Assembly: GCF_032397745.1 (NCBI RefSeq)
Contig: NZ_CP135921.1
Span: forward strand, 620,001-684,000
Source: Bradyrhizobium prioriisuperbiae
GTDB taxonomy: Bacteria > Pseudomonadota > Alphaproteobacteria > Rhizobiales > Xanthobacteraceae
Reading direction: 5' to 3'
Length of the DNA stretch: 64,000 nt
Shown: positions 1 to 64,000 of the stretch, in pieces
Position numbering within the stretch: position 1 is the first letter of the stretch
How the letters are laid out: every line of letters starts with the position of its first letter
Notes under the pieces: model-generated
Database searches by the model: none
What the model was told of the DNA's origin: nothing
The model's input: only the letters and a program-made list of their open reading frames with translations
Made by a program: the position numbers and the translations under genes

Positions 1-1078
1 CGACCGCAAAGGTCGCCGCCGCCACCGCGATTATCGCGACAAAGAACAGGCCCTGCAGATTCCAGAGCGCCGGCAGGTCAGTGCCTATGGTGATGCAAGC
101 CACCGCCGGGAACAGGATCGAGCCGATGAAAACCAGCAGCAGCAGCAAAAGCCCCGGCTCAATCCTGCGCAGGTTCGATGCGTAGGCCCGCAGGTTGGTG
201 CGGATCATCAGCAACCACGTCACCGCCGGCAGGGCGAAATAGGCCAGCAGCGTGAGCGTGAACATGCCGGATTCATGCACCGCCGACGGCAGGCTGCGGC
301 CGCCATGGGCGGTCATCGCATACTTCATCGGAGCAAAGTCGTGGGCGGCGAGCCAGTAGAGATGCGGTGCCAGCACCGCGAGGCCGACCAGGGCCGAGAC
401 CCATGGTGCCAGCGACGCGAAATAGGCGCGACGCTGTGGATGAGCGATCGCGGCCAGCACGAAGCCGGCAACCAGGAAGACCGAATAATGCTTGCCCAGC
501 ATGGCAAGCGCGGCACACAGGCCCGCAGCAACCGACCAGCCGAACGCCCGGGTCTCGAATGAGCGCAGGAAGCAGTAGGTCGCCAGCGGCCAGGCCGCGA
601 GCAGGATGCTGTTGGCGTTGAAGCGCTGGGCGTGAAACTGGTAGGCCGGCAGCAGCATCAGCAGCAGCAGCACGATCACCCGCTTGTCGCCACGCACAAA
701 ACGCCGGGTGATCAGGTCGACCGACCAGAGCGCGAAAGCTGCATTGACCATGGCGAGAAGCTGGAACGACCAGTCGGTGAGCGGAAATACCGTCGACCAG
801 AGCCGTGCCACCCAGCCCATCAGCGGCGGGTGCTTGGGATTGCCCCACTCGAAAGTCCGGCCGATGGACCAGGTTTCCAGGATGTCCGGATGCAGGTCGG
901 CGTTGATGTAGGCGATCAACAGAAACGCCATCCAGATCGCGACAAACCCGATCAACAGCGCCGGAATAGCCCAGCCCGGCTCGATGCCGTCGAGCCATGC
1001 CTCGAACGGCCGTCGCCACGCCGCGCGAGGCTGCGCCGGCGTCCGTGGCGACGCCGAAGTCCCTGGATTTGATGTCAC
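1..1078 (-). CDS. GT39 / ArnT-like membrane glycosyltransferase (C-terminus cut by window edge)
   Basis: The reading frame stays open to the window edge, so only about 359 N-terminal residues are present. A GTG at 1078 follows AAGGA by 9 nt, and an in-frame TAA lies just upstream, which fixes the start. A short polar N-terminus leads into repeated hydrophobic helices. The first periplasmic loop carries NADLHPDILETW and then KHPPLMGW, the loop pattern of the GT39/PMT_2 family of polyprenyl-phosphate-sugar transferases. Family members move a lipid-linked sugar onto an envelope acceptor from the outer face of the inner membrane. The donor and acceptor cannot be told from sequence. Confidence 0.8.
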   Translation of the reverse strand, partial: MTSNPGTSASPRTPAQPRAAWRRPFEAWLDGIEPGWAIPALLIGFVAIWMAFLLIAYINADLHPDILETWSIGRTFEWGNPKHPPLMGWVARLWSTVFPLTDWSFQLLAMVNAAFALWSVDLITRRFVRGDKRVIVLLLLMLLPAYQFHAQRFNANSILLAAWPLATYCFLRSFETRAFGWSVAAGLCAALAMLGKHYSVFLVAGFVLAAIAHPQRRAYFASLAPWVSALVGLAVLAPHLYWLAAHDFAPMKYAMTAHGGRSLPSAVHESGMFTLTLLAYFALPAVTWLLMIRTNLRAYASNLRRIEPGLLLLLLVFIGSILFPAVACITIGTDLPALWNLQGLFFVAIIAVAAATFAV

Positions 1079-1232
1079 GGAAGGCCGTCCTTAAGGATCA
1101 CTCGCCGGATTGTGTAGAAGTGTGTCTGGCCCGGGGCAAGCCATTCCTTCGTCGGCGGTTCCGGAATTTTAGTGATTCAAAGGCCGACGTCGCAACACTC
1201 GTGCAACGGTTTCCGCGTTGGCAACGCTGCAA

Positions 1233-1943
1233 TCAGGATTGTCGTGTTGCAAGCCACTCGCTCAATGCGGCGGCCACGGCTTGTGGTCGTTCGGGCTGTG
1301 ACATGTGTCCGCATTCGGGAATGATGGTCAGCGTTGCTCCGGGAATACCGGCGGCGATCTCCTTCGACAGCTCGTTCGGCAGCAGCATGTCCTGATCGGA
1401 GGTCAGGACCAGGGTTGGGCAGCGGATCGTGCCCAGGCCCGGGCGCGAATCCGGCCGCGCAAGGATTGCGGTCTGGTTGTTGATGAACCCCTCCGCTCCA
1501 ACATCGTCGGCCATGTCGTGCACCAACTGGCGAAGCGCGTCATCGGTCACCCGCGAAGGATGCACGAACTGCGGGAACAGCATATCGAGCACCTCGTGCA
1601 GCTTGCCGTCACGAGCCATCTGCATCTGCATGCGGCGACGCGCCGAAGCTTCCGGCGTATCCGGGCGTGCCGAGGTGTTCAACAGTGCGAGCCTGGCCAC
1701 GCGTTCCGGCGCCTGGCGCATGATTTCGAAGGCGATGTAGCCGCCCATCGAATGCCCCGCCAGCGCGAAACGTGCCGGAGCCTCGCTCAGGATGCGGCGC
1801 GCGATGGCCTCCATGCTGTTGTCGCGCAGATGATTGGCCACCATGACCGGCCGTAGCCGCCATAACGACGGAATGACTGGCGCATAGACGCGAGACGACG
1901 AGGCAAGTCCCGGAACGAGGACCAGCGGCAGGGTTTCAGTCAT
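1233..1943 (-). CDS. alpha/beta-hydrolase fold protein
   Basis: The 236-residue protein shows a complete alpha/beta-hydrolase core. The nucleophile elbow is GHSMGG near residue 64, the acid is in TSDQDMLLP near 185, and the catalytic histidine is in ECGHMSQPE near 212. There is no signal peptide, so it should be cytoplasmic. It starts 43 bp after the acyl-CoA ligase on the same strand, so the two are probably co-transcribed. The product could be a thioesterase or esterase acting on a related acyl compound. The substrate is inference only. Confidence 0.85.
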   Translation of the reverse strand: MTETLPLVLVPGLASSSRVYAPVIPSLWRLRPVMVANHLRDNSMEAIARRILSEAPARFALAGHSMGGYIAFEIMRQAPERVARLALLNTSARPDTPEASARRRMQMQMARDGKLHEVLDMLFPQFVHPSRVTDDALRQLVHDMADDVGAEGFINNQTAILARPDSRPGLGTIRCPTLVLTSDQDMLLPNELSKEIAAGIPGATLTIIPECGHMSQPERPQAVAAALSEWLATRQS

Positions 1944-1986
1944 CGCAATCTCCCGTTATCGCGGCGTTCCGATGAAGGCCGCCATC

Positions 1987-3552
1987 CTATGCAACACCGC
2001 GTGTACGGCCTTCCCAGTACGGCGCCCGCAGCGCCTTGCGATCGATTTTGCCCAGCCCCGTCACGGGAACGCTCTCGACCACGTCGATCGATTTTGGCGA
2101 CCATGGCGCGCCCCGCTTGTCCTTGACGTGGGCCTGCAGTTCGCTGACGTCGATGCTGCAACCGGGTTTCGGCACGACAAACCCCTTCACGGCTTCGCCC
2201 CACTTGTCGTCGGGAATGCCGATCACCGCCGCCGACGCGACGAAGGGATGCGACATCAACGCATCCTCGACTTCACGCGGGTAGATGTTGAAGCCACCGG
2301 AGATGATCATGTCCTTGGTGCGGTCGACGATATAATAATACCCTTCATCGTCCTGCAGCGCGACGTCGCCTGTGTGCAGCCAGCCGCCGCGCAACGCATC
2401 GGCCGTGGCATCATCCCGCTTCCAGTAGCCGTCCATCACCAGCGAGCCGCGGACGCAAATCTCCCCGGGCTCGCCGAGCGCGACCTCCCGCATCTCGGCG
2501 TCGAACAGTTTGACGTCCAGCATCGGATTGGCGCGGCCACACGAGCCGAGCCGTCGCGGATTGCTCGCGTCATGATCGATCTTGCGCATGGTGGTGATGA
2601 CCTGCGGCGCCTCGGTCTGGCCGTAAAGCTGCACGAACACCTGGCCGAAGATCGCGATGCCCTCGCGCAAGCGGTCCGGCGACATCGGCGCGGCGCCATA
2701 GATGATCATGTCGAGCGACGACAGATCGACGCGCCTGCGCAAGTCGACATTGTCGATCAGCGCATAGATCAGCGTCGGCACCAGGAAGGTCGCGGTGATC
2801 TTTTCGTCCTGCACCACGCGGCCATAGACGTCGGGATCAAAGCCCTGCACCAGACGAGAATAGCCGCCGCGCAGCATCACCGGAAACAGTGTCACGCCAG
2901 CGGCATGGCTGATCGGGGTCGCGGCGAGGAAGCGAATGTCTTGCGGCCAGTCCCAGTCGGCAAACAACGTCAGCGTCATTGCCACCAGCGACCGGTGCGG
3001 CAGCATCACGCCCTTCGAGCGGCCGGTGGTGCCACCGGTGTAGGCCAGGAAGGCGATGGCGTCGTTATCACCCGCGTCGATCAGCGGCGCGGGTGCCGCC
3101 ACCGCGACCTCCGTCAGGATATCCCGAACGCCGTCCATTGCGCCGAACGCAACCATGTGTTTCAGCGCCGGCGCACGCTGCTTGATGGCGCGACCGCGAT
3201 CGCCGAACTTTCCGGCTTCCACGATCAGAAGATCGATCTCGGCGTCGTCGATAATGAACGCCTGATCATCCTCCGCGGCCATCGGGTGCAGGGAGGTGTA
3301 GCGCGCGCCCATCACCATCGCAGCGCAAATCGCGGCCCAGCTCTCGACCCGGTTGCTGGCGAGCACCGAGACGGCGCTGCCCTTGGTCAGACCCATCGCC
3401 CGATAGACCGTAATGAAGCGAGCGACGACGTCGCCCAGTTCGCGATAGCTCCAGCGCGTGGTGCCGTCGGCAATAGCCGGGCGGTCACCGAACCGAGCGA
3501 TCGCCGAAATAATGAGACCTCCGACGGTTCCGCCGGAATGCAGCCGATCCAT
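1987..3552 (-). CDS. acyl-CoA synthetase / AMP-dependent ligase (ANL superfamily)
   Basis: The 521-residue protein has all ANL landmarks: the ATP-binding P-loop AYTGGTTGRSKGV near residue 173, YGQTEAP near 310, the hinge-side HTGDVA and the C-terminal catalytic lysine in GLGKIDRKALR. It would activate a carboxylic acid to acyl-AMP and then acyl-CoA. The open frame extends upstream to 3873, but that extension is low-complexity and overlaps carA. The ATG at 3552 has GGGAG 10 nt upstream and matches the family N-terminus, so I chose it. It diverges from carA and precedes the hydrolase gene. The acid used cannot be inferred. Confidence 0.9.
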   Translation of the reverse strand: MDRLHSGGTVGGLIISAIARFGDRPAIADGTTRWSYRELGDVVARFITVYRAMGLTKGSAVSVLASNRVESWAAICAAMVMGARYTSLHPMAAEDDQAFIIDDAEIDLLIVEAGKFGDRGRAIKQRAPALKHMVAFGAMDGVRDILTEVAVAAPAPLIDAGDNDAIAFLAYTGGTTGRSKGVMLPHRSLVAMTLTLFADWDWPQDIRFLAATPISHAAGVTLFPVMLRGGYSRLVQGFDPDVYGRVVQDEKITATFLVPTLIYALIDNVDLRRRVDLSSLDMIIYGAAPMSPDRLREGIAIFGQVFVQLYGQTEAPQVITTMRKIDHDASNPRRLGSCGRANPMLDVKLFDAEMREVALGEPGEICVRGSLVMDGYWKRDDATADALRGGWLHTGDVALQDDEGYYYIVDRTKDMIISGGFNIYPREVEDALMSHPFVASAAVIGIPDDKWGEAVKGFVVPKPGCSIDVSELQAHVKDKRGAPWSPKSIDVVESVPVTGLGKIDRKALRAPYWEGRTRGVA

Positions 3553-3730
3553 GACGCCGTTTCTCCCTTCGCGGCTCGTTGAGTGCCTGTGGCCGCGCGG
3601 GCGCAGATTAATGCCCCGTATCCCCTTGTCAAACTTCGGGAAAATCGACGAAAAATGATATGGGAACGAGGTGTGAATCCGTGGTTTCGGCCTTTGACGC
3701 CGGACGCCGCAGGCGTTATGTGATGCGCTC

Positions 3731-4921
3731 ATGACCCAATCAGAAAACGCTGCCGCCTGGCCGGACCTCAAACCGACCGCGCTCCTTGTGCTCGCCGATG
3801 GCACTGTGCTGGAAGGCTTCGGTCTCGGTGCGGAAGGCTCCGCCGTGGGCGAAGTCTGCTTCAACACGGCCATGACCGGTTACGAGGAAATCCTCACCGA
3901 CCCGTCCTATGCGGGGCAGATCATCACCTTCACTTTCCCGCATATCGGCAATGTCGGCACCAACGATGAGGATATCGAGGCGCTGAACATGGCGGCAACG
4001 CCCGGCGCCCGCGGTGTGATCCTGCGTTCCTCGATCACCGATCCGTCGAATTACCGCGCCGCCAAGCATCTCGACCAGTGGCTGAAGGCCCGCGGCATCA
4101 TCGGGCTCAGCGGCATCGACACCCGCGCCCTCACCGCGCTGATCCGCGGCAAGGGCATGCCCAATGCCGTGATTGCCCATGCCCCGGACGGCCGCTTTGA
4201 CTTGCGGGCGCTGAAGGAAGAGGCCCGGGAGTGGCCGGGCCTGGTCGGCATGGACCTGGTGCCGCTGGTGACCAGCGGCCAGCGCTTCACCTGGGACGAG
4301 ACCCCTTGGGAATGGGATAAGGGCTTCGGCCGACAGGACAACCCCGAGTTCAATGTGGTCGCCATCGATTACGGCATCAAGCGCAACATCCTGCGGCTGC
4401 TTGCCGGCGAGGGCTGCAAGATCACGGTGGTGCCGGCCACCACGTCGGCCGAGGATATTCTGGCGATCAAGCCAGACGGCGTATTCCTGTCAAACGGCCC
4501 GGGTGACCCGGCGGCAACCGGCGAATATGCGGTGCCGGTGATCAAGAAAGTGATCGACTCGGGGCTGCCGACCTTCGGTATCTGCCTTGGCCACCAGATG
4601 CTCGGTCTCGCCGTCGGCGGCAAGACCATGAAAATGCATCAGGGCCATCACGGCGCCAACCATCCGGTCAAGGACATCACCACCGGCAAAGTGGAAATCA
4701 CCTCGATGAATCACGGCTTCGCGGTCGACAAGACCACACTGCCGGACAACGTGACCCAAACTCATACCTCACTGTTCGACGACTCCAACTGCGGCATCGC
4801 GCTGAAGGACAGGCCGGTATTCTCGGTGCAGTACCATCCCGAAGCCTCGCCCGGCCCTCGCGATTCGCATTACCTGTTCAGGCGCTTTACCGACCTGATG
4901 CGTGAACGGAAGAAGACCTGA
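3731..4921 (+). CDS. carA: carbamoyl-phosphate synthase small (glutaminase) subunit
   Basis: The 396-residue protein is full length for CarA. The N-terminal CPSase small-chain domain contains [17 protein letters not shown]. The C-terminal class I glutamine amidotransferase domain has the nucleophile in [11 protein letters not shown] and the His/Glu pair in [11 protein letters not shown]. It hydrolyses glutamine and channels ammonia to CarB for carbamoyl phosphate, feeding arginine and pyrimidine synthesis. carB lies 2 kb downstream on the same strand, separated by a divergent dps and a methyltransferase gene. The two subunits are therefore not in one simple operon. A strong terminator follows. 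Confidence 0.98.
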
Positions 4922-4950
4922 TTACCTCGCGCAACGTGCACCCCGAATAA

Positions 4951-4980
4951 AAACGCCCGCATCACGCGGGCGCTTTTATT
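4951..4980. terminator. bidirectional intrinsic terminator between carA and dps
   Basis: The inverted repeat CGCCCGC / GCGGGCG (4954-4960 and 4966-4972) has a 5-nt loop. T-rich flanks on the right and an A-run on the left let it serve both converging genes. Confidence 0.9.
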
Positions 4981-5012
4981 TTGCGGGATCGGTCGGGCGC
5001 AGCAACGCGCCT

Positions 5013-5537
5013 TCAGGCCTCGTTGCCGCCTTCCTGGCGGCTGGCCTCGAACAGGAACCAGGTGCGCCGCTCGGTGGCGTCGATGAAGTTCTCCAGAATG
5101 CTGGCGGTGGCGGCATCGTCGTATTTGTCGGCCACCTCGTGCGCCTTGCGCAAGGCGACCGTGAAGCTCTTGTTGTCTTCCATCAATTCGCGCAGCATTT
5201 CACGTGGCGGCACATAGGCCTCGTCATTGTCTTCCACCGTCTGCAGTTTGGCGACATGGCCGATCGAACGCAGCGTGGTGCCACCGATCTTGCGCACACG
5301 TTCCGCAAGCTCGTCGATCCCGGCGAAAATCACATCGGCCTGCTCGTCGAGCAGGAGGTGATAGTCGCGGAAATGACGGCCGCTGACATGCCAATGAAAA
5401 TTCTTGGTTTTCAGGTAAAGCGCGAAGGAGTCCGCCACCAGCGGATTGAGCGCTGCCGAGATCCTGTCGACGGCTTCCTGCGACAGATCGGTTGGCGTAT
5501 CGAGTTCGGGGGCGACTTTTTTTGCAGTTTTGCTCAC
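5013..5537 (-). CDS. dps: Dps-family DNA-protecting ferritin-like protein
   Basis: The 174-residue protein carries the intersubunit ferroxidase pattern of Dps: NFHWHVSG, then HFRDYHLLLDEQAD and a downstream E in IDELAERVR. The dodecamer oxidises and stores iron and protects DNA from peroxide. The start is a GTG preceded by AGGAAGG at 6 nt. The N-terminus is short and lysine-containing, as in DNA-binding Dps proteins. It converges on carA across a shared terminator. Its 180-bp upstream region is shared with a divergently transcribed methyltransferase. Confidence 0.95.
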   Translation of the reverse strand: MSKTAKKVAPELDTPTDLSQEAVDRISAALNPLVADSFALYLKTKNFHWHVSGRHFRDYHLLLDEQADVIFAGIDELAERVRKIGGTTLRSIGHVAKLQTVEDNDEAYVPPREMLRELMEDNKSFTVALRKAHEVADKYDDAATASILENFIDATERRTWFLFEASRQEGGNEA

Positions 5538-5720
5538 GGCTTACCTTCCTGTTAGGACTGGCTGGTTATCGAAGAACGTCGGGCCAGAGGCGGCTTTTGG
5601 GCAGTTTTTGGACCAGACCATCGGGCGATGGATGGACACCTCTCGTCGAACCCATTAACGCACAACTCACTCTGAGGGTTCCGGACTGGGAACCACTATA
5701 CTGGTGGCCGGGGCGAGACC

Positions 5721-6416
5721 ATGGACGACTGGATCGATTATTACGATTCCACGCATACGATTTATGTCAGCAAGCTGCACCGCGACCTGCACTTCAGCAT
5801 CATTGCCGACGATATTATCGGCTACATCTCCTCACCCGAGGCGGTGGTGCTCGACTATGCCTGCGGCGAAGCGACATCGGCTGGCCACGTCGCGGAACGG
5901 TGCGCACGGCTGATCTTGGCCGAGCCGGCGCCAGGGGTGCGTGGACGGCTGATTGCGCGATATGCCCGCGACCTCAACATCAAGGTCCGATCACTCGAGG
6001 ACTTGCGTTATCTCGACGACAGTTCGGTCGATCTCGCTGTCATGATCTCGGTGGCGCAGTACATGACTCCGGCTGAACTCGACACAGCTTTTGCGGCGGT
6101 GCGCCGCCTGCTGAAACCGAGCGGACGTCTCCTGCTCGGCGATATTCTGAGACCCGACGTTGGCGCGGTCACCGACGTGATGGCCCTGCTGCGGCTGGCG
6201 CGCGCTCATGGTTTCCTGAAAGATGCCCTGATTGGCCTTTTGCGCACATACCTGTCGGACTATTGGCAGTTGCGCACCAAGGTCGGGCTACAGCGCTACA
6301 GCGAGCAGGAGATCGTCGCCAAACTGGCGGCCGCCGGATTTTCCGCCACACGCGCCCACGTCAATGTCGGACACAACGCGGCGCGCATGACTTTGGTGGC
6401 CCGGCACGCATTCTGA
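5721..6416 (+). CDS. class I SAM-dependent methyltransferase
   Basis: The 231-residue protein has the Rossmann methyltransferase order: motif I VLDYACGEA near residue 43, an acidic strand-2 end in LAEPAP, motif-II/IV-like DSSVDLAVMISVAQYM near 101, and the post-motif LKPSGRLLLGD near 131. No membrane segment or signal peptide is visible. The Methyltransf_11/25 grouping is clear but the substrate is not. It is divergent from dps and is followed by its own terminator, so it looks monocistronic. Confidence 0.85.
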   Translation: MDDWIDYYDSTHTIYVSKLHRDLHFSIIADDIIGYISSPEAVVLDYACGEATSAGHVAERCARLILAEPAPGVRGRLIARYARDLNIKVRSLEDLRYLDDSSVDLAVMISVAQYMTPAELDTAFAAVRRLLKPSGRLLLGDILRPDVGAVTDVMALLRLARAHGFLKDALIGLLRTYLSDYWQLRTKVGLQRYSEQEIVAKLAAAGFSATRAHVNVGHNAARMTLVARHAF

Positions 6417-6417
6417 C

Positions 6418-6447
6418 GCCCGCAAACGCAGGTGCTTGCGGGCTTTT
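6418..6447 (+). terminator. intrinsic terminator after the methyltransferase gene
   Basis: GCCCGCAA (6418-6425) pairs perfectly with TTGCGGGC (6436-6443) and is followed by TTTT. It begins directly after the TGA of the methyltransferase gene. Confidence 0.85.
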
Positions 6448-6465
6448 CCACCGCCCCGTGCGACG

Positions 6466-6480
6466 TTAACTATATCTTAA
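6466..6480 (+). promoter_or_regulatory. perfect CtrA-type box overlapping a -10-like hexamer
   Basis: The sequence is TTAA-N7-TTAA exactly (TTAACTATATCTTAA), the consensus of the alphaproteobacterial cell-cycle regulator CtrA. The spacer contains CTATAT, which resembles the alphaproteobacterial -10 element. It lies 45 bp upstream of the tRNA-Cys-like element and downstream of a terminator, so it could only serve that element or carB. Occupancy by CtrA is inference. Confidence 0.5.
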
Positions 6481-6524
6481 GGATAAGCGTGATTTGCCGC
6501 ACGCTCCGGCGTTATCTTGACCTT

Positions 6525-6601
6525 GGCCCGGTGGCGGAAGCGTCGACGCGGGGGCTGTGCAAAGCCTCATATCCTGGTTTCGAACCCAGGCCGGGCCTCC
6601 A
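6525..6601 (+). tRNA. tRNA-Cys(GCA)-like element with three abnormal loops (possible pseudo-tRNA or tRNA mimic)
   Basis: The 77-nt sequence folds into a cloverleaf with a perfect 7-bp acceptor stem (6525-6531 with 6591-6597), a 3-bp D stem GCG/CGC, a 5-bp anticodon stem (6551-6555 with 6564-6568, one G-U pair) and a perfect 5-bp T stem (6573-6577 with 6586-6590). U73 and an encoded CCA follow. U73 and the trinucleotide GCA in the anticodon loop are cysteine identity elements. The abnormal parts are an 8-nt anticodon loop TGTGCAAA, an 8-nt T loop TTTCGAAC, and a D loop lacking the invariant GG pair. The intact stems argue against a random relic. The loops argue against an ordinary elongator tRNA. 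Confidence 0.55.
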
Positions 6602-6749
6602 ATTTCCTCCTCAAAGCCGCCACGGCCCTTGGCCTGCCCGCTTAGAGAGCAAAATCCCCGGTTGATGAGGGTTTTAATCCCCTTCCCCGCTCCGGGAATC
6701 TGGTCTAAAGACACCCCCGCGCAAGGCACTTTCTTGGCGCTCGGCCAGA

Positions 6750-6777
6750 GGACGCGCGACAGGCGCGCCCTTTTTTT
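6750..6777 (+). terminator. intrinsic terminator downstream of the tRNA-like element
   Basis: CGCGC (6753-6757) pairs with GCGCG (6763-6767). Flanking G-C pairs follow across one mismatch, and then comes a run of seven T. No protein gene ends here, so it most likely ends the transcript carrying the tRNA-like element, which would be about 300 nt. Confidence 0.7.
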
Positions 6778-6852
6778 GTGCCTAGTTTCCTGCCCGCCTG
6801 AAAGCGCGGTGGCTTTGGATCGAGTCGCAATCGCGCTTTATCTTATTGTTTG

Positions 6853-6896
6853 AGCATGATTTTTTCGGAAAATCGGTCCTCTTTCCGGATCATGCT
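6853..6896. repeat. dispersed palindromic repeat upstream of carB
   Basis: Outer arms AGCATGAT / ATCATGCT (6853-6860 and 6889-6896) and inner arms CGGAAA / TTTCCG enclose a short loop. I recognise this GCATGAT...TTTCCGGATCATGC pattern as an intergenic palindrome common in Bradyrhizobium-type genomes. It ends 13 bp before the carB start codon. Copy number needs a genome-wide search. Confidence 0.7.
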
Positions 6897-6909
6897 GGTG
6901 TGAGACGCG

Positions 6910-9900
6910 ATGCCCAAACGAACCGACATATCGACCATCCTGATCATCGGCGCCGGCCCCATTGTGATCGGCCAGGCCTGCGAATTCGATTATTCCGGGA
7001 CCCAAGCGGTCAAGACGCTGAAGGAAGAGGGCTACCGCATCGTCCTGGTCAATTCCAATCCGGCGACCATCATGACCGATCCGGAGCTGGCTGATGCGAC
7101 CTATATCGAGCCGATCACACCCGAGATCGTCGCCAAAATCATCGAAAAGGAGCGCAATGTCATCCCCGGCGGCTTCGCGCTGCTGCCGACCATGGGCGGC
7201 CAGACCGCACTGAACTGCGCGCTGTCGCTGCGCAAACAGGGCACGCTGGAGAAGTTCAACATCGAGATGATCGGCGCCACCGCCGACGCCATCGACAAGG
7301 CCGAGGACCGCGGCCGGTTCCGTGAGGCCATGACCAAGATCGGGCTCGAGACACCGCGCTCGATCCAGACCAAGACGCTGCCGGATGCTCTGCGTGCGCT
7401 GGACCAGATCGGCCTGCCGGCGATCATTCGCCCGTCGTTCACGATGGGCGGCACCGGCGGCGGCATCGCCTACACCAAAGCGGAGTTCATCGAGATCGTC
7501 GAGCGTGGCATCGACGCCTCGCCCACAAGCGAGGTGTTGATCGAGGAATCCGTGCTCGGCTGGAAAGAGTTCGAGATGGAGGTGGTCCGCGACAAGAAGG
7601 ACAACTGCATCATCGTCTGCTCCATCGAGAACCTCGACCCGATGGGCGTGCACACCGGTGACTCGATCACGGTGGCGCCGGCGCTGACCCTGACCGACAA
7701 GGAATACCAGATCATGCGCGACGCATCGCTTGCGGTGCTGCGCGAAATCGGCGTCGAGACCGGCGGATCGAACGTACAGTTCGGCGTCAATCCGGCCGAC
7801 GGACGCATGGTCGTGATCGAAATGAATCCGAGGGTGTCGCGCTCGTCGGCGCTGGCCTCCAAAGCCACCGGCTTTCCAATCGCCAAGGTCGCCGCCAAGC
7901 TTGCGGTTGGCTATACCCTCGACGAAATCGCCAACGACATCACCGGCGGTGCCACGCCGGCATCGTTCGAGCCGACGATCGATTACGTCGTCACCAAAAT
8001 CCCGCGCTTCGCGTTCGAAAAATTTCCCGGTGCGAGCCACACCCTGACCACCTCGATGAAGTCGGTCGGCGAAGTGATGGCGATCGGCCGCACCTTCCAG
8101 GAAAGCCTGCAGAAGGCGCTACGCGGGCTTGAGACCGGCCTCACCGGCCTCGACGAGATCGAAATCGACGGGCTCGGCAAGGGCGACGACAAGAATGCGA
8201 TCCGCGCCGCGCTCGGCACGCCGACGCCGAACCGGCTGCTGCAAGTCGCCCAGGCGATGCGGCTCGGATGGTCGAACGACGAAATCTTCGTATCCTGCAA
8301 GATCGATCCATGGTTCCTCGCCGAAATTCGCGGCATCGTGGAAATCGAAACCAAGGTCCGCGCGCACGGCCTGCCCGGCAACGCCTTCGCCATGCGCTCG
8401 CTCAAGAGCATGGGCTTCTCGGACTCTCGCCTTGCGGTGCTGTCGGGCAAGACCGAGGCCGAAGTGAAGTCGCTGCGACGAACGCTCGGGGTGCGCCCGG
8501 CGTTCAAGCGGATCGACACCTGCGCGGCGGAGTTTGCCTCGCCCACCGCCTATATGTACTCGACCTACGAGACGCCGTTCGCAGGCGCAGTGGCCGACGA
8601 GAGCGCGCCTTCGTCCAAGAAGAAGGTCATTATCCTGGGTGGTGGCCCAAACCGGATCGGCCAGGGGATCGAATTCGACTATTGTTGCTGTCATGCCTGC
8701 TTCGCGCTGCACGACGCCGGCTTCGAAACCATCATGATCAACTGCAATCCGGAGACCGTGTCGACCGATTACGACACCGCCGACCGCCTGTATTTCGAAC
8801 CGCTGACCGCGGAAGACGTGCTTGAGATCATCGACACCGAGCGCTCCAACGGCACGCTGCACGGCGTCATCGTGCAGTTCGGCGGCCAGACCCCGCTCAA
8901 GCTCGCGCGGGCGCTGGAAGAGGCCAAGGTGCCGATCCTCGGCACCTCGCCGGACGCGATCGATCTTGCCGAGGACCGCGACCGCTTCAAGCGCATCCTC
9001 GACAAGTTGCATCTGAAGCAACCGAAGAATGGCATCGCCTATTCGGTCGAACAGGCACGACTGGTAGCGAGCGACCTGGATTTCCCGCTGGTGGTGCGGC
9101 CGTCCTATGTACTCGGCGGTCGCGCCATGCAGATCATCCGCGAGGAAGGCCAGCTCGGTGACTACCTGCTCGGCACCTTGCCGGAGCTCGTGCCCGCCGA
9201 CGTCAAGGCGCGCTATCCCAACGACAAGACCGGGCAGATCAACACGGTGCTCGGCAAGAACCCGCTGCTGTTCGACCGCTATCTGTCGGACGCGATCGAG
9301 ATCGACGTCGACTGCCTGTGCGACGGCAAGGATACCTTCATCGCCGGCATCATGGAGCACATCGAGGAAGCGGGCATCCACTCCGGCGACTCCGCCTGCT
9401 CGCTGCCGCCGCACTCGCTCGACCCCGCCACTATCGCGGAGCTCGAACGGCAGACCCGCGAACTGGCGCTCGGACTCGACGTGGTCGGACTGATGAACGT
9501 GCAGTACGCCATCAAGGACGGCGAGATCTACGTGCTCGAGGTCAATCCGCGCGCCTCGCGTACGGTGCCGTTCGTCGCCAAGGTGGTCGGCATGCCGGTC
9601 GCGAAGATCGCCTCGCGCATCATGGCCGGCGAAAAGCTCGCAGACTTCAAGCTCAAGCCCGCCAGGCTCAGCCATGTCGGCGTCAAGGAATCGGTGTTTC
9701 CGTTCGCGCGTTTCCCCGGCGTCGACACCGTGCTCGGTCCTGAAATGCGGTCGACCGGCGAGGTCATGGGCCTCGACCAGTCGTTCGCGGTGGCGTTCGC
9801 CAAGAGCCAGCTCGGCGGCGGCACGCGGGTGCCGCGCTCCGGAACGGTCTTCGTCTCGGTGCGGGAAACCGACAAAACCCGCATTCTTGATGCGGTCCGG

Positions 9901-10239
9901 CTGCTGGCCGCCGCGGGCTTCAAGGTCATGGCCACCTCGGGCACGCAACGGTTTCTGGCCGACAACGGCGTGCCGGCCGAGAAAGTGAACAAAGTGCTGG
10001 AAGGTCGGCCACATATCGTCGACGCCATTACCAATGGCGACGTCCAGTTGGTCTTCAACACCACCGAAGGCCCGCAGGCGCTGGCCGACAGCCGGTCGCT
10101 GAGACGAGCTGCCCTCTTGCATAAAGTACCGTACTACACCACTCTTTCCGGTGCCGTGGCGGCCGCGCAGGGGATCCGGGCCTATCTGGGCGGGGATCTC
10201 GAGGTTCGCACGCTGCAGAGCTATTCTTCGGATCTCTAA
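6910..10239 (+). CDS. carB: carbamoyl-phosphate synthase large subunit
   Basis: The 1109-residue protein has the duplicated CPSase large-chain layout. The first ATP-grasp half opens with [19 protein letters not shown] and the second with [20 protein letters not shown] near residue 577. An oligomerisation region lies between them, and a C-terminal MGS-like allosteric domain follows [14 protein letters not shown]. It makes carbamoyl phosphate from bicarbonate, two ATP and the ammonia supplied by CarA. It is slightly longer than the E. coli protein, as is usual in Rhizobiales. The ribosome-binding site is weak and a dispersed palindrome abuts it. Over 180 bp separate its TAA from greA. Confidence 0.98.
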
Positions 10240-10426
10240 TCGCGACCGTGAATCTTGATCCGGCTCCGCGGGCAATGCGGTGACAGGTAATCTCTCGCCG
10301 GAACCAGTGGGTTAAGACTGTGTTCCCTTTCGATGCCCGCCCCTTTCAAGGGGTCGGGTCAAACAGGATGTTTCGTGCATCAGGGCCGATTTGGTTCCCC
10401 GCGCGAAATCGAAGGACGACGACGAA

Positions 10427-10903
10427 ATGGTTGAGAAAATTCCGATGACCCAGGGTGGCTATAACGCCCTTGAGGTGGAGCTGAAGCAGCGTCAGCAGGT
10501 TGAGCGCCCGCGTATTATCGAGGCGATCGCCGAAGCGCGCTCCCATGGCGATCTGTCGGAAAACGCCGAGTATCATGCGGCCAAGGAATCCCAGTCGCAT
10601 AACGAGGGGCGCATCGCCGAGCTCGAGGACAAGCTCGCGCGTGCCGACATCATCGACGTGTCGAAACTCTCAGGCGACACCATCAAGTTCGGCGCCACCG
10701 TGACGCTGATCGACGAAGACACCGAGAAGAAGGCCGTGTGGCAGATCGTCGGCGAGCCGGAAGCCGACGCCAAGAACGGCCGCATCTCCATCACCTCCCC
10801 ATTGGGGCGGGCGCTGATCGGCAAGAAGAAGGGCTCGTCGGTCGAGGTGGTCGCGCCCGGCGGAGCGAAAGCCTATGAGATCGCCAAGGTCGAGTGGCGG
10901 TAA
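10427..10903 (+). CDS. greA: transcription elongation factor GreA
   Basis: The 158-residue protein is exactly GreA length. An N-terminal coiled coil carries the tip acidic pair in [15 protein letters not shown], and the C-terminal FKBP-like domain ends [20 protein letters not shown]. It rescues backtracked RNA polymerase by stimulating transcript cleavage. The frame opens 12 codons earlier with a TTG. The ATG at 10427 has AAGGA 10 nt upstream and gives the family N-terminus MVEKIPMT, so it is preferred. A strong terminator follows. Confidence 0.97.
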
Positions 10904-10943
10904 CTTCGCGGAAACCACGGCGGGAAATCGCACGTACGACACC

Positions 10944-10973
10944 AAGCCGCAGCCTCCGCGCTGCGGCTTTTTG
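10944..10973 (+). terminator. intrinsic terminator of greA
   Basis: AAGCCGCAG (10944-10952) pairs perfectly with CTGCGGCTT (10961-10969) over an 8-nt loop, and a T-run follows. Confidence 0.9.
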
Positions 10974-11213
10974 ATTCATTCCAAGCTCACTTCCGCAACT
11001 GCGAACATAAATCTTCGTGATCGAGGCGCCCGGCTGCCGCAATCGGCGCGGCGTTATATTGCGTCGCGCTGGCGCACCATGGGATAAGTTCCAGGCGGCA
11101 TCCGCAAATTTCGATGGGCGCCGCGTGAGCTGCGGCCTTCATGATCATACGATCGGAGGCCGTGTTTCTAAGCGCTACCGGTTTTCATGCAACCGGACAC
11201 TGGGGGATATCAA

Positions 11214-11612
11214 ATGGAAAACTTCGCAGCTTCGTGGGCACCGCGTGTCCTCAGCCTTCTGCGCATTATGACTGGACTTCTGTTTCTTCAGTACGGAATC
11301 GCAAAGCTGTTCAAATGGCCGCAGATTCCGATGTTCGAAAAGGTTGAGTTGTTTTCGCTGTACGGCCTCGCCGGCAGTCTCGAACTGGTCGGCGGCATTT
11401 TGCTGATTCTCGGCTTGTTCACACGGCCGGTCGCGTTCATCGTCGCCGGTGAAATGGCATTCGCCTATTTCATGGGCCATGCGCCGCGCGGCTTTATGCC
11501 GATCCTCAACCAAGGCGGGCTCGCGATCCTGTTCAGCTTCGTGTTCCTGTATCTGGCGTGCGCCGGCGGCGGACCATGGAGCGCCGACGCGGCAATCCGC
11601 AACAAGAATTAA
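11214..11612 (+). CDS. DoxX-family membrane protein
   Basis: The 132-residue protein has four hydrophobic helices. The DoxX-type opening RVLSLLRIMTGLLFLQYGIAKLF is followed by a glycine-rich second helix (GLAGSLELVGGILLILGLF). DoxX-like proteins are small inner-membrane proteins with roles in redox or quinone-linked processes, and this member has no defined partner. The ATG at 11214 has GGGGGA 6 nt upstream. An upstream in-frame ATG at 11187 lacks a ribosome-binding site. It is monocistronic with its own terminator. Confidence 0.85.
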   Translation: MENFAASWAPRVLSLLRIMTGLLFLQYGIAKLFKWPQIPMFEKVELFSLYGLAGSLELVGGILLILGLFTRPVAFIVAGEMAFAYFMGHAPRGFMPILNQGGLAILFSFVFLYLACAGGGPWSADAAIRNKN

Positions 11613-11660
11613 AAAAGAAAACACATCACGATAAGACGCAGCATTCGCTATCGAGACGCA

Positions 11661-11692
11661 AATCCCCCGGCCTTGCCCGGGGGATTTTTTTG
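11661..11692 (+). terminator. strong intrinsic terminator after the DoxX gene
   Basis: A perfect 10-bp stem AATCCCCCGG / CCGGGGGATT (11661-11670 and 11677-11686) with a 6-nt loop is followed by six or more T residues. Confidence 0.93.
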
Positions 11693-11776
11693 TCTCCTGT
11701 TCGAAGCCGCACTGCGAGGCAGGCAGCACGACCAATGCTGCAGGGCATGGCGCGGCAACCCAGCGACGGGGCAGCC

Positions 11777-12265
11777 TCAGTTGCGGGGGAACTTCAACTC
11801 GAGCGGCACCACGGCCTCGTTTTTCGAATTGTGCAACACCAGTGACGTCCGCACGTTGCGCACATGCGGCGCTGCGGTCAGATGCGAGACGAAATGCTGA
11901 AACGTCGCCATGTCCGGCGCCACGCATTTCAGGATGAAATCCACCTCACCGGACAGCATCCAGCACTCACGCACCAGCGGCTCGCGCCGCACGAACTCCT
12001 CGAACGCGCGAAGATCGGCGTCGGCCTGGCTCGACAGATGGACTGACGCAAACACCGTGACATCAAAACCCAGCCGATGCGGATCCAGCAGACCCCGGTA
12101 GCCCTGGATATAGCCCGCATCTTCCAGCGCCTTGACGCGACGCAGGCAGGGCGGCGGAGAGATACCGACACGTTTAGCCAATTCCACGTTGGTAATTCGG
12201 CCATCGGCCTGAATTTCATGGAGAATTTTCAGATCGATCTCGTCGAGACCCTTGGACACGGACAA
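11777..12265 (-). CDS. Lrp/AsnC-family transcriptional regulator
   Basis: The 162-residue protein has an N-terminal winged HTH (LDEIDLKILHEIQADGRITNVELAKRVGISPPP, with CLRRVKALEDAGYI as recognition and wing) and a C-terminal RAM ligand-binding domain. Such proteins are octameric feast/famine regulators that bind amino acids. The start is uncertain. TTG at 12265 lies 5 nt after GAGGG, and GTG at 12259 lies 11 nt after it. It faces trxB across 278 bp, and Lrp proteins often control a divergent neighbour or themselves. The effector is unknown. Confidence 0.9.
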   Translation of the reverse strand: MSVSKGLDEIDLKILHEIQADGRITNVELAKRVGISPPPCLRRVKALEDAGYIQGYRGLLDPHRLGFDVTVFASVHLSSQADADLRAFEEFVRREPLVRECWMLSGEVDFILKCVAPDMATFQHFVSHLTAAPHVRNVRTSLVLHNSKNEAVVPLELKFPRN

Positions 12266-12543
12266 CCATTCCCTCGATTCACACCATCTGCGGTGCTTGC
12301 CGGCTGTTCATACCGCAGTGCCACCGGTTTTGCGAAATTTTATTGCTTGGAGACAAATGTTCCGCGAATGGCAGCAGATAAGTGACGGAAGTGTCAGAAA
12401 ATCGGTGGATATGGGTTGCATAACTTGCATGGCTGCCCAGATAACCTAAGATGAATTCTGCCGTTTTTGATGCACTGCAGCCGTCTTTCTGAGCAGTTTC
12501 TGCCTCCCCGCGGACAATCGAGATGGGGAGCAAGGATCGATCC

Positions 12544-13530
12544 ATGTCTCTGTCTACGACAAACCAATCTGCCGCCATTCACGCCAAGGTCGTCATCATC
12601 GGGTCCGGCCCGGCCGGTTACACTGCAGCGATCTATGCCGCGCGCGCGATGCTCGAGCCTGTGCTGATTCAAGGCATCCAGCCCGGCGGCCAGCTCACCA
12701 TCACCACCGATGTCGAGAATTACCCCGGCTTCGCCGATGTGATCCAGGGCCCCTGGCTGATGGAGCAGATGGAGAAGCAGGCGACCCATGTCGGCACCAA
12801 GATCGTCACCGATCACGTCAATAAGCTGGAACTGGGCCAGCGGCCGTTCCGTGTGACCTGCGACTCTGGCGACGTCTACCTCGCCGAGACCATCATCCTC
12901 GCGACCGGCGCGCAGGCGCGCTGGCTCGGCCTGCCATCGGAAGAAACCTTCAAGGGCTTCGGTGTTTCCGCTTGCGCCACCTGCGACGGCTTCTTCTACC
13001 GCGGCAAGCAGGTGTTCGTGGTCGGTGGTGGCAATACCGCCGTCGAGGAAGCGCTGTTCCTGACCAATTTCGCCTCCCAGGTGACGCTTGTGCATCGCCG
13101 CGGCTCGCTGCGCGCCGAACGCATCCTGCAGGATCGGCTGTTCAAGCACCCAAAGATCAAGGTGATCTGGGACACCGCTGTGGAAGAGATCCACGGCGAC
13201 CAGAACCCGTCAAAGGTCACCCATATCCGGCTGAAGAACGTGAAAACTGGCGCGACCACCGATCTGCCCACGGACGGTGTCTTTGTCGCGATCGGACACG
13301 CTCCCGCGACCGAACTGGTCGCCGGCCAGTTGAAACTCAAACCGTCTGGCTATGTCGAGATCGCACCGCACTCGACAGCCACTTCGGTGCCCGGCGTGTT
13401 CGCGGCCGGCGATGTCGCGGACGAAACCTATCGCCAGGCAGTGACGGCCGCAGGCCTCGGCTGCATGGCGGCGCTCGAAGCAGAACGGTTTATCCATGCA
13501 GCAGCCACTGAACGCGCAGCCGCCGAATAG
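12544..13530 (+). CDS. trxB: thioredoxin reductase
   Basis: The 328-residue protein has the FAD dinucleotide motif IIGSGPAGYTAAIYAARA at the N-terminus, the redox-active ACATCDG near residue 143, the NADPH motif VVGGGNTAVEEA near 163 and the closing FAD motif VFAAGDVADETYRQAVTAAG. It passes electrons from NADPH to thioredoxin in the cytoplasm. The ATG at 12544 has AAGGA at 7 nt and is preferred over an in-frame ATG seven codons earlier. A LysR gene follows after 43 bp, so they may be co-transcribed. Confidence 0.97.
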   Translation: MSLSTTNQSAAIHAKVVIIGSGPAGYTAAIYAARAMLEPVLIQGIQPGGQLTITTDVENYPGFADVIQGPWLMEQMEKQATHVGTKIVTDHVNKLELGQRPFRVTCDSGDVYLAETIILATGAQARWLGLPSEETFKGFGVSACATCDGFFYRGKQVFVVGGGNTAVEEALFLTNFASQVTLVHRRGSLRAERILQDRLFKHPKIKVIWDTAVEEIHGDQNPSKVTHIRLKNVKTGATTDLPTDGVFVAIGHAPATELVAGQLKLKPSGYVEIAPHSTATSVPGVFAAGDVADETYRQAVTAAGLGCMAALEAERFIHAAATERAAAE

Positions 13531-13573
13531 TCGAAGAACTTCGACGCATCAGAATCGTCACGGATCGACCGCT

Positions 13574-14467
13574 ATGGATTGGGACAAGCTAAAGGTTTTT
13601 CACGCAGCAGCGGAAGCGGGCAGCTTCACGCATGCCGGCGAGCAGCTCGGACTGTCGCAGTCCGCGGTCTCCCGGCAGGTCAGCGCGCTTGAGCAGGAAC
13701 TCGCCGTTTCGCTGTTCCACCGCCATGCCCGCGGCCTGATCCTGACCGAACAGGGCGACCTGCTGTTCCGCACGGCACATGACGTCTTCATGCAGCTGCA
13801 GGCCGCACGCGCCAAACTGACCGACAGCCGCGAGCGGCCGAGCGGCGAACTCAAGGTGACCACGACCCCCGGTGTCGGCATCAACTGGCTGATCCCCCGA
13901 TTGGGCGAGTTCACCTCGCTTTATCCGGAAATCCGCGTGCAGCTGATGGTCACCGACGAAGAGCTCGACCTCTCGATGCGCGAGGCCGACGTCGCCATTC
14001 GCACCCGCAAGCCGACGCAGCCCGACCTGATCCAGCGCAAGCTGTTCTCGATCGGCTTCCACGCCTATTGCTCGCCGGAATACATCAAGCGCTTCGGCAC
14101 CCCCCGCACGCTCGACGATCTCGACAACCACCGCATCATCATGCTGAGCGACTCGCAGGTACCGTCGCATTTGCAGAATCGCGCGTGGCTGATCGAAGCC
14201 GGACGCAACGGTTCCGGACCGCGGGAAGCCTATTTCAAGGTCAACAACATCCTCGGCCTGTTGCGCGGCTGCCAGCAAGGCCTCGGGATCGCGGCATTGC
14301 CGGACTATCTCGTCGACGACAACAACCGCCTGGTCCAGTTGTTCGGCGAAGCCGATTCGATCCAGCTCGACACCTACTTCGTTTATCCGGAAGAGCTGAA
14401 AACCGTTGCACGCGTGCAGGTTTTCCGAGATTTCGTGGTGAGCAAGGCGCAGCGCTGGCCCTCATAA
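13574..14467 (+). CDS. LysR-family transcriptional regulator
   Basis: The 297-residue protein starts with a canonical LysR HTH (MDWDKLKVFHAAAEAGSF then GLSQSAVSRQVSALEQEL), followed by a type 2 periplasmic-binding-fold effector domain. An in-frame extension upstream overlaps trxB and looks non-coding, so the ATG at 13574 is used. The arrangement directly behind trxB suggests a redox link, but no effector or target can be read from sequence. The 347-bp interval after it contains a candidate small RNA. Confidence 0.9.
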   Translation: MDWDKLKVFHAAAEAGSFTHAGEQLGLSQSAVSRQVSALEQELAVSLFHRHARGLILTEQGDLLFRTAHDVFMQLQAARAKLTDSRERPSGELKVTTTPGVGINWLIPRLGEFTSLYPEIRVQLMVTDEELDLSMREADVAIRTRKPTQPDLIQRKLFSIGFHAYCSPEYIKRFGTPRTLDDLDNHRIIMLSDSQVPSHLQNRAWLIEAGRNGSGPREAYFKVNNILGLLRGCQQGLGIAALPDYLVDDNNRLVQLFGEADSIQLDTYFVYPEELKTVARVQVFRDFVVSKAQRWPS

Positions 14468-14554
14468 TCACGTGATCAATACCGCCAACTCCGCATGACT
14501 GACATGCTACCTCGGCGGTTGCCGCATGACCAAAACGGGGATCAAATACAACTA

Positions 14555-14692
14555 CTGAATGCTTGCGGTTGCGCATCGTCCCCCTCCTCCAGTGACCGCT
14601 GGACTTCAGTTATCCCTCTTGGAAGGTGATTGTGTCGGCCTCACATGGCCAAAACTATCCAGCCGGGCTCGCAAGAGTCCGGCTTTTCTTTT
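14555..14692 (+). ncRNA. candidate trans-acting small RNA with anti-Shine-Dalgarno stretch
   Basis: The interval between the LysR gene and copA has no convincing ORF. It contains an unpaired pyrimidine tract CCCCCTCCTCC at 14580-14590, complementary to ribosome-binding sites and similar to the CCUCC loops of Rhizobiales sRNAs. It ends with a terminator hairpin (AGCCGGGCTC / GAGTCCGGCT at 14661-14670 and 14675-14684, then TTTCTTTTA). A weak TTGCCG at 14519-14524 with CAAATA at 14543-14548 could be its promoter. Both the RNA and its 5' end are inference. Confidence 0.4.
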
Positions 14693-14814
14693 ATGCAATT
14701 TTTCAATGTATTTAATGCGCTATGCGCAGTATTCGGCGCCGCTGATTGCGGCGCACACAAACCAGCGGCTGCGAAAGGCATTCTATAAGCCAGCTTCCAC
14801 TTCGCTGGAACGCG

Positions 14815-17259
14815 TTAAATCCGCAGCCGCGCCAACCGCAACGCATTGCCGATGACGCTGACCGACGACAACGCCATCGCAGCCGCGCCCACCATCGGCG
14901 ACAGCAGCAGCCCGAACAAGGGATAGAGCACGCCGGCGGCGACCGGAACACCCGCCGCGTTATAGACGAACGCAAACGTCAGGTTCTGACGGATATTGCG
15001 CATCGTCGCCTTCGACAGGTTCCGCGCCTGCACCAGTCCGCCGAGATCGCCGCGCAACAGCGTGATCCCCGCGCTCTCGATGGCGACATCCGTTCCCCCA
15101 CCCATCGCGATGCCCACATCGGCGCTCGCCAGCGCTGGCGCATCGTTGACGCCATCGCCGACCATGGCGACACAACGCCCCTCCGACTTCAGCCGCTCGA
15201 CCACCGCCCCCTTGCGCTCCGGCAGCACGCCGGCCTCGACCTCGTCGAGACCGAGGTCGCGCGCGACCGCCTGTGCCGTGGTTACGTGATCACCGGTCAG
15301 CATGATGATGCGCAGCCCCTCGCGGCGCAGCGCATCCAGAGCCGCCCGGGCGCTGGCCTTGATCGGATCGGCGATCGCGATCAGGCCGACGGCCGCGCCA
15401 TCGACAGCCACATGGATCACCGTGGCCCCGTTCTCGCGCTGCGCGCGGGCGGTAGCCTCGAGCGCGTCGATCTCAATGCCGCGTTCGCGCATCAGCGCGG
15501 CATTGCCGAGCGCCACCGTCCGGCCGTCGATCTCTCCCGATGCGCCCTTGCCCGCGAGCGCATCGAAATTCCTGACTTCACTCAAGTGAACATGGCGCTG
15601 CTCCGCCGCCGCCAGAATGGCATGCGCCAGGGGATGTTCGCTGGCGCGCTCGACGCTGGCCGCAAGCCGCAGTAACTCGGCTTCATCGATTCCGTCTGCC
15701 GCAATCAGCGCCACGACCTTCGGCTTGCCTTCGGTCAGGGTGCCGGTCTTGTCGATCACCAGCGTATCGACGCGCTCCATCCGCTCCAGCGCATCGGCGT
15801 CACGGATCAATATTCCGGCCCGCGCCCCGCGGCCGACCCCCACCATGATCGACATCGGTGTCGCGAGACCGAGCGCACAAGGGCAGGCAATAATCAGCAC
15901 GGTAACCGCGGCAACCAGACCGAACGTCAACCGCGGTTCGGGGCCGAACAGCCCCCAGGCGACAAAAGCCAGCAGCGCGACCGCGATCACCGCAGGCACG
16001 AACCAGCCAGCCACGCGATCTGCCAATCGCTGGATCGGCGCCCGCGAACGCTGCGCCCGGCTGACCATATCGACGATCCGCGCCAGCATGGTGTCGCGAC
16101 CGACCTTCTCGGCGCGCATCACCAGACCGCCGCTCTGATTAAGCGTGCCGCCGATCACCCCCGCACCATCTGCCTTGGCCACCGGCATTGATTCGCCGGT
16201 CACCATCGACTCGTCGATATTGGAGCGCCCCTCCACAATGATGCCATCGACTGGAATCTTTTCACCCGGACGCACCCGCAGCAAATCTCCAACCGCAACC
16301 TGGTCAAGCGCGATGTCCTCGTCGCCTCGGTCGGCCACGCGCCGCGCGGTCTTTGGCGCAAGCCCAAGCAACGTCTTGATCGCACCGGACGTTCGCTCGC
16401 GCGCGCGCAGTTCCAGCACCTGGCCAAGCAGGACCAGCACGGTGATGACGGCAGCCGCTTCGAAATACACGGCGACCGCACCATGGTGATCCCGAAACGC
16501 CTGCGGAAACCATTGCGGGACGAGGGTCGCGACAAGGCTGTAGAGCCAGGCGACGCCCGTCCCCATCGCGATCAGCGTGAACATATTGAGATTGCGTGTT
16601 ACCAGCGATCGGAAACCACGGACAAAAAACGGCGCGCCGGCCCACGCCACCACCGGCGTCGCCAACGCGAACAACACCCAATTGGCATAGGGTGCAGGGA
16701 TGAGTTCAATGCCGGCGACGTGTGCCGCCATGTCGACGATCACAACAGGAATGGTCAAAGCAAGCGCGGTCCAGAACCGGCGCGTCATGTCGATCAGTTC
16801 CGGATCCGGCGCGTCATCGAGCGAGACCTGCTCAGGCTCGAGGGCCATGCCGCAGATCGGACAGGCGCCGGGACCGACCTGGCGCACCTCCGGATGCATC
16901 GGGCAGGTATAGATGGCGTCTTTCGCAACGGGCTGCGCCGCTGCTGCCTGCGGTTTGCTTCGCACCGGCGGCTTGCGCGCCAGAATAGCCTCCGGATCGG
17001 CTTCGAACTTGGTGCGGCAGCCGCCGAAGCAGAAGTAATAGTCCTGTCCGTTATGACTAGCGTGATGTTTCGCCGTCCCGGGATCGACACTCATGCCGCA
17101 GACCGGGTCGATCGCTTTTGAGACCTGGGCCGGCGCATCGTGACCGTGCTGATGGTGATGAGCGTGGCTGGCATGATCGTGCCGTCCGGCGCTGGATGCC
17201 CCCTGGCCATGACCCTCATGGCCGCAACAGCCTTCTTGCTTAGTCCCGGACGCCGCCAT
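14815..17259 (-). CDS. copA: Cu(I)-exporting P1B-type ATPase
   Basis: The 814-residue protein has a His-rich N-terminus with a CC pair, then a YHS domain ([10 protein letters not shown]...[12 protein letters not shown]), then a heavy-metal-binding module (YTCPMHPEV...[10 protein letters not shown]), instead of the classical CxxC HMA domain. The ATPase core follows: the CPC metal gate (IIACPCALG), the phosphorylation site DKTGTLT, SEHPLA and [10 protein letters not shown] in TM7 and MALSS in TM8 fit the Cu(I) subclass. It pumps copper across the inner membrane. An in-frame GTG at 17277 exists, but the ATG at 17259 has GGGAG at 6 nt. It is divergent from csoR across a CsoR-like operator. Confidence 0.93.
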
Positions 17260-17277
17260 CTCGCACTCCCGTGGCAC

Positions 17278-17310
17278 TTGAAATTAATACCCTATGGGGG
17301 TATATAGTAT
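17278..17310 (+). promoter_or_regulatory. csoR promoter with embedded CsoR-type operator
   Basis: TTGAAA (17278-17283), a 17-bp spacer and TATATA (17301-17306) form a near-consensus sigma70 promoter. The spacer contains the palindrome ATACCC-TATGG-GGGTAT (17287-17303), the G-tract with A/T flanks expected for CsoR/RcnR-family operators. Initiation 7 nt after the -10 would fall on the A of the csoR ATG. The copA gene diverges from the same interval, so repressor binding would control both. Confidence 0.7.
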
Positions 17311-17312
17311 CC

Positions 17313-17588
17313 ATGCGAAATGAGATCAAGTCATCCTGCCTGAAACGACTGAAACGTATCGAGGGCCAGATCCGCGGCCTCGCCGGCATGGTCGAGGACG
17401 ATCGTTATTGCATCGACATCGTGACGCAGATTACAGCCGCACGCGCTGCCTTGCGCCGGGTCGAGGAAGAAATCCTGCGCGATCATGTGGCTCATTGCGT
17501 CGAACACGCGATTTCGTCCGGCGACAAAGCGGATCAACGGCGCAAGATCGCGGAATTGATGGATGTCGTCAGCCGCGCCGATCGGTGA
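17313..17588 (+). CDS. csoR: CsoR-family copper-sensing repressor
   Basis: The 91-residue all-helical protein has the CsoR/RcnR signature CLKRLKRIEGQIRGLAGMVED and the Cu(I) ligand set C (DDRYCID), then H-x3-C in DHVAHCV. FrmR and RcnR sensors differ at these ligands, which favours copper. Adjacency to copA supports this. The ATG at 17313 has no Shine-Dalgarno sequence and sits exactly where transcription should start, so the mRNA may be leaderless. In the family, Cu(I) binding releases the operator and derepresses efflux. Confidence 0.85.
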   Translation: MRNEIKSSCLKRLKRIEGQIRGLAGMVEDDRYCIDIVTQITAARAALRRVEEEILRDHVAHCVEHAISSGDKADQRRKIAELMDVVSRADR

Positions 17589-17696
17589 TCGGCGTGAAAT
17601 CGATATGGTTTACGAAATATAACCGCCCCGGCGGCAGGCGCCCCGAATGAAACGGTTTACCCTGCTGTGTGATGCCAGCCGAAAAGCCAGCATTCG

Positions 17697-17714
17697 TTTA
17701 CCGCCCGTTACGCG
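17697..17714 (+). promoter_or_regulatory. conserved upstream element, copy 1 (shared by both MHYT genes)
   Basis: TTTACCGCCCGTTACGCG ends 48 bp before the ATG of the first MHYT gene. A near-identical element precedes the second gene at almost the same distance, while the sequence around both is otherwise diverged. It is probably a promoter or operator site, and the factor is unknown. Confidence 0.5.
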
Positions 17715-17762
17715 CTTTTGCTTATACGTGATCGCTCAACAAAAAGCTTTTGCGGTAAGCTC

Positions 17763-20165
17763 ATGTTCAAAGTTTATAATTGCATTGTAACGGCCCACGA
17801 TTTCAATCTGGTGCTATTGGCCGCGATCGTCTGCGCTCTCGCTTCAGTTGCCGCCCTCAACATTCTCCAACATGCACGCGCCTCGAAAGGCCAGATGCAG
17901 GGCGTCTGGCTCAGTGTTGCGGCTCTCTCGACCGGCACCGGCATCTGGGCGACACATTTCATCGCCATGCTCGCATTCTCGCCCGGCATTCCCAGCGGTT
18001 ATAATATCGTTCTCACCGTGGGATCACTGCTGGCAGCTGTCCTACTGACCGGTACGGGCCTCGCGATCTCGATCATGCCGATCGGACGGATTGCTCCGTG
18101 GCTTGGCGGCAGCATCATCGGCGGCGGCATCGCCACGATGCACTACACCGGGATGGCCGCCTTCGAAATTCAGGGCTTCATGATCTGGGACACTGCGCTC
18201 GTCGTGGCCTCGATCGCGCTCGGAACACTGATCGGTGCACTCGCCCTTGCCACCGGACTGCGCGACGCCTCACGGCGATCGAAGAACTTCGGCGCGCTCC
18301 TGCTCACGCTCGCGATCGTCAGCCATCACTTTACGGCGATGGGAGCGGTGTCGATCATTCCGGATCCGGCCATCGCAATTTCCCCGTCAGCCGTCCCGAC
18401 CATCTGGCTTGCAATCGGTGTCGCGATCGCTAGCTTCACCATCATCGTCCTGGCGCTGGCCGGCCTCTGGTTGGATATTCACGACCAGAACCGCTCCGAA
18501 CGCGAAACCCAGCGCATGCAGAGCCTGGCGGACGCCGCCGTGGAAGGATTGATTCTCAGCCATGGCGATCAAATCGTCACGGTTAACAACAGCTTTGCTC
18601 GACTGGCGGGCCACGATCAGGAACAGCTTGCGCGCATCAGTCTTTCGACCTGTTTCCCGGATGTCGGCCTGCTCGCCAAGCTGAAAGCGTCGTCCGAACA
18701 GCCGATCGAAACAGAACTGCGGCACCGCAACGGGGCGAAAGTTCCGGTCGAAGTCCTGTTGCGCTCGATGGAGTATGGAGGTCAGCCGCATCATGTCATG
18801 GCGGTGCGTGATCTGCGTGCGCGCAAGGAAGCAGAGCGCCACATCCGCTATCTCGCGCACCACGACGCATTGACCGCACTTCCCAATCGCAGCCAGTTCA
18901 ATGCAAAGCTGGATCAGGAGATATTGCTTGCACAGGACCGCGGCGAGAAGCTCGCGGTGCTTTGTCTCGACCTGGATCGTTTCAAGGAAGTCAACGACCT
19001 GTTCGGTCATGCCGCCGGCGACAAAGTTCTGCAGGCTGTTGCCGCACGCGTCACGCGGGTTCTCGGCGATCGGCAATTGATGGCGCGTCTGGGCGGCGAC
19101 GAGTTCGCCGTGCTGGTGCCGGCGCTTACGCATCCATCCGCCGCCGGACGGCTGGCTGAAAAAATCCTGGAATCCCTGCGCGACAAATCCGAAGACAGCG
19201 ACGTCGAGGAGATCTCCAGCAGCATCGGCATCGCCGTATATCCCGACGATGCGATCGACCGCGAGGATCTTCTCAATCATGCCGACACGGCGCTCTATCG
19301 CGCCAAGACCGAGGGGCGGGCCATATTCCGCTTCTTTGAAGCAAAAATGGGTCTTGAAGTCCGCGACCGCCGCGAACTTGAGCACGACCTGCGTCACGCC
19401 ACGGCACGGGGAGAGCTCAGCCTGGTGTACCAACCGCAGCGGAACATCCGGACCGGTGAAGCGACCGGCTTCGAGGCGCTGCTGCGCTGGAAACATTCCA
19501 CGCGCGGTGCGATTTCACCCGCCACGTTCATTCCGATTGCCGAGGAAACCGGCGCCATTCTGGAGATCGGCGGCTGGGTGCTGCGCGAGGCTTGTCGTGA
19601 GGCCGCTTCGTGGGAGCAGCCTCTGACGATCGCGATCAACGTGTCGGCCGTGCAAATTCACAGCGCAAATTTCGTACAGCTGGTCCACCAGACCCTGCTG
19701 AATACTGGCCTGTCGCCCCACCGGCTGGAGCTTGAGATCACCGAAACGGCGCTGGTGCGGGACCTGAACCGCGCGTTGGCGACGTTGCGCCAGATCAAGG
19801 CACTCGGCATCCGGATTGCCATGGATGACTTCGGAACCGGCTACTCGTCATTGTCCAATCTGCGCGCCTTCCCGTTCGACAAGATCAAGATCGATCGTTC
19901 CTTCATCGCATCGGTCCACTCCAACGAGCAGGCGGCAACCATTGTGCGAGCCGTGCTCGGTCTGGGCCGCGGCCTCGGTCTACCGGTACTTGCCGAAGGC
20001 GTCGAAACCGGCGACGAACTGCAATTCCTGCAAGGTGAATTCTGCGACGCAGTGCAGGGGTATTTGGTCGGGCGCCCCTCCGCGATCACCGAATTTCGCA
20101 ACCTGACGCACGACGAACCGGATTATCAGGAGCGCCCCGCGATGGCCGATATCAAGGTGGCATAA
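17763..20165 (+). CDS. MHYT-PAS-GGDEF-EAL membrane c-di-GMP signalling protein, copy 1
   Basis: The 800-residue protein opens with an MHYT domain (residues 1-240, about seven helices) bearing three motifs: THFIAM, MHYTGM near 125 and SHHFTAM. A PAS domain follows (260-360). The diguanylate cyclase domain has intact GGDEF near 443, and the phosphodiesterase domain has intact EALLRW near 569, DDFGTGYSSL and AEGVET. There is no RxxD inhibitory site before GGDEF. MHYT domains are proposed to bind a metal, possibly copper, and sense a diatomic gas. The ATG at 17763 matches the paralogue's N-terminus; an in-frame ATG 15 codons earlier does not. It lies next to csoR/copA. Confidence 0.92.
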   Translation: MFKVYNCIVTAHDFNLVLLAAIVCALASVAALNILQHARASKGQMQGVWLSVAALSTGTGIWATHFIAMLAFSPGIPSGYNIVLTVGSLLAAVLLTGTGLAISIMPIGRIAPWLGGSIIGGGIATMHYTGMAAFEIQGFMIWDTALVVASIALGTLIGALALATGLRDASRRSKNFGALLLTLAIVSHHFTAMGAVSIIPDPAIAISPSAVPTIWLAIGVAIASFTIIVLALAGLWLDIHDQNRSERETQRMQSLADAAVEGLILSHGDQIVTVNNSFARLAGHDQEQLARISLSTCFPDVGLLAKLKASSEQPIETELRHRNGAKVPVEVLLRSMEYGGQPHHVMAVRDLRARKEAERHIRYLAHHDALTALPNRSQFNAKLDQEILLAQDRGEKLAVLCLDLDRFKEVNDLFGHAAGDKVLQAVAARVTRVLGDRQLMARLGGDEFAVLVPALTHPSAAGRLAEKILESLRDKSEDSDVEEISSSIGIAVYPDDAIDREDLLNHADTALYRAKTEGRAIFRFFEAKMGLEVRDRRELEHDLRHATARGELSLVYQPQRNIRTGEATGFEALLRWKHSTRGAISPATFIPIAEETGAILEIGGWVLREACREAASWEQPLTIAINVSAVQIHSANFVQLVHQTLLNTGLSPHRLELEITETALVRDLNRALATLRQIKALGIRIAMDDFGTGYSSLSNLRAFPFDKIKIDRSFIASVHSNEQAATIVRAVLGLGRGLGLPVLAEGVETGDELQFLQGEFCDAVQGYLVGRPSAITEFRNLTHDEPDYQERPAMADIKVA

Positions 20166-20254
20166 CTGCCCGCCGACAGATCGCGCCAATTTTACGGTTC
20201 GCCAAAAACAACGATTCACCGTATCGCGGAACGCCGCCGGCCTTTCGGGTTCTA

Positions 20255-20272
20255 TTTACCTTACGTTACGCG
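20255..20272 (+). promoter_or_regulatory. conserved upstream element, copy 2
   Basis: TTTACCTTACGTTACGCG ends 49 bp before the ATG of the second MHYT gene and matches 15 of 18 positions of the element before the first gene. Equal spacing to the start codons supports a regulatory role. Confidence 0.5.
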
Positions 20273-20321
20273 TTTGGCGCCCTAGATGGCGAGGACAGCT
20301 TCCCTCGGCGCGGTAAAGTGT

Positions 20322-22724
20322 ATGTTCAGAGTTTATAGCGGAATCGTCACCGCCCACGATTTCAATCTGGTGGTGCTCGCGATCGTCATCTGCGCCCTGG
20401 CTTCCTTCGCGGCCATCAATCTGCTCCGACATGCCCACAACTCAAGCGGCCGCACGCGAAACATCTGGCTCGGCGTTGCCGCCATTTCGACCGGCTCGGG
20501 CATCTGGGCCACTCATTTTATCGCAATGCTGTCCTTTAGTCCGGGCATTCCAAGCGGCTATAACATCGTTCTCACCATCGGATCCCTGCTGGCAGTTATC
20601 CTGCTAACCGGCGCTGGGCTCACTGTCTCCGTCATCCCGAACCAGCGGGCGGCACCCTATGCCGGCGGCGCCATCGTTGGCACAGGTATTGCCGCAATGT
20701 ATCAGCTGGGCATGGCCGCCTTCGAGATCCAGGGCACCATCCAGTGGGACCGGACACTGATCGCCAATTCACTCCTGCTCGCAATACTGGCGAGTGCCGC
20801 CGCAATCGCCGCCGGACTGCGCGGGAAGTCGTTCAAATGGAAGTGTTACGGTGCGCTGCTGCTGACGCTGGCAATCATCAGCCATCACTTCACGGCCTTG
20901 GGCGCCGCATCGATCGTTCCCGATCCAGCTATCGCAATCTCCCCTCTGGCTATCCCCACCGCTTGGCTCGCCGTAGGCGTGGCGGCCTCCAGCTTCGTCA
21001 TCATCCTGTTGGCACTGGCTGGCGCTTGGCTCGACAACCACGACCGGCGGCGCTCAGAGCTCGAAACCGATCGCATGCAAAGCTTGGCTGACGCCGCCGT
21101 CGAAGGCCTGGTGCTGAGCCACGACAACAAGATCGTCACCGTCAACAACAGCTTCGCCCAATTGATCGGCTACCCGCAGGAACAATTCGTCCATGCCGAT
21201 CTTGCGACATATTTTCCAGACACCGACCTGCACGCCAAGCTGCTGTCCACCTCCGGCCAGTTGATCGAAACCGAGTTGCGGCACCGCGACGGCGCGCTGC
21301 TGCCGGTTGAAGTGCTTTTGCGGGCGATGGAGTATGCAGGACGCCCCCATCACGTCATCGCGGTGCGCGACCTGCGCGCACGCAAGGAAGCCGAAAGGCA
21401 CATCCGGTACCTCGCGCACCATGACGTCTTGACGTCTTTGCCAAACCGCAGCCATTTCAACAGCCGATTGGAACAAGAGATACCGCTCGCCCAAAACCGC
21501 GACGAGAAACTCGCGGTGCTGTGTCTCGATCTAGACCGCTTCAAGGAGGTCAACGACCTGTTCGGACACGCTGCCGGAGATAAGGTGCTGCAAGCCGTCG
21601 CCTCGCGCGTGACGGCGGTGCTCGGCGAACGGCACATGATGGCGCGGCTGGGCGGCGACGAATTCGCCATTCTGATGCCGGGGCTCGCTCATCCTTCGGC
21701 AGCCGGGCGGCTGGCCGAAAAAATTCAGGAAGCGCTTCGCGACGGGCGGGACGGATCCGGTGTCGAAGATATCTCTTGCAGCATCGGCATTGCCGTGTGC
21801 CCCGACGATGCGATCGACCGGCAGGAACTTCTGACTCACGCTGATACCGCGCTCTATCGCGCCAAAGTGGAAGGTCGCGCCACTTTTCGTTTCTTCGAAG
21901 CGAAGATGGGAATCGAAGTCCGCGACCGGCGTGAGCTCGAGCATGATCTGCGTCACGCCACGATGCGTGGCGAATTGAAACTCGTCTACCAGCCTCAGCA
22001 GGATCTCCAGAGCGGAGTGGTCAGCGGATTTGAAGCACTGCTGCGGTGGAATCATCCGCTTCGCGGCGCCATCTCGCCGGCGACTTTCATTCCAATCGCC
22101 GAAGAAACCGGAGCGATTCTCGAAATCGGCACGTGGGTGCTGCGGGAAGCCTGCCGCGAGGCCGCCTCATGGCGCCAGCCGCTGATGATCGCCGTCAACG
22201 TCTCCGCGGTGCAGATTCACAGCGCAAACCTGGTCCAGACGGTTCACCAGATTCTGCTCGAAACCGGTCTTTCTCCGGGCCGGCTGGAGCTCGAGATTAC
22301 CGAGACCGCGCTGGTGCGCGACCTGAATCGGGCATTGATGACGTTGCGCCAGATCAAGGCGCTGGGCATCCGCATCGCCATGGACGATTTCGGCACCGGC
22401 TATTCTTCGCTGTCGAATTTGCGGGCGTTTCCGTTCGACAAAATCAAGATCGATCGCTCTTTCATCGCGTCGGTCCATTCCAATGAACAGGCGGCGACCA
22501 TCGTTCGTGCCGTGCTCGGACTTGGCCGCGGCCTCGGCCTGCCGGTCCTGGCGGAAGGCGTGGAGACCGGCGACGAACTGGAATTCCTGCAAGGCGAGGC
22601 CTGCGATGAAGTGCAGGGCTACTTGTTCGGCCGGCCGTCCGCAATCACGGAGTTCCGCGAACTGACGCACGACGACGCCAGTTCGCATGATCGTGGCGCA
22701 GCCACCGGCATCAAGGTTGCTTGA
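20322..22724 (+). CDS. MHYT-PAS-GGDEF-EAL membrane c-di-GMP signalling protein, copy 2 (altered MHYT motif)
   Basis: This tandem paralogue is also exactly 800 residues, with the same domain order. GGDEF (near 443), EALLRW (near 570), DDFGTGYSSL and AEGVET are intact, so both enzyme activities are possible. The central MHYT motif at residue 125 reads MYQLGM rather than MHYTGM, losing the conserved His, while THFIAM and SHHFTAM remain. The EAL half is nearly identical in protein to copy 1 but differs at many synonymous sites, so the duplication is not recent. The ATG at 20322 aligns with the copy-1 start. Confidence 0.92.
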   Translation: MFRVYSGIVTAHDFNLVVLAIVICALASFAAINLLRHAHNSSGRTRNIWLGVAAISTGSGIWATHFIAMLSFSPGIPSGYNIVLTIGSLLAVILLTGAGLTVSVIPNQRAAPYAGGAIVGTGIAAMYQLGMAAFEIQGTIQWDRTLIANSLLLAILASAAAIAAGLRGKSFKWKCYGALLLTLAIISHHFTALGAASIVPDPAIAISPLAIPTAWLAVGVAASSFVIILLALAGAWLDNHDRRRSELETDRMQSLADAAVEGLVLSHDNKIVTVNNSFAQLIGYPQEQFVHADLATYFPDTDLHAKLLSTSGQLIETELRHRDGALLPVEVLLRAMEYAGRPHHVIAVRDLRARKEAERHIRYLAHHDVLTSLPNRSHFNSRLEQEIPLAQNRDEKLAVLCLDLDRFKEVNDLFGHAAGDKVLQAVASRVTAVLGERHMMARLGGDEFAILMPGLAHPSAAGRLAEKIQEALRDGRDGSGVEDISCSIGIAVCPDDAIDRQELLTHADTALYRAKVEGRATFRFFEAKMGIEVRDRRELEHDLRHATMRGELKLVYQPQQDLQSGVVSGFEALLRWNHPLRGAISPATFIPIAEETGAILEIGTWVLREACREAASWRQPLMIAVNVSAVQIHSANLVQTVHQILLETGLSPGRLELEITETALVRDLNRALMTLRQIKALGIRIAMDDFGTGYSSLSNLRAFPFDKIKIDRSFIASVHSNEQAATIVRAVLGLGRGLGLPVLAEGVETGDELEFLQGEACDEVQGYLFGRPSAITEFRELTHDDASSHDRGAATGIKVA

Positions 22725-22776
22725 GACATTTTCGCGGGCATGCAGCTGCCGAAAGCGACTCGTAACGCACAAATGA

Positions 22777-22803
22777 AAAACGCGCGATCTCCGCGCGTTT
22801 TTT
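22777..22803. terminator. bidirectional terminator between the MHYT gene and parA-like gene
   Basis: AAAACGCGCG (22777-22786) and CGCGCGTTTT (22792-22801) form a perfect stem with a 5-nt loop. A- and T-runs on each side serve both converging genes. Confidence 0.9.
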
Positions 22804-22824
22804 CCTCCGATTTTCTGGTTCTTG

Positions 22825-23505
22825 TCAGGCCGCCTGCTTGTGCATGGCCCCGGTGCTCGACGCCGTGCCACGAATGGCCTTTATCGAACGTTCGATCGCA
22901 GACCAGAGCCGCCCGATTTCGCCCGCCGCACGGCCGTCCGGATTGTATTCGCGAGCGCCTTCGCCATGCGCGAGAGCCAACAGCAGATCGGCGCGATTCG
23001 TCACCTGACCGCCCCACACCGGCGCGCGGAATTTCGCCAGCGCTTCACGCGCCATCGTCACGATCGGGCTTTCCTGATCGTTGCGAAGCGCAGGCGCACC
23101 GTTGATCACCACCGCATAAGGCTTGCGGGCCGAGCGGCAGGAGGAAATGGTTTCCTGCACGGCGTTGACGTCGAACACGCCGGGACGCGCCGGAATAACC
23201 ACCATCGTCGCGTTGCTGATGGCATCGTCGACAACGGCTGACACATTGGGCGGCGTATCGATGAAGACCCATTCGAAGCCGTTGCGCTTGGCGGCAGCGA
23301 CCAGTTCGCTGACCGAGCGCGACGCAACTCTGATCGGCGGCTCGTTGGTGCCGCGCAGCTTCTGCCACAGCGACAGTGATCCCTGCGGATCGGCATCGAT
23401 GAGAAGACAAGGTTTGGATGTTTTGTGGACATGGGCCGCAAGATGTGCGGCGAGAGTACTCTTTCCCGAGCCCCCCTTACGCGAAGCAAAAACAATAACG
23501 TTCAT
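22825..23505 (-). CDS. orphan ParA/MinD-type ATPase
   Basis: The 226-residue protein has the deviant Walker A motif KGGSGKST at residue 10, LLIDADPQGS (switch I region) and the Walker B-like FIDTPPN. No ParB gene or parS-like site lies nearby, so it is not an obvious chromosome partition pair. Family members position proteins, plasmids or chemoreceptor clusters on the nucleoid or pole. It ends in a Gly/Ser/Ala-rich tail of about 20 residues. A palindrome lies 36 bp upstream of its ATG. The cargo is unknown. Confidence 0.88.
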   Translation of the reverse strand: MNVIVFASRKGGSGKSTLAAHLAAHVHKTSKPCLLIDADPQGSLSLWQKLRGTNEPPIRVASRSVSELVAAAKRNGFEWVFIDTPPNVSAVVDDAISNATMVVIPARPGVFDVNAVQETISSCRSARKPYAVVINGAPALRNDQESPIVTMAREALAKFRAPVWGGQVTNRADLLLALAHGEGAREYNPDGRAAGEIGRLWSAIERSIKAIRGTASSTGAMHKQAA

Positions 23506-23541
23506 AGCTTAGCCTCCAGATTGACCCCAGAAGCGAAAAAT

Positions 23542-23559
23542 GAATCAATTTTTTGATTC
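23542..23559 (-). promoter_or_regulatory. palindrome with two GANTC sites upstream of the parA-like gene
   Basis: GAATCAA-TTTT-TTGATTC is a perfect 7-bp inverted repeat 36 bp upstream of the ATG. Each arm holds a GANTC site, the target of the cell-cycle methylase CcrM. It could be an operator, and the binding protein is unknown. Confidence 0.4.
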
Positions 23560-23706
23560 GTTAAAGAAAAATATCAGTTGCAAGTCTTGCCGACGCCGAT
23601 TTGTGCAAATCCTCGACATTTGAGTCACATCGTGCGGCGCAATGCAGATTGTGGCAGAAAATTGATTTAGCTCGCGCACGGACACCGGCCGACACGAAAT
23701 CGCGTT

Positions 23707-24033
23707 TCAGCCATTCGCGCGCGGCCCGTTCGCTTTGGGGCGCTGCCGTTGCATCCATTTGCGCTCGATAAAACCCAGCATCGTGGCCATCGGCTTCTGC
23801 AGCACCGGAACATCCTGCGCGATCAAAATCAGACCGAGCGGCAGCATCCACAGGCCAAGCACCGGCAGGAAGCTCAACACCCCGCCGACAACCAGCAGGA
23901 GCGCCACGGGAACACGTACGTAGAAAGACGCAGGCTGCCGCAGCCAGTGAACGAACCGCGCCGGACGCGGCGGCAGCTTCTGTTCGAACCAAGCGAAATG
24001 GCGATCGAGTTCGGCTTTGTGGTCGATGGTCAA
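23707..24033 (-). CDS. small inner-membrane protein, unknown function
   Basis: The 108-residue protein has a charged N-terminus (DHKAELDRHFAWFEQKL), two hydrophobic segments (VRVPVALLLVVGGVLSFLPV and LGLWMLPLGLILIAQDV) and a basic tail. The start is a TTG at 24033 preceded by the very strong GGGAGGA at 7 nt. The open frame extends to an ATG at 24081 without a ribosome-binding site. It lies 81 bp after the small secreted protein gene on the same strand. I recognise it only as a conserved membrane protein and no function can be assigned. Confidence 0.75.
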   Translation of the reverse strand: MTIDHKAELDRHFAWFEQKLPPRPARFVHWLRQPASFYVRVPVALLLVVGGVLSFLPVLGLWMLPLGLILIAQDVPVLQKPMATMLGFIERKWMQRQRPKANGPRANG

Positions 24034-24114
24034 GGATCGTTCCTCCCGACCAGGAGATGTGCCTCGCTTCAGCCCCCACAACGTGGCGCGATGTCGCGCA
24101 GATCGACGAAACGA

Positions 24115-24468
24115 TCAGATCTGCGTGACGTCCCGCACCTCGCAGGCGCCATCTGCGGCCTGTGTATCGACAAATCCGAAACTGATTTTCTTGAAGGTAT
24201 GTTCGGTTTTCGCCTTCAGGGGGCCCGCGATGGTCTGCTGGATCTCGGTCACCTTGCCGGTGCTCTTGGTCGTGAATACGCACCTGACCTTGATGTCCTT
24301 CACGGCGAAGGCGTTGTCGTTGCTGATCGTGATGTCGGCAATCCCGATCTTGTTGTAACTGCCCTTCTTGAAAACCTGTTTGACGACCTTGACGTTCGCC
24401 GGATCCGCGACGGCGGCTCCGATGCCCACCAGAAACATGGCCGCCACGATGGATGTGGCCCTGATCAT
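24115..24468 (-). CDS. small exported protein, unknown function
   Basis: The 117-residue protein has a clear Sec signal peptide (MIRATSIVAAMFLVGIGAAVAD, cleavage near residue 21). The mature domain has alternating strands, including KIGIADITISNDNAF and VRCVFTTKSTGKV, and two cysteines (RCVF and ACEV) that could form a periplasmic disulfide. The immunoglobulin-like strand pattern resembles FxLYD-type modules, but this is only a visual impression. GAGG lies 6 nt before the ATG. It may be co-transcribed with the downstream small membrane protein. Confidence 0.75.
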   Translation of the reverse strand: MIRATSIVAAMFLVGIGAAVADPANVKVVKQVFKKGSYNKIGIADITISNDNAFAVKDIKVRCVFTTKSTGKVTEIQQTIAGPLKAKTEHTFKKISFGFVDTQAADGACEVRDVTQI

Positions 24469-24670
24469 CTTCGACCTCGTTGCGATTGATGCTGCGCAAC
24501 ACGCCGCAGTCCGGACATGCTGTCAATTGCAATCATGCATTGGGCACCTCACCGCCGCATGCGGCTCTTCGCAGCAGTGCAGTCCATAGCCAAGCGCTGA
24601 TGTCGGACCGGTCGCCCGGCATTCCGAGGGTGATGAGGAGCAACCGAAGGCGGATACGAAATGACCGCGG

Positions 24671-24747
24671 TGGTACAGTTGGGTGGGCTCGAACCACCGA
24701 CCTCCTGTTCCACAGACAGGCGCTCTAACCAACTGAGCTACAACTGC
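24671..24747 (-). tRNA. tRNA-His (anticodon GTG)
   Basis: The 77-nt cloverleaf has anticodon loop CTGTGGA in a CCTGT/ACAGG stem, a T arm with TTCGAGC, and encoded CCA. The acceptor opens with a G1-U72 wobble and has A73. The base before G1 is T, so there is no encoded G-1. This is the alphaproteobacterial tRNA-His form, which has lost the G-1:C73 pair used elsewhere. Confidence 0.95.
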
Positions 24748-24885
24748 ATTCCTGATCGCGCCAAGGGGCGCATCCAGACCGGCCGGGGCCAAAAAGGCCC
24801 GCGAACGGGGCGGAAACTATGAGCATCGCTGCGCTTTGGCAAGGCCGTTAGCCCCCTTTGGCGAACGATCTTGCCCGCGATTTGC

Positions 24886-24916
24886 AAGAAAAAGCCCGGG
24901 CACCGGCCCGGGCTTT
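24886..24916 (-). terminator. intrinsic terminator of the first phasin gene
   Basis: AAAGCCCGGG and CCCGGGCTTT (24891-24900 and 24907-24916) form a 10-bp stem. On the minus strand it is followed by TTTTTCTT. Confidence 0.9.
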
Positions 24917-24952
24917 CAACACAATGAAAAAGGCCCGAAATCAGGCCTGTGG

Positions 24953-25390
24953 TCAGACGACCGGCCGGAAGGCCTTGGCCGCGCTGGCCTTGATCGGCTC
25001 GGCGGTCTCGGTGGCAACCTTCTTGCCGAGCTCCATCAGATCCTTGGACTGGGCGGTCAGAACCTCGAACTGCTTGCGGGTATGGGTGTTGATCAGTTCA
25101 AAGGCCTCGGGAACCGACTTCGAGCCCATCAGGGCCTGGACGAAATCGAACGCCTGGTCGGTGTTGGTCTTGGTATTCTCAATCAGCTTGGCGGTGTAGT
25201 CGCTCGCGCCCTTGGTGGCCGACTGATAGGAGGCCTCGATCGCGCCATTGTTGGCTTCGGCAGCTTCCTTGAGCTTCTGATAGCCGTCGCGCGCCTGGGC
25301 GAGGCCCTTTTCGGCGAACGCGCGCATGCCCTCTGGAAATTCGGTGAAGGAGGTCGGGGAAAATGAGAACGGATCGGCCTTGAAAACCAT
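24953..25390 (-). CDS. phasin-family protein
   Basis: The 145-residue, almost entirely helical protein has the phasin pattern: EFPEGMRAFAEKGLAQARDGYQKLKEAAE, then a long amphipathic region ending KQFEVLTAQSKDLMELGKKVATE. Phasins coat polyhydroxyalkanoate granules in the cytoplasm and control granule size. The ATG at 25390 has AAGGA at 8 nt. A second phasin gene lies just upstream on the same strand with about 200 bp between them, and each may have its own promoter. No PHA synthase gene is in the window. Confidence 0.9.
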   Translation of the reverse strand: MVFKADPFSFSPTSFTEFPEGMRAFAEKGLAQARDGYQKLKEAAEANNGAIEASYQSATKGASDYTAKLIENTKTNTDQAFDFVQALMGSKSVPEAFELINTHTRKQFEVLTAQSKDLMELGKKVATETAEPIKASAAKAFRPVV

Positions 25391-25592
25391 GGTGCGTATC
25401 CTTCATCGAACGGGTTTTATGTGAAACCCATCCGGTGGCGACGCCAACAGCACGGGCCGGTCGCGGGAGTGGGCTTTGGGAGCCCTTGCCAAGCCGCGAT
25501 TGCCAAAGATTACATCAAAATTTTGTGCATTGCAACATTTCGTTGCAACGCACAAACGCATGGCCCTTCGGCGGAATGAGAAGGAAGCGGGC

Positions 25593-25967
25593 TTATTTGG
25601 TCTTTGTGACATCCATGGCGGCCCGGGTAACGGCCTGACCGATTTCGCTGGCCTGTTCGGCGAATACCCGCATCTGGTTCTGCACGTATTCGCTGTGCAA
25701 TTTCATGACCTCGGTGAGATCGCCAGCCTTCAGCAACCGCTCGGCATAGTCCAGCGACGACGCGACATTCTTCTCTGCGAAGGTAATGGCTTTGACGCTG
25801 AGGTCCTTGGCCCCGACGCGAACCGCTTCGTTGCGTCCCTCCAGCGAGCTCGCCGCCTGCTGGGCCGAACTCAGGAACGTCTCGAAAGCCTTGCGTGCCT
25901 GGTCAAAACTGGCCTCCGCCATCGACCGCAACTCCTTGGGGATTTCAAACCGGTTATTCTGGTCCAT
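25593..25967 (-). CDS. phasin-family protein (second copy)
   Basis: The 124-residue protein matches the phasin_2 type: FEIPKELRSMAEASFDQARKAFETFLSSAQ, followed by KAITFAEKNVASSLDYAERLLKAGDLTEVMKLHSEYVQNQM. The ATG at 25967 has GGGAG 7 nt upstream. The open frame continues further upstream but loses coding character. It is quite different in sequence from the neighbouring phasin, so the two may coat different granule states or have different partners. Confidence 0.9.
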   Translation of the reverse strand: MDQNNRFEIPKELRSMAEASFDQARKAFETFLSSAQQAASSLEGRNEAVRVGAKDLSVKAITFAEKNVASSLDYAERLLKAGDLTEVMKLHSEYVQNQMRVFAEQASEIGQAVTRAAMDVTKTK

Positions 25968-26327
25968 CGCTTCGCTCCCTGTCGCCGCTGATGATTGCGT
26001 ATCGATTGACGAGCGGGCGTCCATCAATCGTTTTTGGGGGAGGCGCTGCCGACCCCGCCATACGGCCATCGTGGGCATTTGAGTTTGTTTTGCAACACCT
26101 CAACGCGGTGCAGGCCGACAGGGTCCTTGCAGCCGCAAAATTAAGGATATCGGGGGTTTAAGCAGCTTTCGGCGCCGGGAAGACGTGGACCTCGCCGTGA
26201 CAGCCCTTTACTAAGATTTTATTAAGGCTGTTTACCTTATGGCCGCCAGCATCGGGGGCCACGATGCTGTATGCCACGTCGACATGTCGGCGCCGGCCGA
26301 GACGATTTGGGACCGTTCGATCGAACC
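25968..26327. other. intergenic region between the phasin gene and the histidine kinase gene
   Basis: This 360-bp divergent region must hold the promoters of both flanking genes. It contains an AT-rich stretch at 26207-26240. I see no gene, terminator or convincing named site in it. Confidence 0.5.
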
Positions 26328-29300
26328 ATGCCGATCAATGAAGCCGAATTTCAGGTCCGGGGTGTCCGAGATCCGCAACTTGCTGATCACGCCACCAGTG
26401 CCCTGCCGGTGTGGCTCTGGGCCAGCGACGGCACGCGCATTCTCTGGGCCAACCCCGCCGGCGCCGCCATATTCGGCGCGCGCAACAGCACGGCCCTTGC
26501 CGCGCGCACGTTCGGTCCGGCCGATCAGCACCGCCGCCAGGTCGCACGCCTTGCCGGACACCTGGCGCTCAACGGCGCCCCACGCCTGGAGCGTCTGCGC
26601 GGCTTCGGCACGGCGCTCGGTCTGCTTGTCACTTGCGCCTGCGCGCGACTGGTGTTTACCGGTGGCGGCATCGGCATCCTGGTCGCAGCGCTCGCGCCGG
26701 TCGGCCGAACGATCGCCTACGACGATCGCGTGGAACGGCTGGTTGATGACATCGATGCTCCGGTCGCAGCGTTCGCACGCGAAGGCGGATTGATCGCCGC
26801 CAACCGCACGGCTGTGCCGTTGTTTACAGCCAATCTTGCCGGACTGGGGCTCGATGCAGCGCGCCATGACGCGCTTCGCGACGGCCGGGCAAACGCAAAA
26901 ATCTCCATCGGCCATGTCGAGCTGTACCGTGTGGGGCAAGGCGCAGAGACCACGCTGCTCGCGTTCGTGACACCGGTGGCACAGGCTCCCGCCGCGACAG
27001 TGTCCACCGTGGAAGCCGCAGACGAACAGGGCCTGGATATTGCCGCCGGGTCGCCACCGTGGCCTCTGCAGTCGCTGGACGATCTCGAATCGTCGCCCGC
27101 ATCCACACCGCAACCCATTGCTGTCATCCCGCAAGCGGTGCCCGCTGCCGCCCGCTCTCTGGATGCACCGCCAGCGGTTCAGGCCGGTGCGATACCTGCG
27201 CGCGACGGCGCCGACACGATCATGACGGCCGCAGATGTCGCCCCCAGACTTCAAGCTCTCGCCGATCGACTCGCGGAGTTTGCGGGATGGAAAACGACGG
27301 CCCCCGTCGAAGCCTCCGCATCCCGACATGACGCCATCATCACCCCGGCGTCGCCTGCCACAGTGGATTCGCCATCGCAGGGTGATCCGGTGCAGCGGCC
27401 GACCGACTCGCCACGCGAGAACGAAATCGCGAGCCCGATTGTCCCGTGGGATACCGTCGCCGATATCGCAACGCCGGACGTTCCAGCGGCCTTTCAAAAG
27501 CTCGCAGATCGGCTGGCGGAGGTTGCAGGGTCCACGGATGCTCCGTCGAGCGAACACCTCGTCGAGGTGCCCTCCTCTGAACCGGTCGCTTTAGATGGAG
27601 CGGCCCCAGTGATCATCCCCGAACCGCCCGTGCCGCCGGCGACGGTCGACGATCCCAGCGATACGCCGGCCGATCGACCGCGCGAACCGCACGCGGCGAA
27701 CCCGGATGTTCCCAGTCAGGCTGCGGAGGAGGCCCCAACGGCTGTCCTCCCTCTTCTCGATGAACAACCGCTGACGGCGCGTCGGCATCCGCTGCGGTTC
27801 AGGTGGCAGATGGATGCCGAAGGTCGTTTCTCACTCGGTTCCGACGAGTTTTCCCGCCTGATTGGCCCGCGGACCGCAACCGCTTTCGGACGTTTGTGGA
27901 GTGAAATCGCGGAGGTCTTCGGCCTGGATCCGGGCGGCCAGGTCCAGGCTGCGATCGCCACGCGTGACACATGGAGTGGAATCACGGTCAACTGGCCTGC
28001 GGACGATGCAGGCGGGCGCCTGCCGGTCGAACTGTCCGGATTGCCGGTCTACGACCGCAACAAGAAATTTTCAGGCTATCGCGGCTTCGGCGTATGTCGC
28101 GATCTGGAAGCTCTGGCCAACCTGGCGGCGCAGCGTCGACACGACGCTCTACATCCCGCGCCGTTGCTGCGAGAGACGCAAGCCATGACGCACGACTTCG
28201 GCACCAACGACATCCGCGCAAAAGACAGCGCTCCCGATATCGCGCTTTCTTCACCATCAACGGAAACGGACCATCCTGTGGAATCACCCCCGAACGTCGT
28301 GCCGTTCCGGCCCGCAACCGATCTGAAGACACCGACCCTGACGCCGGTGGAGAACAATGCATTCAACGAGTTGGCGCGACAACTCGCGTCGCGGCTCGAT
28401 ACCGAACGGCTCGAACTCGATGCGCGAGACAAAGCCCCGGTCATCTCTCCGGAATTGTTCGCTGACGCGGCTGTCGACCCCGATGTCGCCCCGCCCGGAG
28501 ATCAGCCGGCATCGACTCCCACAGCCACATCGGACAACCAACGAGCAGCACCTCTGCATGCCCCCATGCCGCCGCCACAGGGCGAGTCCCGCCGCGATAC
28601 GCTGCTTTACGATCGCATTCCCGTCGGCATTCTGATCTATCGCCTCGACCGGCTGCTCTATGCCAACAAGGCTTTCCTTGATCGCGTCGGATACGCCGAC
28701 CTGCAGGCGCTAGCGGCCGCAGGCGGGCTTGATGCGCTCTATGTCGAACCGGGCGTGGACGGCGGCGGCAGTGTGTCCGACGAAGGCACTCCGGTGAAGA
28801 TCGCCGCCACCGGACACGGCGACATGCCGACCGAGGCGCGGCTGCACAGTATGTCCTGGGACGGAGATGCGGCACATGCGCTGATTTTCGCGGCGCCCCA
28901 CACCAAACCGGCCGGCACGGCTCCGATCGCCGCTCCGCCTGCCGCCATCCCGATAGTGCCGACCGCAGAGATCGATACCCGCGCCGAAGAGCTCGGCACG
29001 ATCCTCGATGCGACCGACGACGGCATTCTGATCTTCGGTGCCGACGGCGGCATCCTGACCTGCAATCGCGGCGCCGAAATCCTGTTCGGACATGATGACC
29101 GTGACATCGTTCAACACAACCTGACCGACATGTTCGCACCGGACGATCATGCCGCCGTGCGCGATGATTTCGCGGGCCTCAAGGCCGGACACCGTCCGCA
29201 GTGCCGCAAGGTCAGAGGCCGTGCACGCAACGGCGACACGCCTGCGTTGTCCCTGACCATAGGCCGGACGACGGCCAACGGTGAGCGCTTCTTCGCCATT

Positions 29301-30104
29301 TGCCGCACGCTTGCGCCCTCCGGGATTGCTGAAGCGCAAAGAGCCGAAGCTCCGGCAGCCGAATCCGATACGACGGCCAAACGGCAGACGGAACGCGCGG
29401 CCAACGCCCGCGCCGACATCCTGGCCCGGATCAGCCATGAAGTCCGCACCCCGCTGAATTCGATCATCGGGTTTACCGACGTGATGATCGAGGAGCGCTT
29501 CGGGGCACTCGGCAACGAGCGGTATGTTGCCTATATGAGGGATATTCGAGCGGCGGGTGAGCGCGTGCTTGCAATCATCAGCGACCTGCTCGATCTCTCC
29601 CGTGCCGAAACCGGCAAGCTCGACCTGACGTTCGCACGGCAGGACCTCAACGACATGGTCGAGAAATGCGTCACCATCATGCAGCCGCAGGCCAACCGCG
29701 AGCGCATCATCATTCGCACCTCGCTGGCTCACGCGCTGCCGCCGGTGACGGCGGACGCTAGCGCCTTGCGCCAGATCGTGCTGAACCTGGTGGGCAACTC
29801 CATCCATGTCGCACGTGCCGGCGGCCAGGTCATCGTCTCGACCGCGCTGACCGATCTCGGCGACGTGGTGCTGCGGATTCGCGACACCGGCCGCGGTCTC
29901 AATCACAGCGAGATGGAAGCTGCGCTTGAACAATTCCGGCAGCCGGCCTCCGATCAGCTCGCCCAGGATAATGTCGGCATCAATCTGTCGCTGACCCGGG
30001 CTCTGGTCGAAGCCAATCAGGCGCAATTCCATATCAAGTCCGCGCCCCAGTCGGGCACGCTGGTCGAGGTCGCGTTTACGCCGAAGACCGCGCAGGCGGT
30101 CTGA
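26328..30104 (+). CDS. very large multi-PAS hybrid-free histidine kinase (PdhS/PleC-like)
   Basis: The 1258-residue protein has no membrane segment. PAS or PAS-like regions lie near residues 22-60, 140-175, 489-600, 757-800 and 887-1000, separated by long Pro/Ala-rich linkers in which ALADRLAEFAG / KLADRLAEVAG recurs. The HisKA domain carries the phospho-acceptor in SHEVRTPLN (His near 1037). The ATPase domain has an N box (LNLVGNSI) and G1 box (IRDTGRGL), but the G2 box reads NVGINLSLT instead of a GxGLGL pattern. Architecture resembles cell-cycle kinases of the PdhS/PleC/DivL group. An ATG at 26271 is also possible. No receiver is encoded beside it. Confidence 0.88.
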   Translation: MPINEAEFQVRGVRDPQLADHATSALPVWLWASDGTRILWANPAGAAIFGARNSTALAARTFGPADQHRRQVARLAGHLALNGAPRLERLRGFGTALGLLVTCACARLVFTGGGIGILVAALAPVGRTIAYDDRVERLVDDIDAPVAAFAREGGLIAANRTAVPLFTANLAGLGLDAARHDALRDGRANAKISIGHVELYRVGQGAETTLLAFVTPVAQAPAATVSTVEAADEQGLDIAAGSPPWPLQSLDDLESSPASTPQPIAVIPQAVPAAARSLDAPPAVQAGAIPARDGADTIMTAADVAPRLQALADRLAEFAGWKTTAPVEASASRHDAIITPASPATVDSPSQGDPVQRPTDSPRENEIASPIVPWDTVADIATPDVPAAFQKLADRLAEVAGSTDAPSSEHLVEVPSSEPVALDGAAPVIIPEPPVPPATVDDPSDTPADRPREPHAANPDVPSQAAEEAPTAVLPLLDEQPLTARRHPLRFRWQMDAEGRFSLGSDEFSRLIGPRTATAFGRLWSEIAEVFGLDPGGQVQAAIATRDTWSGITVNWPADDAGGRLPVELSGLPVYDRNKKFSGYRGFGVCRDLEALANLAAQRRHDALHPAPLLRETQAMTHDFGTNDIRAKDSAPDIALSSPSTETDHPVESPPNVVPFRPATDLKTPTLTPVENNAFNELARQLASRLDTERLELDARDKAPVISPELFADAAVDPDVAPPGDQPASTPTATSDNQRAAPLHAPMPPPQGESRRDTLLYDRIPVGILIYRLDRLLYANKAFLDRVGYADLQALAAAGGLDALYVEPGVDGGGSVSDEGTPVKIAATGHGDMPTEARLHSMSWDGDAAHALIFAAPHTKPAGTAPIAAPPAAIPIVPTAEIDTRAEELGTILDATDDGILIFGADGGILTCNRGAEILFGHDDRDIVQHNLTDMFAPDDHAAVRDDFAGLKAGHRPQCRKVRGRARNGDTPALSLTIGRTTANGERFFAICRTLAPSGIAEAQRAEAPAAESDTTAKRQTERAANARADILARISHEVRTPLNSIIGFTDVMIEERFGALGNERYVAYMRDIRAAGERVLAIISDLLDLSRAETGKLDLTFARQDLNDMVEKCVTIMQPQANRERIIIRTSLAHALPPVTADASALRQIVLNLVGNSIHVARAGGQVIVSTALTDLGDVVLRIRDTGRGLNHSEMEAALEQFRQPASDQLAQDNVGINLSLTRALVEANQAQFHIKSAPQSGTLVEVAFTPKTAQAV

Positions 30105-30289
30105 GCAGATCATGGGCAGCGCGCCGGCTTGCGTCGTGCTGCCGCAGGGCTCTCGCCGCGGAATCCCAATCACAACCCTCTCGGGCGCGCGCCGCGCCAC
30201 AATTGCACCATCAACCGTTGGAACAAGTTGATCTCGCCGAGAGCTTTCTACATTTTCGAATGCCCAATACCGCGCCTTGCGCACATGAC

Positions 30290-31258
30290 ATGCAAACGAC
30301 AGTGACGATGCCGCCCCCCGAGAGCCGCGCCCGACGTCTAACACCTCTGGTCCTGCTGCTATCGACCGCATGTGTGCTGGTCGCGTCACCAAGACCATCC
30401 GTCGCTGCCGAAGACCCCTGGGCGTTTCTCAGGAGCGCGCAGCCCGACACGCCAGCCGAGCCGCAGGACGATCCCGCCGAGACTCTGGAGCTGACCTCCG
30501 CGCCCGAAAGCGGGGATGCGCTGGTGCCGGACCCTGCGACCGTCGACTGGAGCGCCCTGAACAACGATGCCGGGGAACTGCGGGGCACACCGGGCCGGCC
30601 GACACCGGGCAACGGCGCTCGCAAGTCCGATGCCTCGGCATGGTCGCGCAACATCAGTCCCGAGGGCTTCTCGGCGGTCATCGTCAAGCAAGCGGTGACG
30701 CCGTTCTGGGATACGCGGGTCGGCGCCGATCTCAATGTCGCGGGACAGCCCTACCTGCTGGCACCGCTGCCGGAAAAACTCGCCACCGACCCGCGTCTCT
30801 CGCAATCGTCCGGCGCGGCCTGGGCTGCGATGACAGCACCCGGGCTCGGTTCACTCTGGGACAAGACCGCGATCGAGGCCCGGGTCGATCCCGCGCAGGA
30901 TCGGAGCAAGGTCGGCACCACAATCAGCAAATCGCTGCCGATCGAGGGCGACGCCTATTCGCTGACGCTTCAAAGCGGCTACAACATCATCGAACAATCG
31001 CTGGTCCCGATCGTTGGCATCAACGGCCGTACCGCGCGCAATTACGAACTCGACCGCTCCGCCAAGTTCAATATCACCGGCACTGGCACCAGCTTCACGG
31101 CGGGCCAGTCACTGTCCACGACCGACGACAAATGGCTGAGAAACGTCGGCGCCGAACAGAAGTTGTTCGGCGGCATCAGCGTCAACGGATCGGTCAGTGA
31201 GACCTTGAGCGGCAACCTTAACAAAAGCCTAACCGCCGGCTTCAAGAGCACCTGGTAG
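30290..31258 (+). CDS. exported protein of unknown function, possibly outer-membrane associated
   Basis: The 322-residue protein has a signal-like N-terminus (RRLTPLVLLLSTACVLVASPRPSVAAED) and a Pro/Asp-rich spacer. A C-terminal half of alternating polar and hydrophobic strands ends in FKSTW. A terminal aromatic residue after beta-rich sequence is typical of outer-membrane barrels, but the protein could instead be periplasmic. The start is uncertain: ATGs at 30203, 30260 and 30290 are in frame, and 30290 gives the most normal signal peptide. It follows the kinase gene by 185 bp on the same strand. Confidence 0.7.
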   Translation: MQTTVTMPPPESRARRLTPLVLLLSTACVLVASPRPSVAAEDPWAFLRSAQPDTPAEPQDDPAETLELTSAPESGDALVPDPATVDWSALNNDAGELRGTPGRPTPGNGARKSDASAWSRNISPEGFSAVIVKQAVTPFWDTRVGADLNVAGQPYLLAPLPEKLATDPRLSQSSGAAWAAMTAPGLGSLWDKTAIEARVDPAQDRSKVGTTISKSLPIEGDAYSLTLQSGYNIIEQSLVPIVGINGRTARNYELDRSAKFNITGTGTSFTAGQSLSTTDDKWLRNVGAEQKLFGGISVNGSVSETLSGNLNKSLTAGFKSTW

Positions 31259-31429
31259 CGAAAGCGAATTCAGCTTGAAAATGCGGCTATCCGATTGATT
31301 TCGAAGGATTGCCGGACCCCTGCCCCACATTGGCCGCGGTATGGTCAAAATCGGCTGGACTGATGGGTCCGTAACTTCGTCGTGCGGGGGACAATCCGCG
31401 CTCGCTCCTAGCGAAACAAGGAAAAGCCG

Positions 31430-31852
31430 ATGAATGCCATTCGACCAGAGAAAACCGAAGCGCCTGAAACCGACGCCAATCTCGCCGCCGTCACGGAAGT
31501 GGAGGCCGGGATTCGGGATTTCGTTCGCAATGATGTCGCCTATCTGCGACGACCCGCGGTGGAGACCATGACCAGCACCGACACACCACCTCTGGATGCC
31601 ACCGCCGAAGCCACCGTCAGCAACGTCAACTCGCTGATCCAGCGCGTGGCCGGCACCTCGCTGACCGAGATCGAAAACCTGGTCTCCGAACTCGAGGCGT
31701 TGCGCGACCTTCTGCACAGCGAGGGCCAGCGCGTCCAGCGCGAGATCGCCGGCTATGCCCAGCTCAGCCAGCAGGCCATGAAGTCGACCCGCATGATCGC
31801 GGACAATGTCGCGCAGTGGAAACGCGCAGCGGAAAACGTTCGCCAGACGTAA
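31430..31852 (+). CDS. small coiled-coil protein of unknown function
   Basis: The 140-residue soluble protein has a disordered, acidic first half and a helical second half (IENLVSELEALRDLLHSEGQRVQREIAGYAQLSQQAMKSTRMI) with coiled-coil periodicity. The ATG has AAGGA about 9 nt upstream and the gene ends in a good terminator, so it is likely a real monocistronic gene. It has no signal peptide, membrane helix or recognised domain. I cannot assign a function. Confidence 0.7.
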   Translation: MNAIRPEKTEAPETDANLAAVTEVEAGIRDFVRNDVAYLRRPAVETMTSTDTPPLDATAEATVSNVNSLIQRVAGTSLTEIENLVSELEALRDLLHSEGQRVQREIAGYAQLSQQAMKSTRMIADNVAQWKRAAENVRQT

Positions 31853-32153
31853 GGCCCGGCGTCCGCACCGACCGACGCTTCTTAAGCCCGCAGTCCTCTC
31901 TCGAACTGATCCGCCGCCTTTCCCGAGGGAAGTGCGGCGGTTTCTGTTTCGGCTCGCCGCGATGGCAGGCGACCAGTCGGCGGCGCCTTGAACCTCAACA
32001 CCTCTGTTCGCGACAAACGTCGACGCTGCGGGCATCGCTGCGGCGAACACGCGACTTTATTTATTACACGGAACTTCGCTTGCCGAATCTGTATTCGCCT
32101 CCAGGACAAAACCCTAGGGCATGCGGTCGCGACGTTTGCACTGGGGGCTTTTC
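31853..32153. other. intergenic region
   Basis: The first 100 bp hold the terminator of the preceding gene. The rest, including an AT-rich patch near 32055, shows no gene. It probably contains the promoter of the small membrane ORF at 32154. Confidence 0.5.
31911..31947 (+). terminator. intrinsic terminator after the coiled-coil gene
   Basis: CCGCCGC (31911-31917) pairs with GCGGCGG (31934-31940) around an inner TTTCCC/GGGAAG stem and is followed by TTTCTGTTT. Confidence 0.8.
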
Positions 32154-32291
32154 GTGAAAACTATTCGGCCGAACAATTCCGATCCCATACCGTTGCCGAA
32201 ATCATCGCCCCGCATGGGCAAGATCATCGTGCGCTTTGTGGCGCTGCTGGTTGTGGCGGTGCTGCTGCTGGCCTTCGCCTGGAGCCGCTGA
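32154..32291 (+). CDS. 45-residue single-pass membrane micro-protein
   Basis: A GTG start lies 6 nt after GGGGG. The first 20 residues are polar and proline-rich, and MGKIIVRFVALLVVAVLLLAFAWSR forms one basic-flanked transmembrane helix ending at the TGA. The helix with basic N-flank and WSR terminus is more organised than expected by chance. No family is recognised. Expression is unproven. Confidence 0.5.
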   Translation: MKTIRPNNSDPIPLPKSSPRMGKIIVRFVALLVVAVLLLAFAWSR

Positions 32292-32538
32292 TCTTCAACC
32301 TCATGAATTCCTGCGAGCGGCCTTTGGTCCGCATCTCCCACCATGAGGCCCACTTTGGCTCGCCTCATCACACAAGGCGCTACGCCGCTGATCGGATTTC
32401 TCCGATTGCAGTCAGGCGTTGGCTCTCAACTCGGGTTATCAGGGGAGATCCAGCCTATGCTGGACGCACGGCGCCGTTCAGGCGGACCCGTGTCTGTCGG
32501 CGGCTTTCAGTCAGACAGACGCGCTCGACAGGGAGACA

Positions 32539-32685
32539 TCAGCGGGACGCAGCAACCGGCGCGCCGTCGAGCGTATAGTGACCGTCGGCCTGGCTCTTGA
32601 CCACCTGCACGGTCGCGAACATCACCGCCAGCGTCACGGTGGCGAAGACGAAGCCAACAAATTTCAATCCGGCGCGATCGGCCAT
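32539..32685 (-). CDS. 48-residue membrane-anchored micro-protein
   Basis: The ORF starts at the ATG at 32685 (MADRAGLKFVGFVFATVTLAV) with one transmembrane helix of about 20 residues. A polar periplasmic-style tail, VKSQADGHYTLDGAPVAASR, follows. Codon usage matches neighbouring genes and no longer ORF covers the region. The ribosome-binding site is weak (AGGA 15 nt upstream). The gene lies 105 bp downstream of the MaoC pair on the same strand. Its function is unknown. Confidence 0.55.
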   Translation of the reverse strand: MADRAGLKFVGFVFATVTLAVMFATVQVVKSQADGHYTLDGAPVAASR

Positions 32686-32790
32686 GGGTCTGTTCTCATT
32701 TCCTGGCGTTTGAGTCGGGCGACGAACCTCAAAGGTTCAACATGCCCGGTCCCGTCAGGCCACATTCTGACTAAAATCTTAACGAGAGGT

Positions 32791-33267
32791 TTAACCAATC
32801 CGGCGGGGGATGAAGGCCGTTGCCAGGAAGGTAAACACAAGCTCACCACGCTGGTTTTCAGCGCTGTTTCGGGCCTGCAGGATGCCCCACTCCGGCTTCG
32901 AGGCCGAGGTCCGCAGCGACACGATCTCCGATGAATAGGTTAACGTGTCGCCGGCCATCACCGGTTTCAGCCACTTCAATTCGCGAAATCCGGGCGACGG
33001 ACCGGGGGCGGGCTCGACCACGCCCCTGGCCGCGGACTGCTCCACCACGCGACGATTGCGGGCGACGATCAGCTTCATGCCGACCGATCCGACATGCCAG
33101 CCGGACGCACAGAGTCCGCCGAACAGCGACTTGCGGCCGGCTTCCTCGTCCAGGTGGAACGGCTGCGGATCGAACTGCCGCGCGAACGCCTTGATCAGCT
33201 CGGCAGTGAACGTGAACGAGCCGAGCTCGCTGCGCTCGCCGACCTGCATGTCATCGAAATAGGGCAT
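32791..33267 (-). CDS. MaoC-like hot-dog-fold dehydratase (second of a pair)
   Basis: The 158-residue protein has the R-specific enoyl-CoA hydratase / MaoC layout: the catalytic-loop region FARQFDPQPFHLDEEAG, then LFGGLCASGWHVGSVGMKL, and a hot-dog strand set ending GELVFTFLATAFI. It should act on acyl-CoA thioesters. It begins 50 bp after a homologous gene, suggesting a heterodimer or a duplication. The usual Asp/His pair is present as D-P-Q-P-x-H. Confidence 0.87.
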   Translation of the reverse strand: MPYFDDMQVGERSELGSFTFTAELIKAFARQFDPQPFHLDEEAGRKSLFGGLCASGWHVGSVGMKLIVARNRRVVEQSAARGVVEPAPGPSPGFRELKWLKPVMAGDTLTYSSEIVSLRTSASKPEWGILQARNSAENQRGELVFTFLATAFIPRRIG

Positions 33268-33317
33268 GATCGCTGCTTCTGCTTTTCAACGCGTCTCAGG
33301 GCTCATCAGGTCTTGAA

Positions 33318-33776
33318 TCAGGTCTTGGGCAACGCGTCGCGCCGCTGGAACATCGCCGGCCATTTCGCGTCCAGCAGCACCTGCCCCGACGCGTTGAGAA
33401 TCTTGGCGCGAAACGTGACGATACCGAGCTGCGGACGATTTTTGGACGCGCGAGCTTCCAGCACGGTTATGTCGAGGGTGATGTCATCCCCGGGCCGCAG
33501 CGGCGCCACCCAGTTCAGTTCGTCCATCCCGGGACCGCCCATCGACGCCGCGCGATGCAGGAAACCATCATACAGCATCCGCATCATGATGGAGCACAGA
33601 TGCCATCCCGACGCCGCTAGGCCCTGCAGCATCGAGCGCTTCGCCGCTTCCTCATCGAGGTGCATCGGCTGTGGATCATACTCCGCCGCGAACGCGATGA
33701 TTTCCTCCCGCGTCACATGGCGGGGGCCAAAAGTGCCGAAATGGCCGGGCTGAAAGTCTTCGAAAGTCAGTGTCAT
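33318..33776 (-). CDS. MaoC-like hot-dog-fold dehydratase (first of a pair)
   Basis: The 152-residue protein is homologous to the downstream gene, with FAAEYDPQPMHLDEEAAK, LQGLAASGWHLCSIMMRM and a C-terminal strand TFRAKILNASGQVLLD. It carries the same D-P-Q-P-x-H hydratase motif. The two genes are probably one transcription unit. The physiological substrate, whether a branched acid, an aromatic-derived acyl-CoA or a PHA precursor, cannot be told apart. Confidence 0.87.
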   Translation of the reverse strand: MTLTFEDFQPGHFGTFGPRHVTREEIIAFAAEYDPQPMHLDEEAAKRSMLQGLAASGWHLCSIMMRMLYDGFLHRAASMGGPGMDELNWVAPLRPGDDITLDITVLEARASKNRPQLGIVTFRAKILNASGQVLLDAKWPAMFQRRDALPKT

Positions 33777-33945
33777 GGCAGGGGATGGCTCTCAAGATGG
33801 CCCGATTGTGGCCGTTATTGGCGGCAATCTCAAGCAATCCGGTGCACGGAGCGGGTCCGCAATCTTGCTGATCCAAGCGTTCGGGGCTAAGCCCTGCGCC
33901 GATGCGCCGCATCCGGTATTGACGTGACTAGCAGGGAGATCGCCG

Positions 33946-34245
33946 ATGCTCGAATTCCGGGATTTGTTTCAGTGGGACCGTTTCATCACGCCGACGATCA
34001 TCAAGATGTTCTATTGGCTGGTGATCGGCCTCATCGCGCTCAGCGGACTGTCGGGAATCCTGTCCGGCATAGGGCTGATGATGGTGAACCCCTTCGTCGG
34101 CCTTCTCACGATCCTGACCAGCCTCGTCGGCCTCGTGGTGGGCATCATCTCTGCTCGCATCGGCGCTGAATTCGTGCTGATCGTGTTCCGCATCAACGAG
34201 CATCTCGGCGCCATCCGCGACCAGGGCGGACCGCAGCAGCATTGA
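33946..34245 (+). CDS. DUF4282-type small membrane protein
   Basis: The 99-residue protein has the DUF4282 pattern: a short amphipathic start (FRDLFQWDRFITPTIIKMFYWL), two transmembrane helices and the conserved cytoplasmic end RIGAEFVLIVFRINEHLGAIR. These proteins sit in the inner membrane and have no known function. It converges on ychF over a GC-rich hairpin. Confidence 0.85.
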   Translation: MLEFRDLFQWDRFITPTIIKMFYWLVIGLIALSGLSGILSGIGLMMVNPFVGLLTILTSLVGLVVGIISARIGAEFVLIVFRINEHLGAIRDQGGPQQH

Positions 34246-34254
34246 TGGACGTGC

Positions 34255-34278
34255 GAGGCCGCGGCATGACGCGGCCTC
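34255..34278. terminator. hairpin between DUF4282 gene and ychF (weak terminator)
   Basis: GAGGCCGCG and CGCGGCCTC form a perfect 9-bp stem with a 6-nt loop between converging stop codons. There is no T-run, so termination by it is uncertain. Confidence 0.45.
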
Positions 34279-34287
34279 CCCGATGGA

Positions 34288-35385
34288 TCAGGTATTGAAG
34301 CGGAAGTGCATCACGTCGCCATCGGCGACCACGTATTCCTTGCCCTCCAGCCGCAGCTTGCCGGCGTCGCGCGCACCGGCTTCGCCGCCGAGCGCCACAT
34401 AATCGTCACAGGCAATGGTTTCGGCCCTGATGAAGCCCTTCTCGAAATCGGTGTGGATCACGCCCGCCGCCCCCGGCGCCTTGGTGCCCCGGGTAATGGT
34501 CCAGGCGCGGGCCTCCTTCGGGCCGACCGTGAAATAGGTGATGAGCTCAAGCAGCTGGTAGCCGGCGCGGATCAACCGGTCGAGGCCGGCCTCTTCCAGC
34601 TCCAGCGTCGACAGGAAGTCGACGCGCTCTTCGCGCGACAGCGTCGCGATCTCGGATTCGATCTTCGCCGAGATCACCACCGCGACAGCACCTTCCTTCT
34701 TGGCAAATTCGGCAACCTGAGCGGAGAAGTTGTTGCCGGTCGCGGCCGAACTCTCCTCGACGTTGCAGACGTAGAGCACGGGTTTCGAGGTCAGCAGCCC
34801 CAGCATTCGGAACGACCGTTCCTCCTCCGCCTTGCGCTCGAGCAGACGCGCGGGCTTGCCGTCGCGCAGCAGCACCAGAGCCCGCTGCACCAGCTCGAGT
34901 TGCTCCTTGGCGTCCTTGTCGTTGCCCTTGGCCTTCTTGGAGAGATTGTCGACACGCTTCTCCAGGCTGTCGAGATCGGACAGCATCAGTTCGGTTTCGA
35001 TGGTCTCGATATCGGCCAGCGGCGCGATCTTGCCCTCGACATGGGTGATGTCGGAATCCTCGAAGCAGCGCACAACATGCGCCACCGCATCGACCTCACG
35101 AATGGTGGCGAGAAACTGGTTGCCGAGCCCCTCCCCCTTCGATGCACCGCGCACCAGGCCGGCGATATCGACAAAGGTGAGCTGCGTCGGGATGATCTGC
35201 GCCGACTTGGCGATGGCCGCGAGCTTGTCGAGCCGCGGATCCGGCACCGCGACCGCGCCGACATTCGGCTCGATGGTGCAGAACGGATAGTTCGCAGCCT
35301 GCGCCGCGGCCGTCTCGGTCAGGGCGTTGAACAGTGTCGATTTGCCAACATTGGGCAGACCGACGATCCCGCATTTGAATCCCAT
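34288..35385 (-). CDS. ychF: ribosome-binding ATPase YchF
   Basis: The 365-residue protein is an Obg-family member with GLPNVGKST (G1), DIAGLVRGASKGEG (G3) and YVCNVEE in place of NKxD, the change that makes YchF prefer ATP. The C-terminal TGS domain includes FTVGPKEARAWTITRG and ends YVVADGDVMHFRFNT. It binds ribosomes and affects oxidative-stress response. It is third in the rplY-pth-ychF order, a conserved translation-linked cluster. Confidence 0.97.
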   Translation of the reverse strand: MGFKCGIVGLPNVGKSTLFNALTETAAAQAANYPFCTIEPNVGAVAVPDPRLDKLAAIAKSAQIIPTQLTFVDIAGLVRGASKGEGLGNQFLATIREVDAVAHVVRCFEDSDITHVEGKIAPLADIETIETELMLSDLDSLEKRVDNLSKKAKGNDKDAKEQLELVQRALVLLRDGKPARLLERKAEEERSFRMLGLLTSKPVLYVCNVEESSAATGNNFSAQVAEFAKKEGAVAVVISAKIESEIATLSREERVDFLSTLELEEAGLDRLIRAGYQLLELITYFTVGPKEARAWTITRGTKAPGAAGVIHTDFEKGFIRAETIACDDYVALGGEAGARDAGKLRLEGKEYVVADGDVMHFRFNT

Positions 35386-35430
35386 TTTGTGTCCTAGGTT
35401 GGCTTGCCCTGAAGCCTGTTGTGGCGCGGC

Positions 35431-36039
35431 CTAGGGGTCGCTGCCATTGTCCCCGTTCGACGCAAATCCCTTGGCCTGCATCGCCAGATGAATCTTGTTC
35501 TGAAACGACGAGTCGCGGTCCTTCACGAGCAGTCCCGCATTATCCGCCACCGCGTCGCACAGTGCCTCGACCCAGGGCTGGTCCGCCTTGGCGAAATCGC
35601 TCAGCACGTGGCCGTGCACCAGTTCCTTGACGCCCGGATGACCGATGCCGAGCCGCACCCGGCGATAGTCGTTGCCGACGTGCGCCGAGATCGAACGAAG
35701 ACCGTTATGCCCGGCGATGCCGCCGCCGACCTTCACGCGAACTTTTGCGGACGGCAGCTCCAGTTCGTCGTGGAACACGGAGATATCGCCGAGGTCGAGT
35801 TTGAAGAAATTGACCGCCTCGCCCACCGCACGCCCGGACTCGTTCATGTAGGTCATGGGCTTGAGCAGGATGACGCGTTCGCCGTCGAGCGTGCCTTCGG
35901 AGGTCTCGCCCTGAAAGCGACGGCGCCACGGTGCAAAACCGTGACGCCGCGCAATCGTCTCGATGGCCATGAACCCGATATTGTGTCGGTTGCGCTGGTG
36001 CTTCGATCCGGGATTGCCCAGTCCGACGAACAGGCGCAT
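35431..36039 (-). CDS. pth: peptidyl-tRNA hydrolase
   Basis: The 202-residue protein has the catalytic set: [19 protein letters not shown] (Asn and His), VFHDELELP (Asp) and [13 protein letters not shown]. It recycles peptidyl-tRNAs dropped during translation. It is 18 bp downstream of rplY, so they are co-transcribed. The lysine/serine-rich C-terminus is slightly longer than in E. coli, which is common in the order. Confidence 0.97.
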
Positions 36040-36057
36040 GGCACTCGGGTCCGTGGC

Positions 36058-36807
36058 TTACTTCTTGGCCGCGGGAGCCTTCGCAGCGGCAGCAGGCGCC
36101 TTTGCACCAGCCGCAGGCGCCTTCGCACCAGCCGCAGGCGCCTTCGCACCGGCCGCAGGAGCAGCAGCGCCAGCCGCGGGAGCAGCACCGGCCGCAGGCG
36201 CAGCTGCGCCCTCCGCTCCAGCAGGCTTGGCTTCTTCGCCATAGCCCGACGGCGGCACGACGGTGACCAGCGTCTGGTCGTCACGCGAGAGCGCCTTGAC
36301 GCCCTTGGGCAACTGCACCTCGCTCAGATGGATCGAGTTGTTGATTTCGAGCTTGCTGACATCGACTTCGATGAACTGCGGAATGTGCTCGACATCGGCT
36401 TCCACCTCGACGGTGTGGTTGACGATGTTGACCGTGCCGCCACGCTTCACGCCCGGCGAGGATTCTGCGCCGGTCACATGCAGCGGAATGCTGACGCGGA
36501 TGGTCGCACCTTCGCCGAGGCGGAGGAAGTCGACATGGATCGGGAAATCCTTCACCGGATCGAGCGCGAAGTCGCGCGGAATCACGCGGTGCTTCTTGCC
36601 CTCGAGATCGATGTTGTAAATCGTGGTGAGGAAGTGACCGGCGAAAATGCTCGCACGCAGAGCCTTGTCGTCGAGCGAGATGGTTACGGGGGCCTGATTG
36701 TCACCATAGATCACGGCTGGCACGCGGCCAGCTCGGCGTTCTGCGCGGGCGGCCCCCTTGCCGGCCTTCGGACGCGCGGTCGCCTTCAATTCCTTGACGG
36801 TCGCCAT
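36058..36807 (-). CDS. rplY: 50S ribosomal protein L25, Ctc form, with Ala/Pro repeat tail
   Basis: The 249-residue protein has an N-terminal L25 5S-rRNA-binding domain (MATVKELKATARPKAGKGAA...RVPAVIYGD) and the C-terminal TL5/Ctc beta domain ending in VVPPSGYGEE. An unusual tail of about 55 residues rich in Ala, Pro, Gly and Lys follows and contains a 7-residue repeat. The ATG at 36807 fits the family, and the longer open frame upstream does not. It heads the pth-ychF operon. Confidence 0.95.
   Translation of the reverse strand: MATVKELKATARPKAGKGAARAERRAGRVPAVIYGDNQAPVTISLDDKALRASIFAGHFLTTIYNIDLEGKKHRVIPRDFALDPVKDFPIHVDFLRLGEGATIRVSIPLHVTGAESSPGVKRGGTVNIVNHTVEVEADVEHIPQFIEVDVSKLEINNSIHLSEVQLPKGVKALSRDDQTLVTVVPPSGYGEEAKPAGAEGAAAPAAGAAPAAGAAAPAAGAKAPAAGAKAPAAGAKAPAAAAKAPAAKK
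36092..36154. repeat. three tandem 21-bp units in the rplY tail
   Basis: Three in-frame 21-bp units start at 36092, 36113 and 36134, differ by only two substitutions, and encode the heptad A-A-G-A-K-A-P in rotation. Partial units follow. The in-frame length and near identity suggest recent slippage. Confidence 0.9.
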
Positions 36808-37054
36808 TGTTTCAGTCCTTGGTTTCGAGCGCATTCCAGGCAGCACGGGTGTCGATCCGCACGACAAAAACACGTTCATTTTCAAAAAGTTAAAGGCCGC
36901 ACCGCGGCCCGTTCAAATGCCTGCCACAAGCCTCCAGGGGTGCGGGGGTGGCAGACGGGGCCGGTCATAGCCCCAAAGGGCTGGAAAAACAAGGAAAGAC
37001 GGGCGATTTTCTCTCGTCGAGCGCCCTAACCATTGCCATCATTCATCGACCCTA

Positions 37055-37074
37055 TTAGATGCACGTGCAACTAA
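37055..37074. promoter_or_regulatory. 20-bp palindromic operator upstream of the TctC gene
   Basis: TTAGATGCACGTGCAACTAA is palindromic at all positions except one central-arm pair. The TTAG-TTGC-GCAA-CTAA style is typical of MarR-family operators. It lies 60 bp before the TctC ATG. No MarR gene is adjacent, so the regulator is unknown. Confidence 0.5.
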
Positions 37075-37134
37075 TTTGAGCCGGCCGGCCTTGAATCGGC
37101 AGTCAGACACAATTTTCCCGGGAGGATTTTTAAG

Positions 37135-38115
37135 ATGCTCAGCCGCCGCACGTTTATGACCGCCGCAGCAGGCCTGGCCGTCACCGCCATGCCGCGCCAC
37201 AGCCTTGCCGCCGAGAGCTGGCCCACCCGGCCGGTGCGCCTGATCGTTCCCTATGCCGCGGGGGGCGGCACCGACTTCTTCGCCCGCCTCGCCAGTGCCG
37301 GCATGAGCACAACACTCGGCCAGCAGATCGTGGTGGAAAACCGCCCCGGCGCCGGCACCAATATCGGCGCCGAGGCCGCCGCCAAGGCCGAGCCGGACGG
37401 CTACACCTTCCTGCTCGGCGACACCTCGACCTATGCGTCGAACCGCACGCTCTATCAAAAGCTGAATTACGACTCCCAGAAGGACCTCGCGCCGGTGACG
37501 CTGACCGGCCGCTTTGCCGTGGTGCTCCTGGTCAACACCGAAAAACTCAATGTCGGATCGGCCAAGGAGCTGATTGCGGAAGCAAAAAAGAAGCCCGGCA
37601 GCATCGACTACGCCAGCGCCGGTGTCGGCTCGCCGTTTCACCTCGCCGCCGAACTGTTCGCACAGAGCGCCGACATCAAACTCAACCACGTGCCCTACAA
37701 GGGCGCGGGCCCGGCTCTGCAGGATCTGGCCGGCGGCCAGATCGGCATGATGTTTGTCGATTTCGCATCCGCGCGGGCGCAGCTCAAGCTTCCCGGGATC
37801 AAGGCGATCGCGGTGTGTTCGCCGGCGGAGTTCTATGGCCTGCCCGGCGTACCGCCGCTGTCGGCCGACGTGCCCGACTACGAGGCCTGGGCATGGCAGG
37901 GTTTTTCCGCGCCTTCAAAAACGCCGCCGGAGATCATAGAGAAGTTTCGTGGGGCTTATCTTGCGGCCATCGAAAGCCGCGAGACCCGCCAGAAGATCAT
38001 CGACGCCGGCATCGACATGCTGCAGACCACGCCGAAGGAAATGGCTGACTACATCGCCTCCGAGAGCGCGAAGTGGGAAAAGGTGATCAAGACCGCCGGC
38101 ATCAAGATGGATTAG
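37135..38115 (+). CDS. TctC/Bug-type substrate-binding protein of a tripartite tricarboxylate transport family
   Basis: The 326-residue protein has a signal sequence with a twin arginine (SRRTFMTAAAGLAVTA) and the mature start SWPTRPVRLIVPYAAGGGTDFFAR, the Bug-family opening. ENRPGAGTNIGAEAAAKAEPDGYT, VPYKGAGPALQDL and DFASARAQ complete the ligand site. GGGAGGA lies 9 nt before the ATG. No TctA/TctB membrane subunits are nearby, as is common for orphan Bug receptors. The ligand, a carboxylate, is not predictable. Confidence 0.93.
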   Translation: MLSRRTFMTAAAGLAVTAMPRHSLAAESWPTRPVRLIVPYAAGGGTDFFARLASAGMSTTLGQQIVVENRPGAGTNIGAEAAAKAEPDGYTFLLGDTSTYASNRTLYQKLNYDSQKDLAPVTLTGRFAVVLLVNTEKLNVGSAKELIAEAKKKPGSIDYASAGVGSPFHLAAELFAQSADIKLNHVPYKGAGPALQDLAGGQIGMMFVDFASARAQLKLPGIKAIAVCSPAEFYGLPGVPPLSADVPDYEAWAWQGFSAPSKTPPEIIEKFRGAYLAAIESRETRQKIIDAGIDMLQTTPKEMADYIASESAKWEKVIKTAGIKMD

Positions 38116-38200
38116 TCAATTGCCTCGGCTCGGCGGCGGCGCGAGCCACTCTCGCGCCTGCCGTTGGCGAGCCGCCACAATCGCTTCGCGATCGCCGCGG

Positions 38201-38899
38201 TTAAGTCTTCGCTTTACGCGGATGGATGGTCTCGCCGCGAGCCAGCATCGCCACAAAAACCGCGATCCGCTGCGCCCGCGTCTCCGGTTTCCTTGCGGTG
38301 TGAATGCGATACAGCACCGCATAACGGTTGGTGCCGTCGAGCCCCTCGAAGAAGGCCCTGGCCTTCCTGTTTTTCGCCAGGGCCGCGGCAAGATCGTCCG
38401 GGACGGCGGCTTTGCTCGCTGGTGCGTAAGCCTGCTCCCAGCGCCCATCGGCCTTGGCGAGATCGATCTGCTGTTGACCCGCAGGCCTCATCTCCCTCTG
38501 CGCGATCAGCTCCAGCGCACGATCGCGATTTTTCTCCGACCATCTGCTGTTGGATTTGCGCGGCGTGAAGCGGATCAGCCACCAGTCAGCATCGAACGCA
38601 CTGAGCTGGCCGTCGATCCAGCCATGACACAGGGCACTGTCGATCGCCTGCTGCCGCGAGACGCTGTCAGTCCCCGCGGATGCCTTCGCCAGCTTCAGCC
38701 AAACGCCCGGAGATGCCGCTGATTGTGCCGCAAGCCATGTCGCCCAGGCCAGTTGCGACTTGAAGGCACGCACAGGAAGTTCGCGCGCGGTAGCTTTCAA
38801 AGAGGCCCTCTGCGCGGGAGCTTTCTGCACGGAGGTCTTCCTCACAGAAGTCCTCTTCGCGGAGGCCTTGCTCCTGGTGGCTTTGCCGGACGCAGGCAT
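38201..38899 (-). CDS. YdeI/OmpD-associated family protein
   Basis: The 232-residue protein has the conserved core of this family: SRQQAIDSALCHGWIDGQL, RFTPRKSNSRWSEKNRDRALELI and the C-terminal helix RYAVLYRIHTARKPETRAQRI. Residues 1-40 form a Lys/Ala/Ser-rich low-complexity extension that is absent from most homologues and may bind nucleic acid. The biochemical function of the family is unsettled. Its start overlaps the ubiK stop, so the two are translationally coupled. Confidence 0.9.
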   Translation of the reverse strand: MPASGKATRSKASAKRTSVRKTSVQKAPAQRASLKATARELPVRAFKSQLAWATWLAAQSAASPGVWLKLAKASAGTDSVSRQQAIDSALCHGWIDGQLSAFDADWWLIRFTPRKSNSRWSEKNRDRALELIAQREMRPAGQQQIDLAKADGRWEQAYAPASKAAVPDDLAAALAKNRKARAFFEGLDGTNRYAVLYRIHTARKPETRAQRIAVFVAMLARGETIHPRKAKT

Positions 38900-39162
38900 C
38901 AGGTCTCGGCGACCGGGCCCGCCTTCTTCTCGAGCTTCTCGATGCGGGCCTTCAGCGCCTCGTTCTCTTCGCGGGCGAGCCGGGCCATCTCCTTGACGGC
39001 CTCGAACTCCTCGCGCTTGATAAGATCGAGATCACGCAGCACGCGCTCCGCCTGGTGGCGCACCGCGCCCTCCACCTCGCGCTTGACACCCTGGGCGGCG
39101 CCGGCTGCATCGTTCATCAGCCGGGCGATTTCGTCAAAGAACCGGTTGGTGGTCTGGGTCAT
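38899..39162 (-). CDS. UbiK-type (BMFP/YqiC) accessory factor
   Basis: The 87-residue protein matches the membrane-fusogenic/UbiK family: NRFFDEIARLMNDAAGAAQGVKREVE and then a C-terminal coiled coil FEAVKEMARLAREENEALKARIEKLEKK. UbiK supports the ubiquinone biosynthesis complex in proteobacteria. The ATG at 39162 has GGAG 8 nt upstream. It is coupled to the downstream YdeI-like gene by a TGATG overlap. Confidence 0.88.
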   Translation of the reverse strand: MTQTTNRFFDEIARLMNDAAGAAQGVKREVEGAVRHQAERVLRDLDLIKREEFEAVKEMARLAREENEALKARIEKLEKKAGPVAET

Positions 39163-39353
39163 CGCGGGATCTCCGTGGCGTCTAGGCAGCAAGTGGCTGC
39201 TTTCGGAAGCAAAATGGCGACGATGGCGGCTTACCGCAAGCCGGATTTTTCGTCGGACCGGCTATAATCCCGAAAGGGCGCGTGGTCACACTTTCGCACG
39301 CGCGCTCTGTTATGGTCGAAAGACCCCTGCCAGCAAGAACAGAAGTGCCCCCC

Positions 39354-40094
39354 ATGATCGAACGCCAGATCGACATCCCGGCCAAGGACGGCCGGATCAC
39401 GACTTTCATCGTGCATCCCGAACGCGACGGCCCGCATCCGGTGCTGCTGTTCTACATGGATGCCCCCGGCATCCGCGAGGAGCTTCGGGACATGGCCCGC
39501 CGCTTCGCCGCAGTCGGCTATTATGTGATGCTACCGAACCTCTATTATCGCGCCGGCGTGATGGAACTGGGACCGCTGCCGCGCGATCCGGACGCCCCCG
39601 AGCGTAAGCGCATGTTCGAGCTGATGGCCTCCATCAACATTGCAATGGTGATGGAGGATACCGACGCCCTGCTCGACTTCGTCGACGCCGACACGGCAGC
39701 GCTGAAGACACCGATCGGCACCGTCGGCTATTGCATGAGCGGCCGCTATGCCCTGAGCGCGGCGGTGCGCTACCCGGACCGGGTGGCGGCTGCCGCCTCG
39801 ATCTACGGCACCCACCTGATGACCGATCAGCCCGATAGCCCGCATGTGACGGCGCGGCGGGCGAAGGCCGAACTCTACGTCGCCTGCGCCGAAATCGATC
39901 ACTATGTCCCGCTCGAGATGGTCGCCCCGCTGCGCGATGCCCTGCGCGACAGTGGCGCCAACGCCGAAGTCGAGCTTTATCCCGCCGTCGAACACGGCTT
40001 TGCGTTTCCGGCCCGCCCGGTGTTCAACAAAGATGCTGCGGAACGGCACTGGGAGCGGCTGTTCGCGCTTTACCGGCGGCGGCTGAAGTCATAA
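39354..40094 (+). CDS. dienelactone hydrolase family protein
   Basis: The 246-residue protein carries the dienelactone-hydrolase triad: a nucleophilic Cys in GYCMSGR near residue 124, Asp in ACAEIDHYVP near 180 and His in EHGFAFP near 211. It is cytoplasmic. Family members open lactones in aromatic catabolism or act on general esters. No aromatic pathway genes are close. The ATG at 39354 gives the family N-terminus IERQIDIPAKDG. An in-frame extension begins at 39282. Confidence 0.9.
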   Translation: MIERQIDIPAKDGRITTFIVHPERDGPHPVLLFYMDAPGIREELRDMARRFAAVGYYVMLPNLYYRAGVMELGPLPRDPDAPERKRMFELMASINIAMVMEDTDALLDFVDADTAALKTPIGTVGYCMSGRYALSAAVRYPDRVAAAASIYGTHLMTDQPDSPHVTARRAKAELYVACAEIDHYVPLEMVAPLRDALRDSGANAEVELYPAVEHGFAFPARPVFNKDAAERHWERLFALYRRRLKS

Positions 40095-40101
40095 ACGTAT
40101 A

Positions 40102-40144
40102 GCGTTTTCCGGCGAAGTGGAGACCGGTTCGCTGCAGAAAACGC
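40102..40144. repeat. dispersed palindromic repeat between the dienelactone hydrolase gene and lgt
   Basis: Arms GCGTTTTC / GAAAACGC enclose an inner GCGAA / TTCGC pair. The GCGTTTTC...GCGAAGTGG...ACCGGTTCGC...GAAAACGC order is one I recognise from many intergenic regions of Bradyrhizobium-type genomes. Confidence 0.75.
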
Positions 40145-40158
40145 GCCAAACAACGAAT

Positions 40159-40222
40159 CTAGGGCTTATTCCGCTCTGACGCCTGACAAGATTCGATTCA
40201 AGCCGAGCGGAATAAGCCCTAG
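40159..40222. repeat. 18-bp perfect inverted repeat abutting the lgt start codon
   Basis: CTAGGGCTTATTCCGCTC (40159-40176) and its exact reverse complement (40205-40222) flank a 28-nt loop. The right arm ends 3 bp before the lgt ATG. It may be a second dispersed element inserted beside the first. Confidence 0.85.
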
Positions 40223-40225
40223 CAC

Positions 40226-41080
40226 ATGTTCGCCATTGCCTTTCCGGTGTTCGACCCGATCGCGGTCAGTTTCGGACCGTTCGCCATCCGCTGGTACGCG
40301 CTCGCCTATATTGGCGGCATCGTGCTGGGCTGGATCTATGCCCGCGCCATCATCCGCGACGGCAGACTTTGGGGCGGCACCTCGCCGATCAGCCTGCTCG
40401 ATATGGACGATTTCATCCTGTGGGTGACGTTCGGCATCATCCTCGGCGGCCGCACCGGCTATGTGCTGTTCTACAACCTCGATTATTTCGTGCAGCATCC
40501 GGCCGAGATCATCGAATTGTGGAAAGGCGGCATGTCGTTCCACGGCGGTTTCCTCGGCTGCGTGGCGGCCGTGCTGCTGTTCGGCTGGCGGCGCAAGGTG
40601 TCGGTTTTGTCACTCGGCGACATCACCTGTGCCGTGGGTCCGATCGGCCTGTTGCTGGGACGCATTGCCAATTTCATCAATGGCGAGCTGTGGGGCCGCG
40701 CGGCCGATGTGCCCTGGGCCATGGTGTTTCCGACCGGTGGGCCGGTTCCGCGGCATCCCAGCCAGCTCTATGAGGCAACGCTGGAAGGCGTGCTGCTGTT
40801 CATCGTGCTGGCGCTGATGATCCGGGCCGGCGCACTGAGGCGGCCGGGATTTATTATCGGCAGTTTCGCCACGCTTTATGGCATTGCCCGCATCACCGGC
40901 GAGTTCTTTCGTGAGCCCGATCCCCAGCTCGGATTTTTGTGGGGCGGGCTGACCATGGGTATGGTGCTGTCGGTGCCGATGATTGTTGCCGGGGTTTGCT
41001 TCCTCGTGGCGGCATGGCGCCGCCAACCTGTCTCTTCCATCCAGGCACCCGCGAACCAGGTGTCCATTAACCAGGGCTGA
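40226..41080 (+). CDS. lgt: prolipoprotein diacylglyceryl transferase
   Basis: The 284-residue inner-membrane protein has seven helices and the Lgt signature [14 protein letters not shown] near residue 149, plus HPSQLYEA. It transfers diacylglycerol to the lipobox cysteine of prolipoproteins and is normally essential. The start [21 protein letters not shown] fits the family. The ATG has no purine-rich ribosome-binding site, because the bases before it belong to an inverted repeat. midA and pgeF follow without gaps. Confidence 0.96.
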
Positions 41081-41082
41081 TC

Positions 41083-42264
41083 GTGATCCCGACCTCGCCA
41101 CTCGAGGCTGACATCCGCAAGCTGATCAGGTCCACCGGGCCAATGCCGGTGTGGCGCTACATGCAGCTGTGCCTGACCCATCACGAGCACGGCTACTACA
41201 TCGCGCGCGATCCGCTGGGACGCGAAGGCGATTTCGTCACCGCGCCGGAAGTCAGCCAGATGTTCGGCGAATTGCTCGGGCTATGGGCAGCCTCGGTCTG
41301 GAAGGCGATTGGCGCGCCGGACACCATCCGGCTGATCGAACTCGGGCCCGGCCGTGGCACGCTGATGATGGACGCGCTGCGCGCGATCCGGATCGTGCCG
41401 CCGTTCCACGCCGCTTGTCATGTGCACATGGTGGAAATCAATGCGGCGCTGCGCGAAAAGCAGGTTGCGGCATTGGCCGGCACCAGGAACGTCCATTGGC
41501 ACGACGGCATCGACGACGTGCCGGAAGGCCCGTCGATCATTTTCGCCAACGAATATGTCGACGTGCTGCCGATCCACCAGATGGTCCGCCGGGAAACCGG
41601 CTGGCACGAGCGCGTAATCGAGATCGACGCCGCCGATCGGCTGGCGTTCGGCGCCTCTGCTGAGCCGATGTCCCGGTTCGACCTTTTGCTGCCGCCCCTG
41701 GTCCGCGCCGCGCCGGTCGGCGCCGTGTTCGAATGGCGGCCGAACACCGAGATCATGAAGATCACCAGCCGCGTACGCGCCTTCGGCGGCGCCGCGCTGA
41801 TCATCGACTATGGTCATCTGCGCAGCGATGCCGGCGATACGTTTCAGGCCATCGCCAAACATAGTTTCACCGACCCGCTGAAGAACGCCGGACTGTCCGA
41901 TGTCACGGCCCATGTCGACTTCCAGGCCATGGCCCATGCAGTTGAGGATATCGGCGGCCGGGTACACGGCCCGATCGAGCAAGGCGCTTTCCTGCGCCGG
42001 CTCGGGATCGAGACCCGCGCCGTCACGCTGATGTCGAAGGCGACGCCGCAGGTCTCGGAAGACATCGCCAGCGGGCTGAAGCGCCTCACCGATTCGGGCC
42101 GCGGCGGGATGGGGTCACTGTTCAAAGTGCTCGGCGTCTCGCACCCTTCGATGGCCGAACTCGCCGGCCTGACCGACCAGCCTGCTGCCCCCGGGCCGAG
42201 CGTCGCTATCGACACCGAAGCGGACGACACACCTCACCAGGAATCGGAAGAAGATTCGGAATGA
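41083..42264 (+). CDS. MidA/NDUFAF7-type SAM-dependent methyltransferase
   Basis: The 393-residue protein is of the class I SAM methyltransferase family homologous to NDUFAF7, which methylates an arginine of complex I subunit NDUFS2. It has MQLCLTHHEHGYYIARDPLGREGDFVTAPEVSQMFGE, motif I LIELGPGRGTLMMD and FANEYVDVLPIHQ. The GTG start at 41083 lies 2 nt after the lgt stop. It overlaps pgeF by 4 bp. A role in complex I assembly is inferred from the family. Confidence 0.9.
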   Translation: MIPTSPLEADIRKLIRSTGPMPVWRYMQLCLTHHEHGYYIARDPLGREGDFVTAPEVSQMFGELLGLWAASVWKAIGAPDTIRLIELGPGRGTLMMDALRAIRIVPPFHAACHVHMVEINAALREKQVAALAGTRNVHWHDGIDDVPEGPSIIFANEYVDVLPIHQMVRRETGWHERVIEIDAADRLAFGASAEPMSRFDLLLPPLVRAAPVGAVFEWRPNTEIMKITSRVRAFGGAALIIDYGHLRSDAGDTFQAIAKHSFTDPLKNAGLSDVTAHVDFQAMAHAVEDIGGRVHGPIEQGAFLRRLGIETRAVTLMSKATPQVSEDIASGLKRLTDSGRGGMGSLFKVLGVSHPSMAELAGLTDQPAAPGPSVAIDTEADDTPHQESEEDSE

Positions 42265-43028
42265 CCCTCACCTCGCCGCTGCTGTCAGCTGTTCCCGGCC
42301 TGCGTCATGCTTTCTTCACCCGTGAGGGCGGTGTGTCGAACGGCATCTACGCCAGCCTCAATGGCGGCCTCGGATCAAACGACGATCAGACCCATGTCGC
42401 TGAAAACCGCCGCCGCATGGCCGAGACGCTGGGGGTCGCGCCATCGCACTTTCTCACTGCTTATCAAGTGCACTCGCCCGATGTCGCTGTCGTCACTGAA
42501 CCATGGACCCCTGAGAGCCGGCCAAAGGTCGATGCCATCGTCACCGCAACGCCGGGCCTGGCGCTCGGCGTCTCCGCCGCGGACTGCGGACCGATCCTGT
42601 TTGCGGACGCACAGGCGCGAGTGATCGGCGCCGCCCACGCCGGCTGGCGCGGCGCCTTCATGGGCGTGCTGGAATCCACCCTTGCAGCGATGGAAAAGCT
42701 CGGCGCCGATCGCAGCCGCGTTGTCGCCGCGATCGGGCCCCTGATCCGCCAGCGCAGCTACGAGGTTGGGGAAGAGTTCGTCCATCGCTTCGGCCGCGAT
42801 GATCCGGCCAATGCGCAGTTCTTCGCGCCCTCCGAGCGCACCGGTCACGCCATGTTCGACCTCGCCGGCTATATCCGGATGCGGCTGGAGCGCGCGGGCG
42901 TGCTGCTGATCGACGATCCCGACATCTGCACCTATGAGGACGAACGGTTCTTCAGCTACCGCCGCACCACCCATCGCGGCGAGCCCGACTACGGCCGCCA
43001 CATCCACGCACTGGTGCTGGAAGCCTAA
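42261..43028 (+). CDS. pgeF: multicopper-oxidase-like laccase-domain protein PgeF (YfiH family)
   Basis: The 255-residue protein has the zinc/purine-nucleoside site of the family: the His in YQVHSPDV, Cys in SAADCGPILFAD and His in GAAHAGWRGAF. It ends in the conserved DICTYEDERFFSYRR. Family members act as peptidoglycan editing factors and as purine nucleoside phosphorylases/deaminases. The ATGA overlap with midA indicates coupling. It converges on the deaminase gene with only 10 bp between them. Confidence 0.92.
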   Translation: MTLTSPLLSAVPGLRHAFFTREGGVSNGIYASLNGGLGSNDDQTHVAENRRRMAETLGVAPSHFLTAYQVHSPDVAVVTEPWTPESRPKVDAIVTATPGLALGVSAADCGPILFADAQARVIGAAHAGWRGAFMGVLESTLAAMEKLGADRSRVVAAIGPLIRQRSYEVGEEFVHRFGRDDPANAQFFAPSERTGHAMFDLAGYIRMRLERAGVLLIDDPDICTYEDERFFSYRRTTHRGEPDYGRHIHALVLEA

Positions 43029-43038
43029 GCCCGCGACA

Positions 43039-43536
43039 TCACGTCTTCGCCTCGCCATCCCAGAAGCCGGCCTGCAACGCGGCCGCTTCATCGGCCAGCA
43101 GCGGTCCGATCACTTCGACCTTGCGCTGGCCCGCGGCGAACACCACGCGGCAGGGGAGATCCAGGGTCGGATTTTCATCGTGATCGCCGGTTTGCGCTTT
43201 CAGGTCCTTTTCGGTCTGGCCGAACACCACGCGGCCGATCCCCGCCCAGTAGATTGCGCCCGAACACATCGCGCATGGCTCAGCCGATGTGTACAGAGTG
43301 CACTCGGCGAGAAACGGCGGTGGATAGGTCTTCGAGGCACGGGTGGCCAAAAGCCGCTCGGCATGAGCGGTCATGTCACGCCCTTCGGCCGTAAAGCCGT
43401 TGCCCTGCTGCATCAAGACCTTCCCATTTGGATCGACCAGGATCGACCCGAACGGATGATCGCCGCTCTCACGCGCTTTCCGGGCGACGGCGAAGGCCTT
43501 GCGCAGCAGCGCTTCATGATCGAGGTCTGATTTCAT
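43039..43536 (-). CDS. nucleoside/nucleobase deaminase (guanine-deaminase-like, CDA fold)
   Basis: The 165-residue protein has the zinc-deaminase motifs MTAHAERLL (HAE) and SAEPCAMCSGAIYW (PCxxC). Length and C-terminal region (VVFGQTEKDLKAQTGD) are closer to guanine deaminase/GuaD than to TadA. The ATG at 43536 has AAGGA at 8 nt. It starts 11 bp after the ABC permease stop, so it is probably the last gene of the ABC operon, which would tie deamination to the imported compound. Confidence 0.85.
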   Translation of the reverse strand: MKSDLDHEALLRKAFAVARKARESGDHPFGSILVDPNGKVLMQQGNGFTAEGRDMTAHAERLLATRASKTYPPPFLAECTLYTSAEPCAMCSGAIYWAGIGRVVFGQTEKDLKAQTGDHDENPTLDLPCRVVFAAGQRKVEVIGPLLADEAAALQAGFWDGEAKT

Positions 43537-43547
43537 GCCGGTTGTCC

Positions 43548-44429
43548 TTACCGCTCCGATTTCGGCAGCGACCATGGCGCAAACGCCTTCTGAACGAAAC
43601 CGATCAGCCGGAACAGGATCAGGCTGATCGAAACCAGCACGACCAGTCCGGCGAAGGCCGTCGGAATTTTGAAGTAGGATGTCGAGAATGCAATGAAGAA
43701 GCCGAGGCCTTTCTCGGCGGCGACGAACTCGGCAACCACCGCGCCGATCACCGCCAGCGTGGTGGAGATCTTCAGGGCCGAGAACAGATGCGGCAAGGCG
43801 AACGGCAGCCGCACATGCAGGATCTCCCGCCTGCGGCCGGCCCGAAGCGAGCGCGACAGCTCGATCAATTCCTCCGGCGTCGCGAGCAGTCCGGTCACGG
43901 TCGAAACCACAATCGGGAAAAAGGTGATCAGGAACGTGATGACCACGCGCGGCAGGTCCGACGCGCCGAGCGTCACCACGATGATCGGCGCCACCGCGAC
44001 GATCGGCGTCGACTGCACCACTACCAGAATTGGATAGAGCGTGCGTGACAGGAAACGCGAGGTCGCAAGACCGACGGCAAGCGGGACGGCAACCACGATG
44101 GCCAAAGCATATCCCATCAGCGCCACGCGCAAAGTGGCCCAGACGTGCCCCGCCCAGACCGGCAGCGGTGTCGCCAGCAGCGCCGTCACAATCGCACTCG
44201 GTGCAGGCAACAGGAACGACGGCACCGCAAAGATTCGAACGCCGCCCTCCCAGACCAGCAGCAGTCCGACAAACGCAAGCGGCGGCGCGCAGCGATCCAA
44301 CCATCGTACAAGCGTTGCCCAGGCTCCCGTCTTCATGATCCCGGTTGCCGGCGCGCGACGCGCGGCACCCGGCTCATGCGGCAACGGGGCGGCTGAAGAG
44401 ACGCCCGCGGATGTGATTGGCGAGTTCAT
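43548..44429 (-). CDS. ABC transporter permease (NitT/TauT/SsuC family)
   Basis: The 293-residue protein has an N-terminal cytoplasmic segment and six transmembrane helices. The ATPase-docking EAA loop is ELIELSRSLRAGRRREILHVRLPFALPHLF near residues 204-233. The ATG at 44429 has GGAG at 10 nt and overlaps the ATPase gene by 56 bp. A later ATG at 44336 has no ribosome-binding site. With the neighbouring ATPase and receptor it forms an importer whose ligand is unknown. Confidence 0.88.
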   Translation of the reverse strand: MNSPITSAGVSSAAPLPHEPGAARRAPATGIMKTGAWATLVRWLDRCAPPLAFVGLLLVWEGGVRIFAVPSFLLPAPSAIVTALLATPLPVWAGHVWATLRVALMGYALAIVVAVPLAVGLATSRFLSRTLYPILVVVQSTPIVAVAPIIVVTLGASDLPRVVITFLITFFPIVVSTVTGLLATPEELIELSRSLRAGRRREILHVRLPFALPHLFSALKISTTLAVIGAVVAEFVAAEKGLGFFIAFSTSYFKIPTAFAGLVVLVSISLILFRLIGFVQKAFAPWSLPKSER

Positions 44430-45183
44430 GGAAAATAGGCTCCGACAAGGTCGACATCGACCGCGGCCGTGACAACGGAACATCGAGAATTTCGCGCACA
44501 CGCCCCGGCCTGCTGGTCATGACAACGATGCGGTCCGCCAGCAGCAGCGCCTCCGGAATGGAATGGGTGATGAACAGCACCGTTTTCGGCCGTTCGGTCC
44601 AGATCCGCAGCAGTTCGAAACTCATTTCGTCCCGCGTCAACGCATCGAGCGCGGAGAACGGCTCATCCATCAACAGGATGTCCGGATCGAGCAGCAGCGC
44701 GCGCGCAATCGCGACCCGCTGCTGCATGCCGCCCGACAGTTCATCCGGGCGGCGGGCGGCAAAATCCGTCAGGCCAACAAGGTCGAGGAGTTCGCGGGCC
44801 CGGTCGCGCTCGACGTCGGTGACCCGGCCGTATTTGTGGCGCATCGGAAACGTGACGTTGCCGAGCACGTCGAACCAGGGCAGCAAAGTCGGCTTCTGAA
44901 AAATGATGCCGATCTCATCACGCGGCTCCGTCACCGGCATCCCGAAGATGTCGACCTGTCCGGAGGTCGGCTGAATGAGGCCGGCGATCAATCGGAGCAA
45001 GGTCGATTTGCCGCAACCGGACGGGCCGAGCACGGCAACGAACTCGTGCCGTCCGATGTCGAAGGACAGTCCGTCGAGGGCGACGACGGGATTACCGTCG
45101 GTGCCTGCAAACCGCTGGCCAACGTCGGCGAAACGGATCACGGGCTCCGCGGTGCTCATCGCGGGCGATTGAGGGGTCGTCAC
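44374..45183 (-). CDS. ABC transporter ATPase (NitT/TauT/SsuB family)
   Basis: The 269-residue protein has Walker A GPSGCGKST, Q loop IFQKPTLLPWFDV, signature LSGGMQQRVAIARA, Walker B ILLMDEPFSALD and H loop FITHSIPEA. The GTG at 45183 makes a GTGA overlap with the upstream receptor gene, which argues for coupling. An internal ATG at 45159 would also keep the whole ATPase domain. It powers the importer with the two flanking gene products. Confidence 0.93.
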   Translation of the reverse strand: MTTPQSPAMSTAEPVIRFADVGQRFAGTDGNPVVALDGLSFDIGRHEFVAVLGPSGCGKSTLLRLIAGLIQPTSGQVDIFGMPVTEPRDEIGIIFQKPTLLPWFDVLGNVTFPMRHKYGRVTDVERDRARELLDLVGLTDFAARRPDELSGGMQQRVAIARALLLDPDILLMDEPFSALDALTRDEMSFELLRIWTERPKTVLFITHSIPEALLLADRIVVMTSRPGRVREILDVPLSRPRSMSTLSEPIFHELANHIRGRLFSRPVAA

Positions 45184-46169
45184 TTCAGGTAGTCGCGGCT
45201 GACGGCCGTTTCCGGATTGAGCTTTTCGAGCGGCAGGCCCTGCGCCTCGGCCACCCATTTCCAGGTTGTCGCCAGTAGCGCCGGCGCGAAGGCGCCGGGT
45301 CCGTCCTTTTTGGAGATATCGTTGACCATCAGCGGGATCGAGGCCCTCCACTGCTCCGCGGCGGTGTCCACACTGACCTCCGGCACCGCCGCTTTCAGCG
45401 CCTGTGCTGCGGCCATGGGATCGGCGATCGCCATCTCGGTCGCCTTCGCATAGGCCTTGAGGAACTTGCGCACCGTCTCCGGACGGCTGGTGAGCATTTT
45501 TTCCGACGCGAACACCGACAGACCGTACCCGTCAAAGCCGTAGCCCGACCAAGGCAGCGCCTTGAACGACTTGCCGACTTCGGTCAGCGGTCCGGCAAAG
45601 GCCGGCGCCACGGTGAGCCAGTTGATGGTCGCCGCGACCTTGCCGGTCGCCAGCATCGGCGCGAGCGCACCCGGATCGACCTTCAGCAGCTTGATGGCGT
45701 CCGGATTGACGCCGTTCGTCTTCAAGAGCAACGGCCATGACACATTGGAGGAGGAGAAGGTCGCGGTCGCGACCGTCTTTCCCTCGAGGTCCTTCAGACT
45801 GTTGATGCCGGCATCCTTGGTGGTGAAGATCGCGTCCGGCTGCAATGTGTAGATCGACATCACCGCCTTGACCGGGACGGCGTCGGCCGCCTTGGCCTGC
45901 AGCAGCGCCGCAAGCCCGCCGGTGCCCATGTCGGCGGAGCCGGTCGCCAGTTTGGTGACCACGTCGCTCGACCCGCGGCCGGACTGGATGGTGACCTTGA
46001 TCCCTTCGGCTTCGAACAGTCCCTTGTCGACACCGAGATACACCGCCGCCTTGTCGCCGGCCGGCAGCCAGTCGAGCATGAAGGTGACCTGTTCGGTTGC
46101 CGCGGCCGCATGGGCAAGTGTCAGCGTGACGGTGAGAACGGCGCAGGTCTGGGTGAAGCGTTTCATCAT
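45180..46169 (-). CDS. NMT1/SsuA-type periplasmic substrate-binding protein
   Basis: The 329-residue protein has a Sec signal (MMKRFTQTCAVLTVTLTLAHAAAAT). The NMT1/THI5 fold opens EQVTFMLDWLPAGDKAAVYLGVDKGLFEAEGIKVTI and continues with the ligand region SGRGSSDVVTKLATGSADMG. AGGAG lies 6 nt before the ATG. Relatives bind pyrimidines (HMP), sulfonates, nitrate or riboflavin. The WLP start is common in pyrimidine/thiamin-precursor and other NMT1 receptors, so a heterocycle is possible but unproven. Confidence 0.9.
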   Translation of the reverse strand: MMKRFTQTCAVLTVTLTLAHAAAATEQVTFMLDWLPAGDKAAVYLGVDKGLFEAEGIKVTIQSGRGSSDVVTKLATGSADMGTGGLAALLQAKAADAVPVKAVMSIYTLQPDAIFTTKDAGINSLKDLEGKTVATATFSSSNVSWPLLLKTNGVNPDAIKLLKVDPGALAPMLATGKVAATINWLTVAPAFAGPLTEVGKSFKALPWSGYGFDGYGLSVFASEKMLTSRPETVRKFLKAYAKATEMAIADPMAAAQALKAAVPEVSVDTAAEQWRASIPLMVNDISKKDGPGAFAPALLATTWKWVAEAQGLPLEKLNPETAVSRDYLK

Positions 46170-46209
46170 AACGGGCTCCTGACACGGGGTTTCGCGGGCA
46201 ATTGCGGGA

Positions 46210-47043
46210 TCATTCGAGACCGCCGGAGCGGCTTTGATGGACAACGGATGCCTCACCGCCATGACCGGACAGAGCAAGCGGCGTGCCACGATCATCAATA
46301 AGGAATGGAATTAGAACGTCGGCGAGCAGACCGGGAGCCGCGAGATGCGGGGCGTGACCGGTCGGCAGCGTCACCACGTCCGCGCCTGGCACCAGCGCCT
46401 GCATCCGTCGCTGGCAGGGCAGGATGATCGAGCGATCGGCTTCCGCCTCCACATAGAGCCGCGACACCCTGCCGAACCGTTCAGATGTCAGGCCGACACG
46501 GATATCGCGCCCGCGCTCCGGCTGTGGCGTGAGCCGCGCGGCGGCCGCCCGTGCGTCGCCGTCGGCGCAATCGTGGAAGAAATAGGCAAGCGCGGCGGGC
46601 GCCGGCACGCGACTCGTCAATCCATCATCGGACCACACGAGATGCGGCCCAATCCCGATCACATCCGGATGATCGGCACGCAGTTCCGCGACGAGATCGG
46701 CGAACGCCATGCCATCCGGCAGCATCATGCCGGCGATATAGACGATGCGGTTTATGCGCTCCGGAAACCGTTCGGCCACGGCCGACGCGATCATGCCACC
46801 GCCGGAATGGGCGACAAGGCTGACCGGCTGCGCGAACTGCTCCAGAATTTCACCGACATGGACGACGTAGCGGTCGAGCGACACGTCGGTCGGCGTAACG
46901 TCATCGCGACCATTACCCGGCAGGTCGACGGCAACTGCCGCGATGCCGGCCTTGCGCACCAAGTGGGATTTGAAATGATCCCACACCCAGGCGCCCTGCC
47001 AGGCGCCGTGGATCAGCACGACGGGATCAGGCGCTCCGCTCAT
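46210..47043 (-). CDS. alpha/beta hydrolase (operon member)
   Basis: The 277-residue protein has oxyanion strand VVLIHGAWQGAWVWDHF, nucleophile elbow VAHSGGGMIAS near residue 87 and catalytic His in PTGHAPHLAAP. It resembles the plant methylesterase / hydroxynitrile-lyase branch of the fold in its HGAWxGAWxW opening. The start overlaps the 2OG oxygenase stop (ATGA), so both are made together. It may hydrolyse an ester or amide of the transported compound. Confidence 0.85.
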   Translation of the reverse strand: MSGAPDPVVLIHGAWQGAWVWDHFKSHLVRKAGIAAVAVDLPGNGRDDVTPTDVSLDRYVVHVGEILEQFAQPVSLVAHSGGGMIASAVAERFPERINRIVYIAGMMLPDGMAFADLVAELRADHPDVIGIGPHLVWSDDGLTSRVPAPAALAYFFHDCADGDARAAAARLTPQPERGRDIRVGLTSERFGRVSRLYVEAEADRSIILPCQRRMQALVPGADVVTLPTGHAPHLAAPGLLADVLIPFLIDDRGTPLALSGHGGEASVVHQSRSGGLE

Positions 47044-48026
47044 GCCGCGTAGGTCCGCCGATACATCTCCTGCAGATGTCCCTCGACCGTTGTCGGCGGA
47101 TAGATCGCTCGCTCGCCGGGTGCGAGACAGTTCGGCAGGCACACCACCTCGTGGTCCGGGTTGCCCGAATAGAAAAAGGGAACCGAATAGCGCTCGCGTC
47201 CCGACGCATTGACGACCCTGTGCAGGGTCGAGCGATAGCGGTCATTGGTCCAGCGCGCGATCATGTCGCCGAGATTGACGACAAAGGTGCCGGGCACGGC
47301 ATCGGCGTGAATCCATTGCCGGCTTGCCGAATCCTGCACCTGGAGCCCGCCGACCGTATCCTGCAGCAACAGCGTCAGACCGCCGAAATCGGTGTGAGCG
47401 CCCGCGCCCTTCTCGCCGGGCGCGGCGTCCGCCGGCTGCGGCGGATAGTGCAGCAGCCGCAACGTCGTGATCGGATCGCGGCAGAAAGCAGCGAAATGGT
47501 CTTCCGGTAAATCGAGCGACAACGCGATGCCGCACATCAGCCGCTCTCCGAGATCGAGCATCGCGGCAAAATAGGCCTGCATCACCGGCCTGAATGCGGG
47601 CATGTCCGCCGGCCACAGATTGGGGCCGCGATTAAAGCGGCGCGCCATCACCCGCGGATCGTCCAGCGCGAATTCGGGGCCGATATAGAAGCTCTCCTTG
47701 AGATCGGGCGGAGCGCCCGCTTCCAACGTCTGCGCCCGCAGCGGTTCGTAGCCGCGATTGCAGAACGAGCGCGACTTGTCGACAGCCGCCTTGGTCGGCG
47801 CCGGCTGGTCGAAGAAACGTTTGCTCTCGGCAAACACCGCCTCGATCAAGCCGGACGGAATGCCGTGCTCCGCGACATAGAAGAAGCCTTTGTCGAGGCA
47901 GGCGGCCCGCAAGAGAGCGCCGACAGCCCGGCGACGCCCGAGATCGGACGACGACAGATCGCCGACGGCGATGATCGGAAGGCTGCCGGTGGACATCCGG
48001 CTTGCCTCAAGTGCGAGATCCACCAC
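47040..48026 (-). CDS. 2-oxoglutarate/Fe(II)-dependent dioxygenase, isopenicillin-N-synthase family
   Basis: The 328-residue protein has a DIOX_N-like N-terminus (KGFFYVAEHGIP) and a jelly-roll core. The iron ligands are HTDFG near residue 212 and the His in STLHRVV near 268, and the 2OG-binding RYSVPFF follows. The start is one of two consecutive GTG codons after GGGAG. It leads the operon with the hydrolase, ABC importer and deaminase, and a LysR gene sits 92 bp upstream. IPNS-like enzymes include thymine-7-hydroxylase, so a heterocyclic substrate is possible. Confidence 0.88.
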   Translation of the reverse strand: MVDLALEASRMSTGSLPIIAVGDLSSSDLGRRRAVGALLRAACLDKGFFYVAEHGIPSGLIEAVFAESKRFFDQPAPTKAAVDKSRSFCNRGYEPLRAQTLEAGAPPDLKESFYIGPEFALDDPRVMARRFNRGPNLWPADMPAFRPVMQAYFAAMLDLGERLMCGIALSLDLPEDHFAAFCRDPITTLRLLHYPPQPADAAPGEKGAGAHTDFGGLTLLLQDTVGGLQVQDSASRQWIHADAVPGTFVVNLGDMIARWTNDRYRSTLHRVVNASGRERYSVPFFYSGNPDHEVVCLPNCLAPGERAIYPPTTVEGHLQEMYRRTYAA

Positions 48027-48118
48027 GTTCTCCCTTCAATCGGTCGGTCACAAACCCTAGCGGGCGTCCCCTGATCGACGAAGAAGAGAATATCGCTCTG
48101 CCTGATGCCGAATCGGCA

Positions 48119-49054
48119 TCACCCAGCTTGCGCCGGCGGTTTCATTTCGGCGGCTTCCCGATCCCGCAATTCCTCCGCCAGAATCTGCAACATCAAGTCG
48201 AGCGTTGCCGGCGGTGCCCGGCCGGCGCGAACATAGACACCGAGATCGCTCCAGATCGGCCCTCCGGCATCGAGCGGCACATGGACCAGCCGCCGTTCGG
48301 CAATCAACCGTTCGAGGCCGACCCTGGTCTGAAAGGCGATGCCGATGCCACGCTCCGCAAGCTCGCGCATCAGTTCGATCGACGACGAGCGGATCACCGG
48401 CTGGATGTTGCGCGGCAGACGCGCGAGCGCCGGCGCCAGCAGTTGCCCGATCGACAGATCGCCGCTCGGCATGATCACGGGGTAATCAAAGCACGCCGAG
48501 AGCCCGATCTTGTCGCGGCCGGCCAGCGGATGGTCGGGCGCCATGATGGCGCCGAGCCGAAAGCGGGCCAGCGCGACTTGACGCAACTCGGATTGGCGCG
48601 GCAGCGCAAACGCAATGCCGATATCCGCATCGCCTTCGGCGACAGCCCTCGGAATGGCGAATGACCCCATCGATTCAGCGGTCACCGTGACCCGAGGCGT
48701 TCGCTCGCGCAGCCGCCCGATCACTGCCGGAAGCAGCGCCCCGCAGACACCCTCGACTGCGGCGACCGACACATGGCCGATGCGAGCGCCCTTGAGGCCT
48801 TCGATGTCCGATCGCGCCCGCTCGAGATCTTGCAACACCACAAGGACGTGGCGGGCCATCGCCTCGCCGGCCGAGGTCAGTTTGATGCCGCCGGGAAAAC
48901 GTTCGAACAGCGGCGCGCCGACCTCGGCTTCAAGCTTCAGGATCTGGCGGTTGACCGCCGAGGACGCGACGTTGAGGCGCCGCGCCGCCTCGCGGATGGA
49001 GCCGGCGCGGCGGACGGCATCGAAATAGAGCAAGGCAGCAGCATGGATGCGCAA
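48119..49054 (-). CDS. LysR-family transcriptional regulator (probable operon regulator)
   Basis: The 311-residue protein has an N-terminal HTH (LLYFDAVRRAGSIREAARRLNVASSAVNRQI) and a type 2 periplasmic-binding-fold effector domain. It lies 92 bp upstream of, and in the same direction as, the oxygenase/ABC block. It is therefore the likely regulator of that operon, although LysR genes are more often divergent from their targets. The effector could be the imported compound. Confidence 0.88.
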   Translation of the reverse strand: MRIHAAALLYFDAVRRAGSIREAARRLNVASSAVNRQILKLEAEVGAPLFERFPGGIKLTSAGEAMARHVLVVLQDLERARSDIEGLKGARIGHVSVAAVEGVCGALLPAVIGRLRERTPRVTVTAESMGSFAIPRAVAEGDADIGIAFALPRQSELRQVALARFRLGAIMAPDHPLAGRDKIGLSACFDYPVIMPSGDLSIGQLLAPALARLPRNIQPVIRSSSIELMRELAERGIGIAFQTRVGLERLIAERRLVHVPLDAGGPIWSDLGVYVRAGRAPPATLDLMLQILAEELRDREAAEMKPPAQAG

Positions 49055-49266
49055 TGAGCAAGTCCTCAGGAAAATAGATTACGCCACCGTGCCATGGCGA
49101 AGCGGTTCGATCGAGTCTCACCTGCCTGCTCTCTTCGCAGGGCCGACCGGTGTTTGTTTTGTACACACCCGCCATGCCGGTGCGCGCCCCTGCGCCGTTG
49201 CGCAACACCACCGGGCGCGACATCATCGCACGCGCGGACAGGTTTCTTGAGAAAGAGGTAACGCCG

Positions 49267-49848
49267 ATGCTAACGCTGTACTTCGTCCCAGGGGCAAGTT
49301 CGATGGCGGCGCACATCGCCCTGCATGAAATCGGCGTACCGTTCGAAGCCCATCCGCTGTCGTTTGCCCGCAAGGAGCAGCGCACGCCGGAATTTCTCGC
49401 ACTCAACCCGGAAGGCAAGGTCCCGACACTTCTGATCGACGGACGGCCGCTGACCGAGGTAGCCGCCATCCTGTTCTATCTCGCCAAACGCTATCCGCAG
49501 GCGCAGTTGCTGCCACACGACGACATCGAGGAGGAAGCCCAGGCGATCTCCTGGATGTCATTCATCGCCGCAACGGTGCATCCGGCGCGCCGGCAGGGCC
49601 TCGACCACGCGACGCAGATCTACGGCCTCGCCGACCGCCGCCTCGGCGCGCGCAAATGGGTGTTGGAGAAATATTCGATCGCCGATATTCATCTGTTCCG
49701 CCTGTTCTGGCGTTTCTCCAGCTCGCTGAAGCCGTATCCCGACGCGTTTCCCAATCTCTCGGCGCATCTTGAACGCATGCTGCAGCGGCCGGCCGTGCAG
49801 CGGACGATCGTGGTCGAGGCCGCCATCGGCTATGAACTCCCGTCCTGA
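49267..49848 (+). CDS. glutathione S-transferase family protein
   Basis: The 193-residue protein has a thioredoxin-fold N-domain (LYFVPGASSMAAHIALHEIGVPFEA) with the cis-Pro loop KVPTLLIDG and the glutathione gamma-glutamyl site LTEVAAILFYLA. A helical C-domain follows. The ATG at 49267 has GAGG at 9 nt; the frame opens earlier without support. It is cytosolic. Its TGA is immediately followed by the MerR pseudogene, which may once have controlled it. Confidence 0.9.
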   Translation: MLTLYFVPGASSMAAHIALHEIGVPFEAHPLSFARKEQRTPEFLALNPEGKVPTLLIDGRPLTEVAAILFYLAKRYPQAQLLPHDDIEEEAQAISWMSFIAATVHPARRQGLDHATQIYGLADRRLGARKWVLEKYSIADIHLFRLFWRFSSSLKPYPDAFPNLSAHLERMLQRPAVQRTIVVEAAIGYELPS

Positions 49849-49855
49849 CCCCGCA

Positions 49856-50661
49856 ACGCAGCGGCATCTCCGTCCGGCGGCTGCGCTTCTATTCCGACGA
49901 GGGGCTGCTGCCACTCACAGGCCGCACCGAGAGCGGCTATCGCGTCTACTCCAACGAAGACCTCGTGCACCTCGACTTGATTCACTGTGCTACGCCGGCC
50001 TCGGTATCGAGGTCATTCGCGAGGTGCTCTCGCGCGAACCGTCGCTGCGCGATGCGCTGACGCTGCGCGCGCCCGAACTGACCGAAGTCAACATGGGGAG
50101 AGGCTGGACCATGACCACCCTGCCCCGTGCCGTTGCCGCCGCGTCATTGAACACTTTTACGATCAGGTGTCCGAGGGCAACGGCATCGACCGCGAGTGGG
50201 CGCGGCAGATGATCGAGGCCAGCCCCCCGGAGCTGCCCGACGACCCAACACAGTGCGACGCCTGGATTGAGCTCGCCGGTATCCTCGCCGACCCCGCGTT
50301 CATCACCAACATGCGCACCAACGAAGTTCTGGACCGAGGATTCGATCACGCCGCCTATGCGGAGGCGACGACGGCCATGGTGGCCAAAGCCCGTGCGGCC
50401 ATGGCACAGGGGCTGGACCCCACTTCGGATGCGGGCGGTGCCCTCGCCCGGGAATGGATCGCGGTTTTGGCACAAACGCTGGGGCGGAAGCCGGACCGGG
50501 CGTCCCGGGACTGGCTGCGCCAGGCCCATGCCGCCCATGATCCAAAGGCCGCGCGGTACTAGGAGCTGGTTGCCATCCTGAAGGGGCAGCCGCAGGACGT
50601 CAGCCCAAACCGGGAGTGGGGCTGGATGGTCACGGCCATGAAGCACCATCTGGCCGACTGA
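49856..50661 (+). pseudogene. decayed MerR-family regulator (two frameshifts, nonsense codon, missing start)
   Basis: Three frames together spell one MerR protein. From 49860 the sequence reads SGISVRRLRFYSDEGLLPLTGRTESGYRVYSNEDLVHLDLI, the HTH and wing, without an N-terminus. A shift near 49985 continues as GLGIEVIREVLSREPSLRDAL. A second shift near 50110 leads to the effector half, IEHFYDQVSEGNGIDREWARQMI and SPPELPDDPTQCDAWIELAGIL. A TAG at 50560-50562 then interrupts a frame that runs on to the TGA at 50661. The ELPDDPT...AWIELA segment is a pattern I associate with actinobacterial MerR proteins. Confidence 0.8.
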
Positions 50662-50840
50662 ACAGGGGGAAATCACTCGAATTCGGCTCAAAATGGCACA
50701 ATTGCGGGAGTGTTTTGCAAACCCTTCCAGGATGCCGCCCTAGACGTTAATGGATTTTAACGATATCGCTCTGGTGCTCCGGCGCAGGTATCCCCATGAC
50801 GGCTGCCCGCCCGGGACGCGTGGAATTGGGGTGTCAGCGC

Positions 50841-51479
50841 ATGGATTGGCGAAGCCGCACGTCAGGGCTGAAGGCATTGGGCCTGGTCCGGCTGCTGCTT
50901 GTGGCGGCGTGCGGGGCGACCGTGGCTGGCTGCGCCGGCGGCGCAGACTCCTATCAGGGCCCGATGGCCGCCATGGCCTCGGCCTCCGTGCCCGCCGGCG
51001 GCCGTACCGTGACCTTCGAATCCATCGATGGGCCGCCGCCGCAGGTGTTCGACCGCTTCGTGCGGGTGCTCGACAACGAATCGCAAACCCGCAATGTGGC
51101 CATCGTTTCCCGCGACTCCGCCGCCGGCTACCGTATCCGCAGCTATCTCGCGGCCCAGGTGCGCGGCGGCCGCACCATTATCGCCTGGGTCTGGGATGTC
51201 TACGACGGCAACCAGCAGCGCACGCTGCGACTGAGCGGCGAGGAACAGGGCGGCAAGGCCGGGCGTGACGCCTGGGCCGTCGCAGACGAGCCGTTGCTGC
51301 GCCGGATCGCGCAAGCCGGGCTGATCAGCCTGTCCGGCTTCGTCAATGGAACCGCACCGCCCGACCTGCCGGCCGAGCCGCCGGCCGCCTCATCGGGCCC
51401 GGCTATTGCCTCAGCGGATGCTATTTTCCGCGAATCCTCCGCCGAAAGCAGCAAAGCTCTGGGCTTCAGCGCCCATTAG
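50841..51479 (+). CDS. lipoprotein of unknown function
   Basis: The 212-residue protein has a basic, hydrophobic leader and lipobox VAGC, giving a lipidated Cys near residue 31. The mature part contains VTFESIDGPPPQVFDRFVRVLDNE and a mixed alpha/beta region, with an Ala/Pro/Ser-rich C-terminus. It would be processed by Lgt/LspA and held at the inner or outer membrane. An in-frame ATG at 50796 is possible but adds a non-signal-like segment. No function is assigned. It precedes prs by 207 bp on the same strand. Confidence 0.8.
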   Translation: MDWRSRTSGLKALGLVRLLLVAACGATVAGCAGGADSYQGPMAAMASASVPAGGRTVTFESIDGPPPQVFDRFVRVLDNESQTRNVAIVSRDSAAGYRIRSYLAAQVRGGRTIIAWVWDVYDGNQQRTLRLSGEEQGGKAGRDAWAVADEPLLRRIAQAGLISLSGFVNGTAPPDLPAEPPAASSGPAIASADAIFRESSAESSKALGFSAH

Positions 51480-51686
51480 GCTGCTTTTACGCAGGAAAAC
51501 AGCCTGCGACGTATTGCCAGCCCGGCAGGCTCCTTGCTATTTCCTCGCTCGCGCTCGGCCCCGGCCGGAGCGGTTTTTGAGTCATCTGCAGCGGACACGT
51601 CGAAGGCGCTGGCAAGAGCGAACTTCGCATTCGGGACATCGGGTATGTTGAAGACCGTCGGCACAATGACACGGGGAGAAGCGTCG

Positions 51687-52640
51687 ATGTCGGCGAAAAA
51701 CGGGGCGATCAAACTCATCGCCGGCAATTCGAACCCCGCTCTGGCCGAGGCCATCGCAGCCGGGCTCGGCCTGCCGCTCACCAAAGCCGTGGTCCGGCGC
51801 TTCGCCGACATGGAGATCTTCGTCGAAATCCAGGAAAACGTGCGCGGCATGGATGTCTTCATCATCCAGTCGACCTCGTATCCGGCCAACGACCATCTGA
51901 TGGAATTGCTTATCATCACCGATGCGCTGCGCCGTGCTTCGGCACGCCGCATCACAGCCGTGCTGCCGTATTTCGGCTATGCCCGCCAGGATCGCAAAGC
52001 CGGAGGCCGCACGCCGATTTCGGCGAAACTTGTGGCCAACATCATCACCCATGCCGGCGCCGACCGCGTCATGACGCTCGACCTGCACGCCGGGCAGATC
52101 CAGGGCTTCTTCGACATCCCGACCGACAATCTTTATGCCTCGCCGGTGATGGTGCGCGACATCAAGGACCGGTTCGACCTGTCCAACCTGATGGTGGTGT
52201 CGCCCGATGTCGGCGGCGTGGTGCGCGCCCGCGGTCTCGCCAAACGCATCAACGCTCCGCTCGCCATCATCGACAAGCGGCGCGAGCGCGCCGGCGAATC
52301 CGAAGTGATGAACGTGATCGGCGACGTCGAGGGTTACACCTGCATCCTGATCGACGACATCGTGGATTCCGGCGGCACCCTGGTGAACGCGGCCGACGCG
52401 CTGCTCGCCAACGGCGCCAAGGAAGTCTATGCCTACATCACCCACGGCGTGCTGTCGGGCGGTGCCACTGCCCGCATCGCCTCCTCGAAGCTGAAGGAGC
52501 TGGTGATCACCGACTCGATCCAGCCGACCGAAGCCGTGCGTCTCGCCCACAACATCCGTGTGCTCTCAATCGCGAGCCTGATCGGCGAAGCCGTCGGGCG
52601 CACCGCGGCAGAAGAGTCGGTCTCCAGCCTGTTCGACTGA
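51687..52640 (+). CDS. prs: ribose-phosphate pyrophosphokinase
   Basis: The 317-residue protein has the class I PRPP synthetase features: [35 protein letters not shown], the flexible-loop region [39 protein letters not shown] and the PRPP-binding [14 protein letters not shown]. It makes PRPP from ribose-5-phosphate and ATP for nucleotide, histidine and NAD synthesis. GGGGAG lies 8 nt before the ATG at 51687. The frame is open further upstream, but that part lacks coding character. Confidence 0.97.
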
Positions 52641-52651
52641 CGTCGATAGGC

Positions 52652-52681
52652 TGCGGAGACGGCGCGAACGCCGCCTCCGCA
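52652..52681. terminator. GC-rich hairpin between prs and ribH2 (weak terminator)
   Basis: TGCGGAG-A-CGGCG and CGCCG-C-CTCCGCA pair with a CGAA loop between converging genes. There is no T-run, so it may act as a weak or factor-dependent terminator. Confidence 0.5.
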
Positions 52682-52701
52682 TGAGTTGCCTCGCATTATC
52701 T

Positions 52702-53247
52702 TCAGTCGAGCCCGGCGACGACCTGGCTGCCGAGGTGATCCAGGCTGAGCAGCGTATTCACGCAAGCCTGCGCCACCTCAACGCCTTTGGTCGCGAAATG
52801 CTGCCGGAAGAAATCGACATGCGCCGCGTGCTCATGAAACTGCTGTGGCGTGAGCACCGCGGAGAAGATCGGAATTTCAGTCTGCAGTTGCACCTGCATT
52901 AGCGCATTGATCACGGTAGAGGCCACGAATTCGTGCCGGTAAATGCCGCCGTCGACCACGAGCGCGGCCGCGACGATCGCGGTGTAGCGCCCTGTCTTGG
53001 CGAGCAACTGCGCGTGCAGCGGAATTTCGTAGGCGCCGGGAACCTCGAACAGGCCAACCTGGCTTTCCGGGATGCCCTGCGCCGCAGCCTCCTTCAGGAA
53101 CGCCAGCCGGCAGGCCTCGACGATCTCGCGATGCCAGGACGACTGGATGAAAGCCACGCGATGCGGCTTTGTAAAGCGACGCGGCTCGACTGGCGATGTT
53201 GGAGTGGGAGTTGAGTTTGACGTGATGTCGTTAGTCATCTGATTCAT
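52702..53247 (-). CDS. ribH2: 6,7-dimethyl-8-ribityllumazine synthase, RibH2 type
   Basis: The 181-residue protein matches the type II lumazine synthase of Rhizobiales: IAFIQSSWHREIVE-like start (VAFIQSSWHREIVEACRLAF), FEVPGAYEIPLHAQLLA, RYTAIVAAALVVDGGIYRHEFVA and the catalytic His in QFHEHAAHVDFF. It condenses the pyrimidine and butanone phosphate precursors of riboflavin. The ATG at 53247 has AAGGA at 7 nt. An FMN riboswitch precedes it, so expression falls when FMN is plentiful. Confidence 0.95.
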   Translation of the reverse strand: MNQMTNDITSNSTPTPTSPVEPRRFTKPHRVAFIQSSWHREIVEACRLAFLKEAAAQGIPESQVGLFEVPGAYEIPLHAQLLAKTGRYTAIVAAALVVDGGIYRHEFVASTVINALMQVQLQTEIPIFSAVLTPQQFHEHAAHVDFFRQHFATKGVEVAQACVNTLLSLDHLGSQVVAGLD

Positions 53248-53321
53248 GGCTCTTCCTTGTTAGGACCAGAATCAGGGCACACGGGCCATCAGCCGCGCGT
53301 GAACGCAGCTGTCGTTTCCCG

Positions 53322-53473
53322 TTCTCTTTCATCCGGACTTTAACCGTCGGCTTCGGAATCACACCGAATCTGCTGACCTCACCAGCTTCCCCGAAGGGCA
53401 ACCGGTGAGCGCTCGCGGGCTTAGGCCACAGAGACCCTTACCGCCGGTGGGGACTTTCACCCCGCCCTGAGAA
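53322..53473 (-). promoter_or_regulatory. FMN riboswitch (RFN element)
   Basis: The minus strand shows the RFN core: GGGCGGGGTGAAAGTCCCC then ACCGGCGGTAAGGG, a central multi-branched region with GAAGCTGGTGAG, and the closing segment GATTCCGAAGCCGACGG..AGTCCGGATGAAAGAGAACG. It lies 75 nt before the ribH2 ATG. No terminator hairpin with a T-run lies between the element and the gene, so control may be on translation. Confidence 0.95.
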
Positions 53474-53965
53474 CATGACCGCCCGGAATGGACAGCCAAG
53501 GCAAATTATGGAGAACCGCCGGGGCATGCGCAAGCCGCCCCGGGAGCTACAGGGCTGCATATCCGGCATGTCCGAAGGCTCATCCCAGTCGCCCAAGGAG
53601 GTCCCAGACCCACTCTCCAAGGCGCTCCCAAGGCGATTTCCCAACCGGCACAGACTCGCGACACGGGAAAACCGCTCCCGCGACTCGCGCCCCGCGAATC
53701 CGATTCCGTTTTGTTCTCATGAACCACGACGATGAGTTGTGGACGACCCGGCCTTTGCCTGTGGACGGGATTCACCCCCGGTTGCGCCCCTGCCGCAAAT
53801 CACTGATCAATTCGTCAGCGCAGGTTGCCTTGCTGGGCAGCACCCCGATCAGGATCTGACTCGTGGTGTGCAAATACGGGCAACATGTTTGCGACATCAA
53901 TCGCGCGACATCCGGCGTCTCGTATTCGGCGTGCGCATCATCGGCACAAGGCAGGGCGCAACAGC
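53474..53965. other. 492-bp intergenic region without a supported gene
   Basis: The region must hold the ribH2 promoter and the YbjN promoter. Short open frames on both strands have atypical composition, no ribosome-binding sites and no family resemblance. I do not call any of them. Two TGTGGAC motifs at 53733 and 53760 are too far from a DnaA box to be named. Confidence 0.5.
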
Positions 53966-54466
53966 ATGTCCCATCCGGACATCACACTTGATTCTCCAGG
54001 CAACCCGATCACCGTGGTCGAGGAGATCGCGGCGTTCAACGACTGGGCGTTCGAGCGCTCCGGCATCGACGAGGTCACGATCCTCGCCAAGGGAGCCTGG
54101 ACCGATTACGAGGTCTCCTTCACCTGGATGAGCGAGATCGAAGCGCTGCATCTGGCGTGCGCCTTCGACATGAAAATTCCGGAAGTGCGGCGCGCGGAAG
54201 TGCAGCGGCTGATCGCATCGATCAACGAACAATTGTGGGTCGGACACTTCGACCTGTGGACCAGCACCGGGCTGATCATGTACCGGCAGGCGCTGGTGCT
54301 GCCGAACGGCATCATCGCGTCTGAAGCGCAGTGCGAGACGATGTTCGTCGGCGCGGTGCAGGCTTGCGAGCGCTACTTCCCGGCGTTCCAGTTCGTGGTC
54401 TGGGCGGGCAAATCGGCAGCGGATGCCATGAGTGCGGCGCTGTTCGACACCGCAGGGGAAGCGTAA
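53966..54466 (+). CDS. YbjN-domain protein
   Basis: The 166-residue cytosolic protein contains a type III secretion chaperone-like YbjN domain: ITVVEEIAAFNDWAFERSGIDEVTILAKGAWTDYEVSFTWMSEIEALHLACAF and VGHFDLWTSTGLIMYRQALVLP. The ATG at 53966 is followed by coding sequence with normal bias; the upstream frame extension is not coding-like. It forms a 3-gene run with the GNAT and proC genes. YbjN homologues modulate stress and motility phenotypes, but the mechanism is unknown. Confidence 0.85.
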   Translation: MSHPDITLDSPGNPITVVEEIAAFNDWAFERSGIDEVTILAKGAWTDYEVSFTWMSEIEALHLACAFDMKIPEVRRAEVQRLIASINEQLWVGHFDLWTSTGLIMYRQALVLPNGIIASEAQCETMFVGAVQACERYFPAFQFVVWAGKSAADAMSAALFDTAGEA

Positions 54467-54479
54467 GGCTGAGGCGGTC

Positions 54480-54905
54480 ATGAGTGATCCGGCAATCGTC
54501 GTTCCAGACCAGCCCGGTGAAACCGACCGCAAAGCCATTGTCGAGGCCTTGGTCGCCTTCAACGACAAGGCCGCCGGACCATCCGGTTTTCAACCGCTCG
54601 CCGTTTTGATTCAAGATCCGGTGACCGCCGCAACGCTGGGCGGGCTGTGGGGCAAAATCGTTTACGACTGGCTGTTCGTCGAGCTGCTGGTGGTGCCCGA
54701 ACAATTCAGGGGCAAGCGAATCGGCGCGCAGATCCTGGCCCGCGCCGAAGAGATCGCTCAAGCGCGCGGATGCGTCGGCGTCTGGCTCGACACTTACGCC
54801 TTCCAGGCACCGGGCTTCTACGACAAGCTCGGCTACGAGGTTTTCGGCAGCCTCGAGGATCATCCACGCGGCTCGCAGCGGCTCTTTCTCCGGAAGCGCT
54901 TGTAA
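54480..54905 (+). CDS. GNAT-family N-acetyltransferase
   Basis: The 141-residue protein has the acetyl-CoA pyrophosphate-binding motif VVPEQFRGKRIGAQIL near residue 83, with FYDKLGYEVFGS near 121. Its short N-terminus places it among compact GNATs. GAGG lies 5 nt before the ATG. It is 13 bp after the YbjN gene and 89 bp before proC on the same strand. The substrate is unknown. Confidence 0.88.
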   Translation: MSDPAIVVPDQPGETDRKAIVEALVAFNDKAAGPSGFQPLAVLIQDPVTAATLGGLWGKIVYDWLFVELLVVPEQFRGKRIGAQILARAEEIAQARGCVGVWLDTYAFQAPGFYDKLGYEVFGSLEDHPRGSQRLFLRKRL

Positions 54906-54994
54906 GATCGCGAACTTCCATCGCAGGTTGGGATATAGACAGAGCGGCCCCGTCCGATGCTATGGTCGCCCGAGATCGTATCAGGACATGTTCA

Positions 54995-55831
54995 ATGACA
55001 GCGACGACCGCCTCTAACACACTTCTAAAGCTTTCCGGTACACTTGCGCTCGCAGGCGCCGGCAAGATGGGCGGTGCGATGCTGACGGGCTGGCTCGCGC
55101 AGGGGCTCGATCCGAAACGTGTGGTCGTCATCGACCCCCATATCTCCGACGAGATCCGCGCGACCGCCGGCCGGGGCGTACGGCTGAATCCGGCTGCGGA
55201 TAAAACCGGCCCCGTTGCCGTCCTTGTGCTAGCGGTGAAGCCACAGATGTTTCGCGAGGCGGGCGCCGCTCTGCGGTCGCTGGTCGGTCCCGGCACCCTC
55301 GTGGTGTCGATCATGGCAGGCACCACCATCGCATCGATCACCGACGTCTGCGGCGGCGCGGTGGTCCGCGCGATGCCGAACACGCCGGCCGCGATCGGCC
55401 GCGGCATCACGGTGGCAGTGCCGGCACCAGCCGTGACCGCCGAACAGCGCGCCATCACTGATGCGCTGCTGCGCGCCACCGGCTCGGTGGAATGGGTTGA
55501 CAATGAGACGCTGATCGATGCGGTGACCGCCGTATCGGGCTCGGGACCCGCCTATGTGTTCCTGCTGGCGGAGGAACTGGCGCGTGCCGGTGTCGCCGCC
55601 GGCCTGCCCGCAGCGCTGGCCGCCAGGCTCGCGCGCGAGACCGTGTCCGGCTCGGGCGAGTTGCTGCACCGCTCGGATCTCGACGCCGCAGTGCTCAGGC
55701 AGAACGTGACCTCGCCGGGCGGCACCACCGCCGCCGCGCTCGGCGTGCTGATGGGACCGGACGGGCTCAAGGAATTGATGACCCGCGCCGTCGCCGCGGC
55801 AACAAAACGCTCGAAGGAATTGGCGGGTTAA
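54995..55831 (+). CDS. proC: pyrroline-5-carboxylate reductase
   Basis: The 278-residue protein has the Rossmann opening LALAGAGKMGGAMLTGWL, then AVKPQMFREAGAAL, MPNTPAAIGRGITV and the C-terminal signature VSGSGPAYVFLLAEELARAGVAAGL. It performs the last proline biosynthesis step, using NAD(P)H. AGGA lies 9 nt before the ATG at 54995. The frame stays open through the GNAT gene but that part is a shadow. It converges on the histidine kinase gene with a 4-bp overlap of the stops. Confidence 0.96.
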   Translation: MTATTASNTLLKLSGTLALAGAGKMGGAMLTGWLAQGLDPKRVVVIDPHISDEIRATAGRGVRLNPAADKTGPVAVLVLAVKPQMFREAGAALRSLVGPGTLVVSIMAGTTIASITDVCGGAVVRAMPNTPAAIGRGITVAVPAPAVTAEQRAITDALLRATGSVEWVDNETLIDAVTAVSGSGPAYVFLLAEELARAGVAAGLPAALAARLARETVSGSGELLHRSDLDAAVLRQNVTSPGGTTAAALGVLMGPDGLKELMTRAVAAATKRSKELAG

Positions 55832-57216
55832 ACCGGAATCCGCACCGTCGCGCGCAAGCCACCGAGCGGACTGTCGCCCAGCATGATGTCGCCACCGTGA
55901 GTGCGGGCGATGTCGCGGGCGATCGCAAGCCCAAGGCCGGTGCCGCCTTCATCCTGGTTGCGCGCATCGTCGAGCCGCAGGAATGGCTTGAACACTTCCT
56001 CGCGCATGCCCGGTGGAATCCCGGGGCCATCGTCGTCCACGGTGACGCTGAGATAGCGATGATCGCGATGGCCGGTGATGGAAATCGCATCGGCATAACG
56101 CGCCGCGTTCGACACCAGATTTGCGAGGCAGCGCTTGAAGGCAGCGGGCTTCACCGTCACGGTCGGGTGGCCGTGGAACACGACGGTGGCGGCATGGCCA
56201 TGCCGCTCGGCATCGCTGCGCAATTCCTCCAACGCCGCCTGCATGTCGGTGGGCTGCGCCTGCTCGCCGCTGTCGCCGCGGGCAAACGCGAGATACGCCT
56301 CGAGCATGCCGTTCATTTCATCGACATCCTTGCGCATCGCCTCGACTTCCGGGCTGTCGCCGATCAGCGCCAGCTCGAGCTTGAAGCGGGTCAGGATGGT
56401 GCGCAAATCGTGCGAGACGCCCGCCAGCATCGCGGTGCGCTGCTCGATGCTGCGCTCGATGCGGGTCCGCATTTCGAAGAACGCCTGCGCCGCACGGCGG
56501 ACTTCGCGCGCGCCGCGCGGGCGGAAATCCGGCTGCTCGCGGCCCTTGCCGAAACTCTCGGCGGCATCCGCCAGCCGCAGGATCGGCTTGATCTGGTTGC
56601 GCAGAAACAGCACCGCGACGATCAGCAGGATCGAGGAGGTGCCGAGCATCCAGAAGATGAAGATCTCCGAGTTCGACGCATAGGCGGCGCTGCGCCGGGC
56701 GAAGATCCGCATGATGGTGTCGTCGAGCTTAATGCGGATTTCGACCAGCGAGGATTTGCCGACAGTATCGATCCAGAATGGCTTGCCGATCTGCTGGCTG
56801 AGCTGCACCGACAAGGTCTGGTCCAACAGCGAGAAGAACGGCTTCGGCCCGGGCGGCGGCATATCGCCGACGGGCAGGAAATCGACCACGAGCTGCAGCC
56901 GCTCCTGGGCGATCCGGCGCAGCTGGGTGCGATCCTTGTCCTGCGGGTAGACCTTGTAGATTTCGATCAGCGCCGCGATGTCCTGCACCACCGCCGCCGA
57001 CAGATGCCGCGTCACCGTGTTCCAGTGCCGCTCCATGAACACGAAAGCGACCACCGACTGCAGGATCACCATCGGCACAATGATGATCAGAAGCGCGCGG
57101 GCATAGAGGCCCTTGGGCATCCAGTTCTTGAACGTGCTGCCCATCCAGCCGCTGGCATCCGACACCCGCTGCGAGGCGGTGCGGATCAGGGTCAGGCCGG
57201 TGTCGATGGTGCTCAT
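55828..57216 (-). CDS. EnvZ-type sensor histidine kinase
   Basis: The 462-residue protein has TM1 near residues 38-60, a periplasmic loop of about 120 residues and TM2 near 190-212 (FIFWMLGTSSILLIVAVLFL). HAMP follows, then HisKA with the EnvZ-like GVSHDLRTILTRFKLELALIG, and an ATPase domain with NLVSNAARYA, DDDGPGIPP and GGTGLGLAIARDI. It phosphorylates the OmpR-type regulator encoded 19 bp upstream. The chosen ATG at 57216 follows a TTG alternative. The signal is unknown. Confidence 0.93.
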   Translation of the reverse strand: MSTIDTGLTLIRTASQRVSDASGWMGSTFKNWMPKGLYARALLIIIVPMVILQSVVAFVFMERHWNTVTRHLSAAVVQDIAALIEIYKVYPQDKDRTQLRRIAQERLQLVVDFLPVGDMPPPGPKPFFSLLDQTLSVQLSQQIGKPFWIDTVGKSSLVEIRIKLDDTIMRIFARRSAAYASNSEIFIFWMLGTSSILLIVAVLFLRNQIKPILRLADAAESFGKGREQPDFRPRGAREVRRAAQAFFEMRTRIERSIEQRTAMLAGVSHDLRTILTRFKLELALIGDSPEVEAMRKDVDEMNGMLEAYLAFARGDSGEQAQPTDMQAALEELRSDAERHGHAATVVFHGHPTVTVKPAAFKRCLANLVSNAARYADAISITGHRDHRYLSVTVDDDGPGIPPGMREEVFKPFLRLDDARNQDEGGTGLGLAIARDIARTHGGDIMLGDSPLGGLRATVRIPV

Positions 57217-57235
57217 GTCTGTCGGTCGCAATCGA

Positions 57236-57979
57236 TCAAGGCGATGCCACCAGCCGATACCCGATCCCGCGCACCGCCTGCAGGAACAGCGGATTGGCCG
57301 GGTCGCGCTCGATCTTGCGGCGCAGGCGGTTGATCTGCACGTCGACAGCGCGTTCGTTGACCGAACCGCCGCCGGTGAGCGCGCCGCGCGGCACGGTTTC
57401 GCCCGGTTGCGCCGCGAGGATGCGCAGCATCTCGCGCTCGCGATCGGTCAACTTCAGGATCTCGTCGCCCTGGCGCAACTCGCCGCGATCGAGATGATAA
57501 ACGTAGGGCCCGAAGGCCACTTCCTCGACCACCTGCGCGGGCACAGGCGCCGCGCGCTTGAGGATATTGGCGATCCGCAGCACCAGTTCGCGCGGCTCGA
57601 ACGGCTTGGCCACATAGTCGTCGGCGCCGATCTGCAGGCCCTCGATCCGCGCTTCGGCCTCGGCTCGCGCGGTCAGCATGATGATCGGGACCGGCGAGGT
57701 CGCACGCAGCGAGCGCGCCAGATCGAACCCGGTTTCGCCGGGCATCATCACGTCCAGGATCAGGAGATCGAAATGCAGGCCGGCCAATTTGGAGCGAGCG
57801 TCGGCCGCACTCATCGCCGTGGTCACGCGGTAACCTTCATTGGCCAGAAACCGGGACAGCAGATCACGGATGCGGCGGTCGTCGTCGACCAGGAGAATGT
57901 GCGACGCATCGTCGGTCGGTTCGGGCCTTGCACTCGGAACGGTCGCTGCCGTCCGAGCCGATGTCGTCTGCATTGTCAT
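57236..57979 (-). CDS. OmpR-family response regulator
   Basis: The 247-residue protein has a receiver domain with the acidic pocket LLVDDD, phospho-acceptor Asp in LLILDVMMPG near residue 76, Thr in MLTARA and Lys in VAKPFEPREL. A winged-helix effector follows and ends QAVRGIGYRLV. An N-terminal stretch of about 26 Ala/Thr/Pro-rich residues precedes the receiver. It is co-encoded with the kinase and with a MarR gene 8 bp upstream. Confidence 0.95.
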   Translation of the reverse strand: MTMQTTSARTAATVPSARPEPTDDASHILLVDDDRRIRDLLSRFLANEGYRVTTAMSAADARSKLAGLHFDLLILDVMMPGETGFDLARSLRATSPVPIIMLTARAEAEARIEGLQIGADDYVAKPFEPRELVLRIANILKRAAPVPAQVVEEVAFGPYVYHLDRGELRQGDEILKLTDREREMLRILAAQPGETVPRGALTGGGSVNERAVDVQINRLRRKIERDPANPLFLQAVRGIGYRLVASP

Positions 57980-57987
57980 GATCCTTG

Positions 57988-58554
57988 CTATCTCGGCCCT
58001 GTCTTGCCGCCCGCGCCCGGCTTGGCGCCCACACCGAGAATGATTTCGAGCACCTTGTCCGGATCATGGCGATCGATCATCGCCCGCAGGAATTGCCGCA
58101 CCACCTCGGTATCATCGGTGCCGATCCCCTGCAGCGCCCGGTTGATCCGGTCGGTCTGCAACCCGGCAAGCTTTGCCACCAGCGCCTCGCCTTTCGGCGT
58201 GGCGAACAGCAGGCGCTGCCTGCGGTCACTGTCGCCCGACTTCTGCACGATATAATCCTCGTCGAGCAGCTGTTTAAGCACCCGCCCGAGCGATTGCTTG
58301 GTGATGCGCAACACATCGAGCAGATCGGCCACCTTCAGCCCGGGGTAGCGGGTGACGAAATGGACGACACGATGATGGGCGCGGCCGAACCCGAACGCCC
58401 GCAACACCTCGTCGGCATCCCCGACGAAATCCCGATACGCAAAAAACAACAGTTCGATGATGTCCCAGCGCAGCTCCGCCTCGCCGCCCGGCTGCGGTCC
58501 CGTGCTGCCGCTACGCGGCGCAGGCATGTCTGGTTTGAAATTTACGTCAGGCAT
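57988..58554 (-). CDS. MarR-family transcriptional regulator heading the two-component operon
   Basis: The 188-residue protein has the MarR winged-helix core: VADLLDVLRITKQSLGRVLKQLLDEDYIVQKSGDSDRRQRLLFATPKGEALV, with the wing DSDRRQR. It is 8 bp upstream of the OmpR-type regulator, so the three genes form an operon. The start is uncertain. ATGs lie at 58554, 58575 and 58596. The bases before 58554 are AT-rich and promoter-like, so 58554 is preferred, though it lacks a ribosome-binding site. Confidence 0.85.
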   Translation of the reverse strand: MPDVNFKPDMPAPRSGSTGPQPGGEAELRWDIIELLFFAYRDFVGDADEVLRAFGFGRAHHRVVHFVTRYPGLKVADLLDVLRITKQSLGRVLKQLLDEDYIVQKSGDSDRRQRLLFATPKGEALVAKLAGLQTDRINRALQGIGTDDTEVVRQFLRAMIDRHDPDKVLEIILGVGAKPGAGGKTGPR

Positions 58555-58555
58555 A

Positions 58556-58584
58556 TTGACATATTTTGGTTTCATTGTTACAAA
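58556..58584 (+). promoter_or_regulatory. candidate sigma70 promoter of ilvE
   Basis: TTGACA (58556-58561), a 17-bp spacer and TACAAA (58579-58584) lie on the ilvE strand. The predicted 5' leader is about 230 nt and carries a dispersed palindrome. The promoter abuts the MarR gene start, so MarR could control both directions. Confidence 0.4.
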
Positions 58585-58720
58585 AACATCGTTCACCGCG
58601 AAATATTAAACCATTTTGCCGGCCAACCGATGTGAAGCATCGCCGCACCCGACAAGAGGACCGACGGAAAACCTCCGATTTTCGGTCGTCCAACTGTCGG
58701 CTGGCGCTTCGCGAAACATA

Positions 58721-58764
58721 CTGGACTTCGGGTGTTCCCGCAAAAGCGGGGAATGCCGGTCCAG
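58721..58764. repeat. dispersed palindromic repeat in the ilvE leader
   Basis: CTGGAC / GTCCAG outer arms and TTCCCGC-AAAA-GCGGGGAA inner arms form an imperfect palindrome. The TTCCCGC(AAAA)GCGGGAA core is a dispersed element I recognise from Bradyrhizobium-type genomes. It ends 59 bp before the ilvE ATG. Confidence 0.7.
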
Positions 58765-58823
58765 AACCAAAACCACGGCCATGCGCCAATCACGCAGGAC
58801 CGCTCAAGACCGGGAGAAGAGCA

Positions 58824-59714
58824 ATGGGTGTGTCATACGACAAAATCGATGGTGTCATCTGGTATGATGGCAAGCTGGTGCCGTGGGGCGACGCCAATGT
58901 CCACGTCCTGACCCATGGCCTGCATTATGCCAGCGCCGTGTTTGAGGGCGAGCGGGCCTATGGCGGCCAGATCTTCAAAAGCACCGCCCACAGCGAACGG
59001 CTGAAACGCTCGGCCAACATCCTCGATTTCGAGATTCCGTGGTCGGTCGCCGAGATCGACGCCGCCAAGCACCTGGTGCTGGAAAAGAACGGCCTGCCCG
59101 ACGCCTATGTGCGGCCGGTGGCCTGGCGCGGCTCGGAGATGATGGGCGTCGCAGCGCAGTCCAACACCATCCACCTCGCAATCGCCTGCTGGTCGTGGCC
59201 GAGCTATTTCGATCCGGCGGAGCGGCTGAAGGGCATCCGGCTGGCACTCGCGGAGTACCGTCGTCCCGATCCGAAGACGATTCCCGCGCTGGCGAAGGCG
59301 GCAGGCCTCTACATGATCTGCACCATCTCCAAGCACAAGGCGGAGCGCCAAGGCTATGCCGACGCCATGATGCTGGACTGGGAGGGACGCGTCGCCGAGT
59401 GCACCGGCGCCAACATCTTCTTCATCAAGGATGGCAAGGTCCACACCCCGATCGCCGATTGCTTTTTGGCCGGCATCACCCGCCAGACCGTGATCGATCT
59501 GGCAAGGAAGCGCGGCATCGAGGTACTCGAGCGGCGCATCATGCCGGACGAACTGACCGGCTTCACCGAGTGCTTCATCACCGGCACCGCCGCCGAAGTC
59601 ACCCCCGTGTCGGAAATCGCCGACTGGAGGTTCACGCCGGCGGCCATCACCAAGCAGCTGATGGAGGACTACTCCGCCGAAGTGCAGCCGAAGGGCAACA
59701 AGGCGGCGGCATAA
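58824..59714 (+). CDS. ilvE: branched-chain amino-acid aminotransferase
   Basis: The 296-residue fold-type IV PLP enzyme has IWYDGKLVPWGDANVHVLTHGLHYASAVFEGERAY, the Schiff-base lysine in CTISKHKAERQGY, WEGRVAECTGANIFFI and GTAAEVTPV, all conserved in IlvE. It transaminates Leu, Ile and Val with 2-oxoglutarate. GGGAG lies 9 nt before the ATG. The upstream in-frame extension to 58566 covers the leader and palindrome and is not coding-like. Confidence 0.95.
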   Translation: MGVSYDKIDGVIWYDGKLVPWGDANVHVLTHGLHYASAVFEGERAYGGQIFKSTAHSERLKRSANILDFEIPWSVAEIDAAKHLVLEKNGLPDAYVRPVAWRGSEMMGVAAQSNTIHLAIACWSWPSYFDPAERLKGIRLALAEYRRPDPKTIPALAKAAGLYMICTISKHKAERQGYADAMMLDWEGRVAECTGANIFFIKDGKVHTPIADCFLAGITRQTVIDLARKRGIEVLERRIMPDELTGFTECFITGTAAEVTPVSEIADWRFTPAAITKQLMEDYSAEVQPKGNKAAA

Positions 59715-59742
59715 GCCATTCGCCTGAAACAGCGTCATTCGA

Positions 59743-59771
59743 AAACGCCGGGCTGATGAAGCCCGGCGTTT
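59743..59771 (+). terminator. hairpin terminator of ilvE
   Basis: AAACGCCGGGCT (59743-59754) pairs perfectly with AGCCCGGCGTTT (59760-59771) over a 5-nt loop. The T-run is short, but the 12-bp stem is strong. Confidence 0.8.
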
Positions 59772-59781
59772 GCGCTTGAAG

Positions 59782-60162
59782 TTAGCGGCAGGCGAGAGGA
59801 TCTCGCGCCATAAGAGCCTGTTCCTGATACGCACGGCCGATGCTTGCGGCCATCAACAGGCAGAGCACGACGCAAATCACCGAAACACTCAAATTCAGAC
59901 GATTGCGGTAGCAGCGTCCGTTGATCACCGCACCGGCGCCATAGATCAGTAAGGCCGGAAGCGCGAACAGATAGACACCGATCGGACCATCGCAATCGAG
60001 TGCATCGATGCCCTGCGCCTTGTATTCATTCGGCGGCACCACTATCGCGAACAATGCGAGCGGCAATACCAGCAACAACACGCTAAACCCGAGCCAGCGG
60101 ATCAACTTGCGTCGCCCGGATCGTGCCGGCTGATATCTTTCGGGATCGGGCGACGAATCCAT
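59782..60162 (-). CDS. small multi-pass membrane protein, unknown function
   Basis: The 126-residue protein has a charged N-terminus (MDSSPDPERYQPARSGRRKLIRW) and three hydrophobic segments: LGFSVLLLVLPLALFAIVV, VYLFALPALLIYGAGAVI and VSVICVVLCLLMAASIG. Four cysteines are present, including DALDCDGP and NGRCYRN. It starts 17 bp after the MATE exporter stop and is co-transcribed with it. No family is recognised. Confidence 0.75.
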   Translation of the reverse strand: MDSSPDPERYQPARSGRRKLIRWLGFSVLLLVLPLALFAIVVPPNEYKAQGIDALDCDGPIGVYLFALPALLIYGAGAVINGRCYRNRLNLSVSVICVVLCLLMAASIGRAYQEQALMARDPLACR

Positions 60163-60179
60163 CGGCTCTGCCGTATCCT

Positions 60180-61574
60180 TCAGCCCGCAGGCACCTGCTC
60201 AAGTCGGTCGCGCCGGGTCCAGCGCCGCAACATCAGACAGGCGACCACGACCAAGCCGACCGCCAGCCCGATCCAGATTCCCAATCCACCAAGACTGGTC
60301 CTGAAGGCCAGAATGGCGCTCAGCGACAGACCAATGACCCAATACCCCAATCCCGCATAGATCATCGGAACGCGGGTGTCCTGCAGACCGCGCAGCATGC
60401 CGGCGCCGACCACCTGCGCCCCATCCGCGATCTGGAACACCGCCGCGCAAATCAGAAATCCGATTGCGGTGTTGACCACGACGGCATTCGCCGGATCATC
60501 GATGTCGATGAAGGCGCTGACCAGAAGCCGCGGTGCGGCAATCATCAACACGCTCATCGCCGCCATGAACAGCACGCCGAGGCCGAATGCGCTCCATCCC
60601 GCACGGGTGATGCCGTCGTGATCGCCTGCACCACGCGCGAGACCAACCCGCACGGTCGCCGCCTGCCCAAGCCCGAGCGGCACCATGAAGGTTGCCGTCG
60701 CAATCTGGATTGCAATGGAATGGGCTGCGATCGCGGCGGTGCCGAACTGCCCCATCAGGAACACCGCGGCGTTGAACACCATGACCTCGAAGGCGATGGT
60801 GATGCCGATCGGGAGCCCAAGCCGCCACAGCGCGACCAGCCGCGGCCAGTCCGACCGCCACCAGCGCCCAAACAGGCGGTAGCGGCGAAACCTGGGGCCG
60901 AACGTCACCACCAGCGCCAGGCCGACGAACATGAAGGTGTTCGACAGCGCGGTCGCGATACCGGATCCGCGGAGCCCGAGCGCAGGCAAGCCGAGATGAC
61001 CGAACACCAGGGCCCAATTCGCAACGATATTGAACAGGATGGCCATGCCGGTGATCATCAGCGCCCACACCGGCCGCTCCAGCGCCGACACGAACGATCG
61101 CAGCGCAATATAGCCTAGCGCCGGAAGTAATCCCCACTGCAGCGCACGCACGAACGATTGCGCGGCGGCAGCGAGCTCCGGCTCCTGGCCGAACAGCAGC
61201 AGAATCGCCTCGCTGTGCCACAGCAACGCCCAGCACGGTACCGACACGATCACCGCCGACCACAATCCCTGGCGGAAGGTGCGCCGCACATCGCGGACAA
61301 CACTTCGCTTGCGTCCGATGGCACTCGCCATCATCGGCGAAGTCGCGACCACGAGGCCGATCGCGAACATCAGCAGACCCAAATAGAGATTGGCACCGAG
61401 TGTTCCGGCAGCGAGCGCGGAGGCGCCGAGCCGGCCAATCACGATCACATCGGTGGTGGTCAGCGCGGTCTGGGCGAGATTCGTGAGCACCAGCGGCCAG
61501 CCGAGCGCCAGCATCGCCCGGAATTCACCGAGCCAGGCATCGCGCGAAAACGCGCTTTGGCGGGCAACCAGCAT
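60180..61574 (-). CDS. MATE-family multidrug/cation exporter (NorM-like)
   Basis: The 464-residue protein has twelve transmembrane helices in two MatE repeats ([25 protein letters not shown] in the first and [28 protein letters not shown] in the second). The conserved P and internal loop [19 protein letters not shown] are as in NorM. It exports cationic drugs or metabolites in exchange for Na+ or H+. A small membrane protein gene follows in the same operon. The natural substrate is unknown. Confidence 0.92.
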
Positions 61575-61761
61575 GAAGATTCAATCGTTCGCATTCGGGT
61601 CTGAAGCGGTGGTGCGACAGGCGTTGACATCGTTGTCGAACGCAGGCGCAGGTCGGGCGTTGATGGATGCCGCTGGATAAAGGCAGCGCGCGGATTTGAC
61701 CAGAGCCGCGGCTGCAAGACAGACATGAGGCGATGAGGGTCCGTGCGACGACGCGTCGCTG

Positions 61762-62742
61762 CTATCGGGCGGTACCTAGCGCAGACGCCGGCAGCCAGAA
61801 CACTTCGCCTTCCGAATCCTCGGTATCAAGCCAGAGCAGTGGCAAATGCGGGAACGCCTCTTCGACATTGTCGCGGCCCCGGCCGACTTCGCAGATCAAT
61901 CCGCCCTCTTCGGTGAGATAACGTCCCGCATCCGCCACAATCCGCCGCACGATGTCGAGACCGTCGGCACCGCCGTCGAAAGCGATCTTCGGTTCATGCC
62001 GGCATTCGCGCGGCAGGCTCGCCATGCCGTCGGCGTCGACATAGGGCGGGTTGGTGATGATCAGATCGTAGCGAACATCCTGGGGCAACGGCGCGAACAG
62101 ATCGCCGCGATAGAGCGTAACGGTTTGCCCAACGCCATGCTCGTCGACATTGCGGGCCGCCACCGCCAAGGCATCCTTGGAAATGTCGACGGCGTCGACG
62201 TCCGCAGCCGGGAAATGCCGGGCGGCGAGAATGGCAAGACAGCCTGAACCGGTACAGAGATCGAGCACCCGCTCCACCATTGCGGGATCGTCGATCAACG
62301 AGCCGTCGTCACCGCTGAAATGCGAGTCCAGCAGTTCACCGATGTAGGAGCGCGGCACGATCACCCGCTCGTCGACATAGAACGGCAGCCCGCGCATGTA
62401 GATCTTGTTGAGCAGATAGGCCGCCGGCTTGCGGGTGCGAACCCGCGCATCGATCAGCGCAAGAAGCGCGGCGCCTTCCGCCTTCGTCACCTGCGCCATG
62501 GCAAAGGTTTCGAATTGATCAAGCTGCAGGTGCAGCGTTTCGGAGACGATAAAGACCGCTTCCGCCACCGGATCGGGCGTGCCATGGGCGAACGCCAGCT
62601 TGGCCTCGTTGAAGCGGCTGACCGCGAAACGAACATAGTCCAGCAGCGTGGCGAGCTCGGATGCGGCAACCTTCGTGGTCGCCGCAGGAGACCGCTTTGC
62701 GGCGCCGGTGCGCCGCGTCGACGCTTTCGCCTTTTTCGCCAT
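61762..62742 (-). CDS. prmB: ribosomal protein L3 N5-glutamine methyltransferase
   Basis: The 326-residue protein has an N-terminal helical domain (YLLNKIYMRGLPFYVDERVIVPRSYIGELL) and a Rossmann domain with motif I VLDLCTGSGCLAILAAR and the glutamine-methylating motif NPPYVDADG. This matches PrmB rather than the release-factor enzyme PrmC. It methylates Gln in ribosomal protein L3. A Lys/Ala/Thr-rich N-terminal tail of about 25 residues is extra. Its start overlaps the moaE stop, so it belongs to the pgsA-moaD-moaE-prmB operon. Confidence 0.9.
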   Translation of the reverse strand: MAKKAKASTRRTGAAKRSPAATTKVAASELATLLDYVRFAVSRFNEAKLAFAHGTPDPVAEAVFIVSETLHLQLDQFETFAMAQVTKAEGAALLALIDARVRTRKPAAYLLNKIYMRGLPFYVDERVIVPRSYIGELLDSHFSGDDGSLIDDPAMVERVLDLCTGSGCLAILAARHFPAADVDAVDISKDALAVAARNVDEHGVGQTVTLYRGDLFAPLPQDVRYDLIITNPPYVDADGMASLPRECRHEPKIAFDGGADGLDIVRRIVADAGRYLTEEGGLICEVGRGRDNVEEAFPHLPLLWLDTEDSEGEVFWLPASALGTAR

Positions 62743-63212
62743 CAGGATTTGTCCCAGCGGGTGACGGCTTCGTCGTCACGATGATGGGTATCAACCCATG
62801 AAGACGCGCCTTGCGCACGTTCCTCGGATTTCCAGAATGGCGCGTTGGCCTTCAGATAGTCCATCAGGAATTCGGCACCCAGGAACGCCGCTTCGCGGTG
62901 TGCGGAGGCGGTCAGCACCAGCACGATGTTGTCGCCGGGCACGACGCGGCCGTAGCGATGAATCACGGTGACGCCGGTGAGCGGCCAGCGCGTGATGGCC
63001 TGGTCCACATGACGGCGGATCTCAGCCTCAGCCATGCCGGGATAATGCTCGAGCGTCAGCGCCGTGATGGCCTCGGGCCCCTCACTGCCGCGGCAAATGC
63101 CGCTGAAGGACACCACCGCGCCGATGTCGGTACGCCCCGCCGTCAGCGCCGCGATCTCTCGCGAGACGTCGAAATCGTCCGGCTGCAGGCGGATGGTGAC
63201 GGGAACGGTCAT
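62742..63212 (-). CDS. moaE: molybdopterin synthase catalytic subunit
   Basis: The 156-residue protein has VVSFSGICRGSEG, HYPGMAEAEIRRHVDQ, IHRYGRVVPGDNIVLVLTASAHREAAFLGAEFLMDYLK and APFWKSEE with the active-site lysines. It uses the MoaD thiocarboxylate to build molybdopterin from precursor Z. It starts 9 bp after moaD. The heterotetramer with MoaD is expected. Confidence 0.95.
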   Translation of the reverse strand: MTVPVTIRLQPDDFDVSREIAALTAGRTDIGAVVSFSGICRGSEGPEAITALTLEHYPGMAEAEIRRHVDQAITRWPLTGVTVIHRYGRVVPGDNIVLVLTASAHREAAFLGAEFLMDYLKANAPFWKSEERAQGASSWVDTHHRDDEAVTRWDKS

Positions 63213-63221
63213 GGCTTTGTG

Positions 63222-63470
63222 TCAGCCGCCGGTCATCGGCGGAAAGAACGCGATCTCGCGGGCACCGGAGATCGTCGCATCCGGCTTCACATGGGTATGG
63301 TCGATGGCGGCGCGGATCACCGGCTTCTCGAACGCATGGGCATACTCTTCGCCGAGCCCTTTCAGCCACTGCATCAGTTCAGCCACGGTCCGCACCGACG
63401 CCGGTGGATCGATGATTTCTTCCGCCTTGCCCACGCGCTCCCGCACCCAGGCAAAATAGAGGACCTTCAT
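63222..63470 (-). CDS. moaD: molybdopterin synthase sulfur-carrier subunit
   Basis: The 82-residue ubiquitin-fold protein starts MKVLYFAWVRERVG and ends IAFFPPMTGG. The C-terminal GG is the site adenylated and thiolated for sulfur transfer to MoaE. The ATG at 63470 overlaps the pgsA stop (ATGA), and the longer frame upstream is not coding-like. It is the partner of the adjacent moaE. Confidence 0.95.
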   Translation of the reverse strand: MKVLYFAWVRERVGKAEEIIDPPASVRTVAELMQWLKGLGEEYAHAFEKPVIRAAIDHTHVKPDATISGAREIAFFPPMTGG

Positions 63471-64000
63471 GAGTCCTCCTTGATCAAATGACCAAGGCCT
63501 GCCCGGAAATAGTCCCAGCCGGTGTAGAGCGTGATAATGGCGGAGATCCACAGCAGCACCAGTCCGATCATAATCGTCTGCGGCAGTATCGCTTCACCCG
63601 CTTCGCCCGCGATCAAAAAGCCGATCGCGACCAGTTGGACGGTGGTCTTCCATTTCGCAAGCTGCGACACCGGAACGCTGACGCGCAATGCGGCGAGGTA
63701 TTCGCGCAGGCCGGACACCAGGATCTCGCGGCACAAAATGACGATGGCGGCCCACAACGACCAGCCGCGGATAATTTCGTCCGCTGCCAGCATCAGCAGG
63801 CACGACGACACCAGGAGCTTGTCGGCAATCGGATCAAGCATCCGGCCGAAGGCCGACTGCTGATCCCAGATCCGGGCATAATAACCGTCGAGGAAATCGG
63901 TCACGCCGGCGGCAACGAAGAAAAACAGAGCGACCCAGCGCAGCCAAAGCGGCCCCTCGCCGATCGACTGGCCATACATGCAGCCAACCACCACCGGGAC
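63467..64000 (-). CDS. pgsA: CDP-diacylglycerol--glycerol-3-phosphate phosphatidyltransferase (N-terminus cut by window edge)
   Basis: The visible 177 residues include the CDP-alcohol phosphotransferase motif spread over FLDGYYARIWDQQSAFGRMLDPIADK (D-G-x2-A-R-x8-G-x3-D-x3-D), and four or more membrane helices. It makes phosphatidylglycerophosphate, the precursor of phosphatidylglycerol and cardiolipin. The frame continues past the window end with VPVVVGCMYGQ, typical of residues near 18-28, so about 17-25 N-terminal residues are missing. The gene overlaps moaD by 4 bp. Confidence 0.95.
   Translation of the reverse strand, partial: VPVVVGCMYGQSIGEGPLWLRWVALFFFVAAGVTDFLDGYYARIWDQQSAFGRMLDPIADKLLVSSCLLMLAADEIIRGWSLWAAIVILCREILVSGLREYLAALRVSVPVSQLAKWKTTVQLVAIGFLIAGEAGEAILPQTIMIGLVLLWISAIITLYTGWDYFRAGLGHLIKEDS

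Follow-up and report, generated by a model that had tools for sequence, protein, structure and literature searches.

The window analysed here, a stretch of 64,000 nucleotides from Bradyrhizobium prioriisuperbiae, carries on its plus strand a 77-nt gene for a tRNA-Cys-like RNA (Table 1). Comparison with related genomes indicates that this element is real and not a relic, that it is kept in many relatives of Bradyrhizobium and that its cloverleaf is under selection. As judged from the same alignments, U73 and GCA, the two chief marks of cysteine identity, have been retained, while the 7-nt anticodon loop is mostly lost, as are U33 in part and G18G19 for the most part. This spare tRNA-Cys probably works outside the ribosome.

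Table 1. Coordinates of the tRNA-Cys-like gene, its parts and its neighbours in the window.
Feature	Position	Strand	Details	Basis
tRNA-Cys-like RNA gene	6525–6601	+	acceptor, D, anticodon and T stems of 7, 3, 6 and 5 bp; T73; CCA encoded	sequence, covariation, orthologues
Anticodon arm	6551–6568	+	6-bp stem, 6551–6556 with 6563–6568; 6-nt loop GTGCAA, 6557–6562, containing GCA	covariation and fold
D loop region	6538–6546	+	G18G19 guanine pair absent	sequence
T loop TTTCGAAC	6578–6585	+	8 nt, private to the window genome	comparison (all but one of the 103 distinct sequences have 7 nt)
-10-like box TATCTT	6513–6518	+	-12 to -7; predicted start is G1 (6525)	flank comparison
Upstream TTAA motifs	6466–6469 and 6478–6481	+		flank comparison
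Methyltransferase (PF08241), neighbour outside the RNA	5721–6416	+		
carB, carbamoyl-phosphate synthase large subunit, neighbour	6910–10239	+		

The sequence and fold of the element bear out most of what a preliminary description had read from it, namely the position and strand of the element, its paired arms, T73 (U73), the encoded CCA, the GCA in the anticodon loop and a D loop without GG. Two standard finders miss or mislabel genes of this kind. ARAGORN passed over the element and reported a tRNA-His as the sole tRNA of the window, while for 28 of the first 30 loci it gave the label 'tRNA-??? (gc)'. The Rfam model RF00005 did not detect the element either at its gathering score (29 bits) or at E<=1 across the whole genome, where it found 45 tRNAs above the cut-off and two weak hits; none of six elements from the loci of six relatives reached the gathering score. 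The folding energy of the window element alone is unremarkable (z of -1.5; an equal or lower value in 15 of 200 shuffles), and the case against chance is comparative.

When 296 genomes of the same family, including the window's own, were searched at the DNA level, 140 of them gave a match at E<=0.001, covering 26 of 47 genera. The five matches with the least support (E about 1e-4, in genera g23 and g35) may be ordinary tRNA-Cys genes, and distant copies escape such a search. Identity was 75–90% among the matches listed, the own genome apart. A pattern search of named genomes, with the acceptor, the start of the D arm and the T arm fixed and the anticodon arm left free, retrieved at least 120 stretches; among the matches listed were Bradyrhizobium, Afipia, Tardiphaga, Nitrobacter, Rhodopseudomonas, Pseudolabrys, Pseudorhodoplanes and others. 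The same pattern had no match in viral_contigs, and a viral origin was therefore rejected. Altogether 150 elements were analysed (30 from the DNA search, 40 from larger loci and 80 listed among the at least 120 pattern matches), which include repeats of some genes and reduce to 130 distinct flanks and 103 distinct sequences. Model R1 was also run on carB starts from genomes that had given no match in the DNA search, obtained for 14 of 15 such genomes. It found one divergent element (L318, 88.5 bits) with a compensated pair in the acceptor (GGCTCGG/CCGAGCC), a perfect 6-bp anticodon stem and the loop GTGCAT; the L318 sequence is absent from the model, making this an out-of-sample find. The other 13 carB starts had no element within the reach of about 1.5 kb upstream at most.

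We then assessed the stems over the 103 distinct sequences, which have a cloverleaf with a 7-bp acceptor and a 5-bp T stem as in RF00005. Standard pairs occupy 98.2% of 2161 pair cells and both sides have changed in 111 pair cells, and neither value was reached in any of 500 shuffles; double changes occur at 8 of 21 pairs, which was equalled in 2 of 500 shuffles. The shuffles ignore relatedness. Sliding one partner by a single column, a control that allows for relatedness, leaves just 45–56% paired. The alignment underlying model R1 (A2) gives a higher figure of 99.5%, which is flattering, because A2 was assembled by hand from 47 of the 103 distinct sequences, with several of the oddest anticodon arms omitted. 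In 109 non-redundant flanks, conservation is about 2.0 bits per column over the first 14 columns of the element and 1.7 bits per column over the last 28, compared with 0.23 and 0.15 bits in the flanks; the way in which the sequences were selected partly determines the values of the end columns, those of the flanks being free of it. The stems of these orthologues are thus compensated and do not show random substitutions, which lends strong support to the selection on a tRNA-like shape that had been proposed for the window element.

The anticodon arm differs from the form first described, in which TGTGCAAA was read as an 8-nt loop. The outer letters of TGTGCAAA make up a sixth, covarying stem pair that closes the 6-nt loop GTGCAA. 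This innermost pair is GC in 36 of the 103 sequences, CG in 21, AU in 15, UA in 12, UG in 4 and GU in 1, with 12 unpaired and 2 gapped, and five of the six anticodon-stem pairs show double changes. The usual anticodon arm therefore consists of six base pairs closing a loop of 6 nt. Predicted folds give loops of 6 nt in 73 sequences, 7 nt in 10, 8 nt in 7, 5 nt in 5, 4 nt in 6 and 3 nt in 2. As for the 8-nt T loop, it is indeed present in the window but is not a general feature of these RNAs.

With regard to cysteine identity, U73 and a GCA anticodon, which the window RNA has, are major determinants in Escherichia coli and yeast, and G15-G48 is a strong determinant in E. coli (PMC9976931). The window element has A15-U48 in place of this core pair. 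Positions 15 and 48 go together across the 103 sequences (A-U in 79, G-G in 11, G-C in 7 and others in 6). GCA is retained in the loop of 101 sequences, the exceptions being L078 (GAA) and L080 (CGACC), and 69 of the 70 elements from the DNA search end in TCCA. Among the pattern matches listed, whose anticodon arm was left free, all 63 distinct sequences have GCA and 56 have U before it. The marks of a decoding tRNA-Cys have fared differently: in the window the 7-nt loop with U33 is replaced by the 6-nt loop and G18G19 is missing, 16 of the 101 sequences with GCA no longer have U33, and a simple text test finds no GG in the D loop of 82 of the 103 sequences. These marks are not gone everywhere, however, since the letter before GCA is U in 85 of 101 sequences and GG is found in 21 of 103.

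The upstream flank carries a conserved -10 box, whose spacing predicts a transcription start at G1. A at -11 together with T at -7 was found in 76 of 109 non-redundant flanks, as against 48 at the next best place, which is an upstream TTAA motif, and a median of 3; a pyrimidine precedes the gene at -1 in 108 of them, and TGG occurs at -35 in 41. Judged by these flanks, the predicted start differs from that of a normal tRNA-Cys gene: among 28 normal genes, one has A-11/T-7 and six have a pyrimidine at -1. A scan of 6380–6930 with the strict sigma-70 consensus found no promoter. Further upstream, 54 of 104 flanks contain the palindrome-like motif TTANNNNTAA, most often near -58, against a mean of 0.95 after shuffling; it occurs in none of the 28 normal tRNA-Cys genes. 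The flank in the window has TTAA at -59, and the full TTANNNNTAA motif is absent.

A normal tRNA-Cys elsewhere in the genome had been anticipated, and tRNA-Cys(GCA) was indeed found at G000:C1:6734946 (locus L055). It adjoins tRNA-Asn and is one of the 45 RF00005 tRNAs; ARAGORN found no further tRNA-Cys gene in the 47 loci of the host genome with an RF00005 hit. Normal tRNA-Cys genes were found in 28 of 30 genomes tested (24 of 25 in the same family), and in 11 of these 25 same-family genomes they are 97–100% identical to that of the window genome. In six other genomes from five genera, the normal tRNA-Cys is identical to that of the window genome, whereas the odd element is 81–90% identical; these comparisons indicate that the normal gene evolves more slowly than the odd one. 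Both share the acceptor start GGCC, a D stem of GTGGCGGA..ACGC, U73, GCA and CCA within the same genomes, whereas a 5-bp anticodon stem, the loop YTGCAAA, G18G19 and, as seen by eye, a -10-like box located farther upstream characterize the canonical tRNA-Cys(GCA). Each of ten genomes has one strong CysRS hit, and a dedicated second CysRS was found in none of the ten. As a candidate partner family, PF14028 gave no hits in eight genomes, where its controls were likewise silent.

The gene neighbourhood was analysed in 40 larger loci, with hardly a genus repeated among the first 20. In 31 of the 40 the element is followed by carB on the same strand, within 2 kb in 30 and at about 4 kb in one; the locus upstream of carB is where the preliminary description had proposed to look for covarying stems. 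Of the 31 carB-linked loci, 28 have greA and 19 have carA within the stretch examined, and 26 have the methyltransferase on the same strand within 2 kb upstream. Its absence from the close upstream region in the remaining five led us to reject it as an obligate partner. No carB hit was found in the stretch examined near the further same-family copies L100, L101, L111, L113 and L114. A terminator-like hairpin with seven T is located at 6753–6777, between the element and carB, and inspection of L021 by eye shows a similar one ahead of carB; the hairpin of the window could be the terminator of the RNA or a carB attenuator. Another terminator-like match (6495–6511) overlaps the predicted promoter, the chance expectation being 0.9 per region. 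In addition, an 8-bp hairpin with four T that was noticed by eye at 6418–6447, just past the methyltransferase stop, and which the scan does not list, suggests that the methyltransferase message ends before the tRNA-like gene.

Related RNAs are also found outside the family. Of 397 genomes of the order (some of the same family), 367 match the model, mostly at scores of ordinary tRNA-Cys, and a strict pattern with G before UGCA matches 21 of them (17 of the same family, three of f21 and one of f6), a pattern that is blind to the window's own copy and to the forms in f26 and f32. Among the higher-scoring loci examined, the elements of f6 and f26 have the loop GTGCAA, with other acceptor stems in f6 and in one f26 locus; that of f21 has the 7-nt loop GTGCAAA and that of f38 an ordinary loop. 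Family f32 has a related RNA with a covarying stem and a conserved loop GGGAAC that contains no GCA (loci L252, L253, L255–L259, L261, L262, L270, L271, L274 and L275), which adjoins gyrA in L261, the one annotated f32 locus. As the neighbours named in the annotated loci differ across these other families, the gene should act in trans. The f32 loop also implies that cysteine charging is not the common requirement there, and no other result speaks as strongly against a general rule of cysteine charging.

Among known systems, the non-proteinogenic tRNA-Gly isoacceptor of Staphylococcus aureus, which serves the pentaglycine bridge of the cell wall, offers a parallel for the odd tRNA-Cys. According to the summaries of that work, it is an extra isoacceptor with changed D and T loops that is charged by the ordinary synthetase and is weakly recognized by EF-Tu (Giannouli 2009, via PMC8007984 and PMC4810233). 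Both RNAs would be extra isoacceptors beside normal ones with changes in the D and T loops, charging of the odd Cys RNA being predicted; they differ in the amino acid, which is predicted to be cysteine here, and in the anticodon arm, which has been rebuilt here with a 6-bp stem and a 6-nt loop. The selC* tRNA-Cys, as summarized from Mukai 2017 in PMC7609411, has an 8/4 acceptor-T arm, a long variable arm and a linked selB*, in some cases with cysS*. It likewise is a second, non-standard tRNA-Cys with U73 and a GCA (or, in selC*, UCA) anticodon. The odd element differs from selC* in architecture, however, with 7/5 arms and a short variable loop, and no second CysRS was found in any of the ten genomes.

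The explanation that we favour, to which we would give a little under an even chance, is that a tRNA-Cys gene was duplicated and one copy kept as a tRNA that does not decode; the ordinary CysRS would charge it, the ribosome would exclude it, and it would serve as a cysteine donor or sensor. RNA polymerase would start at G1, and with such a start the RNA would need little or no 5' trimming. The single CysRS of the genome would then charge it with cysteine, the ribosome, and perhaps EF-Tu, would reject it, and the cysteine would become available to an enzyme outside translation, or else the ratio of charged to uncharged RNA would report on cysteine. The main charging marks kept, the decoding marks mostly lost, a -10 box of its own and a normal copy elsewhere form the pattern expected of a tRNA diverted from translation. 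Of the three identities suggested in the preliminary description, a non-canonical cysteine tRNA is the best. A fuller version seems doubtful as a whole: a dedicated cysteine donor of Bradyrhizobium and its relatives, leaderless with a 5' triphosphate, served by the ordinary CysRS, barred from the ribosome by its 6-bp/6-nt arm, feeding cysteinyl transfer and expressed from its own regulated promoter.

A regulatory RNA in tRNA form, which we regard as unlikely yet worth weighing, would use its acceptor and T half for stability and CCA-end handling and its variable anticodon hairpin to bind a protein or an RNA. Candidate partners would be CysRS, for which the RNA could act as a sensor or a sponge, an enzyme of tRNA or other modification, or some target RNA. 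The distribution of TTANNNNTAA, frequent before the odd genes and absent from the normal ones, hints at regulation, and the GGGAAC that replaces the loop in f32 fits as well, but the retention of GCA while U33 and loop size vary is what recognition by CysRS predicts. We consider it improbable that the RNA decodes, whether by reading UGC/UGU under special conditions or by shifting frame. GCA and, in most sequences, the U before it are present, and opening of the inner pair, which 12 of 103 sequences do not form, would give an 8-nt loop; that pair, however, covaries through six standard pair types, the losses of U33 and of the D-loop GG point the other way, and a normal tRNA-Cys is available in nearly all genomes tested. 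The frameshifting tRNA that had been suggested is disfavoured also by a loop that is mostly 6 nt in predicted folds but can be as short as 3 or as long as 8 nt.

It is very unlikely that the element acts in cis on carB, as a tRNA-like processing site or as a leader of the carB message. The frequent linkage to carB and the hairpin with seven T lying between the two would be in keeping with such a role, but it is disfavoured because similar elements of f6, f21, f26, f32 and f38 adjoin other genes, and also by the five same-family copies with no carB hit in the stretch examined and by the element's own -10 box. A decaying tRNA-Cys pseudogene, for which the variable loops and the loss of letters typical of normal tRNAs might speak, is scarcely credible in view of the compensated stems and the sharp drop of conservation at both ends. 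Covariation over the 103 distinct sequences led us to reject it for the family; in the window genome alone, some slight doubt persists on account of its private 8-nt T loop.

These RNAs constitute a natural experiment that splits the design of a tRNA, with charging marks kept and decoding marks lost, in genomes including Bradyrhizobium, Rhodopseudomonas, Nitrobacter and Afipia. If charged, they would point to an unrecognized role for activated cysteine beyond protein synthesis and would provide a genetic handle to find that role. A literature search over titles and the starts of abstracts, with most subscription papers and preprints outside its coverage, retrieved no report of the RNA. In the main text of two papers on B. 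japonicum (PMC5082802 and PMC4842269), the word 'tRNA' is absent and 'carb' appears solely as part of other words.

Several other RNAs were observed alongside. In loci of genus g20, which includes Nitrobacter among its named genomes, a second odd tRNA that is Gly-like and by eye has a 6-nt loop TTCCAG lies on the opposite strand about 100–350 nt from the odd Cys element (L018:1680-1752, L021:1681-1753 and others), and a 93% identical copy is found at L111:6822-6892 near the Cys element of L111. In the host genome, ARAGORN assigns G000:C1:2215488-2215561 (L074) to tRNA-Ser with anticodon ACT (Rfam, 48.5 bits), and it misses two tRNA-like sequences that score weakly, at about 24 bits, namely G000:C1:2708418-2708482 and 6947669-6947733 (L076 and L077). 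The window itself also contains an FMN riboswitch on the minus strand at 53317–53478 (Rfam, 114.6 bits).
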